Of a stretch of 64,000 nucleotides of DNA, positions 1 through 64,000 are shown one piece after another. The first letter of the stretch is position 1. Each line of letters opens with the position of its first letter. The DNA lies in assembly GCF_900100655.1 (NCBI RefSeq), contig NZ_FNCE01000003.1, forward strand, positions 152,501 to 216,500. The letters are read 5' to 3'. The notes beneath the pieces were generated by a model. The model was not told where the DNA came from, made no database searches, and saw only the letters and a program-made list of their open reading frames with translations. A program made the position numbers and the translations under genes. The stretch comes from Limimonas halophila (lineage in GTDB: Bacteria > Pseudomonadota > Alphaproteobacteria > Kiloniellales > Rhodovibrionaceae).

Positions 1-1605
<1,605 letters not shown>

Positions 1606-1731
1606 CCTATCGCCTCAGGCTACCTGCCTGAGACACGCCGCGCACAGCGGCAAACCCCACCCCTCGACACATCGCCTCACACCCTCATCACCACACCGCG
1701 CGCCCCAACGGGCGGCGCGTGCGCTTGCACG

Positions 1732-1849
1732 ACCTGGCGGCCATAGCGGCGGTGAACCACCCGACACCATCCCGAACTCGGCCGTGAAACCCGCCTGCGC
1801 CAATGGTACTGCGTTGCAAGGACGTGGGAGAGTAGGTCGCCGCCAGGTC
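1732..1849 (+). rRNA. 5S ribosomal RNA
   Basis: About 118 nt. The terminal helix I pairs ACCTGGCG (1732-1739) with CGCCAGGT (1841-1848). The conserved loop B/C core (CCCATCCCGAACTCGG-like) is at 1766-1783 and the loop E/helix IV segment (GTGGGAGAGTAGGTC) at 1824-1838. It follows 23S by about 125 nt, the normal order. The ends are set by helix I and could shift by one or two bases. Confidence 0.95.
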
Positions 1850-1911
1850 TTGTAAGCGCACGCCACGCCCGCCATATCCACCTCCGTCCCGATCCACCCC
1901 ACCATCCCTGC

Positions 1912-1988
<77 letters not shown>

Positions 1989-1993
1989 TCGCC

Positions 1994-2035
1994 ACCAAGC
2001 CCTTAGCCCCCTGGCTAAGGGCTTGGTGCGTTTGT
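1994..2035 (+). terminator. Terminator of the rRNA-tRNA operon
   Basis: A perfect 15-bp stem, ACCAAGCCCTTAGCC (1994-2008) with GGCTAAGGGCTTGGT (2013-2027), has a 4-nt loop and is followed by GCGTTTGTAATT. It starts 5 nt after the tRNA CCA end. The T-run is weak but the stem is very stable. It may also stop the opposing alpha/beta hydrolase transcript ending at 2070. Confidence 0.9.
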
Positions 2036-2069
2036 AATTGGTGCCACACAATGCCGCTGTCGTTGGTCG

Positions 2070-2951
2070 TCAACGGGAATCGGCAGGTCGGCGTCGGGTG
2101 AAGTGCGACGCCCGCGGCGCCGCTAGGAAGTCGGATAGGGCGGCGGCGACGAGGTGGGGCGCCTCGCGGTGGGGCCAGTGCCCCAGGTCGCCAAAGTGCT
2201 GCACCGCTGCGGCGCCAAAACGGACGCTGAACGTGACCGGCAGGTAGGGGTCTCGGTCGCCCCATAACACGAGCGCCGGAATCCTTGCGGTCAGGTCTTG
2301 CAGCGCCGTCTCCCAGCCACGAAAGCTCGCGGGATCGAGCGCCCGGTACAGCCGAAGCGCCGTTTGCCGCGCCGTCGGTCCGAAGGCGTCAAAGACCGCC
2401 CCGCAAGTCTCTTTGGAGAGATTGTTGTTGGAAGCTCGGCGCATCGCTGCGATGAACGGGCGGCGCGGCAGGGCGAACACGACGATCTCGCCGAGGACGG
2501 GCATGCGCAGGAGCCGGGCGCCCGCATGCCAGCGCCGGTCGGGGGAGAAGCTGGTGTTCAGGATCACCAGCCGTCGAACGGCGTCCGGATAGCGGACCGC
2601 CCACGCCAGCCCGTACGCCCCACCGACGTCGTGCACGACGAGGTCGAAGGGGCGCGGCGTGCCCATGCGCTGAAGCATACCCTCGGTGATCGCCGCGAAG
2701 CCGTCGAGCGGGTCGAGCCGTGTTGGTGGCGCGCTTTGGCCGAAGCCCGGAAGGTCCGGGGCAACGCATCGAAAATGCGGCGCCAGGGCCTCCGCCACCG
2801 GGCGCCAGGCCTCGCCGGTGTCGGGAATGCCGTGCAGCAAGACGACCGCCGGCCCGTTCCCGCTTTCCAGCCAGCTCGCGCCGTCGGCCTGGTGCCGCAC
2901 TGCTCTTGCCATGGGGGCTGCCCCACTTCTGACTGTCCGGGTGAACCGCAT
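2070..2951 (-). CDS. Alpha/beta hydrolase, epoxide hydrolase/haloalkane dehalogenase type (Asp nucleophile)
   Basis: About 293 residues, one alpha/beta hydrolase fold. The oxyanion-loop motif HGIPDTGEAW is near the N-terminus. The nucleophile elbow reads VHDVGG, giving Asp rather than Ser, as in epoxide hydrolases and haloalkane dehalogenases. The acid lies in WGDRDPYLP and the His in GHWPHREAP. Substrate unknown; a cytoplasmic hydrolase. Possible starts are GTG 2954, ATG 2951 and ATG 2912. The homology begins near the third, and no start has a convincing ribosome binding site. It is convergent with the rRNA operon and alone on its strand. Confidence 0.85.
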   Translation of the reverse strand: MRFTRTVRSGAAPMARAVRHQADGASWLESGNGPAVVLLHGIPDTGEAWRPVAEALAPHFRCVAPDLPGFGQSAPPTRLDPLDGFAAITEGMLQRMGTPRPFDLVVHDVGGAYGLAWAVRYPDAVRRLVILNTSFSPDRRWHAGARLLRMPVLGEIVVFALPRRPFIAAMRRASNNNLSKETCGAVFDAFGPTARQTALRLYRALDPASFRGWETALQDLTARIPALVLWGDRDPYLPVTFSVRFGAAAVQHFGDLGHWPHREAPHLVAAALSDFLAAPRASHFTRRRPADSR

Positions 2952-2992
2952 CACGCGCCGTGCGAGGCGGCAAGGACGGCACGCTCCCGACG

Positions 2993-3027
2993 CTGTCAGG
3001 TGAGCGGCAGTGTCGCGCCGATCGCGA
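2993..3027. repeat. 35-bp imperfect direct repeat, left copy
   Basis: Matches 7631-7665 in the same orientation at 31 of 35 positions. The last 16 bases (GTCGCGCCGATCGCGA) are identical. The two copies bracket the IclR/CoA-binding/crotonase/acyl-CoA ligase segment. In both, the reverse strand could encode AIGATL-x-LT followed by a stop, so they could be homologous gene ends rather than insertion repeats. Confidence 0.6.
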
Positions 3028-3165
3028 AGGCTGGTCGACCGCCCGGGCCCTCGCTGTGCTCGAAGCGTATGAACTCGCCGAGCGCGTTACCGGCGGATTG
3101 ACGACAACCTCAAGGCCTCGCGGCTCCCGCTCGGCGCGATCGTTTCCACCTGGTCATCCTCTACG
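3012..3165 (+). pseudogene. Possible IS21-type IstB remnant
   Basis: In the plus strand I read GWSTARALAVLEAYELAER, then after a frame change RIDDNLKASRLPLG. This resembles, from memory, the stretch of IS21 IstB helper proteins reading W-TARFLA-L-EHE-AER-RRI-R-L-EARLPPGK. No full-length reading frame exists and the Walker region is absent, so it is at most a decayed fragment. The rest of the 2952-3239 gap shows nothing recognisable. The identification is tentative. Confidence 0.35.
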
Positions 3166-3239
3166 AAAAGCTCGCTCGCGACGGCCACGACGAACGAGGC
3201 GTTCCGGGTGGCTGTCGGTCCGTGCGAAGAACCGGGAAT

Positions 3240-4001
3240 CTAAGCTGACCCGGAGACACGCGGCCGCTCGCCCCGGGTCAGCTCGGCCGAAAGGTCACGG
3301 GCCATCCGGGCGATTTCCGGCCCGATCTTCGCGCGAAATGCGGGCGTGAACACGCGCATTGAGCCCGTCGCGCCGATCGACATCGTGGCACCGGGACCGG
3401 TCTCGCCCAGCGGCGCCGCGACGGAAGCCATGCCGCGCTCGATCTCTTCGACGCACTCGGCGTAGCCGCGCTGCCGGACGAGGTCGAGTTCCGCCTCCAG
3501 CTCCTCGATCCGGGTGAGCGTGAATTCGGTATAGGCTTTCAGCCGGCCCTCTTGGCGTTGCGACAGCACGAGGTCGGGCGAGAAGGCTGCCACGGCCTTG
3601 GAGCATGAACAGGCGTGAAGCGGGCGCTTGCCGAGGCCGGGATGCAGGAAGGACACGCCCGTTGCCGGCGTCTCCACGTGAATGATCTCGACCGCTCGTC
3701 CGCGGAGCCGGGAAAAAAAGAAGGCCGCGCCGTGTTCGCTCGCCGCGTGTTTGAGGGCGGGCGCCACGACCTCGATCAGGGCGTGATCCGTTTGCTCGCC
3801 ATGCGTGATCCGCTTGAGGCGGCTGCCGATCGCGAACCGGCCCTTCGCCACGGGCTCGAGAAGGCCGGCGCCGACCAGGTCCTGAACCAGCCGATAGGCC
3901 GACGGCTTCGGGAGGTCGGAACGGTCGCAGATGTCGGCAACCGTGGCCTCGCCTTTCTGGCCGACGATCTCGAGGATCAGCGTCAAACGTTCGAGCTGCA
4001 T
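3240..4001 (-). CDS. IclR family transcriptional regulator
   Basis: 253 residues, typical for IclR. The N-terminal winged helix-turn-helix (about residues 1-65) contains GEATVADICDRSDLPKPSAYRLVQDLV. The C-terminal effector domain includes HPGLGKRPLHACSCSKAVAA and the usual late segment with GYAECVEEIERGMASVAAPL, where the family has its Gly-Ala-rich effector pocket. It is transcribed away from the CoA-binding protein, crotonase and ligase genes, so it probably controls them and itself. The effector, perhaps an organic acid or acyl-CoA intermediate, is unknown. ATG 4001 is the only start that keeps the whole HTH. Confidence 0.92.
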   Translation of the reverse strand: MQLERLTLILEIVGQKGEATVADICDRSDLPKPSAYRLVQDLVGAGLLEPVAKGRFAIGSRLKRITHGEQTDHALIEVVAPALKHAASEHGAAFFFSRLRGRAVEIIHVETPATGVSFLHPGLGKRPLHACSCSKAVAAFSPDLVLSQRQEGRLKAYTEFTLTRIEELEAELDLVRQRGYAECVEEIERGMASVAAPLGETGPGATMSIGATGSMRVFTPAFRAKIGPEIARMARDLSAELTRGERPRVSGSA

Positions 4002-4431
4002 GATTTTCTCATATCGTGAGACATGTTTTTTCGATATACGGGAATTGTGGCGGGATCAAGGGAAGGCGCTGGGCCATGGACGAACCGGGGTGCGGGGCGG
4101 ACGATGCAGCCCCATGGAGGCGATCGCGGCGCCTCGGTGGAAGCTGCTGCCCACGATCGCGATCTCGACAGGCTCGCGAATCCGGAAGCCGGGCAGTTTG
4201 TACCAAATGGGCAGGAACGCCTGTCCGTACTGCCATGGCGGCGGCTCGGTTTCGTGCACGTATCCGGCGGTGCCGGAGGGGGCGGTCGAACACCGGCCAT
4301 CTGATCGCCAACAGCAGCGGCGCGACCTGCCCGCAATACCGGCGCGAACTGTCACGGCGAGTGCGATCGCAGCCTATTTTCTCGAGCCGTACGAGCTGAA
4401 AGCGGACATCGCCACGTGAAAGGAGCCCTCG
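4002..4431. promoter_or_regulatory. Divergent control region with IclR-type inverted repeat
   Basis: 430 bp without a supported gene. Just upstream of iclR lies an inverted repeat ATATCG (4011-4016) and CGATAT (4032-4037), 15 nt apart, AT-rich against its surroundings. It is a plausible operator for the adjacent regulator. The remainder (4040-4415) has several short open frames on both strands with no recognisable protein; it may be a decayed gene. A ribosome binding site, AAAGGAG (4419-4425), precedes the next gene. Confidence 0.4.
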
Positions 4432-4869
4432 ATGCCCGAGGCAGATACCCATCAACGCCCCCATCATTCACAGGCGTATCTTTCCGACATCCTGCGTTCG
4501 GTCAAAACGATCGCGATCGTCGGCGCCAGCGCGAACACGACAAAGCCCAGCTATGACGTGCTGTGTGTGCTGCAGGACGCGGGATACGACATCATCCCGG
4601 TTAACCCCAATCCGTCGTTGACCGAAATCCGCGGCATCCCGGTCGTTGATTCCCTGCAGGAAATCGACCGTCCCGTCGATATGGTCGACGTATTCCGGCC
4701 CAAGTCGGAACTCTACGGTGTTGCCGAGCAGGCCATTGCCAACGGGGCCAAGGTTCTCTGGGGGCAGATCGGCGTCTACGACGATGCTGCGGCAAGGCTG
4801 GCCGAGGATGCGGGGCTCAAAGTGGTGATGGATCGCTGCCCGAAGATTGAGCTGTTCCGCCCGTCGTGA
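4432..4869 (+). CDS. CoA-binding protein, YccU family
   Basis: 145 residues, a single Rossmann-like CoA-binding domain. The N-terminal motif IAIVGASANTTKPSYDV is the nucleotide-binding loop of the YccU group. Later motifs (GYDIIPVNPNPSLTEIRGIPVVDSL, and VDVFRP) are also typical. Members bind CoA or acyl-CoA and are often placed beside acyl-CoA ligases, as here, but no reaction is established. Start ATG 4432 follows AAAGGAG by 6 nt. The 127-bp gap to the next gene holds no clear feature, so co-transcription is likely but not shown. Confidence 0.88.
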   Translation: MPEADTHQRPHHSQAYLSDILRSVKTIAIVGASANTTKPSYDVLCVLQDAGYDIIPVNPNPSLTEIRGIPVVDSLQEIDRPVDMVDVFRPKSELYGVAEQAIANGAKVLWGQIGVYDDAAARLAEDAGLKVVMDRCPKIELFRPS

Positions 4870-4996
4870 AAACCGCGTCTGGAGTTGGCGAGATGAGCGA
4901 GCCCGACGGCGATCTGCACGTCCCTCCAGGTCAACGTGCGTGCAGGCGATACGCCGCTTGACAAAATGAGCGTCCCCACGGGCAAGGATCAAGTCG

Positions 4997-5812
4997 ATGG
5001 CTTATCAAGACGACCAAACCAACGACCTCGTTCGGCGCACCGATGACAATGGCGTCGCCGTTCTCACGCTGAACCAGCCGAAGTCGATCAATGCCCTCTC
5101 CGAGGCCATGTTGGCGGCGTTGTCGGAGACATTCGACGAGATCGCGCAGGATTCCTCGGTCAAGGCGGTGATCCTGCGCAGCGCCGGCGATCACTTCTGC
5201 GCCGGCCACGACCTCAAGGAAATGACCGCGCGGCGCGCGGACTCGGACGGCGGCTTCCAGTATTTCCAGGACCTTTTCGCCACCTGTTCCGCCATGATGC
5301 TGCGCGTGGTGCGGCTTCCCCAGCCGGTGATCGGGGAGGTCAAAGGGATCGCGACCGCCGCCGGATGCCAGCTCGTCGCCTCCTGCGATCTGGCGGTGGC
5401 GGCCGACGATGCGCGTCTGGCCACCTCGGGCGTGAACATCGGCCTCTTCTGCTCCACCCCGATGGTCGCGCTCAGCCGCAACGTCGCGCGCAAGGCGGCG
5501 ATGGAGATGCTCCTTCTGGGCGAGTTCGTGGAGGCCGAGCGGGCGCGCGAGCTGGGCCTGGTGAACCGCGTGGTTCCCCGGGCGGACCTGGAGGGCGCGT
5601 CGATGGAGATGGCCCGAACCATCGCAGACAAATCGCCCGTTGCGATCAAGATCGGCAAGCGCGCCTTCTACGAGCAGGCGGAGATGACGCTGGAAGAGGC
5701 GTACGCCTATGCCGGCCGCGTGATGGCCGAGAACATGATGGCGCGCGACACCGAGGCCGGAATCGGCGCCTTTACCCGCAAGGAACCCATGCCCGAGTGG
5801 ACTGGTGAATGA
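4997..5812 (+). CDS. Enoyl-CoA hydratase/isomerase family protein (ECHDC3-like)
   Basis: 271 residues, a full crotonase fold. The oxyanion-hole segments are DHFCAGHDLKEM (about 65-76) and GIATAAGCQLVASCDL (about 118-132). The two Glu residues used by classical hydratases are not where expected: Gln 125 and the loop around TSGVNIG replace them. It is therefore of the ECHDC3 type, where the reaction may be different or unproven. Its stop overlaps the ligase start (ATGA, 5809-5812), implying translational coupling. With the ligase it suggests catabolism of a short carboxylic acid through its CoA ester. Confidence 0.88.
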   Translation: MAYQDDQTNDLVRRTDDNGVAVLTLNQPKSINALSEAMLAALSETFDEIAQDSSVKAVILRSAGDHFCAGHDLKEMTARRADSDGGFQYFQDLFATCSAMMLRVVRLPQPVIGEVKGIATAAGCQLVASCDLAVAADDARLATSGVNIGLFCSTPMVALSRNVARKAAMEMLLLGEFVEAERARELGLVNRVVPRADLEGASMEMARTIADKSPVAIKIGKRAFYEQAEMTLEEAYAYAGRVMAENMMARDTEAGIGAFTRKEPMPEWTGE

Positions 5813-7440
5813 TGTACGACGGACCGGAACTTGACCGCTGTGCCGCCAATCACACGGCGCTGTCACCCGTCTCGATCCTGAAGCGGGTGGAGCGCGTGCA
5901 TCCCGAGATGCCCGCGCAGATCCACGGCTCCATCCGGCGCAATTGGGGCGAGGTTGCCGAGCGGTGCAAGCGCTTGGCCTCGGGCCTGAGCAAGCGCGGG
6001 GTCGGCAAGGGCGATACGGTTGCCCTGATCGCACCCAATATTCCGGAGGCGCTGGAATGCGCGCTGGCCGTGCCGATGCTGGGCGCGGTGCTGAACGCCA
6101 ACAATGTGCGGCTGGACGCCGACACCATCGCCTACATCCTCGACCACGGCGAGTCGCGGGTGCTGCTGGTCGATACCGAATATGCCGGCCTGGCCACGGA
6201 GGCGGTGCGGCAGTTGGGCCGCGACCTCTTGGTCGTCGACATCGAGGATCCCGAAGGGCCCGGCGGCGAGCGGATCGGCGCGCTGACGTATGACGATTTG
6301 CTGGGCGAGGGCGATCCCGATTTCCCCTACACCCTGCCGGATGACGAATGGGATGCCCTGGCGCTGAACTACACCTCCGGGACGACGGGGCGGCCCAAGG
6401 GCGTGGTCTATTCCCATCGCGGCGCCTGGACCAACGCGGTCAACAACGTCGTGACGTGGGAGATGCCGCATCACCCCGTCTATCTCTGGACGCTGCCGCT
6501 GTTTCACTGCAACGGATGGTGTTTTCCCTGGACCATCACCCTCTTGGCCGGGTGTCATGTCTTCCTGCGGGCGCCGCGGGCCGACGCGATTTTCGAGGCC
6601 TTCGCCGAACACGGTGTGACGCATCTCTGCGGCGCCCCGATCATCATGTCGATGATCGCCGAGGCTGCGCCCGAGGAGCGTCGCGATTTCCCGCAGCAGG
6701 TCCAGATGATGACGGCCGCGGCCCCGCCGCCGCCCACGGTGATGGCCCGCATGGAAGAGATGGGCATCTCGATCACGCACGTTTACGGATTGACCGAGGT
6801 CTACGGCCCCGCCGTGGTCTGTGCCGAAAAGCCGGCCTGGCGCGACCTGCCGCTGGAAGAGCGGGCACGCCTGAAGTCCCGTCAGGGCGTCGCCTACGAA
6901 TTGCAGGAGGACGTGCTGGTCCTGGACCCCGAAACCGGGCGGCCGGTTCCCTGGGACGGCAAAACAATGGGCGAGATCGCCTTTCGCGGGAACATCGTGA
7001 TGAAGGGCTACCTGAAACAGCCCGAAGAAACCGCGAAATCGTTCAAGGACGGCTGGTTCTGGTCCGGCGATCTGGCCGTGCAACACCCGGACGGGTATCT
7101 CGAGATCCGCGACCGCACCAAGGATGTCATTATCTCGGGCGGCGAGAACATCTCGTCCATCGAGGTGGAAAGGGCGGTCCATTCGCACCCGGCGGTCAGC
7201 ATGGCCGCGGTGGTCGCCATGCCCGACGAGAAGTGGGGCGAAGTGCCCTGTGCCTTTGTCGAACTCGCGGACGGCGCGACAGCGACCGAAGCGGAGCTTT
7301 TGGAGCATGCCCGGAGCCGGCTTGCCGGTTTCCAACGGCCCAAGAAGGTCGTCTTTTGCGAATTGCCCAAAACCTCAACCGGCAAGCTCAGGAAAAACGA
7401 GCTGCGCGATCGCGCGAAAGCCTATGTCCGAAGCGGCTGA
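5809..7440 (+). CDS. Acyl-CoA synthetase, DmdB-like (AMP-forming)
   Basis: 543 residues. The ANL-superfamily P-loop signature is YTSGTTGRPKGVVYSHRGA; the adenylate motifs YGLTE and WFWSGDLAV-PDGYLEIRDR-KD follow, and the catalytic Lys motif PKTSTGKLRK is near the C-terminus. The N-terminus (ANHTALSPVSILKR) and overall sequence resemble methylmercaptopropionate-CoA ligase DmdB and related medium-chain ligases. The step would be carboxylate + ATP + CoA to acyl-CoA + AMP + PPi in the cytoplasm. Which acid is used cannot be read: the DMSP demethylation enzyme DmdA and the DmdC dehydrogenase are absent here, so a general short-chain acid role is equally possible. Confidence 0.88.
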   Translation: MMYDGPELDRCAANHTALSPVSILKRVERVHPEMPAQIHGSIRRNWGEVAERCKRLASGLSKRGVGKGDTVALIAPNIPEALECALAVPMLGAVLNANNVRLDADTIAYILDHGESRVLLVDTEYAGLATEAVRQLGRDLLVVDIEDPEGPGGERIGALTYDDLLGEGDPDFPYTLPDDEWDALALNYTSGTTGRPKGVVYSHRGAWTNAVNNVVTWEMPHHPVYLWTLPLFHCNGWCFPWTITLLAGCHVFLRAPRADAIFEAFAEHGVTHLCGAPIIMSMIAEAAPEERRDFPQQVQMMTAAAPPPPTVMARMEEMGISITHVYGLTEVYGPAVVCAEKPAWRDLPLEERARLKSRQGVAYELQEDVLVLDPETGRPVPWDGKTMGEIAFRGNIVMKGYLKQPEETAKSFKDGWFWSGDLAVQHPDGYLEIRDRTKDVIISGGENISSIEVERAVHSHPAVSMAAVVAMPDEKWGEVPCAFVELADGATATEAELLEHARSRLAGFQRPKKVVFCELPKTSTGKLRKNELRDRAKAYVRSG

Positions 7441-7486
7441 GCCGGCCGTCGAAAGACGGAAAAATGGCCCGACGCAAGGAGCGTTC

Positions 7487-7511
7487 CCGGCGCGCGGTAT
7501 CCGCGCGCCGG
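7487..7511 (+). terminator. GC-rich hairpin after the acyl-CoA ligase
   Basis: An 11-bp stem, CCGGCGCGCGG (7487-7497) with CCGCGCGCCGG (7501-7511), has a 3-nt loop and lies 46 nt past the stop codon. There is no T-run, so it may be a Rho-assisted terminator or a simple transcript stabiliser. Confidence 0.4.
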
Positions 7512-7630
7512 AATGAACCCGCGATGGTTGTCGCTTGTTGATCCTTCCGGCGGCGTTTCTCGTTGGCGGATCATCGCGCTGATTCGGCCGGGGGATTCCT
7601 GCCGTTCGGCGGGACGGTGGCGGTTTCTCC

Positions 7631-7665
7631 CCGTCACGTGAGCAGCAGCGTCGCGCCGATCGCGA
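7631..7665. repeat. 35-bp imperfect direct repeat, right copy
   Basis: Partner of 2993-3027 (31 of 35 identical). It lies exactly where the EamA-like homology of the gene at 7666-7916 stops, marking a recombination or decay boundary. Confidence 0.6.
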
Positions 7666-7916
7666 CAGCCCTCGCGAACGACCAGGATCGCCAGCAGCAT
7701 CCCCGCCGCGATCACGGTCCGGGCGGCGGAAAGCGTCACCGGGTCCGAGCCCGCGAGAAGATGCTCGATCAGGGGATAGTGGGACGCCCACATCAGCACG
7801 GTGATTCCCAGGCTGGCGTTGGCGAGCGTGCCCTCGGGCAGCCGGGCGGCGCTGTCGAACGCCCGCAGCCAGGTGAAGCGGGGCAGGTGGCTGCTCACGG
7901 CGCGCCCCCTCGGCAC
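7666..7916 (-). pseudogene. Truncated EamA/DMT-family transporter
   Basis: The first 80 or so codons from ATG 7916 read as the start of a drug/metabolite transporter: LANASLGITVLMWASHYPLIEHLL, then SLSAARTVIAAGMLLAILVVREG, that is, the first two transmembrane helices. EamA proteins have ten helices and about 300 residues. After about codon 83 (near 7666) the frame turns to charged, unrelated sequence and runs on to 7422. It starts 12 bp after the aldolase stop, so it was probably the last gene of the tmpB-like/gntR/aldolase operon. The break coincides with the right-hand 35-bp repeat. Confidence 0.7.
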
Positions 7917-7928
7917 AGGGATGGCCGG

Positions 7929-8684
7929 TCAGTCGCGGTAGCCGGGGCTCTCGGCGTCCAGGATCGCGCGGATCTCGGCCCAGTGATTGTGCTTCAGGCC
8001 GGGGTAGCTTTCCCACTGATCGCGCGTGGCCCGCGCGGTGGCGTCGTCGACGCGCTTCAGCGGCATGCCGGTGGACATTGCGAGCACCTGCGTCTCGCAC
8101 GCCTTTTCCAGAAAGTAGAGGCGGTCGAAGGCGTCGGCGACGCTTTCGCCGACCACGGTGACGCCGTGGTTGCCCATGAAGAGCACCGGCTTTTCGCGCA
8201 GCATGCTCGCCAGGCGTTCGCCCTCGTCGTCGTCGAGCGCCATGCCGGCGAAGTCGGTGTCGTAGGCGACGCGCTCGTAGAACTTCAGCGCGTTCTGGCT
8301 GATCGGCTCCAGCCGGCCGCCCTCCAGGCAGGTGAGGGCGGTGGCGTAGGGCATGTGGGTGTGGAGCACGCACCGCGCGCCCGGCACGGTGCGGTGGATG
8401 CCGGCGTGGATGTGCATCGCCGTGGCGTCGAGCTGACCGCCGCCGTCGAGCACGGTGCCGTCGGCGTCGACCTTCAGCAGCTCGCTCGCCCGCACGCGCG
8501 AGAAGTGGCGCCCGGCCGGCTGGATCAGGAAGGGCGCGCCCGAGGCATCGAGCGCCAGCGAGAAGTGGTTGGACACCGCCTCGTGAAAGCCCAGCCGCGC
8601 GGTCCAGCGGAAGGCCGCGGCCAGGTCGGCGCGCGCCGTCGCCTCGTGGCTGATCGCGGTGTCCGCCGTTCCAGTCGCGCTCAT
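7929..8684 (-). CDS. Class II aldolase/adducin family protein
   Basis: 251 residues, one class II aldolase domain. The zinc-binding histidines appear in HTHMPYATALT and GNHGVTVVGESVADAF. The family cleaves or epimerises phosphorylated or free hydroxy-aldehydes and ketones using divalent metal. The substrate here is not readable. Start ATG 8684 overlaps the GntR regulator stop by 4 bp (ATGA), so it is translated from the same mRNA. Its presence with a TmpB-like oxygenase is not part of the published TMAEP route and could indicate a different or extended substrate. Confidence 0.9.
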   Translation of the reverse strand: MSATGTADTAISHEATARADLAAAFRWTARLGFHEAVSNHFSLALDASGAPFLIQPAGRHFSRVRASELLKVDADGTVLDGGGQLDATAMHIHAGIHRTVPGARCVLHTHMPYATALTCLEGGRLEPISQNALKFYERVAYDTDFAGMALDDDEGERLASMLREKPVLFMGNHGVTVVGESVADAFDRLYFLEKACETQVLAMSTGMPLKRVDDATARATRDQWESYPGLKHNHWAEIRAILDAESPGYRD

Positions 8685-9355
8685 GACGCGTCTCCGCTGG
8701 TCTCGCCGCCATCCGGGCCGCTCATCACCGCGGTGGGCGGCGTGATGTTCGCCCGCGCCAGCGCCTCGGCGCGCTCGGCGTCGCCGGCGCAGATGCTCTC
8801 CACCATCCCGCGGTGGGATTCGCCGACCTCGGTGGGCCGCACCGCCATGTTGGACAGGGCGATGTAGGCGCGCACCTGGTTCTCCACGCGCGCGTAGTGC
8901 CAGGCGAGGCGCTTGTTGCCGGATACTTCGATGATGATGGTGTGCAGCTCGTGGTCGCAGCGGTTGGCCTCGGCGTGATCGTCCTTGGCCGCCGCGTCCA
9001 TCAGCGCCTGGAAGGCCGTGCGGATACGCGCCGCCCCGTCCGGCGTGATCTGCGTCGCCGCCAGCCGCGCGCCCAGGCCCTCCAGCGCCTCGCGCAGCGT
9101 GAACAGCTCCCACAGGTCGTGGTCGCTGAAATCCACCACGCGGTAGCCCGCATAGGGCACCTGGTGCACCAGCGCCTCGTCGACCAGCCGGCGCAGCGCC
9201 GCCCGGATGGTGCCGCGCGACAGCCCGTAGCGCCGGGCCAGCGTCGTCTCCACCAAGCGCTCGCCGAGCGGGATGGCGCCCGACACGATGCGGCTGCGCA
9301 AGATGTCGGTGGCCTGGTCCTCCAGGCTGCGCTTTTCGATCGTGTCCGCGCACAT
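8681..9355 (-). CDS. GntR family transcriptional regulator (FadR/FCD type)
   Basis: 224 residues. N-terminal winged helix (about 10-75): EDQATDILRSRIVSGAIPLGERLVETTLA and GLSRGTIRAALRRL. C-terminal FCD domain with the conserved metal-site pattern NRCDHELHTIII, SNKRLAWHY and ESHRGMVESI. ATG 9355 gives the standard N-terminus; upstream in-frame sequence lies in the neighbouring gene. It is 23 bp downstream of the HD oxygenase gene and coupled to the aldolase. A palindrome of FadR-family type (10093-10104) sits at the operon promoter, so autoregulation and control of the divergent binding-protein gene are likely. Confidence 0.92.
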   Translation of the reverse strand: MCADTIEKRSLEDQATDILRSRIVSGAIPLGERLVETTLARRYGLSRGTIRAALRRLVDEALVHQVPYAGYRVVDFSDHDLWELFTLREALEGLGARLAATQITPDGAARIRTAFQALMDAAAKDDHAEANRCDHELHTIIIEVSGNKRLAWHYARVENQVRAYIALSNMAVRPTEVGESHRGMVESICAGDAERAEALARANITPPTAVMSGPDGGETSGDAS

Positions 9356-9378
9356 CGGGCCGCTCCGCTTTTGCCGGT

Positions 9379-9981
9379 TCAGGTTTGTACGGCCCTGGGT
9401 AGCACCACGTCGGTGCGGTTCACCACCGCCGGGTCGAAGGGCTCGCGCGAGAAGATTCGGCGGACCAGCGGCTCGAAGTGCTCCAGCGGCTGGGTGGGGT
9501 AGTCCGGATCGAAGGATGCCTGGTCCCAGCGCTCGCAAAAGCGGATGCAGGACTCGTAGTAGGGGTGATCCTTGTAGATGTCGCGGGCGTAGGGGTCCTC
9601 GCCGAAGTGGTGGGCGTAGTAGACCTTCTGAAAGAGCCCGTGGTGCTCCACAACCCAGGTGACTTCCGGGCGGACGTAGGGGCGGATGATCGTGGCCGCG
9701 TACTGCGAGTGGTTCTCCGGCGCCAGGTCGTCGCCCAGGTCGTGGAGCAGCGCGCCCAGCACCATCTCCTCGTCCGCGCCGTCGGCCTCGGCGCGCGTGG
9801 CGCTTTGCAGCGAGTGCTCCAGGCGCGTGACCTGATAGCCGGACAGCGTGTCGTCGAGCGCGCGCAGCGCGTCGAGGATGCGGTCCGGCAGCTTGTCGAT
9901 GAAGTCCTGCTCCAGGCGGCCGAGGAACTCGTAGTCTTCCTTCGTGCCGTCCTTCATCTGGCGGAAGCTGACCGTCTGCAT
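9379..9981 (-). CDS. tmpB: HD-domain mixed-valent di-iron oxygenase, PhnZ/TmpB-like
   Basis: 200 residues. Metal ligands of the PhnZ/MIOX type HD oxygenases are present in order: His56 (RLEHSLQSA), His80-Asp81 (LLHDLGDDLA), His91 (ENHSQ), His113/114 (VEHHGLFQ) and Asp153 (ERWDQ). In known pathways TmpB oxidatively cleaves the C-P bond of 1-hydroxy-2-(trimethylammonio)ethylphosphonate to glycine betaine and phosphate, after TmpA hydroxylation. A TmpA-like gene lies 2.6 kb away, and a betaine-binding protein gene is divergent. The ATG at 9981 follows GAAGGGGG; an upstream in-frame ATG at 10032 lacks a site. It heads the gntR-aldolase operon. Other HD oxygenase substrates are possible. Confidence 0.6.
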   Translation of the reverse strand: MQTVSFRQMKDGTKEDYEFLGRLEQDFIDKLPDRILDALRALDDTLSGYQVTRLEHSLQSATRAEADGADEEMVLGALLHDLGDDLAPENHSQYAATIIRPYVRPEVTWVVEHHGLFQKVYYAHHFGEDPYARDIYKDHPYYESCIRFCERWDQASFDPDYPTQPLEHFEPLVRRIFSREPFDPAVVNRTDVVLPRAVQT

Positions 9982-10251
9982 CGTGCCCCCTTCATGGCTG
10001 GCAGCGGCTCGGGATGCCGCACCCCGGGCCACGCGTATTTGCTGGTTTCGAGGCTAGGGCGGGGGCATGATAGCGTCAATCGTTAAGGGTCAATTGTTGA
10101 CAATATACTTGGGTTACATACGCTGTCCCGCATCGGCCTCCATGGCCGGCCCGATCGCATGCAGCCAACAACACAATCCGAGCGGGAGGGCCGCGACGTC
10201 CATGCCCACCTCACGGACGCCGCGCATCATTGCAAATTGGGAGATCGCTCG
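9982..10251. promoter_or_regulatory. Divergent promoter region of the tmpB-like operon and betaine-binding protein
   Basis: About 270 bp between divergent starts and noticeably AT-richer at 10065-10130. It contains the GntR-type palindrome at 10093-10104. A TTGACA hexamer at 10098-10103 overlaps that palindrome and could be a -35 element for the plus-strand gene. No further gene is supported. Confidence 0.55.
10093..10104. promoter_or_regulatory. Putative GntR (FCD) operator
   Basis: ATTGTTGACAAT: inverted arms ATTGT and ACAAT around a 2-bp centre, matching the T-x-GT-N-AC-x-A pattern of FadR-subfamily operators. It is placed 112 bp upstream of the tmpB-like start and 148 bp upstream of the binding-protein start. 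Confidence 0.6.
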
Positions 10252-11244
10252 ATGAAACACCGGATCGTGTCAGCCGTCGCCGCGGCTGCGATGCTGTCCG
10301 TCAGCGCCGCGCCGGCGGCGGCCCAGGATGCCAAGGAACTGGCCAGCAAGTTCGACTGCTCGACCGTCAACTTCGGTCTGCCGAACTGGACCGGCGTGCG
10401 CGTGAAGACCGCGACCGCCACCTGGATGCTCGATCAGCTCGGCTACAAGACCGACAGCAAGACCGGCTCGCTGCCCATGGTCTACCAGGCCATGAAGGGC
10501 GGTGACATCGACGCGCTGCTGGCGCAGTGGATGCCGTCCCAGCGCTCCATCTTCCGCAAGTACGGCATCGAGGGCTCCCTCGACGTCGTCTCGCCGAACC
10601 TGCTGGGCGGCCACTACACGCTCGCCGTGCCGACCTACGTCTACGAGGCCGGCGTGAAGAGCATCGCTGACCTCGACGAGCACAAGGAAAAGTTCGGCGG
10701 GCAGATCTTCGGCATCGAGGCCGGCAGCGGCGGCAACGACACCATCAAGAGCATGCTCGAGGACGACTACGCGGGCCTCGGCGACTGGGACCTCGTCGCC
10801 TCCAGCGAGCCCGGCATGCTGGCCGAGGTCGAGAAGCGCGTCGAAGACGAGGAGTGGATCACCTTCCTCGCCTGGGCGCCGCACCCGATGAACATCAACC
10901 ACGACTTCAAGTATCTCGCCGGCGGCGAGGACTACTGGGGCCCGAACAAGGGCGAGGTCATCGTCAACACCGTCACGCCCGAGGGCTACGCCTGGGCCTG
11001 CCCGAACATCGGTCAGTTCCTCGACAACTACGACTGGACGGTCGAGGAGCAGAGCCTCGCCATGGGCCTCGTGAACAACGACGGCATGGAGCCGCTGGCC
11101 GCGGGCAAGCGCGTGCTCGCCAAGCACCCCGAGATGCTGGAGCGCTGGTTCGGCCGCAGCGGCATCTACCAGACCGGCGGCATCAAGGACGTCGGCGGCG
11201 AGAAGGACGCCCTGCCGATCGTGCGGAAGGCGCTGAAGCAGTAA
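10252..11244 (+). CDS. Glycine betaine/choline-type ABC transporter substrate-binding protein (OpuAC)
   Basis: 330 residues. The signal peptide MKHRIVSAVAAAAMLSVSAA ends near PAAAQ-D. The mature OpuAC domain shows the usual NFGLPNWTGV start, GDIDALLAQWMPSQ, the hinge GIEAGSGG and FLAWAPHPMNINHDFKYLAGG, with aromatic residues suited to a trimethylammonium cation box. It would capture a quaternary ammonium ligand in the periplasm. No permease or ATPase gene accompanies it: a terminator follows at once, so it must share a transporter encoded elsewhere. ATG 10252 follows GGGAG by about 8 nt; the ATG-like upstream extension lacks signal-peptide logic. Confidence 0.9.
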   Translation: MKHRIVSAVAAAAMLSVSAAPAAAQDAKELASKFDCSTVNFGLPNWTGVRVKTATATWMLDQLGYKTDSKTGSLPMVYQAMKGGDIDALLAQWMPSQRSIFRKYGIEGSLDVVSPNLLGGHYTLAVPTYVYEAGVKSIADLDEHKEKFGGQIFGIEAGSGGNDTIKSMLEDDYAGLGDWDLVASSEPGMLAEVEKRVEDEEWITFLAWAPHPMNINHDFKYLAGGEDYWGPNKGEVIVNTVTPEGYAWACPNIGQFLDNYDWTVEEQSLAMGLVNNDGMEPLAAGKRVLAKHPEMLERWFGRSGIYQTGGIKDVGGEKDALPIVRKALKQ

Positions 11245-11271
11245 GCGGGTCGCTCCGCGACTGCTCCCCTG

Positions 11272-11302
11272 AGAGCCCCGGCCGGCCCCTGGCCGGGGCT
11301 CT
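11272..11302. terminator. Bidirectional terminator between converging genes
   Basis: A 12-bp perfect stem AGAGCCCCGGCC (11272-11283) / GGCCGGGGCTCT (11291-11302) with a 7-nt loop. It lies between the binding-protein stop (11244) and the FrhB-like stop (11326), which face each other. Confidence 0.8.
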
Positions 11303-11325
11303 TATCGTGTGCGGGGAGGGGCCGG

Positions 11326-12594
11326 TCAGGTGCTTTGCCAGACCCGGTCCAGCCGTGCCGGCGGCTCGCCCAGCCGGCCGGTCTTCGCCCGGCGGCGTGC
11401 CGCGCGGGCTTCGGTCAATAGGAAGGACAGCGGCTGCTGTTTCGCCAGCTTGACGGTGCGCAGCCCCGGCGTTGCCGGCACCGGCAGGCCCGCGGCGGCC
11501 ATGCCGATGTAACGCGCCCGCACGGCGTTCTTCTTGCGCACCTGGTGGGGCTGGAAGTCGTCCATCTCACGGACGGAACTGGCGCGGTCGATCGTGACGG
11601 CGTCGGCCCGCAGCGCGGCGTCGAACAGCTCGCGCCCGCGTGCCGTGCGCACGAGCACGGCGTTGAAGCCAGCGTCCTCACCGCTCGGCCCGCCGCCCGG
11701 CCAGCAGTCGGCGGCGGCGATGTCGGCGACCTCGCCGATGGCGTCGGGGCAGATCTTGCAGCGCGGCTGCAGCGCCCAGCCGACCTCGTCGCCCCACATG
11801 GCGTTGTAGCCGATCTCGACGGCGCGGCCGTCCTCGGTTTCCGCGCGCAGCGGGCCGGGGTTGCCGTGGCCGCGGTAGCGGAACAGCGACAGTTCGGACT
11901 CGCGCATGCCGTGGTCGTCGAGCACGCCCTGGCTCTTCGTCAGGTCGGACATGCCGCCGCACACCAGCGCCAGCGCGTAGCGGATCAGCTCGCGGGCGCG
12001 CGGATCCTGGCGCTGCAGGTTGCGCACACCCGTGATGTCGCACGGCTTGCCGATCACGGCGAACGGCCGGCCGCGGTCGAGAAGCTGGGTGATGTCGTGC
12101 AGCGGCGTGGACGGGCCGTAGCGTGAACTCGCGCCCGCCAGCACCCCGTCGGGGTCGGCGTCGACGCGGGCTTCGCTGCGCATGGGAGCGCCCTGCGCCG
12201 CGCCCACGTGCAGCACGAAATCCACCGCGCCGGTGGCGACGAGGTGCTGGCCCAGCGCCGTCAGGATGCCGCCGGAGGCCGCGCGGTAGCGGACGTCCGG
12301 ATCGCTGGCGTGGGCGATCACGACCTCGTCGGCCGGCCCCCAGATGTCGTCGGTTTCAGCTTCGAGCGCGGCGTCCGCGGGGTCAGGTCCCTGGACGGTG
12401 ACACCGGGACAGACCGCGTTGATGCGCGCGTCCGTCGCCGCGTCCAGCGGCTCGCGCGGCACCGGCCGCAGCCGGCCCTCCGGCGTCATCACCATGGCGA
12501 CGCGCTCGGGCGCGGCGACGGCGGCGCACAGGCCGCAGCCCATGCACAGGCCGCCCTGGACGATCTCGTCGAGTGTGAGCGGGCGGCCCGGCAT
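11326..12594 (-). CDS. Coenzyme F420 hydrogenase/dehydrogenase beta-subunit family (FrhB-like) iron-sulfur protein
   Basis: 422 residues. An N-terminal 4Fe-4S motif C17-x2-C20-x2-C23 with a fourth Cys at 62 is followed by the FrhB/FdhB domain (IGKPCDITGVRNLQ; YFRYRGHGNPG-like SLFRYRGHGNPGP) and a second cysteine group (PRCKICPDAIGEVADIAAADCW). Such proteins carry FAD and transfer electrons; many bacterial members have nothing to do with F420. It begins 23 bp after the TmpA-like stop and is surely in its operon, which suggests a redox role in the phosphonate/betaine pathway, perhaps as an electron donor or a reductase. Function not established. Confidence 0.85.
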   Translation of the reverse strand: MPGRPLTLDEIVQGGLCMGCGLCAAVAAPERVAMVMTPEGRLRPVPREPLDAATDARINAVCPGVTVQGPDPADAALEAETDDIWGPADEVVIAHASDPDVRYRAASGGILTALGQHLVATGAVDFVLHVGAAQGAPMRSEARVDADPDGVLAGASSRYGPSTPLHDITQLLDRGRPFAVIGKPCDITGVRNLQRQDPRARELIRYALALVCGGMSDLTKSQGVLDDHGMRESELSLFRYRGHGNPGPLRAETEDGRAVEIGYNAMWGDEVGWALQPRCKICPDAIGEVADIAAADCWPGGGPSGEDAGFNAVLVRTARGRELFDAALRADAVTIDRASSVREMDDFQPHQVRKKNAVRARYIGMAAAGLPVPATPGLRTVKLAKQQPLSFLLTEARAARRRAKTGRLGEPPARLDRVWQST

Positions 12595-12617
12595 GGCGGC
12601 TCCTGTCGATCGTGGCG

Positions 12618-13739
12618 TCAGGCGGCCGCGGCCCGCAAGCTCCGGCCGAGCGAGCGGTACAGGCTGCGCGGCCCGTCCAGGTCGATGTAGCAGCCCTGGA
12701 GGTGGCGGAAACCCTCGCGCGGATCGTACGCCGTTCGGCCGTGCAGCACGCGGCTGTTGTCGAACATCATGAGTTCGCCGGCGCCCAGCGGGAAGCGGAT
12801 TTCGAACGCCGGGTCGGCGAACAGCTCACCCAGCCGCCGGCGCGCGCGCTGGAAGCGGCGGGTGGACTCGGGGTCCATCACCGGCAGGTAGTCCAGGCGC
12901 GGGCTGTAGTGCACGCCCGTCATGCGGCCCGTGGCGTCGCGGTTCACGATCGTCCGGCGCTCGATCAGCTCCTCGTTCTCGTCCGTGAAGCGGAAGCGCA
13001 CCGGCGTCGTCGCCAGCAGCTCCAGCCCCTCGGGGTCTTCCGTGCGCAGCTGCTCGGCCACCGCGAGGCTGTCCACGAGCGTGGAGAGGCCGCCGGAGGT
13101 CTCGTTCACCAGGCAGTGCAGCAGCTGGATGCCCGGCACCGGCTCGCGGTAGGGGTTGTCGGTGTGCGCGCCCAGGCCGACCGGACGGTAGGCCAGATCG
13201 TTGGAATGCGGGCGCGAATAGACCTCGAAGTAGGTGCCGAAGTTGGTCTCGCGCGGATGGCCGAAGGTGCGCGCCACCTCAAGGATGCGCTCGGAATCCG
13301 TGGGCACGTTGTAGAGCACCACGAAGCCGTAGGCGAGGAAGGTGCCCACCGCCTGGCGCATGGCCTCGCGGTCGCCCAGGCGGGACCAGTCGACGCGCAC
13401 GGTGTCCATGTCCAGCGAGCCATCCCACGGCTGCGCCGCCGGCAGGCCGTCCTGGGCGTCGAACTCCGGCGTCAGCGCCGCGAGGCGGTAGCGCCCGGCG
13501 TAGCCGTCGCTGAACGCCAGCCACGCCATGCCCTGACCCTCGTCGCGCGCCTCGGTGAGCGTCAGGTCGTCGGGAAGCTGGTGCGGGTCGAAGAGGCGTT
13601 GCTCGGTGTCGGGGTCGAGATGCTGCGCGTCCTGGCAGCGCTCGCGCAGCCAAAGCGCGGGCAGCTCCATCTCGCCCTGGGCGGTGCGCGCCACCACGCG
13701 CGGCGGCTGCGATTCCACCCGGAAATCCACGTCGATCAT
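12618..13739 (-). CDS. tmpA: Fe(II)/2-oxoglutarate dioxygenase, TmpA/gamma-butyrobetaine hydroxylase family
   Basis: 373 residues: N-terminal DUF971-like domain (about 1-95) and C-terminal TauD/BBOX domain. Iron ligands are His192-x-Asp194 (AHTDNPYR) and His333 (VLHGRTAY), with Arg345 (FRHLQGCY) for 2-oxoglutarate. The N-terminal domain has WLRERCQDAQHLDP in place of the zinc-cysteine pattern of true butyrobetaine hydroxylases, leaving one of the usual cysteines. With the TmpB-like gene nearby I favour a TmpA role, hydroxylating (2-trimethylammonio)ethylphosphonate at C1; gamma-butyrobetaine or another betaine remains possible. ATG 13739 is the start; the open frame upstream has no ribosome binding site or homology. 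Divergent from a LysR gene. Confidence 0.65.
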   Translation of the reverse strand: MIDVDFRVESQPPRVVARTAQGEMELPALWLRERCQDAQHLDPDTEQRLFDPHQLPDDLTLTEARDEGQGMAWLAFSDGYAGRYRLAALTPEFDAQDGLPAAQPWDGSLDMDTVRVDWSRLGDREAMRQAVGTFLAYGFVVLYNVPTDSERILEVARTFGHPRETNFGTYFEVYSRPHSNDLAYRPVGLGAHTDNPYREPVPGIQLLHCLVNETSGGLSTLVDSLAVAEQLRTEDPEGLELLATTPVRFRFTDENEELIERRTIVNRDATGRMTGVHYSPRLDYLPVMDPESTRRFQRARRRLGELFADPAFEIRFPLGAGELMMFDNSRVLHGRTAYDPREGFRHLQGCYIDLDGPRSLYRSLGRSLRAAAA

Positions 13740-13798
13740 GGCAAGGCCCTCCTGTATCTCTCGCACACGATTATGGGTGCGCCGCAAAATGGCTGTAA

Positions 13799-13815
13799 AT
13801 TGACCGAACTCTAAT
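13799..13815. promoter_or_regulatory. Putative LysR operator (ATT-N11-AAT)
   Basis: ATT at 13799-13801 and AAT at 13813-13815 flank 11 bases, a T-N11-A motif in the 96-bp divergent gap between the TmpA-like and LysR genes. Short motif, so chance occurrence is possible; its location is the main support. Confidence 0.35.
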
Positions 13816-13835
13816 GCGACGTATAAGGTTTGGTT

Positions 13836-14753
13836 ATGGATGAAGCGCACCCGCCCCTGAAGGCGCTGACGGCGTTCGAGGCCACCGTCCGGCTCGGCTC
13901 GATGACCGCGGCGGCGCGCGAGCTGGGCACGACCCAGCCCGCCGTGTCCCAGCGCATCCGCCAGCTGGAGGAAACCGTCGGTCTGCCGCTCTTCGAGCGT
14001 GCGCGCGGCCGGCTCCAGCCGACGGCGGACGGCCGCGCTTATCACGACGACGTGGCGGGCGCCCTGCGGCGCATCCACGGCGCGACGCAGCGCCTGCGGG
14101 CCCGGGCGCGGGCGCAGACGCGCGAGCTGACCATCGCCGTTCACTTCGGCTTCGCGCACTTGTGGCTGCTGCCGCGCCTGCCGCGGCTGGAGGCGGCCTT
14201 CCCCGGCACGGCCTTCGAGGTCATCCCCGTCGACACCGAGCGCGGCGCGGAGATGGCGGACGCGGACCTGACCATCCGTTTCGGCGTGTTCGCGGAGGGC
14301 ACGGATCGCGAGCGCCCGCTGATGCCGGAAACGGTCTTTCCGGTGGCGAGCCCGGCGCTGGTGCGGCGGCACGGCCTGGACGGCGAGGTGTCCGCGGACG
14401 CGCTCGGGGAGGTGCCGCTGCTGCACATGGACAGCGGCGACCCCCGCTGGCTGGACTGGTCCCGCTGGTGCGAACTGGCGGGGCTGGCGCCGCCGGCCGG
14501 GGCGGCGCGCTTCCACCACAAGAACTACCCGCTGCTGCTCAACGCGGCCGTCGAGGGCAACGGCCTGGCGCTCGGCTGGCAGGGGCTGGTGGACGCGCTG
14601 ACCGATGAGGGGACATTGGTGCGTCTTGGACCCGAGGTCGCGCGCCCGGAGCGCGGCTACCTCCTGGGCGCGCGGCAGCCGGATGCCGCCGTGATTGCCC
14701 CGATCGTGGACTGGTTCGTGCGCGAATGCGGTGGCGGCGATGCTCAGGGGTAG
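13836..14753 (+). CDS. LysR family regulator, GcvA type
   Basis: 305 residues. N-terminal HTH with PLKALTAFEATVRLGSMTAA and TTQPAVSQRIRQLEETVGLPLFER, the standard LysR opening in the GcvA subgroup. The effector domain contains HFGFAHLWLLPRLPRLEAAFP and the GcvA-like ADLTIRFGVF. Divergent from the TmpA-like operon, so it probably regulates it; LysR regulators accompany phosphonate clusters elsewhere. ATG 13836 is preferred over the in-frame TTG two codons upstream because AAGG at 13825-13828 is well spaced for it. It is convergent with the DUF1289 gene with a 12-bp gap. Confidence 0.9.
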   Translation: MDEAHPPLKALTAFEATVRLGSMTAAARELGTTQPAVSQRIRQLEETVGLPLFERARGRLQPTADGRAYHDDVAGALRRIHGATQRLRARARAQTRELTIAVHFGFAHLWLLPRLPRLEAAFPGTAFEVIPVDTERGAEMADADLTIRFGVFAEGTDRERPLMPETVFPVASPALVRRHGLDGEVSADALGEVPLLHMDSGDPRWLDWSRWCELAGLAPPAGAARFHHKNYPLLLNAAVEGNGLALGWQGLVDALTDEGTLVRLGPEVARPERGYLLGARQPDAAVIAPIVDWFVRECGGGDAQG

Positions 14754-14765
14754 TCGGAAGCGAGG

Positions 14766-14966
14766 TTAAGCGCCGTTCTCTTCAACACGGGCGGCGGCGC
14801 GCTCCTTGACGCGGCGGCGCTCGTCGTCGGGCAGAGTGCGCCAGGCCACGATCTCGTCCCGCGTGCGCCCGCAGCCCTGGCACACGTCGTCCGCGCCCAG
14901 CGTGCAGGCGTAGGGGTGCCCTGTGCCGCCCCTGCAGGGCGAGGTGACCTGGCTTTCGTCGGGCAC
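14766..14966 (-). CDS. DUF1289 small cysteine-rich protein
   Basis: 66 residues. The DUF1289 signature is present: SPC near the N-terminus, then VCQGCGRTRDEIVAWRTLPDDERRRV. The family is of unknown function; the cysteines suggest metal binding. Start is GTG 14966, preceded by GGAG at 8 nt spacing; no ATG is available in frame. The usual SPCV-x-VC spacing is widened here by a short insertion. It is not obviously linked to neighbours. Confidence 0.75.
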   Translation of the reverse strand: MPDESQVTSPCRGGTGHPYACTLGADDVCQGCGRTRDEIVAWRTLPDDERRRVKERAAARVEENGA

Positions 14967-15068
14967 GCTGACGTCTCCGGTGGTCGTGGGGAGGCTGCGC
15001 CGGATGCGATCCGGTGAACGGCCGCCCCTGTACCGGCTCGCGGCGTGCGCGGCAAGCGCCGTGAAGGC

Positions 15069-15977
15069 TCAGTGCGCGTGGCCCACGATCGTGCCCGCGC
15101 GCCCGGCCAGGATCTCGCCGGCGTCCTGAAGGCGCCCGATGGCGGCGAAGGTGCCGCCGCCTTCCACCACGCGGCAGGCGGCCTCGACCTTGGGGCCCAT
15201 GGAACCGCTGGCGAAGCGGTGCTGGCGCAGCTTGGCGGGGGAGATGTGGCGGATGGGCGCCTGCTTGTCCGTGCCCCAGTCCGTGTAGACCGCGTCCACG
15301 TCGGTGAGCATGATCAGCCCGTCGGCGCCGAGCTGCTGGGCCAGAAGCGCCGCCGCCTTGTCCTTGTCGATCACGCCCTCGATGCCGTGGAAGCCGCCGC
15401 CCTCGCGCAGCACCACCGGGATGCCGCCGCCGCCCGAGCAGATCACCATGACGTGGTGATCCATGAGCAGGCGGATGGTCTTCAGCTCCAGAATGCGGCG
15501 CGGCTCGGGCGAGGGGACGACGCGCCGCCATTTGTCCCCGTCGGGCGCGACGGTCCAGCCGCGTTCGCGGGCGAGGCGGTCGGCCTCCTCCTTTTCGTAG
15601 ACGGGGCCGATGAACTTCTCCGGGTGCTGGAAGGCCGGATCGTCGGGGTAGACCTCGACCTGGGTGAGCAGCGTGGCGACCTCGCGCCCGGGCAGGCGGT
15701 TCTGGAACTCCTGCTCCATGATGTAGCCGATCATGCCTTCGCTCTCGGCGCCCAGGACGTCCAGCGGGTAGGGGCTGACGTCTTTGTAGGCGTCGGCCTG
15801 GAGCGCCAGCAGCCCGATCTGCGGCCCGTTGCCGTGGGTGACGACCAGCTCGTGGTGACGGGCGATGGGCTCGATGGCGTCCACCGCGGCGGCGACGTTC
15901 TTTTGCTGCTGCGCGGCTTCCAGCGGCTCCCCGCGGCGCAGGAGGGCGTTCCCGCCCAGGGCGACGACGATGCGCAT
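15069..15977 (-). CDS. arcC: Carbamate kinase
   Basis: 302 residues, standard length. Motifs: VVALGGNALL at the N-terminus, VVTHGNGPQIGLL, CSGGGGIPVV, and the ATP-site segment FASGSMGPKVEAA. It converts carbamoyl phosphate + ADP to ATP + ammonia + CO2, the energy-yielding last step of the arginine deiminase pathway. ATG 15977 follows GAGGAGG by 6 nt. It is 20 bp downstream of the carbamoyltransferase gene and last in the cluster. Confidence 0.97.
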   Translation of the reverse strand: MRIVVALGGNALLRRGEPLEAAQQQKNVAAAVDAIEPIARHHELVVTHGNGPQIGLLALQADAYKDVSPYPLDVLGAESEGMIGYIMEQEFQNRLPGREVATLLTQVEVYPDDPAFQHPEKFIGPVYEKEEADRLARERGWTVAPDGDKWRRVVPSPEPRRILELKTIRLLMDHHVMVICSGGGGIPVVLREGGGFHGIEGVIDKDKAAALLAQQLGADGLIMLTDVDAVYTDWGTDKQAPIRHISPAKLRQHRFASGSMGPKVEAACRVVEGGGTFAAIGRLQDAGEILAGRAGTIVGHAH

Positions 15978-15997
15978 GATCGCCTCCTCGTGGTGGC

Positions 15998-16999
15998 TCA
16001 ATCGCCGATCGTGGCGACGAGCACGGCCTTGATGGTGTGCATGCGGTTTTCCGCCTGGTCGAAGACGACCGAGGCGCCGGACTCGAACACCGCGTCGCTG
16101 ACCTCCATCTCGTTCACGCCGTACTTCTCGCGGACCTGCCCGGCGACCTCGGTGTCCGGCGAATGGAAGGCGGGGAGGCAGTGCATGAAGACCGTGCGGT
16201 CGTTGCCGGTCTTGCGCATGACCTCCGGCGTCACGCGGTAGGGCGCCAGCTTTTCGATCCGCGTCTTCCAGACGGACTCCGCCTCGCCCATGGACACCCA
16301 GACGTCGGTGTAGACGGCGTCGACGCCCTTTACGCCTTCACCGATGTCGGCCGTCAGCGTGATGCGCGCGCCGGTTTCCGCCGCGATCCCGCGCGCGTAT
16401 CGCACCACCTCGTCGGCCGGGTGCAGTTCCGTGGGCGAGCACAGTCGCACGTCCATGCCCATCTTGGCCGCGCCGATGAGCAGAGAGTCCGCCATGTTGC
16501 TCGAGGTGTCGCCCAGGAAGCAGAAGCTGGTGTCGCGCAGCGGCTTGCCGGTCGCTTCCCGCAGCGTCAGGAAGTCGGCGAGGATCTGCGTGGGGTGAAA
16601 CTCGTCGGTCAGGCCGTTGAAGACGGGCACGCCCGCGTGCTCGGCCAGGGTTTCCACGGTGTGCTGGCTGAAGCCGCGGTACTCGACGGCGTCGTAAACG
16701 CGGCCAAGCACGCGGGCGGTGTCCTTCACCGTCTCCTTGTGGCCCATGTGGGTGCCGGAGGGGCCCAGATAGGTGGCGTGCATCCCCTGGTCGGCGGCGG
16801 CGACCTCGAAGCCGATGCGGGTGCGCGTGGAGTCCTTCTCGAAGATCAGGGCGATGTGCTTGCCCTTGAGGCGCGGCTGCTCCGTGCCCGCGTAGTTGGC
16901 CGCCTTCAGCTCCGCCGCCAGCGTGAGCAGGAAGTCGATCTCCTTGGGCGTGAAGTCCTTCAGCGTCAGAAAGCTGCGGTTGCGCAGGTTGTAGGCCAT
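15998..16999 (-). CDS. arcB: Ornithine carbamoyltransferase (probably catabolic)
   Basis: 333 residues. Carbamoyl-phosphate motif STRTR ([11 protein letters not shown]), ornithine loop with [19 protein letters not shown] and the catalytic [10 protein letters not shown] are intact. In the arginine deiminase pathway it phosphorolyses citrulline to ornithine and carbamoyl phosphate. Its place between arcA and arcC argues for the catabolic isozyme; the sequence alone would also allow ArgF. ATG 16999 is supported by the conserved N-terminus [17 protein letters not shown] palindromic repeat separates it from arcA. Confidence 0.93.
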
Positions 17000-17053
17000 C
17001 GTGGTGCGGCTCCTGTGCACGAACTTATGCCGTGGCCTCGGCAAACACTGTGG

Positions 17054-17144
17054 CCCCAACCCCCTCTGTCGTCTCCCCCTTCCCCTTGAAGGGGAAGGGG
17101 GAGACAGGATCGGGCGGGCAGCCCGATCCGAGAGGGGGATGGGG
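17054..17144. repeat. Nested intergenic palindromic repeat (two hairpins in an outer stem)
   Basis: In the 185-bp arcA-arcB gap. Outer arms CCCCAACCCCCTCT (17054-17067) and AGAGGGGGATGGGG (17131-17144) pair with one mismatch. Inside are a 15-bp-plus hairpin (17071-17087 with 17088-17105; GTCTCCCCCTTCC pairs with GGAAGGGGGAGAC) and a second hairpin GATCGGGC (17108-17115) / GCCCGATC (17121-17128). Together they could fold as a three-way junction in the arc mRNA. It looks like a dispersed alphaproteobacterial intergenic element, which I cannot confirm from one copy. Confidence 0.75.
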
Positions 17145-17184
17145 TCGGTCGACGACGTTAGCGCGATAGCTGCTTGGCATCGCT

Positions 17185-18408
17185 TCAAATCCCGTCGCGC
17201 AACACGGGGCAGCTCATGCAGTGCGCGCCGCCGCGCCCGCGCGACAGCTCGAAGCCCGGGATGGTGATGACCTCGACCCCGGCCTTGCGGAGCTTGGTGT
17301 TGGTGTCGGTGTTGCGGTCGTAGGCGATGACCACGCCGGGCTCGACGGCGAGGACGTTGTTGCCGTCGTCCCACTGTTCGCGCTCGGACTCGTAGCTGTC
17401 GCCGCCCGTGGTGATCAGCCGCAGCGTCTCGACGCCCAGCGCCCCGGCGACGGCGTCGAGGAAATCGGGCGTTTCGCGGATCTCCACGTCGTCGCCGCCC
17501 CAGGTGATGCGCCAGCCACGGATGCGGTTCACGACCTCGGGGAAGATGACGAAGGCATCGCGGTCCACCATCGTCATCACGGTGTCCAGGTGCATGTAGG
17601 AGCGCTCGCGCGGCAGCTCGGCGGCGATCACCTGCTCCACCGCGCCGGCCGACAGCAGCGAGGCGGCGAGGGCTTCCACGGCGTGCGGCGTCGTGCGCTC
17701 GCCCATGCCGATGAGCACCGTGCCGCGGCCGATGGGCATGACGTCGCCGCCCTCGACTGTGGCCGCCCCGTAGTCCGCGTCGCCGCCGCCGAACCAGGTG
17801 GCAAAGGCCTCATCCGCGAATTTGGGGTGGAAGCGGTAGATCGCCTCCAGATGCAGCGTCTCGTGCTGGCGCGCCGGTTTCGCCATGGGGTTCAGCGACA
17901 CGCCGTCGCCCACCCAGCAGGAGGTGTCGCGGGTAAAGAGGTGGTTGGGCAGCGGCGGCAGCACGAACTCGTTCGAGCCCAGGCGGTTGAAGTGCAGGCT
18001 CTCCGCCTGGAAGGGCACCTCCGCCCGCGCGATGCCGCCGATCAGGAAGCGCGCCAGCTCCCCACTGTCCATGTCCGCCAGCCAGTCGCCCAGCGGGCGG
18101 GTCAGCATCGGCCCCACCGTGCCCGGTGTGACCTTGCGCGCCAGCAGCCAGGCGCGGGCTTCCGGGATCTCCATCGTTTCCGCCAGGAGATCGCGCAGCA
18201 GCAGCACCTCCACCCCGCGGTCGCGCAGGGTGTCGACGAAGACGTCGTGCTCCTCGCGGGCGCGCTTCACCCAGAGCACGTCGTCGAACAGCAGCTCCGC
18301 GCTGTTGCGGGGCGTCAGGCGCCGCAGGCTGAGGTCCGGGCGGTGGACGAGGACGCGCCGCAGGCGGCCGACCTCCGAGTGAACGCCCAGGGCGGTGCTT
18401 GCGGCCAT
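17185..18408 (-). CDS. arcA: Arginine deiminase
   Basis: 407 residues, standard length. The amidinotransferase-fold motifs are in place: [29 protein letters not shown], the [10 protein letters not shown] catalytic His-Asp segment, [13 protein letters not shown], and the C-terminal catalytic Cys397 in GGAHCMSCP. It hydrolyses arginine to citrulline and ammonia in the cytoplasm. It follows the NhaC-family gene by 108 bp, with a hairpin between them. Expression with the upstream FNR-box promoter would make it an anaerobic or micro-oxic energy pathway; it also counters acid stress. Confidence 0.97.
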
Positions 18409-18474
18409 GGTTGGCTCTCCCTGCTGTTGGCGCCGGTTCAGGCTTCGTGCTCGAATTCGTTTTCACCCACGAGC

Positions 18475-18502
18475 AAACGGAATCGCGAACGCGATTCCGT
18501 TT
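18475..18502. terminator. Hairpin between nhaC-like gene and arcA
   Basis: A perfect 13-bp stem AAACGGAATCGCG (18475-18487) / CGCGATTCCGTTT (18490-18502) around AA, 14 bp past the nhaC-like stop. On the minus strand the stem ends in TTT. It may end part of the transcript, adjusting carrier versus enzyme levels, or act as an mRNA stabiliser. Confidence 0.6.
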
Positions 18503-18516
18503 TACCGCGATCTGTT

Positions 18517-20526
18517 CTATTGCGCGGGCGACCCGCCGCCGGCGGGCTCGCCGTGCCGGGGCGTGGCGCCCGTGCCCGGTGTTTCCGCGACGGGCTTGGC
18601 GACGAAAATCACGACGGCGACGAGTGCGGCCAGGCACACCAGCATCCCGATCCACCACGGGATGCCGTAGCCCGCCGGCAGCAGCCCCAGGACGAGCGTG
18701 ATCCCACCGACCACCAGGGCGTAGGGAAGCTGGGTGTTGGTGTGGTCGACCACGTCGCAGTGGGAAGTCGCCGAGGACAGCACCGTGGTGTCCGAGATGG
18801 GGGAGGTATGGTCGCCCCACACCGCGCCGCCGAGCACCGCCGCCGTGCTGGCGTAGAGGATGTAGAGGCCCTCCGGCCCGGCCATGCCTTGCTGGCTGAG
18901 GATCGCCCACACCAGCGGGATCGCGAGCGGCACCAGGATGCCCATGGTCCCCCAGCTGGTGCCGATGGCAAAGGCGATGGCGGCGGAAAGCACGAACAGG
19001 ATCGCCGGCATCAGCCCGGCGGGCAGTGCCTCGCCCAGCAGCGAGGCGAGGAAGCCCGCAGTGTGCAGCGTCTGCGTCAGGTCGGACATCGCCCAGGCCA
19101 GCGTGAGGATGACCAGCACCTCCAACACCGCCTTCACGCCGATCAGCCAGGCTTCGACCGTCTCGCCGAGCGAGAGCAGGCCCTGAGCCACCGACATCGC
19201 CCCGGCCACGATCACCGCCAGCAGCGAGCCCCAGAGCAGCGCGGAGAAGGAGTCCGCGCTGCCGATGATGTCCGTGATGCTCTCCCCGGAGCCGGTGGCG
19301 AACAGTCCGGCGATCGTGGCGCCCAGCAGCACGAGGATGGGCACGATGGCGTTGACCGCCCGGTGCGGCACGCCCTCGCGCGGCTGGAATTCGTCGCCGC
19401 CGCCTTTTTCCTCGCCGCGCGGCTCGGCGGTCAGGCGTCCTTCGACGGCGGCGCGGCGCTCGGCCTTCGCCATGGGCCCGAAATCGCGGCCCGTCGCCGT
19501 GATCAGCCACATGAAGATCACGGTGAGGACGGGATAGAACATGTACGGCAATGCGTTCAGGAAGGTACCGTAGGGGCTCTGCTCGAAGCCGCTCAGGCCG
19601 GCGGTGGCGTCGCCGATCAGGCCCACCTGGAAGCCGATCCAGGTGGTCACCAGCAACAGCGTCGCCATGGGCGCGGCCGTGGTGTCGACGATGTAGGCCA
19701 GCTTTTCGCGCGAGACCTTTACGGTGTCGGTGAGCGGGCGGACGGCGTTGCCGGTGACCAGCATGCTGGCGTAGTCGTCGAAGAAGACGACCGTTCCCAC
19801 GGCAGAGCCGACGATCTCGCCGCGCCGGCGCGTCTTCGCCCAGCCGGAGAGGCGGTCGACGATCCCGGGCGTGCCGCCGTTCTTGTAGATGATCCCCACC
19901 ATGCCGCCGATGAGCATCGTGAACAGCATGATGGACATGTGCCCCGTGCCGCCGTCGGGCGGGACGAGCGCGTGCAGCACCCAGGTGTCGATCACCGACA
20001 GCAGCCCGGCCCACAGGCCGTAGAGCGACAGCTCCGCCGCGAACCAGCCGCCGATCCACACGCCCGCCAGCAACGCGGGGATGACCCGGCGCGTCGCCAG
20101 CGCCAGCCCGATGGCGACGATGGGCGGCAGGATGGACAGCCAGGCCGGAATGACCTCGCCCGTGGCGCCGGTCGTCGTCTCCGCGCCGTCTCCCAGCGTG
20201 AAGGCCGCCGGCTCGCCGTTCACCAGAACGCGAAGCTCGGCGTCGCCGCTCGCGAAGGCGGCATTGGCCGTGGCCGCGCCCGTTCCCTCGATGGGAAGGG
20301 GATAGCGGTTCTCCCCCACCGCCAGCTCAACCGTGGCGTCCGCCGGCACGGGCTCGACCGCCGTGACGGTCACCTCCGCCTCCACCCCGGCCAGGATCGG
20401 GTCCGGCATCTCCACGCGGAACGCCGGGCCGTCGCCCGTGTCCTGCGCCAGCACACCGGCCGCCGGCACGGCAATGGCGGCCAGCACCGCCAGCACGGCC
20501 GCCAGGCCAAAGCCCCTGCGTCGCAT
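18517..20526 (-). CDS. NhaC-family antiporter with N-terminal extracytoplasmic domain; candidate arginine/ornithine exchanger
   Basis: 669 residues. Signal-like start MRRRGFGLAAVLAVLAAIAV, an approximately 110-residue beta-rich extracytoplasmic segment (FRVEMPDPILAGVEAEVTVTAV), then about 11 to 12 membrane helices of the NhaC/YfcC-like superfamily with MLIGGMVGIIYKNGGTPGIV and FDDYASMLVTGNAVRPLTD. A hydrophilic loop near EGRLTAEPRGEEKGG is cytoplasmic. Named Na+/H+ antiporter by family, but it occupies the position of arcD beside arcA-arcB-arcC and has the FNR box, so exchange of arginine for ornithine is my inference. ATG 20526 gives the signal sequence. Confidence 0.8.
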   Translation of the reverse strand: MRRRGFGLAAVLAVLAAIAVPAAGVLAQDTGDGPAFRVEMPDPILAGVEAEVTVTAVEPVPADATVELAVGENRYPLPIEGTGAATANAAFASGDAELRVLVNGEPAAFTLGDGAETTTGATGEVIPAWLSILPPIVAIGLALATRRVIPALLAGVWIGGWFAAELSLYGLWAGLLSVIDTWVLHALVPPDGGTGHMSIMLFTMLIGGMVGIIYKNGGTPGIVDRLSGWAKTRRRGEIVGSAVGTVVFFDDYASMLVTGNAVRPLTDTVKVSREKLAYIVDTTAAPMATLLLVTTWIGFQVGLIGDATAGLSGFEQSPYGTFLNALPYMFYPVLTVIFMWLITATGRDFGPMAKAERRAAVEGRLTAEPRGEEKGGGDEFQPREGVPHRAVNAIVPILVLLGATIAGLFATGSGESITDIIGSADSFSALLWGSLLAVIVAGAMSVAQGLLSLGETVEAWLIGVKAVLEVLVILTLAWAMSDLTQTLHTAGFLASLLGEALPAGLMPAILFVLSAAIAFAIGTSWGTMGILVPLAIPLVWAILSQQGMAGPEGLYILYASTAAVLGGAVWGDHTSPISDTTVLSSATSHCDVVDHTNTQLPYALVVGGITLVLGLLPAGYGIPWWIGMLVCLAALVAVVIFVAKPVAETPGTGATPRHGEPAGGGSPAQ

Positions 20527-20586
20527 CGCGGCTCCCCCCGTTCGTGTTTGGCGGGCACTGTTTGCCCAGGGAAGGGGAACCACGAT

Positions 20587-20600
20587 TTGATCGGGATCAA
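20587..20600. promoter_or_regulatory. FNR/ANR/FixK box
   Basis: TTGATCGGGATCAA, a perfect TTGAT-N4-ATCAA site, with its centre about 67 bp upstream of the nhaC-like start codon. Sites of this type bind FNR, ANR or FixK and activate anaerobic genes. A separate inverted repeat GTTACC-CTTT-GGTAAC lies at 20603-20618. Confidence 0.85.
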
Positions 20601-20602
20601 AA

Positions 20603-20618
20603 GTTACCCTTTGGTAAC
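20603..20618. terminator. Short inverted repeat downstream of the ABC permease
   Basis: GTTACC (20603-20608) pairs with GGTAAC (20613-20618) around CTTT, 24 bp past the permease stop. It is weak as a terminator and could instead be part of the adjacent promoter's control region. Confidence 0.3.
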
Positions 20619-20641
20619 GAAGGAGCGACGCGCCCCGGCGT

Positions 20642-21775
20642 TCACTGCAGCCGCTTGCGGAAGAGGTAGGTGGCCACGCTCGCGGTGACGGCGCCGATCA
20701 GCGCCATGGGCCAGAGCTGCTGGAGCACGAGGTCGGGGGGCAGGTCGCGCAGGAACAGCCCGCGCAGGATCACCAGCGCGTAGCGCAGCGGGTCGGCGTA
20801 GGTCAGCACCTGCACGAACCCGGGCATGTTCTCGATGGGCGTGGCGAAGCCGGACAGGATCACGGCCGGCATCAGGAAGAGGAAGGAGCCCACGATGGCC
20901 TGCTGCTGCGTGCGCGCGTAGGCGGAAATCATCAGCCCCACGCCGATCGAGGACAGCAGGAACACCAAGAGGCTCAGCACCAGCAGCACGACGGAGCCGC
21001 GCAGCGGCACCTGGAACCACACCACCGCCACGGCGGCGATGAAGGCCCCCTCGGCCAGCCCGATCAGCAGCGCGGGCACCGTTTTGCCGATCAGGATTTC
21101 GTGCGGGCGCAGGGGCGTGACCATGAGCTGCTCGAAGGTGCCCAGCTCGCGCTCCCGTGCCACCGAGAGGCTGGCCACCACGGTCACGACCACGAGCGTC
21201 AACGTGCCCACCAAGCCCGGCACGATGAACCACTGGCTGTCCAGGTTGGGGTTGAACCACGCCCGGCTCACCAGGGTCGCGGGCGGTCCCGGCGCGCCGC
21301 GTTCGGCCGCCACCTCCCCGGCGTAGTCGGCCACGATCGTCTGCGCATAGTTGAGCAGCACCAGCGCGGTGTTGGAGCGGCGCCCGTCGACGATGAGCTG
21401 AACGTCGGCGCCGTCGCGGCCGGTGGCGGCGGCGCGTTTCAGCTCCCCGGCGAAGTCGGGCGGGATGTGCAGCACCGCCACCGCGTCCTTGCGGTCGATC
21501 GTGGGCCGGATCTGGCGCACGTGGGTGAGCGTTTCGACCGCCCGGAAGCCGTCGGACGCCGTGAAGCGCGCCGCCAGCTCGCGTGATTCCGCGCTGCGGT
21601 CTTCGTTGAGGATCGCCAGCGCCGCGTTCTCCACCTCGAAGGTGGCGGCGTGGGCGAAGAGCGCGAGCTGGATCAGCGGCGGCGCCACCAGCACGAAGCG
21701 GCTCTTGGGATCGCGCCAGACCGCCAGGAACTCCTTGACGATCAGGGCCCAGACGCGCGCCGGCAGCACCCGCAT
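20642..21775 (-). CDS. ABC-2 type permease (YbhR-like)
   Basis: 377 residues. One N-terminal helix (RFVLVAPPLIQLALFAHAATF), a large extracytoplasmic domain with WFNPNLDSQWFIVPGLVG, then five to six helices including the ABC-2 motif ERELGTFEQLMVTPLRPHEILIGK. It pairs with the next gene as the two membrane subunits of a YbhGFSR-type exporter. The gap to that gene is 7 bp. Exported substrate unknown; the family includes multidrug, choline-toxin and cation exporters. Confidence 0.9.
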   Translation of the reverse strand: MRVLPARVWALIVKEFLAVWRDPKSRFVLVAPPLIQLALFAHAATFEVENAALAILNEDRSAESRELAARFTASDGFRAVETLTHVRQIRPTIDRKDAVAVLHIPPDFAGELKRAAATGRDGADVQLIVDGRRSNTALVLLNYAQTIVADYAGEVAAERGAPGPPATLVSRAWFNPNLDSQWFIVPGLVGTLTLVVVTVVASLSVARERELGTFEQLMVTPLRPHEILIGKTVPALLIGLAEGAFIAAVAVVWFQVPLRGSVVLLVLSLLVFLLSSIGVGLMISAYARTQQQAIVGSFLFLMPAVILSGFATPIENMPGFVQVLTYADPLRYALVILRGLFLRDLPPDLVLQQLWPMALIGAVTASVATYLFRKRLQ

Positions 21776-21782
21776 CGCCGCC

Positions 21783-22898
21783 TCACGCCAGCCGTTTGCG
21801 CGTGCGCCGCGCCGCCACGGCCAGCAACACCGTGGCGAAGGCCGCCAGCGCCAGGAGGTTGGGCCAGATCACGGGCCACACGTCCCCGACCAGGAAGACG
21901 GTCTGCAGGATGGAGACGAAGTAGCGCGCCGGCACGAGGTAGGTCACCGCCTGCACCCACTGCGGCATGGCGGCGATGTCGAAGATGAAGCCGGAGAGCA
22001 TGATCGCCGGCAGCATCGTCGCCATGATCGCCGCCTGCGCCGCGACGAACTGGTTGCGCGCCAGGGAGGAGATGAAGATCCCCATGCCCAGCGCCGTCAC
22101 CATGAAGATGGCCGAGGCGAGCGCGAGCAGCGCCAGCGAGCCGCGCAGCGGCACGTCGAAGAGCGTCACCGCCATCGTCACCGACAGCGCCATGCCGCCC
22201 ATGCCCAGGATGAAGTAGGGCACCAGCTTGCCCAGCAGGATCTCGGCGGGGCGAACGGGCGTGGCGAAGAGCGCCTCCATCGTGCCGCGCTCCCATTCGC
22301 GCGCCACCACCAGCGCCGTCAGCAGCGCCCCGATCAGCGTCATGATGATGGCGACCAGGCCGGGGACGATGAAGTTGCCGCTGTCCACGCTGGGGTTGTA
22401 CCAGACGCGCTGCTGCACCGAGATCAGCTCGGGCCGCGTCAGGGCGTCGGCGGCCTCGCGGTGGGCCAGCCAGCGTTCCCACGCGCCCTGGATGTAGCCC
22501 TGGAGCACGCGCCCCCGGTTGGCGTTGGTGCCGTCCACGATGGCCTGGATGGGGGCCGGGCCGTCGCCGTACAGGCGCTCGTCGAAGGCCGCGCGCAGGA
22601 CCACGATGGCGTCCACGCGCCCGGCCATGAGCGCGCGCTCGGCGGCCGGCCGGGCGCGGTAGACGGAGGGCACGAAGTAGGCGGAGGCGTCGAGCGCGGT
22701 GAGGAAGTCGTTGGCGGCGGGGCTGGTTTCCTCCAGCACCACGGCCACGGGCACGTCCTCCGCGTCGAGCGAAACGCCGTAGCCGAAGAGGAAGAGCAGC
22801 ACCACGGGCACGACGAAGGCGATGGCGACCGAGGAGGGGTCGCGCAGGATCTGCAGCCACTCCTTGCGCATCAGCCCGCGCAGCCGCCGCGCGCTCAT
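21783..22898 (-). CDS. ABC-2 type permease (YbhS-like)
   Basis: 371 residues with the same plan as its partner: helix SVAIAFVVPVVLLFLFGYGV, an extracytoplasmic domain with QQRVWYNPSVDSGNFIVPGLVAI, then helices with the motif EWERGTMEALFATPVRPAEILLGK. ATG 22898 overlaps the ATPase stop (ATGA at 22895-22898), implying translational coupling and equimolar assembly. Confidence 0.9.
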   Translation of the reverse strand: MSARRLRGLMRKEWLQILRDPSSVAIAFVVPVVLLFLFGYGVSLDAEDVPVAVVLEETSPAANDFLTALDASAYFVPSVYRARPAAERALMAGRVDAIVVLRAAFDERLYGDGPAPIQAIVDGTNANRGRVLQGYIQGAWERWLAHREAADALTRPELISVQQRVWYNPSVDSGNFIVPGLVAIIMTLIGALLTALVVAREWERGTMEALFATPVRPAEILLGKLVPYFILGMGGMALSVTMAVTLFDVPLRGSLALLALASAIFMVTALGMGIFISSLARNQFVAAQAAIMATMLPAIMLSGFIFDIAAMPQWVQAVTYLVPARYFVSILQTVFLVGDVWPVIWPNLLALAAFATVLLAVAARRTRKRLA

Positions 22899-24613
22899 GC
22901 CGCCGCCTCCGTGCCCTGCTTTTCGATGAGCGCGGCGAAGGCGTCGTCCAGGCTCGCCTCGCCGTCGCCCGCGTGCTCGCGCTTGAGGCCGTCGGGCGTG
23001 CCCAGCGCGACGACGCGGCTGCGGTGCATGATCGCCAGGCGGTCGCAGTATTCGGCCTCGTTCAGAAAGTGCGAGGTGACGAGCACCGTCACCCCCGCCT
23101 CCGCCATGGCGGTGATGCGCGTCCAGAACTCGCGCCGGGTGAGCGGATCGACGCCGGAGGTTGGCTCGTCCAGGAAGAGGATCGCGGGCCGGTGCATCAC
23201 CGCGCAGGCCAGCGCCAGCCGCTGCTTGAAGCCGAGCGGCAGCCGCCCGGCGTTGGTGCGCGCGTGCGGCCCCAGGCCGAAGCTTTCGACCGCCCGCGCG
23301 ATGGCGCGGCGCGCGGGGGCGCCCGCCAGCCCGTAGACCCCGGCGAAGAAGCGCAGGTTCTGGCGCACCGAGAGGTCGCCGTAGAGCGAGAAGGCTTGGC
23401 TCATGTAGCCGATGCGCCCGCGCGCTTCCGCCCGCGCGTGGGCCAGGTCCAGCCCCGCTACCTGGGCGCGCCCGCCGCTCGCCGGCAGCAGGCCGCAGAG
23501 CATGCGGAAGGTGGTGGACTTGCCCGCGCCGTTGGGGCCGAGCAGGCCGAAGATCTCGCCCGGCGCCACGCGGAAGCTGACGCGGTCGACGGCCGTGAAA
23601 TCGCCGAAGCGCTTGGTGAGGTCGGCGGCCTCGATGGCGGGGCCGTCGCGCGCGCCGCCGTGGGTCGGGGTGCGGTCGTCGTCGGCGGCCGCGGACGGGC
23701 CGGTGTCCGCCTGGTCCCGCAGCCGCGCCACGAAGGCGTCCTCGAAGCCGGGTTCGGTCGGGGCCGCCGGCCCGGCCGCGCCGATGGCATCCGCATCGGG
23801 CAGGTTTGCACCGTCCGCCAGCAGCAGGCGCAGGCTGCGGCCCTGAACCTGCGCGTCCAGCACGCCGGGCCGGGCGAGCGCGGCGGCGTGGACGGCGCGG
23901 CGGCCCGTTTCGGGCAGGGGCATGCGGTGCGTTCGCCCGCGCACCTCGGCCAGGAAGCTGTCGGGCGGGCCGCTGGCGATCAGCTTGCCGCGGTCGAGCA
24001 TCCACACCGCGTCGCACTGTCCGGCTTCGTCCAGGTAGGCGGTGGACCAGAGCACCGCGATGCCCGCGTCGGCGAGCTCGCGCACCATGCCCCACAGTTC
24101 GCGGCGGGAGAGGGGATCGACGCCGACGCTGGGCTCGTCCAGCAGCAGCACGCGCGGCGGGCGCACGAGCACGCAGGCCAGCCCCAGCTTCTGCTTCATG
24201 CCGCCGGAGAGCTTGCCCGCGAGCCGGTCGGAAAAGGGGCCGAGCCCGGTGAAGCGGTAGAGGCGGTCCAGACGCTCGCCGCGCTGGTCCGGGGGGAGCC
24301 CCTGGAGGTCGGCGTAGAGCGCCAGGTTCTCCGCGACCGTCAGATCCTCGTAGAGGCCGAAGGCCTGGGGCATGTAGCCGAGCGTGCCCGGCTCGCCGCG
24401 ATCCGCGCCGCCCGCCACCGCCACGCTGCCCGCGTCGGGAACCAGCAGCCCCGCGATCAGGCGCAGCAGCGTGGTCTTGCCCGCGCCGTCCGGCCCCACC
24501 AGCCCGGTGATGCGCCCGGCTTCGGCGCTGGCGGTCAGGCCGTCGAGCGCCGGACGCTCGGCGCCGGCGAAGCGCTTCGTCACCCCCTCCAGCGCGACGG
24601 GTGCCGCGGTCAT
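22895..24613 (-). CDS. Double ABC ATPase subunit (YbhF-like)
   Basis: 572 residues with two nucleotide-binding domains in one chain. NBD1 (about 5-225): Walker A GPDGAGKTTLLR, signature KLSGGMKQKLGLA, Walker B VLLLDEPSVGVDP. NBD2 (about 300-550): Walker A GPNGAGKSTTFR, signature-region LPLGFKQRLALACAV, Walker B AILFLDEPTSGVDP. The second signature lacks the normal LSGG, as in other YbhF-type fusions. Between the domains is a variable, charged linker. It powers the two permeases. Its start overlaps the adaptor gene stop by 4 bp. Confidence 0.92.
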   Translation of the reverse strand: MTAAPVALEGVTKRFAGAERPALDGLTASAEAGRITGLVGPDGAGKTTLLRLIAGLLVPDAGSVAVAGGADRGEPGTLGYMPQAFGLYEDLTVAENLALYADLQGLPPDQRGERLDRLYRFTGLGPFSDRLAGKLSGGMKQKLGLACVLVRPPRVLLLDEPSVGVDPLSRRELWGMVRELADAGIAVLWSTAYLDEAGQCDAVWMLDRGKLIASGPPDSFLAEVRGRTHRMPLPETGRRAVHAAALARPGVLDAQVQGRSLRLLLADGANLPDADAIGAAGPAAPTEPGFEDAFVARLRDQADTGPSAAADDDRTPTHGGARDGPAIEAADLTKRFGDFTAVDRVSFRVAPGEIFGLLGPNGAGKSTTFRMLCGLLPASGGRAQVAGLDLAHARAEARGRIGYMSQAFSLYGDLSVRQNLRFFAGVYGLAGAPARRAIARAVESFGLGPHARTNAGRLPLGFKQRLALACAVMHRPAILFLDEPTSGVDPLTRREFWTRITAMAEAGVTVLVTSHFLNEAEYCDRLAIMHRSRVVALGTPDGLKREHAGDGEASLDDAFAALIEKQGTEAAA

Positions 24614-25617
24614 GACCCGGTTTCGCCCTCGGCGCGCAGCTCGATCGTCACCGGCATGCCCTGGCGCAGCCCGGCATCCGGGTTGTCCACGATCACGCGC
24701 ACCCGGTAGACGAGCGAGGTGCGCAGCTCGGGCGTCTGCACCGTCTTGGGCGTGAACTCGGCGGTCGGCGAGATAAAGCCGACGTGGCCCTCGTAGACCT
24801 TGTCCGGAAAGCTGTCGGTGGTGATGGCGACCGGCATCCCCGGCTCGACCTGGCCGAGGTTGGTTTCCGAGACGTAGGTGCGCACGCGCATCGGCTCGCG
24901 GAGGGCCAGCGTCATCACCGTGGCCGTGGGACCGACCGTGGCGCCGGGCTCGCGCACGCGGGTAAGCACCGTGCCGGCTTCCGGCGCGGTGAGCGTGGTG
25001 TTGTCCAGCCGCTCGCGGGCGAGGCGCAGCGTCGCCTCGTTGAAGGCCACCTGGGCGCGCGCGGCGGCGATCTTCTCCGTGCGTGGACCCTCCACGGCGA
25101 GGTCCAGTTCCGCCCTGCGCTGGCGCAGTTCGGCCTTGGCCTCTTCGTGGGCGCGCACGGCTTCGTCGTAGGCGGACTCCGAGACGTAGCTGGGCCCGCG
25201 CAGGCGCTCGCGCCGCTCGCGCGTGATACGGGTCATGCGCACGCGGGCCTCGGCCTGCTCCACGGCGGCGCGGGCGCGCTCGATCTCCTGCGGCCGGGTG
25301 CCGTTTTCCAGCTCGGTCAGGCGGGCGCGGCTTTCTTCCAGGCGCGCTTCGGCCGCGGCGACCATGTTTTCGTAGGTGTCGCTGTCCAGGCGCGCGAGCA
25401 CCTGGCCCTTTTCCACGCGGTCGCCTTCCTCGACGGGAATTTCGGCGATCTTGCCCTCGGCGTTGAAGGCGAGATCGACCTGGCGGACGTCGACGTTGCC
25501 GTAGAGCGTCAGCGGGCCGTCGTCCTGGGCGCGGACATAGGTGCGCCAGGTCCAGTAGCCGCCGCCGGCGAGCGCGGCGAGCACGACGAGGATCATGGCG
25601 GAGCGGAGGATGCGCAT
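24610..25617 (-). CDS. HlyD/YbhG-like periplasmic adaptor
   Basis: 335 residues. N-terminal membrane anchor (MRILRSAMILVVLAALAGGG), biotinyl-lipoyl halves around FNAEGKIAEIPVEEGDRVEKGQVLARLD and LTAPEAGTVLTRVREPGATV, and between them a long alpha-helical hairpin (about 85-215, rich in Glu/Arg/Ala) to meet an outer-membrane channel. A beta-barrel domain follows. It is the first gene of the four-gene exporter operon; the outer-membrane component is not in the window. Confidence 0.92.
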   Translation of the reverse strand: MRILRSAMILVVLAALAGGGYWTWRTYVRAQDDGPLTLYGNVDVRQVDLAFNAEGKIAEIPVEEGDRVEKGQVLARLDSDTYENMVAAAEARLEESRARLTELENGTRPQEIERARAAVEQAEARVRMTRITRERRERLRGPSYVSESAYDEAVRAHEEAKAELRQRRAELDLAVEGPRTEKIAAARAQVAFNEATLRLARERLDNTTLTAPEAGTVLTRVREPGATVGPTATVMTLALREPMRVRTYVSETNLGQVEPGMPVAITTDSFPDKVYEGHVGFISPTAEFTPKTVQTPELRTSLVYRVRVIVDNPDAGLRQGMPVTIELRAEGETGS

Positions 25618-25727
25618 GGGGAACGCGCTGCCTGCGAAGCCTTCGGGCGGTCAACGGTCGAGGTTTGGCGGCGTGTCCGCAAGCGCTGATCGCGCGCCGC
25701 GATGCCGCACACCCCGCCGCGTGGCGG

Positions 25728-26753
25728 TCAGATCGCCCACACCTGCACCAGCAGCCCCAGCAGATAGACCGCGATCAGGGTCACGCTTTCCCAGCCGATC
25801 GCCGCCCAGCCGCGTTTTTCGCGGTGGAGCAGGCCGAGCATGAGCACGGCGCTCATCACGATGGCCCAGGCGATGAGGAAGAGTTCGGGCATGCCGACGG
25901 CGTGATAGATTGAGCCCGGGCGGTAGCCCGCGTCCGAGAGCACGAGGAAGAGCACGTCGAAGGTGTTGCCGCCCACGATCCCGCTCACCGCGAGCTGGAG
26001 CGCGCCCCGGCGCACCGCCGCCAGGGTGATGACCAGCTCGGGCAGGGACGTTGACGTGGCCGTGAAGGCCGCGCCCACGAAGCTCTGCGACAGGCCGGTG
26101 GCGCGCACGATGTCCATGCCCGTCTGCGCGATGCCCCAGCCGGCGAGGCCCAGGATCGCCGCCAGGCCGGCGTAGCGCAGCGCCAGCGCGGCCGTGGAGA
26201 GGCTGGGGAAGGGGTCGGCTTCCGGCTGGTCGACGCGCAGCTCCGCCGTGCGCTGCGGGAACCACATGGGCTGCTGCTGCACGCTGCGGGTCAGGCGCAC
26301 GCCCGCCAGATAGACCGCGAGCAGCACCGGGCTCACGGGATGCAGCCCGGCCACCGCGACCGCCGGCATCGTCGCCGCCATGAGCGGCAGCCCCAGCAGA
26401 AGCAGCAGCAGCCCGAGTTGCACGAGGGCCGTGGCCGAGGCGGCGGCGTGCTCCAGGTTGGCGCGGCGGTAAAGGATGTCGCCCACGGCCAGGAAGACGG
26501 TCTGCACCGCGATCCCGCCGATGCCGTTGGACACCGCCAGGGACGCATGCCCCTCCACGGCCGCGGTGATCGAGGTCACCGTGCCGGAAAACGAGGTGCT
26601 GATGCCCAGCAGAATGCCGCCGACCAGCGCTTCGCCGAAGCCCGTGCGGTCGGCCAGGCAGTCGGCCACGGCGGTCATGGCGACGCCGCCGACGGCGATG
26701 ACGGCGGCGCACACCAGGAAAAGCGGAACGGCGAGCGTTAGATCGAGCGCCAT
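25728..26753 (-). CDS. Sodium/calcium exchanger family protein (CaCA)
   Basis: 341 residues, about ten helices in two inverted halves. The alpha repeats show FGEALVGGILLGISTSFSGTVTSI in half one and FVGAAFTATSTSLPELVITLAAVRRG in half two, with GNTFDVLF after the second. The family exchanges Na+ or H+ for Ca2+ at the inner membrane. The first alpha repeat has Ser-Phe-Ser-Gly-Thr where classic exchangers have Pro-Glu, so ion choice may differ. It is a single gene; ATG 26753. Confidence 0.85.
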   Translation of the reverse strand: MALDLTLAVPLFLVCAAVIAVGGVAMTAVADCLADRTGFGEALVGGILLGISTSFSGTVTSITAAVEGHASLAVSNGIGGIAVQTVFLAVGDILYRRANLEHAAASATALVQLGLLLLLLGLPLMAATMPAVAVAGLHPVSPVLLAVYLAGVRLTRSVQQQPMWFPQRTAELRVDQPEADPFPSLSTAALALRYAGLAAILGLAGWGIAQTGMDIVRATGLSQSFVGAAFTATSTSLPELVITLAAVRRGALQLAVSGIVGGNTFDVLFLVLSDAGYRPGSIYHAVGMPELFLIAWAIVMSAVLMLGLLHREKRGWAAIGWESVTLIAVYLLGLLVQVWAI

Positions 26754-26826
26754 CGGCGATCCCCCGGCGGGCGGTCACGCCCACCGGGATAGCCTGTCGC
26801 GGCGACGGGTTAAACGCCGGGCGCGG

Positions 26827-27558
26827 TCAGATCATGTACAGCCCACCGTTGGCGGAGAGGGTGGCGCCGGTGATGAAGCCGGCGTCCTCGCCGGCCAGGA
26901 AGGTGACGCAGCGCGCGATCTCCTCGGGCGCGGCGAGGCGGCCGACGGGCACCTGCCCCAGGATCTGCTTCATCACCTTTTCGGGCACGGCTTCCACCAT
27001 GCGGGTGTCCGCGTAGCCCGGCGCGACGGCGTTGACCGTGATCCCCTTGGCCGCGGATTCCAGCGCCAATGCGCGCGTAAAGCCCAGCACGCCCGCCTTG
27101 GCGGCGCAGTAGTTCGTCTGCCCCATCTGCCCCTTCTGGGCGTTCACCGAGGACACGTTGACGATGCGGCCGTAGCCGCGCTCGCGCATCCCGGCGATCA
27201 CGGGGTGGGTCATGTTGAACATCGAGCCCAGGTCGACGCGGATCACCTTGTCCCACTCGGCGTGGGTCATCTTGTGAAACATGCGGTCGGCGTTGGTGCC
27301 GGCGTTGTTCACCAGCACGTCGACGGGGCCGAGATCGTTTTCGACATTGCGGATCCCCTGCGCGCACGCGTCGGGGTCGGAAACGTCCCATTCGTAGACG
27401 GGCAGATCCGTTTCGCGCGCGAAGGCCGCCGCGGCCTCGTCGGCGTGCAGGTGCGTGGCCGCCACGCGGAAGCCGCGCGCGTGAAGCTGCCGGCACATGG
27501 CCGCGCCCAGGCCGCGGACGCCGCCGCTTACCAGGGCCACCCGTCCCGCGTCGCTCAT
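26827..27558 (-). CDS. phbB: Acetoacetyl-CoA reductase (PhaB-like SDR)
   Basis: 243 residues. SDR cofactor loop SGGVRGLGAAMCRQL, NNAG motif (LVNNAGTNADRMFHKM), catalytic Ser in VSSVNAQKGQMGQTNYCAAKAG with Tyr and Lys, and the PhaB-typical C-terminus FITGATLSANGGLYMI. It reduces acetoacetyl-CoA to (R)-3-hydroxybutyryl-CoA with NADPH for polyhydroxybutyrate. No phaA or phaC is adjacent, so the pathway is split in the genome. ATG 27558 follows CGGAGG. The region 27560-27735 to the next divergent gene is a promoter zone with no other gene. Confidence 0.92.
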   Translation of the reverse strand: MSDAGRVALVSGGVRGLGAAMCRQLHARGFRVAATHLHADEAAAAFARETDLPVYEWDVSDPDACAQGIRNVENDLGPVDVLVNNAGTNADRMFHKMTHAEWDKVIRVDLGSMFNMTHPVIAGMRERGYGRIVNVSSVNAQKGQMGQTNYCAAKAGVLGFTRALALESAAKGITVNAVAPGYADTRMVEAVPEKVMKQILGQVPVGRLAAPEEIARCVTFLAGEDAGFITGATLSANGGLYMI

Positions 27559-27749
27559 GCAAACCTCCGCCGTGCTGCGGTGCGATCAAGTATTTCGCAT
27601 CGCAATATAGCACGGCGGCCGCCCGCGGCCTTTAACCACGGTCAAGCGGCATGGCGGCCCGCCGGGAGGCGGACAGCCCCGCGGCCCCGTGGCGTCCCAT
27701 CGACGCGCTCCCGGTCGCGGTGTAGGACGCGGCGGGGAGGTAACCTGTG

Positions 27750-28856
27750 ATGCGCATCCGGGAGATCCACGTCCACCAGCACGACCTGCCCGTCGCGGGC
27801 GGGCCGTTCCGCATGGCGCGCACCACGGTCGACGCCCTGGACACCACGGTCGTGCGCGTGGTCACGGACAGCGGCCATGTCGGCTGGGGCGAAACCTGTC
27901 CCGTGGGGCCCGTCTATCAGGCCCACCACGCGCTGGGCGCCCGCGCGGCGCTGGCGGAGGTGGCGCCGGGCCTGATCGGCCAGGACGCGCGCGCCATCGA
28001 GGTCGTGCGCAGCGAGATGGACGCGCGCCTGGACGGCCACGGCTACGCCAAGGCGGCCATCGACATCGCGCTCTGGGATCTGGCGGGCAAGCTCTACGGC
28101 CGGCGCATCTGCGACCTGCTCGGCGGCGGCCGGCGCGAGCGGGTGCCCGCCTACCATGCCACCAGCGTCGGCGAGCCGGAGCAGGTGGCGCGCGAGGCGC
28201 GCGAGAAGGTGGTCGCCGGCTTCCGGCGCCTGCAGATCAAGGTCGGCGGGCGCGCGGTGGAGCAGGACATCGCCACGCTGCGCGCGGTCTGGGCGGCCGT
28301 GGGCACCGACGCCCGCCTCGTCGCCGACGCCAATCGCGGCTGGACCGGGCGCGACGCCATGCTGCTGTCGAACGCCTGCGCCGACATCCCGCTGTCGCTG
28401 GAACAGCCCTGCAACAGCATGGACGAGATCGCCGCCGTGCGGCAGCACTTGCGCCACCCGGTCTACCTGGACGAAAGCGCGGAGGATCTGGCGACCATCC
28501 TGCGCGCGCTGAGCTGGAACGTCTGCGACGGGCTGGCGCTGAAGCTCACGCGCTCGGGCGGGCTGAGCGCCATGCGCGCCATCCGCGACGTCTGCGCCGC
28601 GCGCGGCATCCCGCAGACCAGCGACGATTCCTGGGGCGGGGACATCGTGGCCGCCGCGTGCGTCCACCTCGCCGCGACCGTGCCCGACGGCCTGCTGGAC
28701 GGCGTCTGGCTCGCCGCGCCCTACATCCGCGAGTCCTACGATCCGGCCGCGCCCATGACGATCCGCGACGGCCACGTGGCCGTGCCGGACGGGCCGGGCC
28801 TCGGCCTCACCCTCGACCCGGCGACGTTCGGCGAGCCCGTGGCGTCCTACGGGTGA
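27750..28856 (+). CDS. hpbD: Enolase-superfamily betaine epimerase, HpbD-like
   Basis: 368 residues, a mandelate racemase-type member. Proton-transfer lysines Lys164 (LQIKVGG) and Lys265 (GLALKLTR) face each other; metal ligands are Asp193 (VADAN), Glu218 (LEQP) and Asp241 (LDES). As I recall, HpbD (4R-hydroxyproline betaine 2-epimerase) binds the betaine by a cation-pi contact to Trp320 and by Asp292; both positions are conserved (GVW320, TSD292D). Overall the sequence is strikingly HpbD-like, including WGETCPVGP. The cis-3-hydroxyproline dehydratases are close relatives, so that alternative stands. GTG 27747 is an alternate start one codon upstream. No demethylase neighbours are seen. Confidence 0.72.
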   Translation: MRIREIHVHQHDLPVAGGPFRMARTTVDALDTTVVRVVTDSGHVGWGETCPVGPVYQAHHALGARAALAEVAPGLIGQDARAIEVVRSEMDARLDGHGYAKAAIDIALWDLAGKLYGRRICDLLGGGRRERVPAYHATSVGEPEQVAREAREKVVAGFRRLQIKVGGRAVEQDIATLRAVWAAVGTDARLVADANRGWTGRDAMLLSNACADIPLSLEQPCNSMDEIAAVRQHLRHPVYLDESAEDLATILRALSWNVCDGLALKLTRSGGLSAMRAIRDVCAARGIPQTSDDSWGGDIVAAACVHLAATVPDGLLDGVWLAAPYIRESYDPAAPMTIRDGHVAVPDGPGLGLTLDPATFGEPVASYG

Positions 28857-28862
28857 GGCGGG

Positions 28863-30497
28863 TCACCCCGATGGACACGCGCCCGAGCCCTGCTCGCGCA
28901 GATCCTTGCGCTTGATCTTGCCCGTCGCGGTGAGCGGCAATCCCGGCACATACTCGATCTCGCGCGGGTATTCGTGCGCGGCGAGGTTGGTCTTCACGTG
29001 CCGCTGCAGCTCGCGCGTCAGCTCCTCGGACGGGGCGTGCCCGCCCTGGAGCACGACGAAGGCCTTCACGCGCTGGCCGCGCAGCTCGTCGGGCACGCCC
29101 ACCACGGCGGCCATCGCCACCGCCGGATGCCTGCCCAGGCTGTCCTCGACCTCGCCGGGGCCGATGCGGTAGCCGCCGCTGGAAATCACGTCGTCGTCGC
29201 GGCCGACGAACCAGAGGTAGCCGTCCGCGTCCGTCGTCGCGGTGTCCCCGGTGAGCATCCAGTCCCCGGCGAATTTTTCGGCCGTGGCCTCGGGCCGGTT
29301 GAGGTATTCCAGGAACATCGCCGGGTCGGGCCGCTTGACCGCCACGGTGCCCTCGGCGCCCGGCGGCAGCGGGGTGCCGTCACCGTCCACAACGGCGACG
29401 GTGTGGCCCGGGATGGGCTTGCCCATCGAGCCGGGGCGCGAGTCGAGCTGGCCGGCGCAGTTGCCGACGATCAGGTTGCACTCGGTCTGGCCGTAGAATT
29501 CGTTGATGGTCAGGCCGAAGGTCGCGCGGCCCCAGTCCAGCAACCCGGAGCCGAGCGTTTCCCCGCCGCTTGCCAGCGTGCGCGGGCGCACGCCGAAGCG
29601 TTCCACCGGCCGCTCGACCTGGCGCAGCATCTTCAGCGCCGTGGGCGGCATGAAGCTGTTGCGCACGCCGGTTTCCGCCATCAGCCGGAAGGCCTGCTCG
29701 GGGTCGAACTTGGCGAAGCGGTGCGCGACCACCGGCACGGCGTGCGCCAGACTGGGCAGCAGCACGTCCAGCAGGCCGCCGATCCACGCCCAGTCGGCCG
29801 GGGTCCAGAAGCGGTCGCCGGGCTGCGGGAACATCTCGTGCGGGAACTCGACGCCCGGCAGGTGCCCGGCGAGCACGCGGTGGGCGTGCAGCGCCCCCTT
29901 GGGCTGCCCCGTGGTGCCGCTGGTGTAGATGACGAGCGCCGGATCGTCGGCGGCCGTGTCGGCGGCGGTGAAGCGGTCGCGGCTTTGCGCCAGCAGGTCC
30001 TCGAAGGCGTGCGCCCCCGGCGCCGGGCCGCCGACGGCGATGTGGTGGGTGAGTGCCGGCACGCGGTCGGCCACGGCGTCCACGGTCGCGAGTCCGTCGG
30101 GCGTGCCGATCAGCGCCACCGCCTCGCTGTCGCCAAGACGAAAAGCCAGGGCGTCCGCGCCGAAGAGGGTGAACAGCGGCACCGCGACCGCGCCCAGCTT
30201 GTAGACGGCGATGTGGGCGATCGCGGCTTCCGGGCACTGGGGCAGCAGGATGCCCACGCGCTGCCCGCGCCGTACGCCCAAGCCCGCGAGCGCGTTGGCG
30301 AGCGCATCGGCGCGGCGGCGCAACTCGCGAAAGGGCATCTCCTGAACGCCGCCATCCGTCCACTGCACCAGCGCGGGCGCGTCCGGCGTGCGCTCGGCCC
30401 AGCGGTCGCAGACTTCGACGCCGATGTTGAAGCGTTCGGGAATCTCCCAGCGGAACTGGCGGACCAGGGCATCGTAGCCCCGCGCGGCGGGCAGCAT
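28863..30497 (-). CDS. AMP-binding acyl-CoA synthetase (medium-chain/acetyl type)
   Basis: 544 residues. P-loop YTSGTTGQPKGALHAHR, YGQTECN, WMLTGDTATTDADGYLWFVGRDDDVI and the C-terminal catalytic motif PLTATGKIKRKDL. The N-terminus YDALVRQFRWEIPERFNIGVEVCDRWA matches the medium-chain/acetyl-CoA synthetase subgroup found beside carboxylate pathways. It activates a carboxylic acid to its CoA ester. ATG 30497 has GGGAGG upstream. It converges with hpbD, whose stop is 6 bp away, so the two are not co-transcribed. Confidence 0.88.
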   Translation of the reverse strand: MLPAARGYDALVRQFRWEIPERFNIGVEVCDRWAERTPDAPALVQWTDGGVQEMPFRELRRRADALANALAGLGVRRGQRVGILLPQCPEAAIAHIAVYKLGAVAVPLFTLFGADALAFRLGDSEAVALIGTPDGLATVDAVADRVPALTHHIAVGGPAPGAHAFEDLLAQSRDRFTAADTAADDPALVIYTSGTTGQPKGALHAHRVLAGHLPGVEFPHEMFPQPGDRFWTPADWAWIGGLLDVLLPSLAHAVPVVAHRFAKFDPEQAFRLMAETGVRNSFMPPTALKMLRQVERPVERFGVRPRTLASGGETLGSGLLDWGRATFGLTINEFYGQTECNLIVGNCAGQLDSRPGSMGKPIPGHTVAVVDGDGTPLPPGAEGTVAVKRPDPAMFLEYLNRPEATAEKFAGDWMLTGDTATTDADGYLWFVGRDDDVISSGGYRIGPGEVEDSLGRHPAVAMAAVVGVPDELRGQRVKAFVVLQGGHAPSEELTRELQRHVKTNLAAHEYPREIEYVPGLPLTATGKIKRKDLREQGSGACPSG

Positions 30498-30580
30498 GGC
30501 GCGACCTCCCCAAGCGTTCTTGCTTGAGGACATGGTCGCGACCGCGGCGGGGGGCCTGCAAGCGTCGTGGGGGCGCGATT

Positions 30581-30970
30581 TTACCGCACCGCGCAGCCGT
30601 CCGCGTCGCAGCCCTTACCGGTCAGGCGGTTCCGGCGTTCGGCGAACCACACGTAGGCGCGCTCCAGCAGCGCCAGCACAGGCTTCCACCCGGCCACGGG
30701 CGCGATCAGCTTGAAACCCGGAAGATGGCGCCAGATCGCGACGAACACGGCCGCGCCCGAGATCATGCGCCCGTCGGGCCGCCGGGCGTGGATGCGCGCC
30801 ATCGCGTCGGCCTGGCTGATCCCCTGGGCCGCGAGGGTGTCCGCGCTGGCACCCACGTCCGCCCAGGCGATGCGGCCCGCGCGGTCCAGGCGCCGGTACC
30901 AGGCGACCTCGCGTCGGCACAGCGGGCAGGCGGCATCGTAGTAGACGGTGACGGCGGGCGTGTCGGACAT
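30581..30970 (-). CDS. DCC-family thiol-disulfide oxidoreductase-like protein (DUF393)
   Basis: 129 residues. The family signature YYDAACPLCRREVAWYR at the N-terminus holds the redox CxxC. The later GAAVFVAIWRHLPGF is also typical. Function is not settled; members are soluble and may be thioredoxin-like. It ends with several extra Cys residues (GCDADGCAVR). Its stop is 84 bp before the synthetase start on the same strand, so they could share a transcript. Confidence 0.88.
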   Translation of the reverse strand: MSDTPAVTVYYDAACPLCRREVAWYRRLDRAGRIAWADVGASADTLAAQGISQADAMARIHARRPDGRMISGAAVFVAIWRHLPGFKLIAPVAGWKPVLALLERAYVWFAERRNRLTGKGCDADGCAVR

Positions 30971-31010
30971 GCTTTCGAAATGGCGCGCAGAGGCGTGGCG
31001 TCAAAGGCAC

Positions 31011-31041
31011 AAAAATGGGGGCGTGCCGGAGCACGCCCCCA
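31011..31041 (-). terminator. Rho-independent terminator of the BCCT gene
   Basis: On the minus strand a 10-bp GC-rich stem, GGGGGCGTGC (read 31040 to 31031), CGGA-type loop, and its complement (31026 to 31017) are followed by ATTTTT (31016-31011). It lies 31 bp past the BCCT stop. Confidence 0.85.
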
Positions 31042-31071
31042 ATCGCCGCGGGGAGGATGCAAGCGGGCGAT

Positions 31072-32640
31072 TCAGCTCACGATCCGCTGCTCCCGGGCCA
31101 TGTCGTAGGCCGCCTTGGGCCCGAGATAGAGCGATGGCAAGAGGACCAGTGAAACCGGGATCGCGGTGATCACGATGAACTGCTGCAGCGCGCTGACCTG
31201 GCCGGCGCCCATGTAGAGCAGGATCGCCGCCATCACGGCCATGGTGATGCCCCAGAACGCGCGCACCGACCGGGCGGGCTGGTCGTGGCCGGAGGCCACC
31301 ATGGAGATGGTGTAGCTCATGGAGTCGCCCGTCGTGGCGACGAAGATGGTGGTGAGGATCAGGATCAGCACCGCCATCACGAGGCCCAACGGCAGCGCCT
31401 GCGCCACGGTCAGCGTCGCCACGTCGAACTGGAAGTTGGTCAGCGCTTCCTTGAGGTCGATGACGCCCTGCATCTGGTAGTAGATGCCCGAGCCGCCGAG
31501 CAGCGTGAACCAGACCGTGGTGGCGACGGGCGCGGCGATGGCCACGGCCACGATCATCTCGCGGATCGTGCGCCCGCGCGAGATGCGCGCCACGAACAGC
31601 GCCATGAGCGGCCCGTAGCCCAGGAACCAGGCGAAGAAGAAGACCGTCCACCACTTCATCCACCAGTCGGGCGCGGTCTGCGCCGTCATCGTGGACGTCT
31701 CGAGGAAGCTGCTGACGTAGGTGCCGAAGCCCTGGAGGTAGCTGTTCAGGAGGAACAGCGTGGGGCCGAAAACGAAGATCACGGCGGCAATGAAAAGCGC
31801 CAGGAAGACGTTCATGCGCGAGAGGAACTGGATGCCGCGGTGGATGCCCGTCAGCGCCGAGGTCACGTAGATGCCGCCCAGCACGACCAGCACCGCGAGC
31901 TGCGAGCCGTAGCTGTCCTCGATGCCGAACAGCACCTCCATGCCGTAGGCCACCTGGGTCGCCAGAAAGCCGATGGGCCCGACCGTCCCGGCGACGACCG
32001 CGATCACGCAGACCGCGTCCACGATGCCGCCGAAGGCGCCGCGCATCACGCGCTCGCCGAACACGGGGAAGAGCAGCGTGCGCGGCTGCAGCGGCTTGCC
32101 GTGGGTGTAGTGCGCGTGCACGAGGACCAGCGAGGTCAGCGAGCCCAGGATCGCCCACGCCAGGAAGCCCCAGTGCGTGAAGGACTGCGCCAGGGCGGCC
32201 TGCACCGCCGCCGCCGTTCCCGTCTCGGCGCCGAAGGCCGGGGGCGATTGTGCGACAAAGTGGTACACCGGCTCGCCCGCGGCGAAGAAGACGCCGCCGC
32301 CCGCCAGCAGCGTGCACAGGATGATGGACACCCACTTGAAGGTGCTCATCTCCGGCTGGTCGAGGTTGCCCATCTTGGCGCTCGCCGCCGGGGAGATCGC
32401 CACCCCGATGGCGATGAAGAAGGTGAGCAGCAGGATCGCCTGGAAGAAGGAGCCGAGATACTTCGCCGTCCAGGTGAAGCCCCCGCTGACCAGCTCGGAG
32501 AGCAGGTTCACGTCGTAGGCCGACAAGGCGAGGAAGGCGATCACAAAGCCGCCACTGATGCCCAGCACCCAAGGGTCGCCAAGACCGGCGTTCATGCCGA
32601 TCCGCTCCTCCGACCCGCGTTCAGCCACATTCTCCGCCAT
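31072..32640 (-). CDS. BCCT-family betaine/carnitine/choline transporter
   Basis: 522 residues, about twelve helices. N-terminal GDPWVLGISGGFVIAFL and the family signature FVARISRGRTIREM are intact. The tryptophan-rich signature of choline/betaine members before it (in BetP, Trp-x-x-x-Trp) reads FFFAWFLGYGP here (about residues 335-345), so two of the usual tryptophans are Phe and Tyr; the cation box is still aromatic but may suit another ligand. It drives uptake with Na+ or H+. It is expressed from its own AT-rich promoter region and ends at a terminator. A LysR gene lies upstream on the same strand. Confidence 0.9.
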   Translation of the reverse strand: MAENVAERGSEERIGMNAGLGDPWVLGISGGFVIAFLALSAYDVNLLSELVSGGFTWTAKYLGSFFQAILLLTFFIAIGVAISPAASAKMGNLDQPEMSTFKWVSIILCTLLAGGGVFFAAGEPVYHFVAQSPPAFGAETGTAAAVQAALAQSFTHWGFLAWAILGSLTSLVLVHAHYTHGKPLQPRTLLFPVFGERVMRGAFGGIVDAVCVIAVVAGTVGPIGFLATQVAYGMEVLFGIEDSYGSQLAVLVVLGGIYVTSALTGIHRGIQFLSRMNVFLALFIAAVIFVFGPTLFLLNSYLQGFGTYVSSFLETSTMTAQTAPDWWMKWWTVFFFAWFLGYGPLMALFVARISRGRTIREMIVAVAIAAPVATTVWFTLLGGSGIYYQMQGVIDLKEALTNFQFDVATLTVAQALPLGLVMAVLILILTTIFVATTGDSMSYTISMVASGHDQPARSVRAFWGITMAVMAAILLYMGAGQVSALQQFIVITAIPVSLVLLPSLYLGPKAAYDMAREQRIVS

Positions 32641-32873
32641 GATGCCGTCCCTGTTCCGTCCGATGTGGTGTGGAGCCGCGCGGCCGGCTGCTGTTCGCCG
32701 GCAGGGCCAATGCGCATGACATCCGCGTGGGGACACCATGTCGCATTATTGTCACGATTAAAAGAAGAGGCGATCTTATAAACAAATCAAAAAAATTAAA
32801 GAAACGCTTAGTTCAGCTTATAAATTGGAAAGCAAAAATGGGCGGATCGACAAGGTCTCCGGGCGGATGCGTC
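32641..32873. promoter_or_regulatory. AT-rich promoter region of the BCCT gene
   Basis: 233 bp between lysR stop and BCCT start. The 32745-32840 part is much richer in A/T than anything nearby, with several A-tracts. It probably holds the BCCT promoter; I see no clear operator or gene. Confidence 0.4.
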
Positions 32874-33800
32874 TCAGGGGGCTCCGGACCCGCCCAACCG
32901 TGCGATCACCATGTCGCGCATGCTTTCCGCAGCTGGCGACAGCGAGCGCCCCTGGCGCGTGATCAGGCATATGTCGCGTGCCAATTCAGGTTCGACCAAG
33001 GGCCGGAAGATCAGGTCGTTTGGGTGATGGTCCGGCATGGCCAGGCGCGGCAACACGCTGATGCCCAGGCCGGCGACCAGCATGCCCTCCAGCGTGGCGA
33101 TGTTGGACACCTCCACCTCCGGCTGGCGCAGGTTGTCGGGCAGGCCGTCCACGGACTGGACCAGCGGCCGGATGCCGGTGTCGTGGCCCAGGCCGAGGAA
33201 GGTGTGGCCGGCCAGCTCGCGCCAGCGCACCGGCCCGGTGGCTTCGGCCAGGGGATGATCGGCGCGGCAGACGAGCCCGAAGGGATCGCGCATGACGGCC
33301 TCGAAGGCGAGGTCGGCGTCCGGCTCCCACATCGACGCCAGGCCGAAGTCGACCTCCTTGCGCGACACGCGGCGTTGCACGCCGCTGGCGTTGGCGTCGT
33401 GCAGGTGCACCGAGATGCCGGGGTAGGTGTCGCGGAACGCCGCCAGGATGTCCGGCATGGCCTTGAGCGCGATCGAGGGCAGCGTGGCGACGCTCACCCG
33501 CCCGCGCCGGCGCTGGGCGACCTCGCGCACATCGGCGATGGCGGATTCGAAATCGTCCAGCAGGCGTTCGGCCGTGGGCAGGAACTCGGTGCCGTTGTCG
33601 GTGAGCATCACGCGCCGGGTAGTGCGGTCGAACAGCCGCACCCCCAGCTCCTCCTCGAACTGATTGATCTGGATGGTCAGCGCCGGCTGCGACAGCGCCA
33701 GCCGCCGCGCCGCGCGCGTGAAGCTGCCCTCGCGCGCGACGGCGACGAAGGCCTGGAGGTGCTTGAGCGTGACATTCATTGCCGGACCGGCACCCTTCAT
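32874..33800 (-). CDS. LysR family transcriptional regulator
   Basis: 308 residues. HTH: LKHLQAFVAVAREGSFTRAARRLALSQPALTIQINQFEEELGVRLFDR. The effector domain has RVSVATLPSIALKAMPDILAAFRDTYPGI, in the CysB/CbbR-like subgroup. It is transcribed away from the aldehyde dehydrogenase operon and towards the BCCT gene, so it probably controls both in response to the pathway substrate. ATG 33800 has GGGGTGG upstream; ATG 33779 is a weaker alternative. Confidence 0.92.
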   Translation of the reverse strand: MKGAGPAMNVTLKHLQAFVAVAREGSFTRAARRLALSQPALTIQINQFEEELGVRLFDRTTRRVMLTDNGTEFLPTAERLLDDFESAIADVREVAQRRRGRVSVATLPSIALKAMPDILAAFRDTYPGISVHLHDANASGVQRRVSRKEVDFGLASMWEPDADLAFEAVMRDPFGLVCRADHPLAEATGPVRWRELAGHTFLGLGHDTGIRPLVQSVDGLPDNLRQPEVEVSNIATLEGMLVAGLGISVLPRLAMPDHHPNDLIFRPLVEPELARDICLITRQGRSLSPAAESMRDMVIARLGGSGAP

Positions 33801-34019
33801 AAGCCACCCCTATCAAACCATGAGACATTTTTAATTAAATGGCCGGACCATTTTCTCTAGCTTATAGGCAGATCGCCGCGGACGCGACCCCGATGTGCCG
33901 CGCGCGAGCCTGCCCATACGGCCCCCGTCCGGATCGTGGACACGTCGATCGGGACCGCACACGCTCGCGCTGCCGCGCACACAGGGGCGCGCTCACAACC
34001 AGCTTCGGGAGGAGCCGCT
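33801..34019. promoter_or_regulatory. Divergent promoter between lysR and the aldehyde dehydrogenase operon
   Basis: 219 bp. An AT-rich palindromic core ATTTTTAATTAAAT is at 33827-33840, flanked by CCAT (33818-33821) and ATGG (33839-33842), making a plausible LysR operator. The ribosome binding site GGGAGGAG is at 34008-34015. An in-frame ATG at 33936 exists, but the added 28 residues show no homology. Confidence 0.45.
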
Positions 34020-35462
34020 TTGACGACCGACGCCCACCCCAACTACATCGCCGGCCGCTGGGCGCCCGCGGGTGATGCGGTGACGGAGAACCACAACCCG
34101 TCCGACCTGGACGACCTCGTGGGCACCTACGCCCAGGCCAGCACGGCCCAGGTCGAGGAAGCCATTGCCGCCGCGAAGCAGGCGTTCCCGACCTGGACCT
34201 CCCTGCTGCCCGAGCAGCGCCAGGCGCCGCTGGAGCGCATCGGCGACGAGCTGATCGCCCGCAAGGACGAGCTCGGCCGCCTGCTCTCCCGCGAGGAGGG
34301 CAAGCCGCTCGCCGAGGGTGTGGGCGAGATCGCGCGCGCCGGGCAGTTCTTCAAGTTCTACGCCGGGGAGACGCTGCGCCTGCACGGCGACTTCACGCAG
34401 TCCGTTCGCCCCGGCGTCGAGGTCGAGGTGCGGCGTGAGTCCCTCGGCGTCGTCGGCATCATCACGCCCTGGAACTTCCCGGCCGCCATCCCGGCGTGGA
34501 AGATCGCCCCCGCGCTGGCCTACGGGAACACCGTGGTGTTCAAGCCGGCCGACCTCGTGCCCGGCACGGCGTGGGCGCTGGCCGAGATCATCTCGCGCGC
34601 GGGCCTGCCGGACGGCGCCTTCAACCTCGTCATGGGCCGGGGCAGCGTGGTCGGCGAGACCATCCTGACCTCGCGCGACGTCGCCGCCGTCACCTTCACC
34701 GGCTCGGCCCAGACGGGCGCGCACGTTGCCCGCCGCTGCGCCGAGACGATGAAGAAGGTGCAGCTGGAGATGGGCGGCAAGAACCCGCTCGTGGTGCTGG
34801 ACGACGCCGACGTAGAGGTCGCCGCCTCGGCCGCGCTCAACGGCTACTCGGGCACGGGGCAGAAGTGCACGGCGTCCTCGCGCCTCGTCGTCACCGAGGG
34901 CATCCACGACCGCTTCGTCGAGGCGCTGACGGAGAAGCTGAACGGCTACACCGTCGGCCACGCGCTCGACGAGAACACCAAGATGGGTCCGGTCGTGGAC
35001 GAGAGCCAGCTGCAGACGGACCTGGACTACATCGAGCTGGGCAAGCAGGAGGGCGCCGAGCTGCACACCGGCGGCCAGCTGCTCAACCGCGAGACGCGCG
35101 GCCACTACCTCTCGCCGGCGCTCTTCACGGGCACGCGCAACGACATGCGCATCAACCGCGAGGAGATCTTCGGCCCGGTCTGCGCCGTCATCAAGGTGAA
35201 GGACTACGAGGAGGCGCTGGCGACGGCCAACGACACCGACTACGGCCTCACCAGCTCCATCTGCACGACCTCGCTGAAGCACGCCAGCCACTTCAAGGCG
35301 AACAGCAAGTCTGGGATCGTGACGGTGAACCTGCCCACGGGCGGCATGGACTACCACGTGCCCTTCGGCGGCATGAAGGCGTCCAGCTACGGCCCGCGCG
35401 AGCAGGGGCAGTACGCCCGCGAGTTCTACACCGTCACCAAGACCACCTACACCAAGCCCTGA
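34020..35462 (+). CDS. Aldehyde dehydrogenase, 2-oxoglutarate semialdehyde dehydrogenase type
   Basis: 480 residues from a TTG start placed just after GGGAGGAG; this gives the family's usual N-terminus NYIAGRWAPAG. Catalytic Cys283 (GTGQKCTASSR) and Glu250 (LEMGGKNP) are present with normal spacing, along with PWNFPAAIPAWK and FTGSAQTG for NAD(P) binding. Its closest remembered type is the semialdehyde dehydrogenase ending hydroxyproline and sugar-acid degradation, forming 2-oxoglutarate. Another aldehyde, for example from a betaine, is possible. First gene of an operon of four; the dipeptidase-like gene begins 9 bp after it. Confidence 0.88.
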   Translation: MTTDAHPNYIAGRWAPAGDAVTENHNPSDLDDLVGTYAQASTAQVEEAIAAAKQAFPTWTSLLPEQRQAPLERIGDELIARKDELGRLLSREEGKPLAEGVGEIARAGQFFKFYAGETLRLHGDFTQSVRPGVEVEVRRESLGVVGIITPWNFPAAIPAWKIAPALAYGNTVVFKPADLVPGTAWALAEIISRAGLPDGAFNLVMGRGSVVGETILTSRDVAAVTFTGSAQTGAHVARRCAETMKKVQLEMGGKNPLVVLDDADVEVAASAALNGYSGTGQKCTASSRLVVTEGIHDRFVEALTEKLNGYTVGHALDENTKMGPVVDESQLQTDLDYIELGKQEGAELHTGGQLLNRETRGHYLSPALFTGTRNDMRINREEIFGPVCAVIKVKDYEEALATANDTDYGLTSSICTTSLKHASHFKANSKSGIVTVNLPTGGMDYHVPFGGMKASSYGPREQGQYAREFYTVTKTTYTKP

Positions 35463-35471
35463 GGCAGCGGC

Positions 35472-36500
35472 ATGGCAGCCACGCAGGCGAGCGGCTCCCA
35501 GACGACCGGGCACCAGCTCAGCGGCCACGTCATCGACGCGCTCCAGTACTCGAACTGGACCCGCCGCCACTTTGAGGACTGGCGGGCCGGCGGCATGACG
35601 GCCGTGGGCGTGACGATCGCGTACCACGAACGCGCGCGCGACACGCTCACCCGGCTGGGCGAATGGAACTGGCGCCTGCGTGAGAACGCGGACCTGATCC
35701 GCCCCATCCGGCGCGGCGGCGACCTGGACGCCGCGCGGGACGAGGGGCGGATCGGCGTCCTGCTGGGCGCGCAGAACTGCTCGCCCATCGACGACGACGT
35801 CGGCCTCGTTCAGGTGATGAACGACGCCGGCCTCAAGGTGATGCAGCTCACCTACAACAACCTCAGCCTCATCGGCGCCGGCTGCGCCGAGCTGGACGAT
35901 CCGGGCATCTCGCGCTTCGGCCGCGAAGTCATCTCGGAGATGAACCGCGTGGGCATGGTCATCGACATGTCCCACTCGGCCGAGCGCACCACCCTGGAAG
36001 CCATCGAGCTGTCCAGCCGCCCCGTGGCGGTGACACACGCCAACCCGCGCTTTTTCCACGACACCCCGCGCAACAAGAGCACCGACGTCCTGCGCGCGCT
36101 GGGCGAAAGCGGCGGGATGTTCGGCTTTTCGCTGTATCCGCCGCACCTCGCGGACGGCGCGCAGACGACGCTGGACACCTTCACCGCGATGGTCGCGCGC
36201 ACTGCCGAGATCGCCGGGACCGGCAACATCGGCATCGGCTCCGACCTGTGCCAGGGCTGGGACGGGCGCACGATCGACTACATGCGCAACGGCCGCTGGC
36301 GCCTGGTGCCCCAGGCCGAGCGCGAGCGCTTCGCCGCCACGCCGTGGCCCGATCAGCCGGCGTGGTTCCAGCGCTCGGCGGACATGCCGAAGCTCGCGGA
36401 CGCGCTGCGCGAGCGCGGCTTCTCCGCGGCCGACGTGGATGGGATCATGGGCGGCAACTGGGCGCGCTACCTGCGCGACGCGCTGGAGCCCACGGGGTAA
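35472..36500 (+). CDS. M19 (renal dipeptidase-like) protein lacking canonical zinc ligands
   Basis: 342 residues of the M19 TIM-barrel family. His168 (DMSHSAERT), His189 (VTHANPR) and Asp258 (GIGSDLCQGWDG) match M19 zinc positions. But the N-terminal HxD ligand motif (usually DGHND) reads GHVIDALQYSNW, and the bridging Glu motif (usually GIEG) reads LLGAQN. A binuclear zinc centre is therefore unlikely as usual. M19-like proteins are also found, as I recall, beside glycine-betaine/dimethylglycine genes in Pseudomonas, suggesting a role in quaternary-amine breakdown. The conserved context with an aldehyde dehydrogenase supports a non-peptidase job. Confidence 0.8.
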   Translation: MAATQASGSQTTGHQLSGHVIDALQYSNWTRRHFEDWRAGGMTAVGVTIAYHERARDTLTRLGEWNWRLRENADLIRPIRRGGDLDAARDEGRIGVLLGAQNCSPIDDDVGLVQVMNDAGLKVMQLTYNNLSLIGAGCAELDDPGISRFGREVISEMNRVGMVIDMSHSAERTTLEAIELSSRPVAVTHANPRFFHDTPRNKSTDVLRALGESGGMFGFSLYPPHLADGAQTTLDTFTAMVARTAEIAGTGNIGIGSDLCQGWDGRTIDYMRNGRWRLVPQAERERFAATPWPDQPAWFQRSADMPKLADALRERGFSAADVDGIMGGNWARYLRDALEPTG

Positions 36501-36595
36501 AAACGACCGGCGGCGGCCCTGGCCGCGCCGACGCCACGCCCGATGTCGAAAGACGACGGAGGCGGTTCACGAAACCAGCGACGGGGAGGTCCGCG

Positions 36596-38374
36596 ATGCC
36601 CACACATGCGCCGGTCCGCGGTTACGAGCAGCGCGTTCGCGACGTGCCGCGCGATCCCCTGCGGCCGCCCGCCGAAGTCATGCGCCTGTCGCGCATGGGC
36701 GCGATGCACGGCACCCGCATCAGCTTCATGCGCACGCTCACCCGCCGCATGGCGCGCGAGGGCTGGCGCATCCAGTGCCAGCGCTTCGACATCGGGGCCG
36801 ACCAGACGGGCGAGGCCGTCTACACCGTCGACACGCCGGACGGCCGCTACAGCTTCGTCGTCTTCGCCCACGACATCCCCGAGGAAGACCGCACCGACCG
36901 TGTGATCGCCGAGCGCTGGGACTACACCTTCGCGCTCACCGACGGCGAACCGGACGAAGACCATCTGGACGACCTGCGCGCCAACGTGCCGCTTCAGGAA
37001 GCTGGGCGCATGCGCCCCGAGGACATCGTCCTCTCGCGCGGCAACAAGAGCACGCGCCTGTTCGCCCACGTCGTGGACGCCCTGGCCGCCGGGCAGCAGC
37101 CGGACCCGGGGAAGGTGGACGAGGTCGGCTACCTCATGCGCACCACGGCCGTCTACGGCAACGGCAAGTTCGGCCTCGCCGACTATGAGCAGGTGCGCCG
37201 GCACACGGCCTTCCGCCAGCCCTTCAGCGCGCAGATGTTCACCGTCTATCTGGCGCGGCTGTTCTCGCTGGATCTGGTCGAGCACGTCGCCCGGCTGCGC
37301 GACCCGGACAACGCGGTCGGGCTGGACCCGCGCCTGCGCCGCGCCTTCGGCGTGGGCAACGCCACGGGCCTGGGCATGGCGCCCTTCCTGGTGAACCACC
37401 CCAAGATCATCCACGGCTGGGCCTGGGCGCGCGAGACCGCGCTGGCGCGCGTCAAGGCCGTGCCCTCTGCGGAGGCGTGGCGGCTGGACCGCTTCCAGCA
37501 ACTCTTCGAGCGCGCGATCACGCATGCCGATCAGTGGCAGACCGCCGACGAACGCCAGATGGCGGACATCCACACGCTGCGCGCCGAGCTGCGCACGCTG
37601 CACGCCGAGCTGTTCCCGGCCGAGGGCGAGAGCATCCTGGCCGCCGACCATCCCTGGCGGCGGCTGGCGCGGACGCTGGCGCAGCGCTTCTCCCTGGAAA
37701 CCCAGGAGATGGTGCACAGCCTGATGATCGAGCCCTACGGCGACCTCGTCGACGAGCTGGAGGACCGGCTCACCTGCGACGACGAGCTGTGGCTCGAACC
37801 GGCGATGCGGCTGTTCACGCTCAAGGATCTGCTGGAGCGGCACTACCGCTGGGCCATCGAGACCGACTACACGGCGGAGGAAAACCAGCACTACTTCTGG
37901 TACCGCGCCGAGGCGAAGGAGGAGCCGCGCATCGGCGAGCGCTGCTGCGAGTCCGGCGCCGAGCGCGAGATGATGATCGGCGTTGGGCGCGAGGCGGCGC
38001 GCCTCCACGCGGCGCTGGCAAAGCTGGACAACGAGTCGCTGCACGAGGCGGTGGCGGCCTTCCTGATGCGGCGGCCGGACCTGCGCGCGATCACCCGCCG
38101 GGTACAAACGATGGCGCACGCGCCCTACGGCGAGATCCGCGACAACCTGCTGGGCGCCGACATCCGCCCCATCGACCTGCTGCGCTTCAAGCTGTCGGTG
38201 TTCGGCGCGGTGCGCTTCGACCCCAAGTCGGATCGCTGGATCCGCATCACGATGTTCAAGGGCGCGCCCCTGCCGGAGGAGCTGACGGGCTGCGACGCCT
38301 GCGGGGCGCCGCCGCACTGCCTGACCTGTCCACCGGATGACTGGGCCTTCCCGGTCGTGCCGGAGGCGCTGTGA
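36596..38374 (+). CDS. Conserved 592-residue protein of unknown function with C-terminal CxxC pair
   Basis: 592 residues, soluble, unrecognised. It is mostly helical by composition, with charged, His- and Arg-rich stretches. A C-terminal cysteine set, Cys566-x2-Cys569-x5-Cys575-x2-Cys578 (CDACGAPPHCLTC), could bind zinc or an iron-sulfur cluster. Another pair is at ERCCESGAERE. It has no signal peptide. ATG 36596 follows GGGGAGG; the longer upstream frame runs through the dipeptidase gene. Its stop overlaps the next start by 4 bp (ATGA). Operon partners suggest a large catabolic or redox enzyme, but no fold is identified. Confidence 0.8.
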   Translation: MPTHAPVRGYEQRVRDVPRDPLRPPAEVMRLSRMGAMHGTRISFMRTLTRRMAREGWRIQCQRFDIGADQTGEAVYTVDTPDGRYSFVVFAHDIPEEDRTDRVIAERWDYTFALTDGEPDEDHLDDLRANVPLQEAGRMRPEDIVLSRGNKSTRLFAHVVDALAAGQQPDPGKVDEVGYLMRTTAVYGNGKFGLADYEQVRRHTAFRQPFSAQMFTVYLARLFSLDLVEHVARLRDPDNAVGLDPRLRRAFGVGNATGLGMAPFLVNHPKIIHGWAWARETALARVKAVPSAEAWRLDRFQQLFERAITHADQWQTADERQMADIHTLRAELRTLHAELFPAEGESILAADHPWRRLARTLAQRFSLETQEMVHSLMIEPYGDLVDELEDRLTCDDELWLEPAMRLFTLKDLLERHYRWAIETDYTAEENQHYFWYRAEAKEEPRIGERCCESGAEREMMIGVGREAARLHAALAKLDNESLHEAVAAFLMRRPDLRAITRRVQTMAHAPYGEIRDNLLGADIRPIDLLRFKLSVFGAVRFDPKSDRWIRITMFKGAPLPEELTGCDACGAPPHCLTCPPDDWAFPVVPEAL

Positions 38375-39096
38375 TGCTGCTGTCGATCAACGAACTGCGC
38401 GGCCGCTACGCGCGCGCCTTCGAGGGCATGGGCTTTCCCGCTGGGCTGGCGCCGGACGCGGCCCGCATCGCCGCCACGCTGGACATCCTGGGCGACGACG
38501 GCCTGAGCCGCGTGCTCGACCGGCTGGACCGCCTGGACGGCGTCAAGCTGCCCGTGCCGGATCTTGCCGTGGACGGCAGCTCGGCGCGCCTGGACGGCCA
38601 CGGCGGCTCGCTGCTTGCGGTCGGCGCGGACGTGCTGGATGTGCTGGACGTTCTCACCCAGCAGCACGGCGAGGCGCGCATCGAGGTGCACGGCTGCCGC
38701 GACGTGGACTTCGTCACCGGGCTCGGCGGGCTGGCCGCCGCGCGCGGGATCGAGGGGGCGCTGCTCGCCAGCCTGGAAGACCGCGAGCGCCTGGTGCGCG
38801 TGGCCCAGCGCCGCGCCGAGGTGCAGGAGGGGCCGCCGGGCACCTTCGCGGGCGTGCCGGCGGACGGGCTGCTGGTGCTGGGCGGGCAGTTCGTGGACAC
38901 GCTCGACGCCAGCGCCTGCACGACCACGCTCGGCTTTGGAGCTTTCGACGAACGCCACGACGACGCCCTGGAAAACGGCGTTCGCGTCGACGACGCGGAT
39001 TGGAAGCGGATCTACGCCCTCGGCGGCCGGCTGCTCGTGCCCGAGATGGGCGACGCCGCCGCCAACGCGGGCGTCGGCGGTGGCACGCCGTTTTAA
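38371..39096 (+). CDS. DUF3726-like protein
   Basis: 241 residues. The start SINELRGRYARAFEGMGFPAGLAPDAARIAATLD resembles the N-terminal pattern I remember for DUF3726; the rest has alternating beta and helix with GGSLLAVGADVLDVL. No catalytic motif is recognised. It overlaps the 592-residue gene by 4 bp, indicating a tight functional partnership. The gene ends 3 bp from the converging photolyase gene. The family call is tentative. Confidence 0.6.
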   Translation: MMLLSINELRGRYARAFEGMGFPAGLAPDAARIAATLDILGDDGLSRVLDRLDRLDGVKLPVPDLAVDGSSARLDGHGGSLLAVGADVLDVLDVLTQQHGEARIEVHGCRDVDFVTGLGGLAAARGIEGALLASLEDRERLVRVAQRRAEVQEGPPGTFAGVPADGLLVLGGQFVDTLDASACTTTLGFGAFDERHDDALENGVRVDDADWKRIYALGGRLLVPEMGDAAANAGVGGGTPF

Positions 39097-39099
39097 ATC

Positions 39100-41520
39100 C
39101 TATTCGATCGGTTCCGTCGCGGCGACGGTGCGGGGTGCTCCGCGCGCCGCGATGTCGGGCTCGCTGGCAAAGACGCGCCCGGCCATCGCCATGCCGGAGA
39201 GCAGGGCGTCGTCGATGCCGCCGCCCAGGCACCATTCCCCGCACGCGCCCACGCCGGCGTCGCCGTCGAAGAGGCACCCCGCGTCCAGCGGCGTTTCCGC
39301 GCGGGCGTAGCGCCAGCGGTGGCCCGTGACCGCGACCGGCTCGGGTGCCTCGACGCGCTGGCGAAAGGCTGCGACCAGCTCGCCTGCCGCCGCGTCCGCA
39401 TCGTCGTCGAGGTGCTCGGCGGACCAGGCCGGATCGCCGTGCAGCACCCAGACCTCTTCGTTCATCTCCCGGCCCGGCTTGGCGCTGTTGCGGATCGCCA
39501 TGCGGGCCGGCCCATTCCCACGCACGACGTCGGGCACCCCGGAAACGGGTGCGGCGAAGCGCGCCATCGCGGTAATGCAGGGCGCGTAGCGCACGCCCCG
39601 CGCGGCCTCGGCCAGCGCCGGACAGGGCGCCAGCAGCTCGGCCGCCTGCGGCGCGGGCACCGCGACGACCACGCGGTCGAACGGGCCGAATACGCCCGCA
39701 TCGGTCGTGAGCGACCAGGCGCCGGCGTCGCGGGTCAAGCGGTCGACGCGCACGCCGCTGCGCACGTCGAGGTCGGCGGCCAGATGCTCGGCCAGGGCGC
39801 GGCTGTGCGGCACCGGGACGTAGCGCCCGTCGTCGCCGGTCAATTCCGGGTCCCAGGGCAGGATGACGCCCTGGTCCAGCCAGCTTTCCACAAAGGGCGC
39901 CAGCCGGGGATCGTCCGCGCGGAACCAGGGAGCGCCGTGGTCGGCGTGAACGTCCGCCCACAGGCGCTTGGCCGCCGTGCGCCCGCCCACGCGCCGGCCC
40001 TTGTCGAGCACCGTGACCGCAACACCCTGGTCGGCCAGCGTGCGCGCGCACATCAAGCCGGCGGGCCCGGCGCCGATGACGGCCACGCGCGGCATCTCGC
40101 CCGCGGGGCGTCGGGTTTGAAGCGCGGCGAACCGTGCGGTGTCCAGGCGCTCGGCGTGGACCTCGGTGCTGCGCGGGCGCACGCGGCCGAAGATGGGCTT
40201 TTCCGGGTCGAAGGGGCGGTCGAAGGCGCCCAGGCACCAGAACAGCCCCGCGTAGGAATTCGGGTCGCCGCCGTCGAGGGCGTAGCGGTTGTTCAGGTCC
40301 ACCAGCATCCGCGCGGCTACGTCCGGCCCTTCCGTCCAGGGCAGCAGGGCCTTGCCCCAGGTCATGCGCACGTTGTTGTGCAGGTAGCCGCGCCGCAGAT
40401 ACCCGGCTTGCGCCGCGTTCCAGAAGGCGTCGTCGGTGCGTCCGCGCGCCAGGGTTTCCCAGACGTAGAGCGCCGGACGCGGGTCCAGGGCGCAGCGGTC
40501 GAGGCTCTCGCGCGCCCAGTCGGGAAGCACGTCGACGGTGTCGTGGTCCGGCGCAAAGTGGGCGAAGCTCCACGCCATCTCCCGCCAGATCAGCAGCTCC
40601 TCCAGGAACTTCTCCGGGCCCTTGCCGCCCTGCGCCGCCGCCTCGCGCGCGAGTTGGGTGGCCGCGATCATGCCGTGGCGCAGATAGGGCGAGAGGTGGC
40701 TGACCGCGCCGTCCTGCAGCGCGTCGTTGCGGCGCGCGGCGTAGCCCGCCAGGCGGTGGTCGCGGAAGGCGGCCCAGCGCGTCTGCGCCGCCGCTTCGCC
40801 GCCGGGGTCGTCGGGCACGGGCGGTACGCTGTGGTCGATCTCGCAGGCCGCCGTCAGCTCGCCCAGATCCCAGGCGTCCAGATCGGTGGGCGTGCGGGGC
40901 AGCGTGCCGGCGTCGGGCGCGACGCGTGGCGCCACCGGCGGGAACTCCGCGTGCAGGCGGTCCGCCCGCTGATCCTTGGTCGCCGACCGGAATTTGTACG
41001 CCCGGTCGAAGGCGCGGCCGACCTGGATCATGGGCACGACGCAACTCGCGTCCACGGCCAGAACTGGCGTCTCCCGCTCCGCTGTCGCCGCCAGGAGCGC
41101 CGAGCGGTCTTCGCGGTAGGACCTTGTCGGCTGGTCGTCGCAGACCACGGCCGCGGCATCGCGGGCGAGGCGGGGCGTGGCCTCCTCGCGCGCGCCCGGC
41201 CGGTGGACGTAGGCTGCCGTGGCGATGCCGCGTTCGCGGATCGTCGCCAGGGCCTCGCGCGCCCCCTCCAGCACGAAGCGGTGGTGGCGGTCGCTGGCGA
41301 AGGGGTAGCGCTCGCTCAGTTCGAACACCGCCAGCACCGGCAGGCCCAGCGCGTTGCCCAGCGCCACTGCCGCGTCGAGCGCCTGGTTTTCGTGGCCGCG
41401 CAGGTTGCCGCTCAGGCTGTACAGGACGTAGGCGCCCCGCGGACCGGGCTCGCCGGCCCGCAGAGCCCGCGTGCGCGAAGCCAGGCGCGGGGGCAGGCGG
41501 TCGATCGGCGCGTCAGGCAT
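39100..41520 (-). CDS. Class II CPD photolyase fused to FAD/NAD(P)-dependent oxidoreductase
   Basis: 806 residues in two parts. Residues 1 to about 475 are a class II photolyase: an N-terminal Rossmann-like region (YVLYSLSGNLRGHENQAL), then FLEELLIWREMAWSFAHF and WNAAQAGYLRRGYLHNNVRMTWGKALLPWT, which line the FAD and lesion site. From about 480 a second protein begins with VAVIGAGPAGLMCARTL, a dinucleotide-binding loop, and DKGRRVGGRTAAKR as in RenL-like amine oxidases, ending GGGIDDALLSGMAMAGRVFASEPDI. The single uninterrupted frame covers both. The first part repairs UV dimers with light; the second might feed it reduced FAD, but that is inference. Confidence 0.9.
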   Translation of the reverse strand: MPDAPIDRLPPRLASRTRALRAGEPGPRGAYVLYSLSGNLRGHENQALDAAVALGNALGLPVLAVFELSERYPFASDRHHRFVLEGAREALATIRERGIATAAYVHRPGAREEATPRLARDAAAVVCDDQPTRSYREDRSALLAATAERETPVLAVDASCVVPMIQVGRAFDRAYKFRSATKDQRADRLHAEFPPVAPRVAPDAGTLPRTPTDLDAWDLGELTAACEIDHSVPPVPDDPGGEAAAQTRWAAFRDHRLAGYAARRNDALQDGAVSHLSPYLRHGMIAATQLAREAAAQGGKGPEKFLEELLIWREMAWSFAHFAPDHDTVDVLPDWARESLDRCALDPRPALYVWETLARGRTDDAFWNAAQAGYLRRGYLHNNVRMTWGKALLPWTEGPDVAARMLVDLNNRYALDGGDPNSYAGLFWCLGAFDRPFDPEKPIFGRVRPRSTEVHAERLDTARFAALQTRRPAGEMPRVAVIGAGPAGLMCARTLADQGVAVTVLDKGRRVGGRTAAKRLWADVHADHGAPWFRADDPRLAPFVESWLDQGVILPWDPELTGDDGRYVPVPHSRALAEHLAADLDVRSGVRVDRLTRDAGAWSLTTDAGVFGPFDRVVVAVPAPQAAELLAPCPALAEAARGVRYAPCITAMARFAAPVSGVPDVVRGNGPARMAIRNSAKPGREMNEEVWVLHGDPAWSAEHLDDDADAAAGELVAAFRQRVEAPEPVAVTGHRWRYARAETPLDAGCLFDGDAGVGACGEWCLGGGIDDALLSGMAMAGRVFASEPDIAARGAPRTVAATEPIE

Positions 41521-41719
41521 CCGACTCGCCCGCGCTGCCGTCCCCGGCGGCACTCGGCGGTGTGGGGGCCGGCGGTGGCACGTCGAGGGGATCGGCGCGG
41601 CCATCGCGGTCCGTGGCGTAGGCGCGGCGCCAGCCCTCAACGGCCACGGCGGCGAGTCCAGCGACCGCCACCCCGGCCGCGGCGTGGACGGCGGCGTTCG
41701 CGGCGAGCCGGATCAACAT
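41513..41719 (-). CDS. Small membrane protein, 68 residues
   Basis: Starts at ATG 41719 with a GGGGGAAA ribosome site. One hydrophobic helix (LAANAAVHAAAGVAVAGLAAVAVEG), then a polar, proline-rich tail. No known family. Its start and the previous stop share TGATG, and its stop overlaps the photolyase start region by 8 bp, so it sits in the photolyase operon. Confidence 0.55.
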   Translation of the reverse strand: MLIRLAANAAVHAAAGVAVAGLAAVAVEGWRRAYATDRDGRADPLDVPPPAPTPPSAAGDGSAGESDA

Positions 41720-41853
41720 CAAATTTCCCCCGTGCGCTGCGCCTGTTGGCGGGACCGCTGCGCACAGACATACGCGGCGCCGGCGAGCCCGCCGGCGGTC
41801 AGGCCGGCGGCGAACCCGGCGGACGCGGCCAGATACGAGAGTGCACAAACCAT
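41719..41853 (-). CDS. Tiny membrane protein, 44 residues
   Basis: ATG 41853 preceded by GGGAGCG. Sequence MVCALSYLAASAGFAAGLTA then GGLAGAAYVCAQRSRQQ: one glycine/alanine-rich helix and a short basic end. It overlaps the next start (TGATG). Too short for homology; supported by ribosome site, overlap and hydrophobic pattern only. Confidence 0.45.
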   Translation of the reverse strand: MVCALSYLAASAGFAAGLTAGGLAGAAYVCAQRSRQQAQRTGEI

Positions 41854-41945
41854 CGCGTTCGCTCCCAGAAAGATGGTGCTATCTGGTACGCACGCGGCCG
41901 CTGTTCGGATCGTCGTGCTGCACGGATTTGTCCGTTCGCGGCGAG

Positions 41946-43067
41946 TCAGCAGGCCGTCACGGTCATACTGCCCGTGGCCGTCAGCGTGACGGCGGTGTCG
42001 AAGGGTGTGCTCTCGCGGGCGAGCGTGTCGGCCAGCCAGCGCCGGTCCGCCGCACTCGGGCGGGCCAGCTGCATGCGGCGAAGCTGAAAGGGGACGAGCG
42101 TGCACGCGCGCACGCTGCCGTCGGCCACGGCGATCTCGGGCAGCACCAGCAGCACGAGGTCGTCGCGGTAGCTGCCGGGCGTGGCGATGCCCTCGTAGTC
42201 GGTGAGGAAGTCGCCGGACCCGTAGAGGATCAGGCCGTCACGGTGGCGCTCCACCGCCTTGGCGTGGTGGGATGAATGGCCGTGGACGACCGAGACGCCG
42301 CCCCGCGCGATCAGCGCGCGGGCAAAGGTCCGCTGATCGGCCGGCACGTCGAAACCCCAGTTGCCGCCCCAGTGGACCGTCACCACGACGACGTCGCCCG
42401 GCCGCCGCCACGCGGCGATGTGCCGGCAGAGCGCATCCGCGCTTGTGTCCGAGAGGTCGGGCAGGCGGTTCACGCCGGGCCGGTCGGGGCGCGCGGCCCA
42501 ATGCGCCGGCACACCGCTGGAGCCGTGGGCGCAGGCGAAGACGAGCACCCGCCCGCCGTCCGCGCGCGGCACCACGGCGGGCACGGCCGCTGCGGCGCTG
42601 TCCCGGCCCGAGCCGCAGCGCGCGATGCCGGCGGCGTCGAGCGTGTCCAGGGTGTCCGTGAGGCCGCGCTCGCCCCAGTCAAGGACGTGGTTGTTGGCAA
42701 GCGTCGCCACGTCCAGCCCGAAAGCGGTCAGCACCGGCGCGTTGGCCGGGTTCATGCGGTAGGTGATGCCCTTGGGCGCCGCGTCCTCGCTGCGTGTTAC
42801 GGCCGTTTCCAGGTTGGCGATGCGCACGGCCGGCTGCACGCGCTCCAGATCCGCAAGCGCCTCGCCCCAGACGTAGCGCCAGTCCACCGGCTTGGGGACC
42901 GGTCCGTTGGCGGCTTCCGCCAGGTCCACGTACGCCCGCGCGTCGGTTACGACCGGCTCGTGGCGGTGCGGCGGCGCCGGGTACGGCAGGATCTGATCGA
43001 TGCCGCGGCCGGTCATGACGTCGCCGCACAGGGCGAGGGTGATGGTCGCCGGGGCTGTTTCGGGCAT
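41946..43067 (-). CDS. CapA/PgsA-like metallophosphatase-fold protein
   Basis: 373 residues, one CapA domain of the calcineurin-like phosphoesterase superfamily. Metal-site motifs: LALCGDVMTGRGID, ANLETAVT, LANNHVLDWGERGL, TVHWGGNWGF, and VHGHSSHHAKAVE. Members include poly-gamma-glutamate biosynthesis proteins, but many are isolated and of unknown substrate; no capsule genes accompany it. No signal peptide is seen from ATG 43067, which follows CGGAGG. It diverges from the PhaC-like hydrolase. Confidence 0.88.
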   Translation of the reverse strand: MPETAPATITLALCGDVMTGRGIDQILPYPAPPHRHEPVVTDARAYVDLAEAANGPVPKPVDWRYVWGEALADLERVQPAVRIANLETAVTRSEDAAPKGITYRMNPANAPVLTAFGLDVATLANNHVLDWGERGLTDTLDTLDAAGIARCGSGRDSAAAAVPAVVPRADGGRVLVFACAHGSSGVPAHWAARPDRPGVNRLPDLSDTSADALCRHIAAWRRPGDVVVVTVHWGGNWGFDVPADQRTFARALIARGGVSVVHGHSSHHAKAVERHRDGLILYGSGDFLTDYEGIATPGSYRDDLVLLVLPEIAVADGSVRACTLVPFQLRRMQLARPSAADRRWLADTLARESTPFDTAVTLTATGSMTVTAC

Positions 43068-43215
43068 TCCGGCGCCTCCGCGGGATAGGGGAAGCATCTT
43101 GCCCATCGCGGGCGCGGGGCACATTCACCCGCCGCAAAGGACGACCTTCAAGAGGGGAAGCGTGCCCGCTCGGGATGTGCGCTACGCTGGCCCGGACCGG
43201 GCGCCGGGGTCAGCC

Positions 43216-44232
43216 ATGTACGAGCTTGCGGATGCCATGCGCCGCGCGCAGGCGGCCATGCTGGATGCGGCCGGCGACCGCCCGGCGGGACACCCCTATC
43301 GCGTCGCGGCCTCGGGCGAGCGCTGGCGCTTGCGCGCGTACGGTCAAGGGGCCGGGCCGCCGGTGCTGATCGTCGCCGCGCCCATCAAGCGGCCCGACAT
43401 CTGGGACCTGACGCCCACCCGCAGCGTGGTTGGCGCGTGCCTGCGCGGGGGCCTGGACGTGCATCTGCTGGCATGGGCCGCCCCGGCGCCGCGCGATTCC
43501 GGCGCGACGCTGGCGGCCTATGCGGATGCGGGCATCGGCGAGGCGGTGGCGGCTGTGCGGCGGGCGACGGGCGGGCGTGCGCCGGTGCTGATGGGGCATT
43601 CCCTGGGCGGCACGCTGGCGGCGATCTTCGCGGCGGCCCACGCTGACCGCCTGGCCGGGCTGGTGCTGCTGGATGCGCCGCTGTGCTTCGCGCCCGGCAG
43701 CAGCCGCTTCCGCGACGCCCTGGTGGCGATGGCGCCCCGCCACCCCGACAGCGACGGCATCGTGCCGGGGTCGCTGCTGTCGCACCTGAGCGCGCTCGCC
43801 GCGCCGGAAACCTTCGTCTGGGCGCGCGCGTTGGACGGCCTGCTGCACCCGGAAGCGCACGATCTTCACACCCGCATCGAGCGCTGGGCCCTGGCCGAGG
43901 TGGCGCTGCCCGCACCGTTGCTGGGCGAGATGCTGACGGCCCTCTACCGCGAGGATCGGTTCTGTCGGGGCACGCTCGACCTCGGCGGACCCACCGTCGG
44001 GCCGGCCGCGCTGCGCTGTCCCGCCTTCGTCGTCGGCAACGCGGCGGATGCCGTGGCGCCGCCCCAAGCGATCGACCCCTTCGTCGCGCGCATGCCCGGC
44101 GCCCAGGTGCGCCGCATCGAGATCCCCGGCGAACCCGGCGTCAGCCTCCAGCACCTCGTCCCGCTCCTGGGCGAACGCGCCCATGCCGAGTTATGGCCCG
44201 AGATCACGGCCTGGATCGCGGCGCGTGGGTAA
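43216..44232 (+). CDS. Alpha/beta hydrolase of the PHA-synthase (PhaC) clan with Ser nucleophile
   Basis: 338 residues. The pattern LIVAAPIKRPDIWDLTPTRSVVGACLRGGLDVHLLAW copies the PhaC opening. The nucleophile elbow is MGHSLGGTLAA: Ser, where PHA synthases have Cys. The acid lies in VVGNAADAVAPP. The His motif usually near GGH-GV is replaced by PGEPGVSLQHL, so the catalytic His is uncertain. It is probably an esterase or depolymerase-like hydrolase, not a polymerase. ATG 43216 was taken since homology begins right after it. It stops 3 bp from the converging E1 gene. Confidence 0.8.
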   Translation: MYELADAMRRAQAAMLDAAGDRPAGHPYRVAASGERWRLRAYGQGAGPPVLIVAAPIKRPDIWDLTPTRSVVGACLRGGLDVHLLAWAAPAPRDSGATLAAYADAGIGEAVAAVRRATGGRAPVLMGHSLGGTLAAIFAAAHADRLAGLVLLDAPLCFAPGSSRFRDALVAMAPRHPDSDGIVPGSLLSHLSALAAPETFVWARALDGLLHPEAHDLHTRIERWALAEVALPAPLLGEMLTALYREDRFCRGTLDLGGPTVGPAALRCPAFVVGNAADAVAPPQAIDPFVARMPGAQVRRIEIPGEPGVSLQHLVPLLGERAHAELWPEITAWIAARG

Positions 44233-44235
44233 GCG

Positions 44236-46650
44236 TCATCGATGCCGCCGCCGCTCCAGGAGCGCGGCGGCGCAGGCGTCGAGGATGGCCTCGGTGTCGA
44301 TGCGGTAGGCGCTGTGTAGGTCGGACACCGTACCCGATTGGCCGAAGTGCTCCACGCCCAGCGCGTGCACACGGTGACCGCGCACCGAGCCCAGCCACGC
44401 CAGCGCCGCTGGGTGGCCGTCCAGCACGGTGACGAGGCCCGCGTCCGGGGCCAGCGGCGCCAGCAGATCCTCGACGGGGGCCGTGGCGCCGTCGCCCTGC
44501 GTCTGCCGCGCCTTGGTGGCGGCGGTCCAGCCGGCGTTGAGGCGGTCGGCGGAGGTGACGGCGAGCAGCCCGGCGCCCGGCACCTCTTCGGCGATGGTCT
44601 CAAACGCTTCCAGCGCCTGCGGCGCCACCGCGCCCGTGTAGACGATCGCCAACTCCGCTCCCGGCGCCGGTTCGCGCAGCCAGTAGCCGCCCGCGACGAT
44701 GCGGCGCTCCGTGGCCGCGTCGAGCGTGCGATCGGGTTGCTCGACCGGGCGCGTGGACAGGCGCAGGTAGACCGAGCCGCCCTCGACGTCGCGCAGCCAG
44801 TCGGTCGCGGGGGCCGCCGACGCATCGCGCTGGAGGTATTCGAAGCCCCAGCGCAGGATCACCTCCAGCTCGTCCACGAACGCCGGCTCGAAGGCCGCGA
44901 GCCCGTCCTGCGCCATGCCGATCAGCGGCGTGGCGATGGACTGGTGCGCGCCGCCCTCCGGCGCCAGCGTGATGCCCGAGGGCGTCCCCGCCACGATGAA
45001 GCGCGCGTCCTGGTAGCAGGCGTAGTTCAGGGCATCGAGCCCGCGCTTGATGAAGGGGTCGTAGAGCGTCGCCACCGGCAGCAGGCGCGTGCCGAACAGC
45101 CGGTGCGACAGCCCCGCCGCCGCCAGCAGGATGAAGAGGTTGTTCTCCGCGATGCCGAGTTCGAGGTGCTGGCCTTCGGGCGCCATCGCCCACTGGTGCG
45201 CCGAGGCCAGCTTCTGGTCGCGGAAGACGTCGGACCGGCGCTGGCGATCCCAGATGCCGCGCCGGTTCACCCAGCCGCCCAGGTTCGTGGACACCGTGAC
45301 GTCGGGCGAGCACGTCAGGATGCGGTTGGCCAGCTCGCCATCCTCGCGCGCCAGGCCGTCCAGGATCTTGCCGAAGCCTTCCTGGGTGCTCAGGCGCGCG
45401 CCGCTCGGCGCGGGCAGGCGCTCCGGCACCGCCACGGGCGGAGCCGAGCGGTCGCGGCGGCCGTCGCGCGCGAAGGGCACGGCGTCGAGGAAGGCACGAA
45501 GCTCGTCGGCCGGCGTCTCCAAGCCGGCGAAGCGGTCCCATTCGCGCCCGTCGGGCACGCCGTGGCGCTGTTTGAACGCGTCCATCTGCTCCGCGTTCAT
45601 GATGCCGGCGTGGTTGTCCTTGTGCCCGGCGAAGGGGAGGCCGTGGCCCTTGATGGTGTAGGCGATGATGCACTTGGGCCGGTCGTCGTCGATGCCGTGC
45701 AGCGCTTCCAGCACGGTTTCCATGTCGTGCCCGCCCAGGTTGGTCATCAGGGCGTGGAGCTGCTCGTCGTCGTACTGCGCCAGCAGCTCGGCCACGCCCG
45801 GCCGGTCGCCGATGTCGGCGGTGAGCTGCGCCCGCCACGCCGCGCCGCCCTGGAAGACGAGCGCGCTGTAGAGGGCGTTGGAGGCCCGGTCGATCCAGTC
45901 CTTCAGCGCCTCGCCGCCCGGCTGCCGGAAGGCCGCCTCCTGCTGCTTGCCGTACTTGAGCGTGATGACGTCCCAGCCCATGGCCTCGAAGAGGCGGTCG
46001 ATCTGGCCGAACAGCCGGTCGGACACCACGGCGTCCAGGCTCTGGCGGTTGTAGTCGATGATCCACCAGACGTTGCGGACGTCGTGCTTCCAGCCCTCCA
46101 AGAGGGCTTCGGAGACGTTGCCCTCGTCCAGCTCGGCGTCGCCCACCAGCGCAACCATGCGCCCGGGCGGCTCACCATCCGTCAGCCCGCGCAGGCGCAC
46201 GTGGTCCTGGATGAGGCTGGCGAAGGCCGTCATCGCCACGCCCAGCCCGACGGAGCCGGTGGAGATATCGACGTCGTCCGTATCCTTGGTGCGCGAGGGA
46301 TAGGCCTGCGCGCCGCCATAGCCGCGGAAGCGGCGGAGCTGGTCCACGTCCTGCTGGCCGAGCAGGTACTGGATGGCGTGAAAGACGGGGCTGGCGTGCG
46401 GCTTGACGGCAACGCGGTCCTCGGGCCGCAGCACGTCGAAGTAAAGCGCCGTCATCAGCGTCGTCAGCGAGGCGCAGGAGGCCTGGTGCCCGCCGACCTT
46501 CACGCCGTCCGGGTTGTCGCGCAGGTGGTTGGCGTTGTGGATCGTCCACGCCGACAGCCACAGCACCTTGCGCGCCAGCGCGCGCAGGATGGCGAGGTGT
46601 TTTTCGTCAGGCCGGTCGGTGGTGGCCGGCGCCCCGGCTGGCTGGGTCAT
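44236..46650 (-). CDS. AceE-like homodimeric 2-oxoacid dehydrogenase E1 / transketolase-family enzyme
   Basis: 804 residues. Thiamine-pyrophosphate motif GDAELDEGNVSEALLEGW with Asn in NVWWIIDYNRQSLD; AceE-type start GGHQASCASLTTLMTALYF; second half with the pyrimidine domain (ELGIAENNLFILLAAAGLSH and PEGGAHQSI). About 80 residues shorter than E. coli AceE. Alphaproteobacteria normally use the two-chain pyruvate dehydrogenase, so this AceE-type paralogue may act on another 2-oxoacid; no E2 or E3 gene is adjacent. Start ATG 46650 after a region without other support. Confidence 0.85.
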   Translation of the reverse strand: MTQPAGAPATTDRPDEKHLAILRALARKVLWLSAWTIHNANHLRDNPDGVKVGGHQASCASLTTLMTALYFDVLRPEDRVAVKPHASPVFHAIQYLLGQQDVDQLRRFRGYGGAQAYPSRTKDTDDVDISTGSVGLGVAMTAFASLIQDHVRLRGLTDGEPPGRMVALVGDAELDEGNVSEALLEGWKHDVRNVWWIIDYNRQSLDAVVSDRLFGQIDRLFEAMGWDVITLKYGKQQEAAFRQPGGEALKDWIDRASNALYSALVFQGGAAWRAQLTADIGDRPGVAELLAQYDDEQLHALMTNLGGHDMETVLEALHGIDDDRPKCIIAYTIKGHGLPFAGHKDNHAGIMNAEQMDAFKQRHGVPDGREWDRFAGLETPADELRAFLDAVPFARDGRRDRSAPPVAVPERLPAPSGARLSTQEGFGKILDGLAREDGELANRILTCSPDVTVSTNLGGWVNRRGIWDRQRRSDVFRDQKLASAHQWAMAPEGQHLELGIAENNLFILLAAAGLSHRLFGTRLLPVATLYDPFIKRGLDALNYACYQDARFIVAGTPSGITLAPEGGAHQSIATPLIGMAQDGLAAFEPAFVDELEVILRWGFEYLQRDASAAPATDWLRDVEGGSVYLRLSTRPVEQPDRTLDAATERRIVAGGYWLREPAPGAELAIVYTGAVAPQALEAFETIAEEVPGAGLLAVTSADRLNAGWTAATKARQTQGDGATAPVEDLLAPLAPDAGLVTVLDGHPAALAWLGSVRGHRVHALGVEHFGQSGTVSDLHSAYRIDTEAILDACAAALLERRRHR

Positions 46651-46724
46651 GGCGGCGTCGCTCGCCCGAACGGTGAAACATTCGGGCCGAAGGGTAGCGC
46701 GCGGCCGGCGCGCGGACCAGCCGG

Positions 46725-47903
46725 TCAGGTCTCGGCGTGGGGCGGGGTGTCGACGGCGCGGTCCGCCCGCACCGCCGAAGCCGCGAGCACGAGGCCGATC
46801 GCGGCGATCCCCAGCAGCCCGGCCAGCATGGGCGCCCAGCCGAAGCGTTCGAACACCAGCCCCGGCAGGTAGGAGCCGAGCACCCCGCCGCTGTAATACG
46901 AGGCGACGTAGAGCCCGTTCACCAGCCCGCGCGCCTCGCCCGCGCGTTCGTTGACCCAGGACGAGGCGATGGCGTGAACCAGGAACATCCCGAAGCAGAA
47001 GACGAAGATGGCGGCGAAGACGGCGGGCAGCACCCCCACCAGCAGCAGCGGCACCGAGAGCGCATAGATCGCGTAGCCCGCCAGCAGCGTGCGCCCCGGC
47101 GTGCCCACGCGCGCGATCAGGCGCGGCGCGGCCAGGGAGGCGACGATGCCCATGAGGTAGCCGCAGTAGAGCAGCGCGATCCCCTGGTCCGTGGTCGCGG
47201 GGGCCAGCGCTTTCACACGGAACGGCAGGAAGGTCAGCACGCCGACGAAGACGAAGAAGAGGCAGGCGATCGCCAGATAGATGCGCCAGGTGCTCCGCCG
47301 GCGCAGCACGGCGCGCAGGTGCCAGCCGCCGGTGGGCCGCGTCGCGGCGGCGCTGCCCGCGGGGATGCGCCATATGACGGGCAGGCTCGCCAGCAGCGCC
47401 GCACCCACCAGGACGAAGAAGTGCGTCCAGCTCGCGTTCGTCGCCAGCACGCCCGCGAGCAGCCGCCCGCCCAGGCCGCCCGCGACGGTCGTGGCGATGT
47501 AGGCGGACATCACGGCCTGCATGCGCGCGGTGGCCGTGGTTTCCGACAGCGCCGTCATCGTCGCCGTCAGGATCGCCGGCAGCAGCAGCCCCTGGCCCAG
47601 GCGCAGCGTCACGGCGGCGGGGAAGCTGGACGTGGGGAAGCTCTCCACCAGCCCGAAGCCGATGGTGAAGATCCCGAGCCCGGCGACGCTCACCAGCAGC
47701 ACGGTGCGTGCGCTCACCCGCGCCAGGACGGCGCCGTAGGCGACGGGCGCCACCGCCAGCGGCACCAGCGTCGCCGTCATGATCAGCGCCGCGCGCGAAT
47801 GCGTGACGGCGAACACCTCCGCCAGGCGCGGCAGCAGCGGTTGCGGCCCGTAGAGGACGAAGAAGGCGAACAGCGGGACGAGGAGCTTGGACGAATAGGC
47901 CAC
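46725..47903 (-). CDS. MFS transporter (YnfM-like)
   Basis: 392 residues, 12 helices. Loop 2-3 motif GAVLARVSARTVLL, and the second half begins near RRRSTWRIYLAIACLFFVF. It resembles the YnfM/arabinose-efflux group. Substrate unknown. The start is GTG 47903. It follows livF by 46 bp on the same strand, so it may be the last gene of the Liv operon and export or import a related compound. Confidence 0.85.
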   Translation of the reverse strand: MAYSSKLLVPLFAFFVLYGPQPLLPRLAEVFAVTHSRAALIMTATLVPLAVAPVAYGAVLARVSARTVLLVSVAGLGIFTIGFGLVESFPTSSFPAAVTLRLGQGLLLPAILTATMTALSETTATARMQAVMSAYIATTVAGGLGGRLLAGVLATNASWTHFFVLVGAALLASLPVIWRIPAGSAAATRPTGGWHLRAVLRRRSTWRIYLAIACLFFVFVGVLTFLPFRVKALAPATTDQGIALLYCGYLMGIVASLAAPRLIARVGTPGRTLLAGYAIYALSVPLLLVGVLPAVFAAIFVFCFGMFLVHAIASSWVNERAGEARGLVNGLYVASYYSGGVLGSYLPGLVFERFGWAPMLAGLLGIAAIGLVLAASAVRADRAVDTPPHAET

Positions 47904-47949
47904 GGGCCGATCCCGTCGCGGACGGCGCGCGGCGTCAATCCCGGGCGCG

Positions 47950-48650
47950 TCAGGCCACCGAGAGGTAGCGGTCCTGAAGCTCGGGGTTGGCCTGCAGCTC
48001 CGCCGTGGTGCCGGCGTAGACCACGTGGCCCTTTTCCAGGATGTAGCAGCGGCTGGCGTGCTGAAAGGCGAAGGGCAGGTTCTGGTCGGTGAAGAGAACC
48101 GTGGTGTGGCCCGCCAGCTCGTCGATCAGGGCGCCGATCTGGTGGACGATCACGGGCGCCAGCCCCTCGCTGGGCTCGTCCAGCAGAAGCAGCACGGGCT
48201 GGCCCACGAGCGCGCGGGCGATCGCCAGGATCTGCTGCTGCCCGCCGGAGAGCGTCTTGCCGGGCTGGTCGCGGATTTCCGCCAGCATGGAGAAGCTGTC
48301 GAAGATGCCCTCGACGGTCCAGCTTTCGGCGCGCTCGCGGCCCCGGTAGCGCGACACCTCCAGGTTCTCCGCCACGGTGAGGTCGGGGAAGATGCGCCGG
48401 TCCTCGGGCACGAGGCAGAGGCCGCGCCGCGTGATCTCGTGCGCGGGCAGCCCCGTGATGTCGTGGCCCCGGAAGTGCACCGAGCCGCGGCGCGGCGGCA
48501 CGATGCCGACCAGCGAGGACAGCGTCGTCGTCTTGCCCGCGCCGTTGCGGCCGAGCAGGCACACGGTTTCGCCTTCCCGGACGGACAGGCTGACGCCGTG
48601 AAGGGCGTGGCTCTCGCCGTAGAAGGTGTGAAGCTCGCTCGCGTCCAGCA

Positions 48651-48651
<1 letters not shown>
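47950..48651 (-). CDS. livF: Branched-chain-type ABC ATPase LivF
   Basis: 233 residues. Walker A GRNGAGKTTTLS, signature LSGGQQQILAIARAL, Walker B LLLLDEPSEGLAP. LivF-type length, VPEDRRIFPDLTVAENL. It works with LivG on the LivHM permease at the inner membrane. Its start shares bases with the livG stop. Confidence 0.95.
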
Positions 48652-49421
<770 letters not shown>

Positions 49422-49426
49422 GACCG

Positions 49427-50371
49427 TCACCGCCGCCTTGCCAGCCGGTCCACCGCGGTTCCGAACAGGCCGCGGCGCAGGTAGATCACCATCGCCGCCA
49501 GCACGACGCCCAGGAAGAACATCCAGCGGTCGGTGTAGCTGGTCAGCCAGGTTTCCAGCAGGATGAAGATGCCCGAGCCGACGAAGGGGCCCAGGAAGGT
49601 GCTGGAGCCGCCCAGGATGCTCATCAGCACCGGCTCGGCGGACTGCGACCAGTGCACCATGTCCGGCGAGGCCACGCGTGTGAAGGGCGCGAACAGCCCG
49701 CCCGCGAGGCCGGAGAAGGCGCCCGAGATGCCGAAGCTGTACAGCCGGTAGCGCCGCACCGGGATGCCCGTGAAGGCGACGCGCTCCAGGTTTTCCGCCA
49801 TGGCGCGCAGGATCAGCCCGAACGGCGACACCGTGATGAGGTAGAGCAGGGCGGCGGCCAGCACCACGACGACGAGCGTGACGTGGTAGTACACCGCCGG
49901 GTCGGCGAGCGTCAGGTCGAGGCCGACCCCGAATTCGCCCAGGCGGAAGCCCGTGATGCCGTCGGAGCCGTTCGTCACCGAGCGCCATTGCTGGGCGATC
50001 GAGAACACCATCATCCCGAACGCCAGCGTCAGCATGGTGAAGTACACCTCGGTCAGGCGCACGCAGAACACCCCGATCGCCAGCGCCAGCACGCCGCCCG
50101 CCGCCGTGGCCGCCAGCAGCGCCAGGATCAGCGGCGTCTGCAGATGCAGCAACAGCATCGCCGAAGCGTAGCAGCCGATGCCGAAGAAGGCCGCGTGGCC
50201 CAGGCTGAGCATGCCGGTGTAGCCGAAGACGAGGTTGAACCCGGCCGCGAACAGCCCGAGCACCAGCACCTCGGTCGCGACGAAGACGTAGAAGTAGGGG
50301 GCCCACGCCGGCAGGAACCACAGGCCGACCAGCAGCCCCGCCAGCAGTCCCGGCGCGATCAGCGTTCGCAT
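49427..50371 (-). CDS. livM: Branched-chain-type ABC permease LivM
   Basis: 314 residues, about nine helices, with the LivM motif FGYTGMLSLGHAAFFGIGCYASA and the ATPase-coupling loop SPFGLILRAMAENLERVAFTGIPV. A GTG at 50377 two codons upstream overlaps the livH stop (GTGA) and is a possible start. Confidence 0.95.
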   Translation of the reverse strand: MRTLIAPGLLAGLLVGLWFLPAWAPYFYVFVATEVLVLGLFAAGFNLVFGYTGMLSLGHAAFFGIGCYASAMLLLHLQTPLILALLAATAAGGVLALAIGVFCVRLTEVYFTMLTLAFGMMVFSIAQQWRSVTNGSDGITGFRLGEFGVGLDLTLADPAVYYHVTLVVVVLAAALLYLITVSPFGLILRAMAENLERVAFTGIPVRRYRLYSFGISGAFSGLAGGLFAPFTRVASPDMVHWSQSAEPVLMSILGGSSTFLGPFVGSGIFILLETWLTSYTDRWMFFLGVVLAAMVIYLRRGLFGTAVDRLARRR

Positions 50372-50373
50372 GC

Positions 50374-51240
50374 TCACGCCGCCGCCCTCCGCATCAGGCC
50401 CTGCGGTTTGACGAGCAGCACCAGCGCCATGCCGATGTAGGGAAGCACCATGTTCAGCTCGGGCAGGAAGCGCGAGCCGAAGCCGTGGATCAGCCCCAGG
50501 ATCAGCGCGCCCAGGAAGGCGCCGGGAAAGCTGCCCAGGCCGCCGATCACGACGACGATGAAGGATTCCACGATGATGTTGGCCCCGATGGACGGGCCGA
50601 TGGCGCGCAGGGGCGCGGCCACCACGCCGCCGAGCGCCGCGATCCCCGCGCCCAGCGCGAACACGGCCGTGAAGACGCGCGGCACGTCGATGCCCACCAG
50701 CCGTGCCATCTTGCGGTCGCTGGCCGCCGCGCGCATCACCCAGCCGGCCCGGGTCCGCGCGAAGAAGAGCCACAGCCCCGTGCCCACGAGCGCGCCCACG
50801 AGCAGCACGAAGAGGCTGTAGCTCGGGTGCTGTGCCCCCAGCACCGTGAAGGTGCCGTTGAGGCCGGCGGGCGGCTCGACGACGTGGATGCTCGTGCCCC
50901 AGATCCAGCGCACTGCCTCGTCGATGATCAGCAGCAGCGCGAAGGTCAGCAGCAGGCTGTCGGTGATGGGGCGGTCGTAGATGTGGCGCAGCATGACGCG
51001 CTCCACGCCGACCGCCAGCGCCGCGACCACCAGCGGCACCACCGGCAGCGCCAACCAGAACGGCAGGTCCAGCAGGCCCACGACCGTATAGGCCCCGTAG
51101 GCGCCCAGCATGTAGAGCGCCCCGTGGGCGAAGTTGATGACGTTGAGGACGCCGAAGATGATGTTCAGCCCGACCGCGATGACGAAGAGCAGGATGCCCA
51201 GGTCGAGACTGTTCAACAGGGCGGCGACGATCGTGTCCAC
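50374..51240 (-). CDS. livH: Branched-chain-type ABC permease LivH
   Basis: 288 residues, about eight helices. LivH motifs GLNIIFGVLNVINFAHGALYMLGAY and the EAA-like loop RAGWVMRAAASDRKMARLVGIDV. GTG start at 51240, 91 bp after the binding-protein stop. The later motif GLGSFPGAFLGALILG is typical. Confidence 0.95.
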   Translation of the reverse strand: MDTIVAALLNSLDLGILLFVIAVGLNIIFGVLNVINFAHGALYMLGAYGAYTVVGLLDLPFWLALPVVPLVVAALAVGVERVMLRHIYDRPITDSLLLTFALLLIIDEAVRWIWGTSIHVVEPPAGLNGTFTVLGAQHPSYSLFVLLVGALVGTGLWLFFARTRAGWVMRAAASDRKMARLVGIDVPRVFTAVFALGAGIAALGGVVAAPLRAIGPSIGANIIVESFIVVVIGGLGSFPGAFLGALILGLIHGFGSRFLPELNMVLPYIGMALVLLVKPQGLMRRAAA

Positions 51241-51330
51241 GGTTGGCTCGATCCGTCCGGATGGTCGTGGGAAGAGCGCCGCCGGGCGGGGTTTACGGCC
51301 CGCCGCCCGGCGGCGCGACGTCGATGGTGT

Positions 51331-52548
51331 TTAACCGTCGAGCTTGCAGCCCGTCTCGGCGACCGGCGGCGTCACCGTCTTGCCGTCGAACTCCCGCACG
51401 TTCTCCAGCGTGCGGATGCCCTCGGCCATCTCCTCGGCCGTCGTGCCGTAGACCGGCCCGACGACGCCCTGGTGGTCACCCTTCCGCAGGTGGATCTTGC
51501 CGATGGGTGCGTCGAAGGTCAGGCCGGAGAGCGCGTCGCGCACGGCGGCCTTGTCCACCGAGCCGGCCTTCTCGATCGCCGCCTTGTAGGCGTGCACGGC
51601 GGCGTAGGCGTTCTGGGCGTTGTAGCTCGGCATCTTGCCGTAGCGCTCCTTGAACGCCTTCACGAAGGTGTCGTTGGCCGCGTTGTCCGGGGCGGCGAAC
51701 CAGTAGCGCGTGCCCACGTGGACGCCCGGCGGCATCTGCTCACCCAGCGCGTCCAGCACCTCGGTGGCCGCGCCCAGCGACATCACGACCTCGAAGTCCT
51801 GCTCGAAGAAGCCGAGGTCCTGCGCCTGGCGCACGAAGTTGACCAGATCGCCGCCCCACAGCGAGATGAAGACGCCGTCGGGGTTCTGGTCCATGACGGT
51901 GTTGATGAAGGGCGTGAAGTCCTCCGTGCCGAAGGCGGGGAAGGACGGGGAATCCGAGAATTCGGCGTCCGGGTTCTCCGCGCTCAGGTACTGCTGGAAG
52001 AACTCCCAGCTCTGGTGGCCAAAGGCGTAGTCCGGGCCCACGGTCGTCCAGGTCTCCGCGCCCGTCTCGGCGGCCGTGATGGCCGCGCCCTTGACGTTCT
52101 GGTTGATGTTCACGCTGACGCGGTAGGTCCACTCGTTGCAGAGCTTGCCCGTGACGTCGGGCGTGGCCGCGTGCGTGATGACGAAGGGCGTCTGCACCTC
52201 GGGAACCACCGGCACCACGCCCGTGGCGACGCCGCTGGAGTCCAGGCCCATCAGCAGGTCCACGCCGTCCTGGTAGACCAGCTTGCGCATGGCCTGGATG
52301 GCGGTTTTCGCCTCGATCTGGCTGTCCTCGTAGGTGATTTCCAGCTCGCGGCCGAGCACGCCGCCGTTTTCGTTGATGCGGTCGATGGCGAGGTCGGCGC
52401 CGTCTTGCGCGAACTCCCCGTAGGTCGAGGCGGCGCCGGACAGGATGTAGATGGCGCCCAACTCGATGGGATCGTCCTGCGCCTGCGCCGCGTGCGCCAC
52501 GCCGGCCGCGAGCGCGGCAACCCCGAGCGTTTTGAGATGGCGATGCAT
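51331..52548 (-). CDS. Liv-type ABC transporter substrate-binding protein
   Basis: 405 residues with a signal peptide (MHRHLKTLGVAALAAGVAHA, cleaved near AQA-QDD). Periplasmic type 1 fold: IELGAIYILSGAASTYG, GGVLGRELEITYEDSQ, then TWTTVGPDYAFGHQSW and PSYNAQNAYAAVHAY. It belongs to the amide/urea/branched-chain group whose ligand cannot be told by eye. The ATP-grasp gene lies 103 bp upstream on the same strand. It initiates the Liv operon after ATG 52548. Confidence 0.92.
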   Translation of the reverse strand: MHRHLKTLGVAALAAGVAHAAQAQDDPIELGAIYILSGAASTYGEFAQDGADLAIDRINENGGVLGRELEITYEDSQIEAKTAIQAMRKLVYQDGVDLLMGLDSSGVATGVVPVVPEVQTPFVITHAATPDVTGKLCNEWTYRVSVNINQNVKGAAITAAETGAETWTTVGPDYAFGHQSWEFFQQYLSAENPDAEFSDSPSFPAFGTEDFTPFINTVMDQNPDGVFISLWGGDLVNFVRQAQDLGFFEQDFEVVMSLGAATEVLDALGEQMPPGVHVGTRYWFAAPDNAANDTFVKAFKERYGKMPSYNAQNAYAAVHAYKAAIEKAGSVDKAAVRDALSGLTFDAPIGKIHLRKGDHQGVVGPVYGTTAEEMAEGIRTLENVREFDGKTVTPPVAETGCKLDG

Positions 52549-52651
52549 GGGTCCTGACCCTCCCAGCGGTCGGTTATCTTTGTCCGTAGCCTGCCGCCAA
52601 GGGCGTCGGCGTGCAAACCTCGAACGCAAATAACCCCAATGGATAATCGCC

Positions 52652-53995
52652 TCACGCGTGGGGCGGGTCGCCTCCCCCGGGGTGAGCCGGCGCGTTGGAT
52701 GCGATTTCGTCGAACGCGAAGGGCAGGCCGTCCAGCACGGCGCGGTATTTGGCGAGCAGCTCGGCGCGCGAGTGCGCGCCCAGCCAGATCCAGGCGACGG
52801 CGTAGCTGTAGCTGTCCTGCTCGGGCAGCTCGGACAGGCGCATGCGCTCGCGCACCTGCACCGCCACGAGGGTGCCGGGCACCCGCGCGCGCACCGCGTC
52901 GATCTCCGCCTGCGTGGGCACGCGCGTGACCGTGGCGTCGGCGACGAAGACGCGGTGGAAGACCTTGGCGGCGAGCGTGTAGGCGCCCTCGCGCCACGGC
53001 ATGCGCGGCTTCATGCCGAGCGCCAGGTCGATCGCGACCTGCTGGTTGCTGACGCCGTCCACCTTCTCGAAGAGGTCGCAGTGGGATTCCGAGATGCGCG
53101 GGTTGATTTCCAGCAGCCAGATGCGGTCCAGCGCCTCGTCCCAGAAGAACTCGATGTTGAAGGGGGCGTTGTCGACGTCCGTGCGGCGCATGACCGTCGC
53201 CGCAAGCTCGCGCATGCGTTGCTGCACGCGCTCGGGCAGCGTGGAGGGGTAGTCGTAGCGGAAGAAGCTGATGACGTGGGGATAGCGCACGGAATCCACG
53301 ATGCCGTAGACCGTCACCTCGCCGTCGTGGACGTAGCCCTCCACCGTGCATTGGTGGCCGCCGATGATGGATTCCGCCAGGCAGTGATGGCCGTTCACGC
53401 GTCGCACCGCGTCCGGCAGCTCGGCGTGATCGAGGATGCGGTTGAAGGGCGCCGAGACCACTTCGTTTTCGGCGCGCAGCCGCTCCGCGGCGGCGGCAAA
53501 ATCCTCGGGCGTGTCGATGCGGAAGCCCAGCCGTGCGCCCGAGGACTTGATCGGCTTGACGAAGAAGGGAAAGCCGATGCCGGCGGCGCCGATGCGGCCC
53601 AGCGCCTCCGGGTCGAAGGGATCGAAGGCCGTGAAGGCCGGGACGTTGTCGGGGATGACCTCGCGCTGAACGAGCCGGCTCCAGTACTTGTGCTCGCACA
53701 TCAGCAGGCTTTCCAGGGTCGGCGTGCGCGTGCCGAAGCGTGCGCACAGAAGCGGCAGCATCGTCGACACCGGGAAGTCCATGTAGCCGACGATGGCGTC
53801 CACCCCGCCGTCGATGGCCCGGATCTCGGTCTCCGCCTTCGCGAGCGCGGCCGCCAGGTCGAACCCCGCCACGTCGTAGACCAGCTCGTCCGGGTCGAGA
53901 ATGCCGTGGAAGGTGATTGCCTCGGCGCCGCGCAGCGCCTCCAGCTTGGCGCGGTTGAAGGCGTTGAGGCCGATCACGGCCACGGTGCGTGTCAT
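52652..53995 (-). CDS. ATP-grasp carboxylate-amine ligase-like protein
   Basis: 447 residues. N-terminal Rossmann-like region, then the ATP-grasp fold: FPFFVKPIKSSGARLGFRI (ATP-binding Lys), AESIIGGHQCTVEGYVHDG and the metal-site NIEFFWDEALDRIWLLEINPRISESH. Such enzymes join a carboxylate to an amine or thiol through an acyl phosphate. The product is unknown. Its place ahead of a Liv-type importer suggests it modifies, or its substrate is, an imported amino acid or peptide. ATG 53995; it diverges from the MATE gene. Confidence 0.88.
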   Translation of the reverse strand: MTRTVAVIGLNAFNRAKLEALRGAEAITFHGILDPDELVYDVAGFDLAAALAKAETEIRAIDGGVDAIVGYMDFPVSTMLPLLCARFGTRTPTLESLLMCEHKYWSRLVQREVIPDNVPAFTAFDPFDPEALGRIGAAGIGFPFFVKPIKSSGARLGFRIDTPEDFAAAAERLRAENEVVSAPFNRILDHAELPDAVRRVNGHHCLAESIIGGHQCTVEGYVHDGEVTVYGIVDSVRYPHVISFFRYDYPSTLPERVQQRMRELAATVMRRTDVDNAPFNIEFFWDEALDRIWLLEINPRISESHCDLFEKVDGVSNQQVAIDLALGMKPRMPWREGAYTLAAKVFHRVFVADATVTRVPTQAEIDAVRARVPGTLVAVQVRERMRLSELPEQDSYSYAVAWIWLGAHSRAELLAKYRAVLDGLPFAFDEIASNAPAHPGGGDPPHA

Positions 53996-54100
53996 GGCGT
54001 TCTCCGGGGGTGCGGGGATCGCGCGGGCGTGACGGGCGACCGCGCGACTGACCTGTGATATGGGCGCCGCCGTCGAAGCCGTGTCCACGCCGCAGGTGCC

Positions 54101-55543
54101 ATGCCGCCACGCGACTCCCTGGTGCCCGTGCCGACAACCGGCCCGCTCGTGCCCTGGCTGCGCGAACTGCGCGCGACAGCCGCGCTGGCCGGGCCCATCG
54201 TGGCGACGCAACTGGGCGAGATCGCGATCCACGTCACCGACGTGCTGATGCTCGCCCGCGTGGACACGGCCGCGCTCGCGGCGGGCACGCTGGGGGCGGA
54301 CGTCTTCATCTTCTTCCTGCTGTTCGCGATCGGCGTGGTGCAGGCGGTGCAGCCGCTCACCGCTCAGGCGGAAGGCGCCGGCGATCTTGAGGGCGTGCGG
54401 CGCACCGTGCGCCAGGGCCTGTGGATGGCGTTTGCCGTGGCGCTGCCGCTGATCGCGCTGTTGTCGCTGACGCCCTGGATGCTCGCCCTGCTCGGCCAGA
54501 ACCCGGCGACGGCGGAGGCCGCGAGCGGCTATATGGGGGCCGCCCGCTGGGGCCTGCCCGGCGCGGCCGTGTTCATGGTGCTGCGCTCGCTGGTGTCGGC
54601 GCTTTCGCGGCCCGGCCTGGCGCTGCTGGTGATGTGGGGCGGGGTGGGCGTCAACGTGCTGCTCAACCGCGTCTTCATCTTCGGCGCGCTGGGCGTGCCG
54701 GCCTACGGCGTGACGGGGGCGGGCATCGCGTCCGCCCTGGTGAACACCGCGATGGCGCTGGCGCTGCTGGCCGTGGTGCTGCGGGTGCCGCGGCTGCGCG
54801 CCTACCGCATCCTCGACCGCCTGTTGGCACCGGACTGGGCGCGTTTCGCCGCCATCGCCCGCATGGGCTTTCCCATCGCCGCCACGCTGCTGTGCGAGGT
54901 GGGGATCTTCACCGCCGCGACGCTGATGATGGGGACGATGGGCGAGGTGCCGCTCGCCGCCCACGGCATCGCCATCCAGGTGGCGGCGACGACCTTCATG
55001 GTGCCGCTGGGGATCGGCCTCGCGGCCACCGTGCGCGTGGGCCTCGCCCAGGGCGCCCGCGACCCGCAGGGCGTGCGCCGCGCGGGCTGGACGGCCTTCG
55101 CCCTCGCGGGGATCGTGATGGCGGCGGCGTCGGTGGTGTTGCTGAGCGCGCCCGACGCACTCATCGGGCTGTTCCGCGATCCGGCGGACCCGGCCAACGC
55201 GGCCGTGGTCGAGGTCGCGCGCATGCTGCTGCTGGTCGCCGCCGGCTTCCAGCTCGTCGACGGCGCGCAGGTGGTGGGCCAGAACGTGCTGCGCGGGCTG
55301 TCGGACGTGCGCGTGCCGTTTGCGATCGCACTGACGGGCTACTGGGGCGTCGGCATCCTGGCGGCCTGGGCGCTGGCGTTTCCGCTCGCCCTGGGGCCGG
55401 TGGGGGTCTGGCTCGGCCTCGCGGCCGGGCTGGCGGCGGTGGCGGGGTTGTTGCTCGCGCGCTTCCACCGCCGCGAGCGCCTGGGGCTGGTGCGGCATCC
55501 GTCAGAGCACGATGAGGCCGGATCGCAACGATGCGGGCGCTGA
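54101..55543 (+). CDS. MATE family efflux transporter (NorM-like)
   Basis: 480 residues, twelve helices in two bundles: TAALAGPIVATQLGEIAIHVTDVLML starts bundle one and FAAIARMGFPIAATLLCEVGIFTAATLMMGTMG starts bundle two. The NorM motif pairs (GGVGVNVLLNRVFIFG; ANAAVVEVARMLLLVAAGFQLVDGAQVV) are present. It is a Na+- or H+-driven exporter of cationic drugs. ATG 54101; the 105-bp gap is the divergent promoter with the ATP-grasp gene. Confidence 0.92.
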   Translation: MPPRDSLVPVPTTGPLVPWLRELRATAALAGPIVATQLGEIAIHVTDVLMLARVDTAALAAGTLGADVFIFFLLFAIGVVQAVQPLTAQAEGAGDLEGVRRTVRQGLWMAFAVALPLIALLSLTPWMLALLGQNPATAEAASGYMGAARWGLPGAAVFMVLRSLVSALSRPGLALLVMWGGVGVNVLLNRVFIFGALGVPAYGVTGAGIASALVNTAMALALLAVVLRVPRLRAYRILDRLLAPDWARFAAIARMGFPIAATLLCEVGIFTAATLMMGTMGEVPLAAHGIAIQVAATTFMVPLGIGLAATVRVGLAQGARDPQGVRRAGWTAFALAGIVMAAASVVLLSAPDALIGLFRDPADPANAAVVEVARMLLLVAAGFQLVDGAQVVGQNVLRGLSDVRVPFAIALTGYWGVGILAAWALAFPLALGPVGVWLGLAAGLAAVAGLLLARFHRRERLGLVRHPSEHDEAGSQRCGR

Positions 55544-55568
55544 GTCATGCCCGCAAACGAAAGAGATC

Positions 55569-55616
55569 GAGCGCGATGCGGTTCGCGAGATGGTCCTGCG
55601 TGTTCTCATCGCGCTC
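55569..55616. terminator. Possible hairpin between converging MATE and HPF genes
   Basis: GAGCGCGATG (55569-55578) pairs with CATCGCGCTC (55607-55616), with a 28-nt loop. The long loop makes it uncertain as a terminator, but it is placed just where two genes converge. Confidence 0.3.
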
Positions 55617-55622
55617 TCGCCG

Positions 55623-56198
55623 TTACGCGCGACCGTGCGGGCTGAGCGGCACGACCGTACTGGCCTGCGGCCCGTGCGGGCTCTCGTCGTAGGCCACCAC
55701 GAGGCGCACGCGGTCGCCGCTGCTCAGCTCGTCGAAATCGCCTTCCGCAACGCTGTTGCGGTGGAAGTAGATCTCGCGCCCGTCGCTGGTGTCGATGAAG
55801 CCGTAGTGGTCGAACAGGCTGCGGATCGTGCCGGTGAGCGGTTCGTCGTGCGTCTTGACCCGGTGGGGGTCCGCCTTGCGCACCGCGTCCTCCAGCCGCC
55901 GCACGGCGGCGTCGAAGGCGTCGCGGATGGCGACGTAGACGTCCTCGTGCGCCTGGTCCTTCGGGCCCTGGTGCGTGACCCGCACGTCCTCGCCAGGGAT
56001 CGAGATGTCGATGCGGACGTCGTAGGTCTTGCCTTTGTGGTGGTGGCGGTGCGGCGCGTCGATCACCACGCGCACGCCCACGATGCGGTCGGCGAAGCGC
56101 TGCAGCTTGTTCGCCTTCTCCATCACATTGCGCCGGATAAAGTCCGACGGTTCCATGTTCTGGAAGCTGATCTCGATGGGCAGGTCGTCGTCGGCCAT
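55623..56198 (-). CDS. Ribosome hibernation factor-cold shock domain fusion (HPF/S30AE + CSD)
   Basis: 191 residues. Residues 1 to about 110 form an S30AE/HPF domain (IEISFQNMEPSDFIRRNVMEKANKLQRF; KTYDVRIDISIPGEDVRV). Residues about 120-185 form a cold-shock domain: GTIRSLFDHYGFIDTSDGREIYFHRNSV with RNA-binding aromatics. The combination would bind ribosomes and RNA in stressed or resting cells. Transcribed after a DUF2267 gene with a 37-bp gap. Confidence 0.93.
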   Translation of the reverse strand: MADDDLPIEISFQNMEPSDFIRRNVMEKANKLQRFADRIVGVRVVIDAPHRHHHKGKTYDVRIDISIPGEDVRVTHQGPKDQAHEDVYVAIRDAFDAAVRRLEDAVRKADPHRVKTHDEPLTGTIRSLFDHYGFIDTSDGREIYFHRNSVAEGDFDELSSGDRVRLVVAYDESPHGPQASTVVPLSPHGRA

Positions 56199-56235
56199 TG
56201 CCGGTTCCCGGGAACAGTGAAACGGACGGAGTGAA

Positions 56236-56679
56236 TCAGTCCTCGCGCGCGTCGCGGGGCCAGAGATCGCGCAGCCCAGCGGGCAGGGTTCGGATCGTCT
56301 TGTGGATCTCGCCTTCGTCCATGCGGTCCCACATCACCGCGAAGCTGGCGCGCAGGGCCGCCTCCGGTTCCAGGCCCGAGGTGCGCGGCAGTTCCTCGCC
56401 CGTGCGGTTCACGAACTCGGCGATGTGGCGCTCCGTGGTCGGCGTGCCGGCGATGTGCCAGTTCTCGTAGAACAGCCCGCGCAGCAGCATCGGCAACTGC
56501 TGGCCGAAGTGGACGGCGTTCTCGGGCGGCAGACGGTCGCGGAGCACGTGAAAGCTCGCGCGCAGCGAATGGTAGGCCTCGCGCCGGTCGTCGCTTTCCA
56601 GCTCCGTCATCAGCTGTTTCAGCCAAATGTTGGTTTCCTGGATTGTCGTGTCGAAGGTGTCGAGGCCTGTGGTTGTCAT
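56236..56679 (-). CDS. DUF2267 family protein
   Basis: 147 residues. Typical opening IQETNIWLKQLMTELESDDRREAYHSLRASFHVLRDRLPPENAVHFGQQLPMLLRG. All-helical; function unknown, commonly seen in stress gene groups. Upstream of and probably co-transcribed with the HPF-CSD gene, in keeping with a stress role. Confidence 0.9.
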   Translation of the reverse strand: MTTTGLDTFDTTIQETNIWLKQLMTELESDDRREAYHSLRASFHVLRDRLPPENAVHFGQQLPMLLRGLFYENWHIAGTPTTERHIAEFVNRTGEELPRTSGLEPEAALRASFAVMWDRMDEGEIHKTIRTLPAGLRDLWPRDARED

Positions 56680-56949
56680 CGCGGCACTCCCTGGCGCAGC
56701 GGGTTCGTCGCCGACTCTAGAAGCGGCTCATGCCGGATGCAGCAGCAAAACCGGCGGATACTCCCGAAGACGAGGAAGCGGTACCCGAACGCGACTTATC
56801 CGGACGAACGAAGACCCCTTCGATCCCTTTGCCCGATTTGCCAAAGCCGCGCCGGCGGTGCGCCCGCCGCCGACGCGTGCAGCCGCCTTGGCGCACGCAT
56901 ACGATGGCGTGTATGCTCTTTCTGGGTGTAGAGACACAACCGGAGCGGC

Positions 56950-58038
56950 ATGATCCACCGACCGCGACGCAAACGCGCGCTGATCACGGGCGCGACGGGG
57001 CAGGACGGCGCGTTCCTGGCCGAGCTGTTGCTGGCCCAGGGCTATGCCGTGCACGCCTTCGTGCGCCGCACGTCGGGCTCCAACCTGGGCCGGGTGGCTC
57101 ACCTGGTGGACGGCTCGCCGGGGCGCGAGCGGCGCTACGTCCTGCACCACGGCGACATGACGGACACCGCCTCGCTGATGCGCGTGCTCGCCGAGGTGCA
57201 GCCGGACGAGATCTACAACCTCGCCGCCCAGAGCCACGTCGCCGTCAGCTTCGACGCGCCGGAGGACACGGCGAACACCGACGCGCTCGGCGTGGTGCGC
57301 CTGCTGGAGGCGGTGCGCACCATCGGGCTGACGGATCGCTGCCGCATCTACCAGGCCTCGACCAGCGAGCTGTTCGGCGCCTCGCCGCCGCCGCAGGACG
57401 AGGCCACGCGCTTCCGTCCGTGCAGCCCCTACGGTGCGGCCAAGGTCTGCGCCTACTGGATGGGCGTGACCTACCGCGAGGCCTACGGTCTCCATCTCAG
57501 CAACGGCATCGCGTTCAACCACGAAAGTCCCTTGCGCGGCGACAGCTTCGTCACGCGCAAGATCACGCGCGCCGTCGCCCGCATCGCCGACGGTGAGCGC
57601 GAGGTGCTGCGGCTGGGCAACCTGGATGCCGGCCGCGACTGGGCGCACGCCCGCGACGTTGTGGCGGGCATGTGGTCCATGCTCCAGCAGGCGGTGCCGG
57701 ACGACTACGTGCTCGCAACCGGCGAAAGCCATTCGGTTCGCAGCTTCGTCGCGCACGCGTTCGACGTGGCGGGGCTGACGGTACGCTGGGAAGGCGAGGG
57801 CGTCGAGGAGGTCGGCGTGGAGCCGCGCAGCGGGCGGGTGCTGGTGGCGGTCGATCCGGCGCTCTTCCGGCCGCGCGAAACCCAGGGCATGCGCGGCGAC
57901 GCCGGCAAGGCGCGGCGCGTGCTGGGCTGGGCGCCGCGAACGTCCTTCGCCGAGCTGGTCGCGGAGATGGTGCGCGCCGATCTCGCTGCCGTGCGGCCCC
58001 CGGTCGAAACCGTCGTCTCGCCCGGCATCCCGGCATGA
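56950..58038 (+). CDS. gmd: GDP-mannose 4,6-dehydratase
   Basis: 362 residues. Cofactor loop [36 protein letters not shown], catalytic STSELFG Thr/Glu and [13 protein letters not shown] Tyr/Lys, then [17 protein letters not shown]. It converts GDP-D-mannose to GDP-4-keto-6-deoxymannose, the first step to GDP-L-fucose. ATG 56950 follows CGGAGC. Its stop overlaps the fcl start (ATGA). Confidence 0.95.
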
Positions 58039-58982
58039 CCGATCCGCGCTACCCGCTGGAGGGCAAGCGGGTCTTCGTCGCCGGGCACCGCGGCATGGTC
58101 GGCCGCGCCCTGGTCCGCCGGCTGGCGCATGAGCCGTGCGAGGTGGTGACGGCGCCCCGCGAAAGCGTGGACCTGCGCCGGCCCGAGGCGGTCGAGCGCT
58201 GGTTCGTCCGCGCGCGGCCCGACGCCGTGGTGCTGGCCGCCGCCAGGGTCGGTGGGATCGCCGCCAACCAGCGCCGGCCCGCCACCTTCCTGCACGACAA
58301 CCTCGCGATCGCCACGAGCGTGATCGACGCGGCGCGCGTCTACGGCGTCGAGCGCCTGCTGTTCCTGGGCTCGTCGTGCATGTACCCGCGCGAGGCGGCG
58401 CAGCCGCTCAGCGAGGCCGCGCTCATGACCGGCGCGCCGGAGCCGACGAACGACGGCTACGCCACGGCGAAGCTCGCGGGCTGGAAGCTGGCGGAAACCT
58501 GCCGCCGCGAGCACGGCTGCGACTTCCTCACCGCGATTCCGACGAACCTCTACGGCCCCGGCGACACCTTCGACGAGACGGACAGCCACGTGGTCCCGGC
58601 GCTGCTCCAGCGCTTTCACCGCGCCAAGCAGGCAGGCGCGCGGGCCGTGACCGTCTGGGGCTCGGGCACGCCGCGCCGCGAGTTCCTGCACGTGGACGAC
58701 TGTGCCGACGCGCTCGTGACCGTCCTCACGCACGCCGACGGCGCGCGGCCCGTCAACGTCGGCACGGGCGCCGACCTGCCGATCGCCGAGCTGGCGCGGG
58801 CGATCGCGCGGGTGACGGGCTTCGAAGGCGAGCTGTGCTTCGATACGAGCAAGCCGGACGGGATGCCGCGCAAGCGCCTGGATGTCTCGCGGCTCCAGGC
58901 GCTCGGCTGGGCGCCGGGGATCGAGCTGGAGGCGGGCCTGGCGGACACCTACCGCGCCTTTCTGGCGGGAGATACCCGCTGA
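58035..58982 (+). CDS. fcl: GDP-L-fucose synthase
   Basis: 315 residues. Cofactor loop [29 protein letters not shown], catalytic Tyr/Lys in [15 protein letters not shown] (Gly before Tyr where Pro is usual), and [19 protein letters not shown]. It epimerises and reduces the Gmd product with NADPH to GDP-L-fucose. Translationally coupled to gmd. Confidence 0.95.
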
Positions 58983-59052
58983 GCGCAGGCTTGGTTGGCG
59001 CGTCGCTGACTCTTTTTGATAGGTTCCGCGCTCAGTGGTTTGCGAGGGCACG

Positions 59053-61185
59053 ATGAGCGACGAGGCGCAGGCAGGCGGGGCCGAGACGTGGCAGGCGGCG
59101 GTCGCGGCGCACGGCGACGGGCGGCTGGACGAGGCGGCGGAGCTGTACCGGGCCGTGCTGGACGCGCAGCCCGAAAACGGCGAGGCGCACTACAACTACG
59201 GCATCCTGCTGTTCCAGCAGGGCGATCAGGACGGCGCCGTGAACCATCTGTCCAGCGCCGTGGAGCACAAGCCGGAGGCCAAGCCGTGCTGGCTCGCCTA
59301 CGGCGAGGTGCTGCTGGCCGCCGGCCGGGCGCGCGCGGCGGAAACGGCGATGGAAGATGCGCTGGAGCGCTTCAGCCCGGACGACGAGCGGCTGAACGAA
59401 CTCCTGCGGCGGGCGAGTGGGCTCGCCACCCGCGCGGGCGACGACCTTCAGGCGGAACTCGACACCGCGATCGACGCCTACCGCGCCGGCGACCTGGGCG
59501 CGGCGGAAGCCAAGGCGCGCGAGATCGCGGACCGCTGGCCCGCGGAGGCCGGCGGCTGGGCCGTGCTGGGCGCCGTGCGCGCGGCGAGCGGGCAGACCGA
59601 GGCCGCCGTCGAGGCCTACAACGCCGCCCTGTCGCGCGAGCCCAACGACCTGGAAACGCTCAACAACCTCGGCAACGCGCTGCACGCCCTGGGCCGCAGC
59701 GAGGACGCGGTCGCGACCTTCCGGCGCGCGTTGAACATCCAGCCTGAATCGGCGTTGCTGCACTACAACCTCGGCCGCGCGCTGCACGGCGACGGCCAGT
59801 TGGCCGACGCCCAGGCGGCCTATCGCACCGCCGTCGCGCAGCGGCCCGGCTTCGTCGCCGCGCTGGCGAACCTGGGCTCCGTGCTCAACGAGCGCGGCTT
59901 TCCCGGCGAGGCCGAGGCCGCCCATCGGGCGGCGCTGCGCCACGACGCCAGCTCGGTCGCCGCCAACAGTGGGCTGCTGGAGGTGCTGGAGAAGGGCAAC
60001 CGGCTGGACGAGCTGCGCGAGGCGCTGGCGTCCGCGCGCGAGCATCTGGGCGAGGGCGATCCCTGGGTCGCGCTGGGGGATGCGCGCCTGGCCCGCCGCG
60101 ACGGCCGCGACGCCGAGGCGCGTGAACGGCTGGAAGGCATCGAGAGCGACAACCCGCGCTTTATGGAGGCGCGGGCCTTCGCGCTGGCCGGCATTTGCGA
60201 CCGGCTGCACGACGCGGATGCGGCCATGGCCCACGCGGACGCCGGGAACCGGCTCGCCGCCGGGCGCTATCAGGCGCGCGGGGTGTCGGAGAAGCCGTTC
60301 CTGGCGCGGATGGACGCCTGCGCCGCGCGCTTCACGCGCGACTGGGTGGCAAGCTGGAGCGAGGCCACCGCGGACGACGGTCGCGCCGATCCGGTGTTCC
60401 TCGTGGGCTTTCCGCGCTCCGGCACGACGCTGCTGGACACCGTGCTCGACGCGCATCCCGACATTTACGCGGCGGACGAAACCCAGGCGCTGAACGCGGC
60501 GGCGCTCGCCGTCGACGAGCTGGACGGCGGCTATCCCGACGCGCTGGCGGAGCTGGACGACGAGACGGTCGCCTATCTGCGCGAGGTCTACTTCGCCGAG
60601 CTGGACGCGCACTTCGTCGAGCAGCGCGGCGAGGCGCCGCCCAGCAGCGACGGCGCGCTGGTCGTGGACAAGCTGCCGCTCAACATGGCGGACGCGGGGC
60701 TGATCCAGCGGCTTTTCCCCACCGCGCGCGTCGTTTTCATGCTGCGCCATCCCTTCGACTGCGTGCTGAGCGCCTACATGAACGACTTCGCGCCCAACGG
60801 CGCGATGGCGAACTTCCTGGATCTGCGCACCTCGGCCGCCTTTTACGACCGCGTCATGCGGCTGTGGGAGCAGTACCGCGAGGTGCTTGACCTGCCGGTG
60901 ACGACCGTGCGCTACGAGGACCTTGTGGAGTCCTTCGAGGATACCGTTGCCGCGCTGCTGGATTTCCTCGGCGTGGGCTGGGATGAGCGCCTGCGCGAGC
61001 ACGCGAGCGCGGCCGGGGAGCGCGGCCGCATTTCAACGCCGAGCTACCTGGAGGTGACGCAGCCGGTCCACACCCGCGCGAGCGGCCGGTGGGCGCGGTA
61101 CGCCGACCACCTCGCCCCCGTGCATGAGCAGCTGGCGCCGTGGGCGCGGTTTTATGGGTACGGGGCCGAGCCGGCCCAGGGCTAA
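59053..61185 (+). CDS. TPR-repeat protein with C-terminal sulfotransferase domain
   Basis: 710 residues. The first 380 or so hold about nine TPR-like helical repeats (for example GEAHYNYGILLFQQGDQDGA, and LETLNNLGNALHALGRSEDA). The C-terminal part is a PAPS-dependent sulfotransferase: phosphosulfate loop VGFPRSGTTLLDTVLDAHPDI near residue 450 and the 3'-phosphate-site region RVVFMLRHPFDCVLSAYMND. The acceptor is unknown; a glycan or a flagellar protein is suggested by gmd-fcl before it and fliS/fliD after it. ATG 59053 is preferred over a GTG at 59035. Confidence 0.9.
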   Translation: MSDEAQAGGAETWQAAVAAHGDGRLDEAAELYRAVLDAQPENGEAHYNYGILLFQQGDQDGAVNHLSSAVEHKPEAKPCWLAYGEVLLAAGRARAAETAMEDALERFSPDDERLNELLRRASGLATRAGDDLQAELDTAIDAYRAGDLGAAEAKAREIADRWPAEAGGWAVLGAVRAASGQTEAAVEAYNAALSREPNDLETLNNLGNALHALGRSEDAVATFRRALNIQPESALLHYNLGRALHGDGQLADAQAAYRTAVAQRPGFVAALANLGSVLNERGFPGEAEAAHRAALRHDASSVAANSGLLEVLEKGNRLDELREALASAREHLGEGDPWVALGDARLARRDGRDAEARERLEGIESDNPRFMEARAFALAGICDRLHDADAAMAHADAGNRLAAGRYQARGVSEKPFLARMDACAARFTRDWVASWSEATADDGRADPVFLVGFPRSGTTLLDTVLDAHPDIYAADETQALNAAALAVDELDGGYPDALAELDDETVAYLREVYFAELDAHFVEQRGEAPPSSDGALVVDKLPLNMADAGLIQRLFPTARVVFMLRHPFDCVLSAYMNDFAPNGAMANFLDLRTSAAFYDRVMRLWEQYREVLDLPVTTVRYEDLVESFEDTVAALLDFLGVGWDERLREHASAAGERGRISTPSYLEVTQPVHTRASGRWARYADHLAPVHEQLAPWARFYGYGAEPAQG

Positions 61186-61205
61186 ACCGGTCGGCCGGCA
61201 CGGGG

Positions 61206-61232
61206 CGGCCGGTGTGACACGGACACCGGCCG
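61206..61232. terminator. Bidirectional terminator between sulfotransferase and fliS
   Basis: CGGCCGGTGT (61206-61215) / ACACCGGCCG (61223-61232), 10-bp perfect stem, 7-nt loop, in the 56-bp gap between the converging genes. Confidence 0.7.
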
Positions 61233-61241
61233 CGGCGCCCT

Positions 61242-61703
61242 TTACGTCGCCAGGTTCAGCCCGCCGGCCGGCGGCTGCTCGCCCTGCGGGGCGGAGGTCG
61301 CGGCCGGCTGGGAGGCGCCGTTCTCCTCGCTTTGCAGCTGGTCGGCAGCCTCGTGCCACGCGTCCCGCAACGGCTTGAGGAGGTCGATGACCTCGTGCGC
61401 ATACTGCGGGTCGTTCTTCGTGTTGATCGACGTCATGCGATCCAGGCACGTCATGTAGACGGTGTTCAGGTTGCGGGCCAACTCGGCATCCTGGTTGAAG
61501 TCGAGCCCGCCCTTGAGCGTGAGCACGATGTTCCGGGCCAAGCGCACGCTGTTCAGTCGGCGTTCGATTTCGTTCGCCTCGATCGCATCCACGGCGTCGC
61601 GCAGGGAAGCGATCGCCCGGTCGAGGACCAGCGCGACCTGCTTGGCCTTCGACATGCCCTGTGCCTGATTGGCGGCGTAGGTCTGGGCGACGTTGGTGTA
61701 CAT
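61242..61703 (-). CDS. fliS: Flagellin export chaperone FliS
   Basis: 153 residues. N-terminal TYAANQAQGMSKAKQVALVLDRAIASLRDA, and NLNTVYMTCLDRMTSINTKNDPQYAHEVIDLLKPLRDAWHEA are FliS-typical. It caps flagellin in the cytoplasm before export. The C-terminal tail (about 20 residues, rich in Gln/Pro/Ala) is extra. It follows fliD by 41 bp in one operon. Confidence 0.92.
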   Translation of the reverse strand: MYTNVAQTYAANQAQGMSKAKQVALVLDRAIASLRDAVDAIEANEIERRLNSVRLARNIVLTLKGGLDFNQDAELARNLNTVYMTCLDRMTSINTKNDPQYAHEVIDLLKPLRDAWHEAADQLQSEENGASQPAATSAPQGEQPPAGGLNLAT

Positions 61704-61744
61704 CGCACGTGCTCCCGTTGACGTGGTTCAGCGTGCCGTCCCGA

Positions 61745-64000
61745 TCAGTTGCCACCGCCGAGGCGGGCCTGCAGGATCTGCTGCTGCTGGCCGAGCTGGG
61801 CGATGTTGCCTTCCAGCTCGCTGAAGCGCTGGATCAGCGTTTCTCGCCGATCATCAAGCTGCCGCTCGAGCCGGTCGAGACGCTCGTTCCGGTTTTCGTT
61901 CTGGCTTTCCAGGCTGTCGATCGTGCTCTGGATCAGCCCGCTGTCGCGCTCACTCGCCGCGTTTTGGGCGGTGAAGAAGGTCTGGGCGCCGATGCCGACG
62001 CCGGTGTCGAAATTGATGGTTTCGTTCGTGACGTTCGGCTCGTTGAAGAAGACCGACAGGCCCTGTGCTTCGCCGTCCGTGACCCGAACCGAGTTGTCCG
62101 AGGCGATCTCCACCAAGCTGGCGTCGCCGTTCAGATCGGCGTCCGTGATGGTGCCGTTCCCGTCGGTGCTCACATTCAGATCGAAATTTTCGACCGCGCC
62201 CGTGTTGCCGGTGAAGTTCAGGAGCTGAGCGGACGGGTTGCTCGTCCGGAAATCGAACTGGAAGAGGTTGCGCACGTCCTCAAAGTTCTGGCTCAGCGCC
62301 GTGTCAAGCAGCACGGCCGGGTCGTTCTCGTCCAGGCTGTCGCGAACAGTCAGCGTGCCCCGGTTGAGCGGGTCGGCAATTTCGTCGTCCTGAAGCTCCT
62401 GAATGCCAATCGAGCGCAGGGTGCTGAATTCGCCGTCCACGTTGCGGCCAACCCCGGAGCTGATCTGGTTGAGGCGTTGCTGGATGCTGTCCAACACCCG
62501 TTCGTCGGCCAGAGCGCCGACGGTGTCCTCGGATTGCCCTTCGAGCTGCACCTCCTGGCGCTGTGCGTTGACGAAACGCTGGACGGAGTTGAAGGCGTCC
62601 ACGAAGCTCTGGATGTCTTCCCGCGCGGCAGCGAGATCGCGCTCGACGGGCAGGTTGACCGTGGTGCCGTCTTCCGCCTGGCGGATGTTGAGCGTCACAC
62701 CTTGGAAGACGTCGTCCACGGTGTTGCTTTGACGCTCGAAGATTTCGTCGTCGAGATTCGTGTTCTCCAGAAAGGTGCTTCCACCATCGCTGAAGGAAAG
62801 GCTGCCGTTGGAGGAATTGACCTCCAGCGAGTCGTTCTGACCGTCGCCGTTGGTGTCTACGGTTCCGGCCGTGATCGAAGCCGGCGTCTGATCGTTGATC
62901 GCTGTTGCGAGGTCTTCAAGACTGGTCGCATCGACATCGATGCTGCCGCTTCCATCAGGCACCTCGATGTCGGTGGTTCCGTCGTTGTTGGTCACCGACA
63001 AGGTGAAGTTCGAGTTCTCCTCGACGAGGCCGAGGTTCAGGAGCGACTGCGAGGTATCGTTGACCCGTTCCGACTGCGCGGTGGTCTGCTCTTTCACGTT
63101 GTCGGCGGTGAAGCGGGCGTTCTGGGCGTCCTGAATGACGCTTTGTTTGTTGCCGCTCCCGTCGAGGACACCGAGATCTTCGAGCGGGTTGTTGGTCGTG
63201 TCCGCCAGCGCGATCCGGTTGTCCGTGCCCGTGTCCTCGGCGGCCAGGACGAGCTGCTTTTCCGTGTCGGAGATGTTGACGACGCTGGCCGTAACACCGG
63301 CATCGGCGCTGTTGATCTTGTCGCGGACGTCGTTGAGCGAGTCGCTGTCGGCCGTCGAAATCGTGCTGGCGCCCTGGAGGTCCGTGTTTTCCAGGAACTC
63401 GCTGCCGCCGTCCGAGAGCGTGATCGGATCGCCGTTGTCCGATGACAGCTCCAACTGGTTGTCCCCGTTCACCTGTGCCGAGACATTGGCAACGTTGCCG
63501 TCGATGTCTGCGGCCACGTCGTTGAGGGACGCGGTAGAGGTATCGAAACTGCGGGTGGTGCCGTTGACCGTCAGATCGAGCGTGCCGCTCGCGAGGTTCT
63601 GATTGGCCAGCGTGTCGGTCGGGTCGCCGACCGACGTGGAGGTCAGCGTCTGCGTGCCGATCGTGAAGGCGCCGTTGAAGCTGCCGTCGCTGACCTCGGC
63701 GTCATCGCCGTCCGCGAGCGCTTCGTCGGCGCGGGAGAAGATGCTGCTGCCGAGCTGTTCCGCCTCGGCGCGCTGAAGCACCTCGATCTGGTGGTCGCGC
63801 ACCTGGGCTTGATTGGTCAGCTGCGCACCGATGATGTCCGCGGCTTCGGACGGCTGCTGGTTGTCGAAGCGGCTGGTGGTGGCGTTGCCCAGCGCCTTTT
63901 CGGCGAACGCGCTGTTGGAGCCCGCGATCGTGCGCCTGCCGTTCAAACGGCCCGCCGCCGAACGCAGCTCCTCGAACCGGCTGCGCAGGTTTTCCAGCGC
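61745..64000 (-). CDS. fliD: Flagellar filament cap protein FliD (5' end beyond window)
   Basis: At least 751 residues visible; the frame runs off the right edge, so the start is missing. The N-terminal part reads ALENLRSRFEELRSAAGRLNG, then AFAEKALGNATTSRF. The middle holds repeated flagellin hook-IN-type units (SLNDVAADIDGNVANVSAQV; LNDVRDKINSADAGVTASVV; LEDLATAINDQTPASITAGT). The C-terminus (FSELEGNIAQLGQQQQILQARL) is the FliD C-terminal coiled coil. Longer than enteric FliD (about 470) and highly acidic, low in Lys, as in halophile surface proteins. Its cap helps flagellin fold at the filament tip. Confidence 0.92.
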   Translation of the reverse strand, partial: ALENLRSRFEELRSAAGRLNGRRTIAGSNSAFAEKALGNATTSRFDNQQPSEAADIIGAQLTNQAQVRDHQIEVLQRAEAEQLGSSIFSRADEALADGDDAEVSDGSFNGAFTIGTQTLTSTSVGDPTDTLANQNLASGTLDLTVNGTTRSFDTSTASLNDVAADIDGNVANVSAQVNGDNQLELSSDNGDPITLSDGGSEFLENTDLQGASTISTADSDSLNDVRDKINSADAGVTASVVNISDTEKQLVLAAEDTGTDNRIALADTTNNPLEDLGVLDGSGNKQSVIQDAQNARFTADNVKEQTTAQSERVNDTSQSLLNLGLVEENSNFTLSVTNNDGTTDIEVPDGSGSIDVDATSLEDLATAINDQTPASITAGTVDTNGDGQNDSLEVNSSNGSLSFSDGGSTFLENTNLDDEIFERQSNTVDDVFQGVTLNIRQAEDGTTVNLPVERDLAAAREDIQSFVDAFNSVQRFVNAQRQEVQLEGQSEDTVGALADERVLDSIQQRLNQISSGVGRNVDGEFSTLRSIGIQELQDDEIADPLNRGTLTVRDSLDENDPAVLLDTALSQNFEDVRNLFQFDFRTSNPSAQLLNFTGNTGAVENFDLNVSTDGNGTITDADLNGDASLVEIASDNSVRVTDGEAQGLSVFFNEPNVTNETINFDTGVGIGAQTFFTAQNAASERDSGLIQSTIDSLESQNENRNERLDRLERQLDDRRETLIQRFSELEGNIAQLGQQQQILQARLGGGN

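Follow-up and report, generated by a model that had tools for sequence, protein, structure and literature searches.

Homarine (N-methylpicolinate) is an abundant marine nitrogen compound and osmolyte. The operon for its catabolism, named homABCDER, reportedly consists of five genes and a regulator, is said to yield N-methylglutamate, and has reportedly been found in SAR11 and Rhodobacterales. The trigonelline pathway of Acinetobacter baylyi, tgnABCDEF, cleaves the ring of an N-methylpyridine carboxylate, as we propose for the present locus; it uses the TgnA/TgnB oxygenase, whereas none of the four genes described here encodes an oxygenase by Pfam. In PMC8269262 it is argued that homarine cannot be a substrate of TgnA/B. 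N-methylglutamate dehydrogenase (Mgd) takes part in homarine catabolism according to a sentence in PMC13390433 (2026), which cites a homarine-pathway study (Ferrer-Gonzalez et al. 2026, Nat Microbiol 11:1531); among papers on homarine since 2024, judged by titles and the openings of abstracts, catabolic genes were found only in PMC13390433, and a search on homarine breakdown without that date limit led to the same paper alone.

The window analysed here is a stretch of 64,000 nucleotides from Limimonas halophila, and four of its genes, together with a transporter and a regulator, belong, as one copy, to a widespread bacterial set whose most likely role is the breakdown of homarine. A sequence-only reading had presented the set as undescribed, which it probably is not, since the pathway cited in PMC13390433 was published in 2026. 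As far as that citing sentence goes, the likeness to the published operon lies in Mgd as a downstream partner and in the occurrence in marine Alphaproteobacteria; unlike it, the L. halophila genome holds no clear Mgd-group complex. Gene-by-gene identity with the homarine operon is putative.

Gene layout and recurrence of the set

The operon begins on the forward strand with an aldehyde dehydrogenase gene (34020..35462; Pfam Aldedh, 532 bits), whose TTG start follows GGGAGGAG, although starts that would lengthen it, such as GTG at 33936, are also open. It continues on the same strand with a homologue of family M19 (35472..36500; Peptidase_M19, 243 bits), a 592-residue protein (36596..38374) and a DUF3726 protein (38371..39096 from a GTG start, or 38374..39096 from an ATG start). 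These four genes, called in the sequence-only reading, are real and the gap sizes given there (9, 95 and -4 bp) hold, except that the overlap motif given as ATGA reads GTGA/TGATG. On the reverse strand lie a divergent LysR-type regulator (32874..33800; Pfam HTH_1 and LysR_substrate) and a BCCT-family carrier (31072..32739; Pfam BCCT, 478 bits), so that Pfam confirms both families assigned to these neighbours. The interval between LysR and the aldehyde dehydrogenase (33801..34019, no strand) is by position the divergent promoter region, and no sigma-70-like site was found in it. At the operon end, a terminator-like stem followed by TTTTAAATCC (39075..39090, +) is a weak candidate terminator, because five such sites were found in the 64-kb stretch against 1.9 expected.

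Of the genomes sampled, 28 of 61 in the order, 53 of 385 in the class and 29 of 398 in the phylum (overlapping sets) hold a relative of the 592-residue protein; relatives are also present in complete alphaproteobacterial genomes of 1.2-1.4 Mb, the size of SAR11-type ocean bacteria. Scanning genome contigs yielded one relative (L002), and scanning viral contigs yielded 10 pattern matches and no relatives. The constant core of the set is the 592-residue protein, the DUF3726 protein and the M19 homologue: among the 65 loci with more than 6 kb on both sides of the 592-residue protein, a DUF3726 protein lies within 4.5 kb at 61 and an M19 homologue at 57, and the expectation that these genes co-occur elsewhere thus holds beyond chance. 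The aldehyde dehydrogenase, which had been counted as part of the set, is a frequent partner (25 of the 65 loci), as are the divergent LysR and the BCCT carrier, and lies outside the constant core. The order LysR<>ALDH-M19-BCCT-592-DUF3726 is common to several families of Alpha- and Gammaproteobacteria, which argues for homarine. The copy of the 592-residue protein on S. meliloti pSymB is 33% identical; the gene after it was considered as a DUF3726 gene and fits by position, but gives no Pfam match and was not counted. A literature search with presumed locus tags around this copy returned nothing relevant. Some genomes carry two or three copies of the 592-residue protein, so the substrates may differ.

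Linked complexes, uptake and the probable substrate

Three plasmids, from Ruegeria TM1040, Phaeobacter inhibens DSM 17395 and Aliiroseovarius crassostreae, carry next to the set a four-subunit complex that resembles sarcosine oxidase, with soxB/D/A/G-type genes and an AraC/GlxA-type regulator; in Roseateles XES5 the neighbours of the set are a complex of this type, an Ldh gene and an ABC carrier of OpuAC type. The TM1040 genes of the set are TM1040_RS02315-RS02345 and those of P. inhibens PGA1_RS18850-RS18825. In a tree of alpha subunits, those of seven operon-linked complexes nest among five linked to mgsABC/gmaS, falling in more than one place within the Mgd group, and a 99/98 branch splits both kinds from three glyA-linked ones; the complex of the three Roseobacter plasmids groups with Mgd, apart from sarcosine oxidase. 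The operon-side complex and its regulator are of the same type as those of the R. pomeroyi mgdABCD-tmaR/gmaS-mgsABC cluster, where mgdABCD adjoins the AraC-type tmaR (PMC13390433). Unlike that methylamine cluster, the 81 loci scanned around the 592-residue protein gave no mgsA or mgsC match, and just two weak GmaS-like matches (30-32%). An Mgd/Sox-type alpha subunit is present at only 6 of these 81 loci, with identity as low as 41-43% in two, and in three of the seven named regions fetched by the 592-residue protein. The Mgd link is seen in named relatives. In L. halophila, the alpha subunit encoded beside an Ldh_2 gene, within a cluster that also has a Rieske oxygenase, OpuAC and a DMGDH-like protein, falls outside the Mgd group, near the root and drawn on the Sox side; a GmaS-like gene is likewise present in this genome. 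The Ldh enzyme is an optional member of the operon; that of TM1040 has delta1-piperideine-2-carboxylate reductase as its best solved relative (E 4.8e-53) and L-sulfolactate dehydrogenase as its second (E 2.2e-38).

The BCCT carrier, probably the uptake protein, is 66, 72 and 74% identical (tblastn) to the BCCTs inside the operon at three relative loci (L121, L123 and L125). Betaine carriers classically have a Trp-rich TM8 box, and here the box reads WTVFFFAWFLGYGP; the alteration had been noticed before, and the same altered form is seen in 13 of 15 other BCCTs from loci of the 592-residue protein, the alignment covering those of more than 480 residues. The aldehyde dehydrogenase, with its GQKC and LEMGGK motifs, is closest in NCBIfam to 2,5-dioxovalerate and alpha-ketoglutaric semialdehyde dehydrogenases, at scores below their cut-offs (513/750 and 511/770 bits). 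A LysR gene occupies the equivalent place in many relative loci.

Because of the link to Mgd-type complexes, the Ldh enzyme resembling piperideine-2-carboxylate reductase and the shared alteration of the BCCT box, it is probable that the locus is a copy of the homarine catabolic operon, or a sister route that acts on a close analogue among the N-methylated pyridine carboxylates. R. pomeroyi reportedly depletes homarine to at most 2% in 10 h, which is in favour; an older paper describes poorer growth of this organism on homarine than on trigonelline, which is against. The idea that the genes form a catabolic module, with its own transport and regulation, for a solute with quaternary nitrogen is supported by the recurring carrier, regulator and gene set, with an N-methylated pyridine carboxylate as the likely substrate instead of choline, carnitine or stachydrine.

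Two other kinds of substrate have to be weighed. That the locus degrades proline betaine or hydroxyproline betaine, with an upstream enolase and the aldehyde dehydrogenase in one pathway ending in 2-oxoglutarate, strikes us as improbable: the enolase (27747-28856, 5 kb upstream) has cis-3-hydroxy-L-proline dehydratase as its best match (304 bits, cut-off 500), the LysR has the proline-binding PsrA (NCBIfam, 213 bits, cut-off 540) and the aldehyde dehydrogenase 2,5-dioxovalerate dehydrogenase, and a Rieske oxygenase and an OpuAC protein are encoded elsewhere in the genome, but an acyl-CoA synthetase, a DCC1-like protein, the BCCT and the LysR lie between enolase and operon, and such an enolase occurs at just one other locus of the 592-residue protein (L083). 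Proline-betaine routes are not known to require a triad like that of the 592-residue, M19 and DUF3726 proteins. We also give little credit to another quaternary amine (glycine betaine, carnitine or choline), as first proposed, against which stand the linked complexes of Mgd type, the optional Ldh closest to piperideine-2-carboxylate reductase, and a BCCT box unlike that of classical betaine carriers. In its favour are the BCCT or OpuAC carriers at the loci, the closest solved relative of the M19 homologue (2i5g, Pseudomonas aeruginosa PA5396, a gene of the glycine-betaine/dimethylglycine region), and the MTTB and DMGDH-like genes that, with a homocysteine methyltransferase, accompany one locus (L135); these last also argue against homarine there, and substrates may differ.

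The three core proteins

The 592-residue protein gives nothing above cut-off in Pfam, NCBIfam or PHROG, and searches against solved structures and profiles returned no credible solved relative (all matches at E 0.033 or worse); a Pfam search over 57 members of its family gave just two weak single-member matches. Matches to V-ATPase subunit C and to coiled coils were read as chance, arising from a helical stretch. Profile searches therefore place it in no known enzyme family, and the suspicion of a real unknown at the centre of the module stands. Its CxxC-x5-CxxC cluster was considered as a catalytic or metal centre and rejected: none of the other 80 rows shows it in its C-terminal tail (in two of them, L080 and L117, the row end is not the true C-terminus), and it appears to be a local feature of this copy. 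AlphaFold models from two-row alignments were too poor to use (mean pLDDT 39.4 for this protein and 32.1 for the DUF3726 protein).

The M19 homologue (PF01244) has lost the HxD and bridging Glu motifs of the binuclear metal site, as had been recognised, and D-x-LQY and GxQN replace them in nearly all of 58 aligned rows. The remaining two His of the metal site, like the GSD-motif Asp, are invariant in all 58, the assignment of metal ligands being that of renal dipeptidase. One residue occupies at least 95% of rows in 65 columns, including D22, Q101, H168, H189 and D258. By this alignment the protein has a conserved, rebuilt site, a new observation here, and the label "metal-less" is not warranted from sequence alone. 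In the part aligned, the solved relative 2i5g, of the PA5396 branch of the family, has the same D-x-L and GxQN replacements, with both His and the Asp in place. The binuclear site known from renal dipeptidase is not intact. A literature search on PA5396 returned nothing relevant.

The DUF3726 protein scores 27.9 bits against PF12525 (gathering score 22.1), and 54 of 54 aligned relatives match it at E 0.01 or better; a literature search on DUF3726 found nothing. These proteins match the first ~135 positions of Ldh_2 (PF02615; sulfolactate dehydrogenase, DpkA), and differ from it in being much shorter, in an unmatched middle and in a replaced SHG motif. The two profiles align by hhalign with a probability of 88%, against 0.4% for a control alignment of DUF3726 with the family of the 592-residue protein, some relatives match both over the same residues, and that at L121 exceeds the Ldh_2 gathering score of 38.8 bits with 41.4 bits, though just over the 135 N-terminal positions. 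The DUF3726 protein of the window itself has no Pfam match to Ldh_2. Against this kinship, a model of the operon Ldh finds only one of the 54 rows (11 bits), and a PDB search with L123 reached only E 0.13, to malate/lactate dehydrogenase. On balance, the DUF3726 family is a diverged, cut-down relative of Ldh_2, a relationship recognised here for the first time. That the triad is a carrier or assembly unit in which dead M19 and DUF3726 enzymes scaffold the 592-residue protein, with no ring opening, would fit the lost HxD and bridging Glu and the unmatched middle of Ldh_2, but is quite unlikely given the 65 conserved M19 columns, which do not look like decay.

For homarine or a similar compound, we infer an order of steps in which the BCCT would import the betaine, the LysR would sense it or an intermediate, and the triad would dearomatise and open the ring. 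In loci that have a DpkA-like Ldh_2 enzyme, this would reduce a C=N or C=C bond in an intermediate that is an imino acid or of tetrahydropicolinate type. The aldehyde dehydrogenase would oxidise a C5 semialdehyde to N-methylglutamate, and Mgd would demethylate this to glutamate and methylene-tetrahydrofolate. More tentatively, the triad could be an undescribed multi-subunit enzyme for the dearomatisation and ring opening of N-methylated pyridine carboxylates without an oxygenase. It would combine a protein of new fold with a rebuilt amidohydrolase and a remnant of Ldh_2, with paralogous triads tuned to several substrates; such tuning would explain the two or three copies in some genomes.

Should the locus be a homarine operon, the window would contribute a divergent copy and reveal the constant parts. 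The 592-residue protein represents a family without a name or recognised domain that nearly half of the genomes sampled from the order possess. Its chemistry is open to direct test in those culturable Roseobacters that have the full set on a plasmid.

A constant triad around a protein without a known family

The four genes at 34020-39096 lie where the sequence-only reading placed them and with the same spacing, except that the last overlap, taken to be ATGA, reads GTGA/TGATG. Pfam likewise confirmed the assignment of the aldehyde dehydrogenase (ALDH), the M19 homologue and the DUF3726 protein, together with the divergent LysR regulator (32874-33800, minus strand) and the BCCT carrier (31072-32739, minus strand). 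A terminator-like stem at 39075-39090, a weak prediction, closes the operon. Convergent with it is an 846-residue open frame (39100-41640, minus strand) that reads as an unusual fusion, a class II-type photolyase part (phr2, 296 bits, below cut-off) followed by an FAD amine-oxidase-like half. At 27747-28856 (plus strand) an enolase-superfamily protein, nearest to cis-3-hydroxy-L-proline dehydratase, adjoins an acyl-CoA synthetase; a similar enolase occurs near one further locus of the 592-residue protein (L083).

For the 592-residue protein, noted as one of unknown function, searches of Pfam, NCBIfam and PHROGs gave nothing above cut-off, and no credible relative appeared among solved structures, even with a 57-row profile as query. 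Its relatives have no Pfam family in common. At the level of the order they turned up in 28 of 61 genomes, at that of the class in 53 of 385 and at that of the phylum in 29 of 398 (overlapping sets); among 72,556 plasmid records 168 carry one, mostly from Sinorhizobium (64) and Phaeobacter (58). Alphaproteobacteria with genomes of 1.2-1.4 Mb, some single-contig (G089, G265, G354, G316), are among the carriers and by size and gene neighbours would be SAR11-like; in two genomes of this size (loci L094 and L095) the order is OpuAC-type ABC carrier, ALDH, M19 homologue, 592-residue protein and DUF3726 protein, and the operon adjoins a gene above the DMSP demethylase cut-off.

Within 4.5 kb of the 592-residue protein, the 81 fetched loci (some genomes contributing two or three) held DUF3726 in 74 cases, M19 in 71, ALDH in 30, LysR in 25, Ldh_2 in 25 and BCCT in 17, counts made with profiles built from the same loci and thus biased toward finding members there. 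The 65 loci with more than 6 kb on each side gave DUF3726 61, M19 57, ALDH 25, LysR 20, Ldh_2 21 and BCCT 15, so the genes do co-occur elsewhere. Pfam's own DUF3726 model, an independent check, matched 54/54 aligned members. The module is therefore a triad of M19 homologue, 592-residue protein and DUF3726 protein; in many lineages an ALDH, a carrier, a regulator and an Ldh_2 enzyme have been added to it. On a quick, midpoint-rooted tree of the 592-residue protein, ALDH linkage is clustered, yet requires 14 changes over 81 rows, and the window copy forms a deep branch among alphaproteobacterial rows, after the gammaproteobacterial rows, which carry ALDH.

The triad of L135 adjoins MTTB-type methyltransferase, homocysteine S-methyltransferase, PEP-mutase-like and DMGDH-like genes, and the neighbour clusters of L132 match, pointing to a different methylated substrate. 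A triad variant in L087 has class-III aminotransferase, GMC oxidoreductase, Usp-domain and MFS-like genes alongside (by Pfam), as do L099 and L102 by neighbour cluster. A distant copy on Sinorhizobium meliloti pSymB (L145/L144, about 33% identical) lies in the order IclR, 592-residue relative, unassigned 242-residue protein, dipeptidase, ABC carrier, aminotransferase and two RidA genes.

The M19 homologue and the DUF3726 protein

The best solved relative of the M19 homologue is 2i5g, an 'amidohydrolase' which we take to be P. aeruginosa PA5396. The reported loss of HxD and of the bridging Glu holds across a 58-row alignment: HxD is replaced by D22-x-L24-Q25-Y26 (57, 56, 55 and 54 rows, respectively) and the Glu by Q101 (57 rows), while H168, H189 and D258 are invariant. 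This degree of constraint argues for a new reaction and against decay.

A 54-row DUF3726 profile matched one built from 25 Ldh_2 rows of these operons over 122 columns (88% probability, E 3e-6), against 0.4% for the 592-residue family as control. In the gammaproteobacterial members L121, L123 and L125 the Pfam models of DUF3726 and Ldh_2 hit one and the same N-terminal stretch, with Ldh_2 scores of 41.4, 35.9 and 38.5 bits (cut-off 38.8); weaker support comes from a model of the Ldh encoded in the operon itself, which found L121 only, at 11 bits, in one N-terminal and one C-terminal stretch. DUF3726 is read here as a descendant of Ldh_2 that lacks the middle part, and hence is probably not a dehydrogenase. 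A C-terminal GAGAGLxDND tail is conserved in most aligned relatives; the C-terminus of the window protein (39060-39093) keeps it only partly, as NAGVGGGTPF.

Probable substrate and the N-methylglutamate connection

The nearest solved protein to the optional Ldh_2 enzyme of Ruegeria sp. TM1040 is delta1-piperideine-2-carboxylate reductase (E 4.8e-53; next 2.2e-38), which acts on reduced picolinate-type rings. The ALDHs of the window and of L095 score best with C5 semialdehyde enzymes, below cut-offs, the carriers at the loci are of BCCT or OpuAC types, and a RidA-type protein follows the operon in L125, just as two RidA genes are present at the S. meliloti pSymB locus. All these hints fit a route in which an N-methylated pyridine carboxylate would be reduced and then opened, the product oxidised to N-methylglutamate, and this demethylated. 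The substrate is quite probably homarine (N-methylpicolinate) or a very close analogue. Across 59 genomes of the order, Ldh_2 (E 1e-60 or better) was found in 18 of 26 with the 592-residue protein versus 11 of 33 without; in 11 of those 26 genomes the two are no more than 5 kb apart. The window BCCT is 66-74% identical to the within-operon BCCTs of L121, L123 and L125, and its TM8 box, WTVFFFAWFLGYGP, is of the form common to 13 of 15 aligned carriers, the differing WTTFYWAWWIAFSP type occurring in L070 and L090.

Genes of soxB/D/A/G type and an AraC/GlxA-type regulator adjoin the operon in Ruegeria sp. TM1040, Phaeobacter inhibens DSM 17395 and Aliiroseovarius crassostreae, and Roseateles sp. 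XES5 has a complex of similar type next to its operon, along with OpuAC carrier genes and purU. Whether these are sarcosine oxidases (Sox) or N-methylglutamate dehydrogenases (Mgd) was addressed with a tree of alpha subunits (7 operon-linked, 5 mgsABC/gmaS-linked, 3 glyA-linked, 2 from the window genome, 7 unlabelled). In this tree the mgs-linked rows enclose all seven operon-linked ones, and a 99/98 branch sets the glyA-linked ones apart. The operon-linked L161 pairs with the mgs-linked L170, and L139-L141 and L068/L071/L072 fall elsewhere within the mgs group, so the association would seem to have more than one origin. Nor does it hold throughout: such an alpha subunit occurs in 6 of the 81 fetched loci, at 41-43% identity in two of them, and in 3 of 7 named-organism regions fetched via the 592-residue protein.

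The homarine reading is at its weakest in Limimonas halophila itself. Its Ldh_2 relative (51% to that of TM1040) lies outside the operon, on a different contig, beside a sarcosine-oxidase-like complex; other genes of that region encode a Rieske oxygenase, an OpuAC protein, a DMGDH-like protein and a LysR. In the tree the alpha subunit of this complex comes out on the Sox side, adjacent to the midpoint root, and a GmaS-like gene is present elsewhere in the genome, so that an Mgd step is at most putative in this organism.

In PMC13390433, tmaR, an AraC-type regulator, adjoins mgdABCD in R. pomeroyi, and homarine catabolism is said to involve Mgd (citing Ferrer-Gonzalez et al. 2026). Since a homarine pathway is already in print, the operon is probably not undescribed and most likely belongs to a published kind of pathway.

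Follow-up and report, generated by a model that had tools for sequence, protein, structure and literature searches.

A 592-residue protein paired with DUF3726 in a putative homarine operon of Limimonas halophila, and its possible role in pyridinium ring opening

The gene for a 592-residue protein lies within a 64,000-nt stretch of the Limimonas halophila genome (contig NZ_FNCE01000003.1, positions 152,501-216,500), referred to here as the window. It stands third in a run of genes on the forward strand that encode an aldehyde dehydrogenase, a protein of the Peptidase_M19 family, the 592-aa protein and a DUF3726 protein, with a divergent LysR-type regulator and a betaine-type transporter on the other side (Table 1). 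The TGA of the 592-aa gene (38372-38374) shares a single base with the ATG of DUF3726 (38374) in the sequence TGATG, so the overlap described in an earlier sequence-only reading of this locus is real. The true start of the aldehyde dehydrogenase may lie downstream of the one listed. Beyond the run, the reverse strand encodes a composite protein of 846 aa (39100-41640): residues 56-504 match the photolyase model TIGR00591 below its cut-off, and residues 518-823 or so resemble an FAD amine oxidase. It is followed by a PGA_cap (capsule synthesis CapA-type) protein (41946-43124, reverse strand), whose 5' end overlaps an opposite-strand frame for a PHA-synthase-like hydrolase (43000-44232) that probably starts further downstream.

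Table 1. Features of the 592-aa gene and its neighbours in the window
Feature	Position	Strand	Basis or remark
BCCT-family (betaine/carnitine/choline) transporter	31072..32739	-	Pfam
LysR-type regulator, divergent	32874..33800	-	Pfam
Aldehyde dehydrogenase	33936..35462	+	Pfam; best profile 2,5-dioxovalerate dehydrogenase, below cut-off
Peptidase_M19-family protein	35472..36500	+	Pfam E 6.6e-72, above gathering score; best PDB match 2i5g
Shine-Dalgarno-like GGAGG	36585..36589	+	6 nt 5' of the ATG of the 592-aa protein
592-aa protein gene	36596..38374	+	ORF call and translation; exactly 592 aa
CxxC-x5-CxxC, residues 566-578	38291..38329	+	Within an insertion specific to the L. halophila genome
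DUF3726 protein (Pfam PF12525)	38374..39096	+	Pfam 27.9 bits against a cut-off of 22.1; gene adjacency

The 592-aa protein matches no family in Pfam, NCBIfam or the PDB sequences, and a profile built from 28 members of its own family likewise finds no match there. The earlier statement that it cannot be placed in a named family therefore holds for these three collections. Similarities to a Cas9 bridge helix, a hydroxycinnamoyl transferase, a kinetochore protein and coiled coils were rejected as chance matches. AlphaFold2, run with two input sequences each, gave a pLDDT of 39 for the 592-aa protein and 33 for DUF3726. The description of the protein as an orphan, in the sense of having no relatives, proved wrong. 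A single-sequence scan of genome contigs returned one relative. Homologues that share 32-56% identity across most of their length are found in 26 of 58 related genomes, in 33 of 240 genomes sampled from the class, and in 26 of 349 sampled from the phylum, other classes of the same phylum included. The family is also present on 168 plasmid records, from Sinorhizobium, Phaeobacter, Aminobacter, Ruegeria, Vibrio, Caballeronia and others; a search of viral contigs found no relative. A tree of 82 sequences, which results from a short search and has some long branches, separates a large main clade that holds the window protein from a small divergent clade that includes the Sinorhizobium meliloti and Bosea copies.

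In the loci of this divergent clade (S. meliloti pSymB and a Bosea plasmid; L048, L049, L050 and L168), the 592-aa homologue, about 32% identical, is accompanied by a DUF3726-like protein and an M19 protein. To these are added a polyamine-type ABC transporter and an IclR regulator; the S. meliloti clusters also encode a class III aminotransferase. This context suggests related modules for other substrates, and the divergent clusters are probably the same module acting on another compound.

The family forms an obligate pair with DUF3726. A DUF3726 frame lies directly 3' of the 592-aa gene in 81 of 85 distinct loci; in three of the exceptions (L040, L087, L132) the gene is too near the end of the contig or locus, and in the fourth (L039) DUF3726 follows M19. 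In 31 of the 81, the two frames seem to overlap by 4 bases, judged from where the HMM hit starts. The two proteins are fused in two loci, L042 (Mesorhizobium, one protein of 815 aa) and L089. Moreover, in the sample of 240 genomes, all 27 with a Pfam-detectable DUF3726 are also carriers of the 592-aa family, and their DUF3726 matches adjoin the 592-aa gene. Since adjacency, fusion and the nesting of DUF3726 genomes within the carriers all agree, there is strong indirect evidence that the two proteins would act as the subunits of one enzyme. The complex that had been proposed from the overlap of the two frames is thus backed, indirectly, by more than that overlap.

A literature search returned no paper on DUF3726. 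Its profile aligns with that of Ldh_2, the family of type 2 malate/lactate dehydrogenases, over 122 columns (hhalign probability 67%, E 5e-5), colinear with the N-terminal ~130 residues; three unrelated control profiles gave probabilities of at most 0.5%. Additionally, the Pfam Ldh_2 model matches the S. meliloti copy of DUF3726 with an E of 0.025. The N-terminal half of DUF3726 therefore resembles Ldh_2 to a moderate degree, although the protein is shorter (about 200-250 aa) and the SHG motif, which holds the catalytic His of Ldh_2, is absent from the alignment, where it falls in a gap. Because this motif is missing, DUF3726 may be a derived, non-canonical relative of Ldh_2.

The pair belongs to a conserved operon. 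The order in relatives is LysR (divergent), aldehyde dehydrogenase, M19, in some cases BCCT, 592-aa protein, DUF3726 and an Ldh oxidoreductase. Transporters of the ProXWV, Liv or BCCT type frequently accompany these genes, and a cluster that resembles tmaR-mgdABCD often adjoins them. All conserved genes except Ldh are found in the window. Some loci lack a nearby M19, aldehyde dehydrogenase or Ldh; in L037 and L038, paralogous LysR-592-aa-DUF3726 units stand with none of the three nearby. Two streamlined genomes of 1.2 and 1.4 Mb (L090, L091) retain M19, the 592-aa gene and DUF3726, one with a transporter, aldehyde dehydrogenase and Ldh alongside, the other in the vicinity of Sox/Mgd-type genes. 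The Ldh of the operon belongs to Ldh_2 and is DpkA-like, its best PDB match being delta1-piperideine-2-carboxylate reductase (1wtj, E 6e-51). The M19 protein belongs to the family of renal dipeptidase and of the 2i5g amidohydrolase, but three of its five metal ligands are replaced in the operon subfamily: H20 by Q (39 of 43 sequences), D22 by A, C or S, and E125 by Q (41 of 43). H198, H219, R230 and D288 are retained, of which only H198 and H219 are ligands of the dinuclear site. Judged by these residues, the operon M19 is not a canonical dinuclear dipeptidase; it may work with a single metal or be altered in some other way.

Genes annotated as 'sarcosine oxidase' adjoin the operon in several relatives (L030, L034, L043-L045, L052). 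In a SoxB tree, these operon-adjacent copies group at 100/100 support with copies that lie beside gmaS and mgsABC-like genes, and a GlxA/AraC-type regulator flanks their clusters. TmaR (SPO1584), an AraC-type regulator of Ruegeria pomeroyi, is encoded upstream of mgdABCD (SPO1585-1588), the genes for N-methylglutamate dehydrogenase, Mgd (PMC13390433). On the strength of the SoxB grouping and of the tmaR-like flanking regulator, the operon-adjacent genes are probably mgdABCD. PMC13390433 states, with reference to Ferrer-Gonzalez and colleagues (2026, Nat Microbiol 11:1531, 10.1038/s41564-026-02313-7; its ref. 55), that Mgd has been reported to participate in the catabolism of homarine (N-methylpicolinic acid).

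In L. halophila itself, the sole Ldh_2 gene of the genome lies on another contig, where it adjoins, and is convergent with, a SoxBDAG-type cluster (L053, 5633-11940). It is 46-70% identical to the operon Ldhs, with one exception at 39%, and the operon thus appears to be split over two contigs. The genome holds gmaS/mgs-like genes and only two SoxB copies; the one beside Ldh is not part of the well-supported Mgd group, and the other belongs to a second, widespread clade. The Ldh-adjacent Sox cluster would be Mgd by elimination, given the gmaS/mgs-like genes and the two copies available. The link to Mgd is therefore one of direct neighbours in relatives, and an indirect one, through the Ldh gene, in L. 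halophila.

A conserved operon with betaine-type transporters, its link to Mgd and the homarine role reported for Mgd together point to homarine as the substrate. This reading, in which the operon would convert homarine (N-methylpicolinate) to N-methylglutamate, draws on genome context and one citation and is held with good confidence. A homarine operon of six genes, homABCDER, has reportedly been described by Ferrer-Gonzalez and colleagues in 2026; with a regulator and five genes, the operon discussed here is presumably of the same size. The two would also be alike in their association with Mgd and their wide spread in Proteobacteria. L. halophila differs in having Ldh and the Sox/Mgd-type genes on another contig and in a Cys insertion of its own.

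A route can be written in which each gene is used once. Homarine would enter the cell through a betaine-type transporter (BCCT in L. halophila). In the first step, the 592-aa protein and DUF3726 would open the ring, homarine with O2 and NAD(P)H giving 2-(N-methylformamido)-5-oxopent-2-enoate. The aldehyde dehydrogenase would then oxidize this C5 aldehyde to the acid, an assignment made because its best profile, 2,5-dioxovalerate dehydrogenase, is likewise that of a C5 semialdehyde enzyme. The M19-family protein would strip the N-formyl group as formate, although the loss of three of five metal ligands makes this deformylase assignment uncertain. The DpkA-like Ldh, encoded elsewhere in the L. 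halophila genome, would reduce the enamine or imine to N-methylglutamate, in keeping with its closest solved relative. Finally, MgdABCD would convert N-methylglutamate to glutamate, with a C1 unit passing to tetrahydrofolate. One ring carbon is lost between homarine and N-methylglutamate, and the four-step scheme is atom-balanced.

The logic of this route resembles that of trigonelline degradation in Acinetobacter baylyi. There, TgnAB, a flavin reductase and a luciferase-type monooxygenase, uses O2 to open an N-methylpyridinium ring; the product is an N-methylformamide aldehyde, and aldehyde oxidation and amide hydrolysis follow. The pair does not belong to these families, as a Pfam search found no luciferase-like or flavin-reductase domain in the 592-aa protein or DUF3726. 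The first step is given to the pair by elimination, within a balanced scheme, and because the pair persists where other genes of the operon are missing; the assignment is evenly poised between right and wrong. In an alignment of 28 members, the 592-aa family has 41 invariant positions, many of them Arg and Trp or Tyr and none Cys or His. We infer that these Arg and aromatic positions would fit a carboxylated quaternary-ammonium substrate such as an N-methylpyridinium.

Another possibility is that homarine or a similar betaine is indeed converted to N-methylglutamate but that the pair acts later, for example in C-N hydrolysis or in the rearrangement of a ring-opened intermediate. The ring-opening oxygenase that is needed could then be encoded elsewhere. 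The 592-aa protein shows no recognisable oxygenase, flavin or NAD(P)H motif, and the pair as a whole is without a recognisable oxygenase or cofactor motif, as this explanation would have it. The non-canonical M19 partner also means that roles could be divided differently, and clusters of the S. meliloti type hold the pair and M19 without an adjacent Ldh. Nevertheless, inspection of conserved operon neighbourhoods brought no recognisable ring-opening oxygenase to light, and the only dioxygenase of Phaeobacter is encoded outside the conserved block. Moreover, the pair and M19 remain even where the other genes are absent, as expected for a substrate-activating step. A later role for the pair is rather unlikely.

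It is unlikely, too, that the substrate of the operon is a different N-methylated betaine or a cyclic amino acid, for instance proline betaine or trigonelline, with N-methylglutamate or a semialdehyde passing into Mgd. Neither the betaine-type transporters nor the Mgd link is specific to homarine, and the other substrates suggested for the divergent S. meliloti/Bosea clusters speak for some breadth of use. However, Mgd combined with a DpkA-like reductase, an amidohydrolase and a dehydrogenase of the C5 semialdehyde type fits the atom-balanced homarine route, and PMC13390433 notes a reported role of Mgd in homarine catabolism.

The C-terminal cysteines of the window protein had been read as a sign of zinc or an iron-sulfur centre. 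They are present as described (C566-x2-C569-x5-C575-x2-C578, with H574), and when the protein was shuffled 20,000 times, just one shuffled sequence held any CxxC-x1..20-CxxC arrangement. Among 83 distinct relatives with a complete C-terminus, a CxxC within the last 70 residues is found in the window protein alone, where the four Cys sit in a roughly 10-residue insertion confined to the L. halophila copy. The closest relative, from the same taxonomic family and 65% identical over the C-terminal part, has PEDLHDSEVDPDDWAFPVLLR opposite the window's PEELTGCDACGAPPHCLTCPPDDWAFPV and no motif. The site was therefore dropped as a family-defining feature, being absent from 82 of 83 distinct relatives in a family with no invariant Cys or His, and the alignments leave no central role for metal binding in the family. 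Even with a motif in the window protein that exceeds chance, it is highly improbable that function centres on a Cys4 site holding zinc or an iron-sulfur cluster. The metal reading thus fails as a family feature and is not supported as the basis of function, although the L. halophila protein itself may bind metal.

Returning to homarine, the 592-aa protein is best described as part of a (probably published) homarine operon, and its own enzymatic activity is possibly new. Taken as a whole, the picture of an obligate pair in a homarine operon, with the pair as the candidate ring-opener, stands about as much chance of being right as of being wrong. More tentatively, and with somewhat less than an even chance, the pair could represent a new enzyme class that opens N-methylpyridinium rings with O2 and NAD(P)H and is unrelated in sequence to known ring-cleaving oxygenases. 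Such a class would combine a catalytic subunit without conserved Cys or His with a partner derived from Ldh_2, and its divergent rhizobial copies would act on other N-heterocycles.

Homarine is a ubiquitous marine metabolite and an osmolyte of phytoplankton (PMC13390433, PMC9723723). If the proposed role is true, a pair of proteins that has no name would carry out the first committed step of bacterial homarine breakdown, by a chemistry that current family models do not predict. Its range would span Vibrio, relatives of Roseobacter and streamlined genomes of 1.2-1.4 Mb. Two families now listed as 'hypothetical', the 592-aa family and DUF3726, would gain a testable function and become targets for mutants and in vitro assays.
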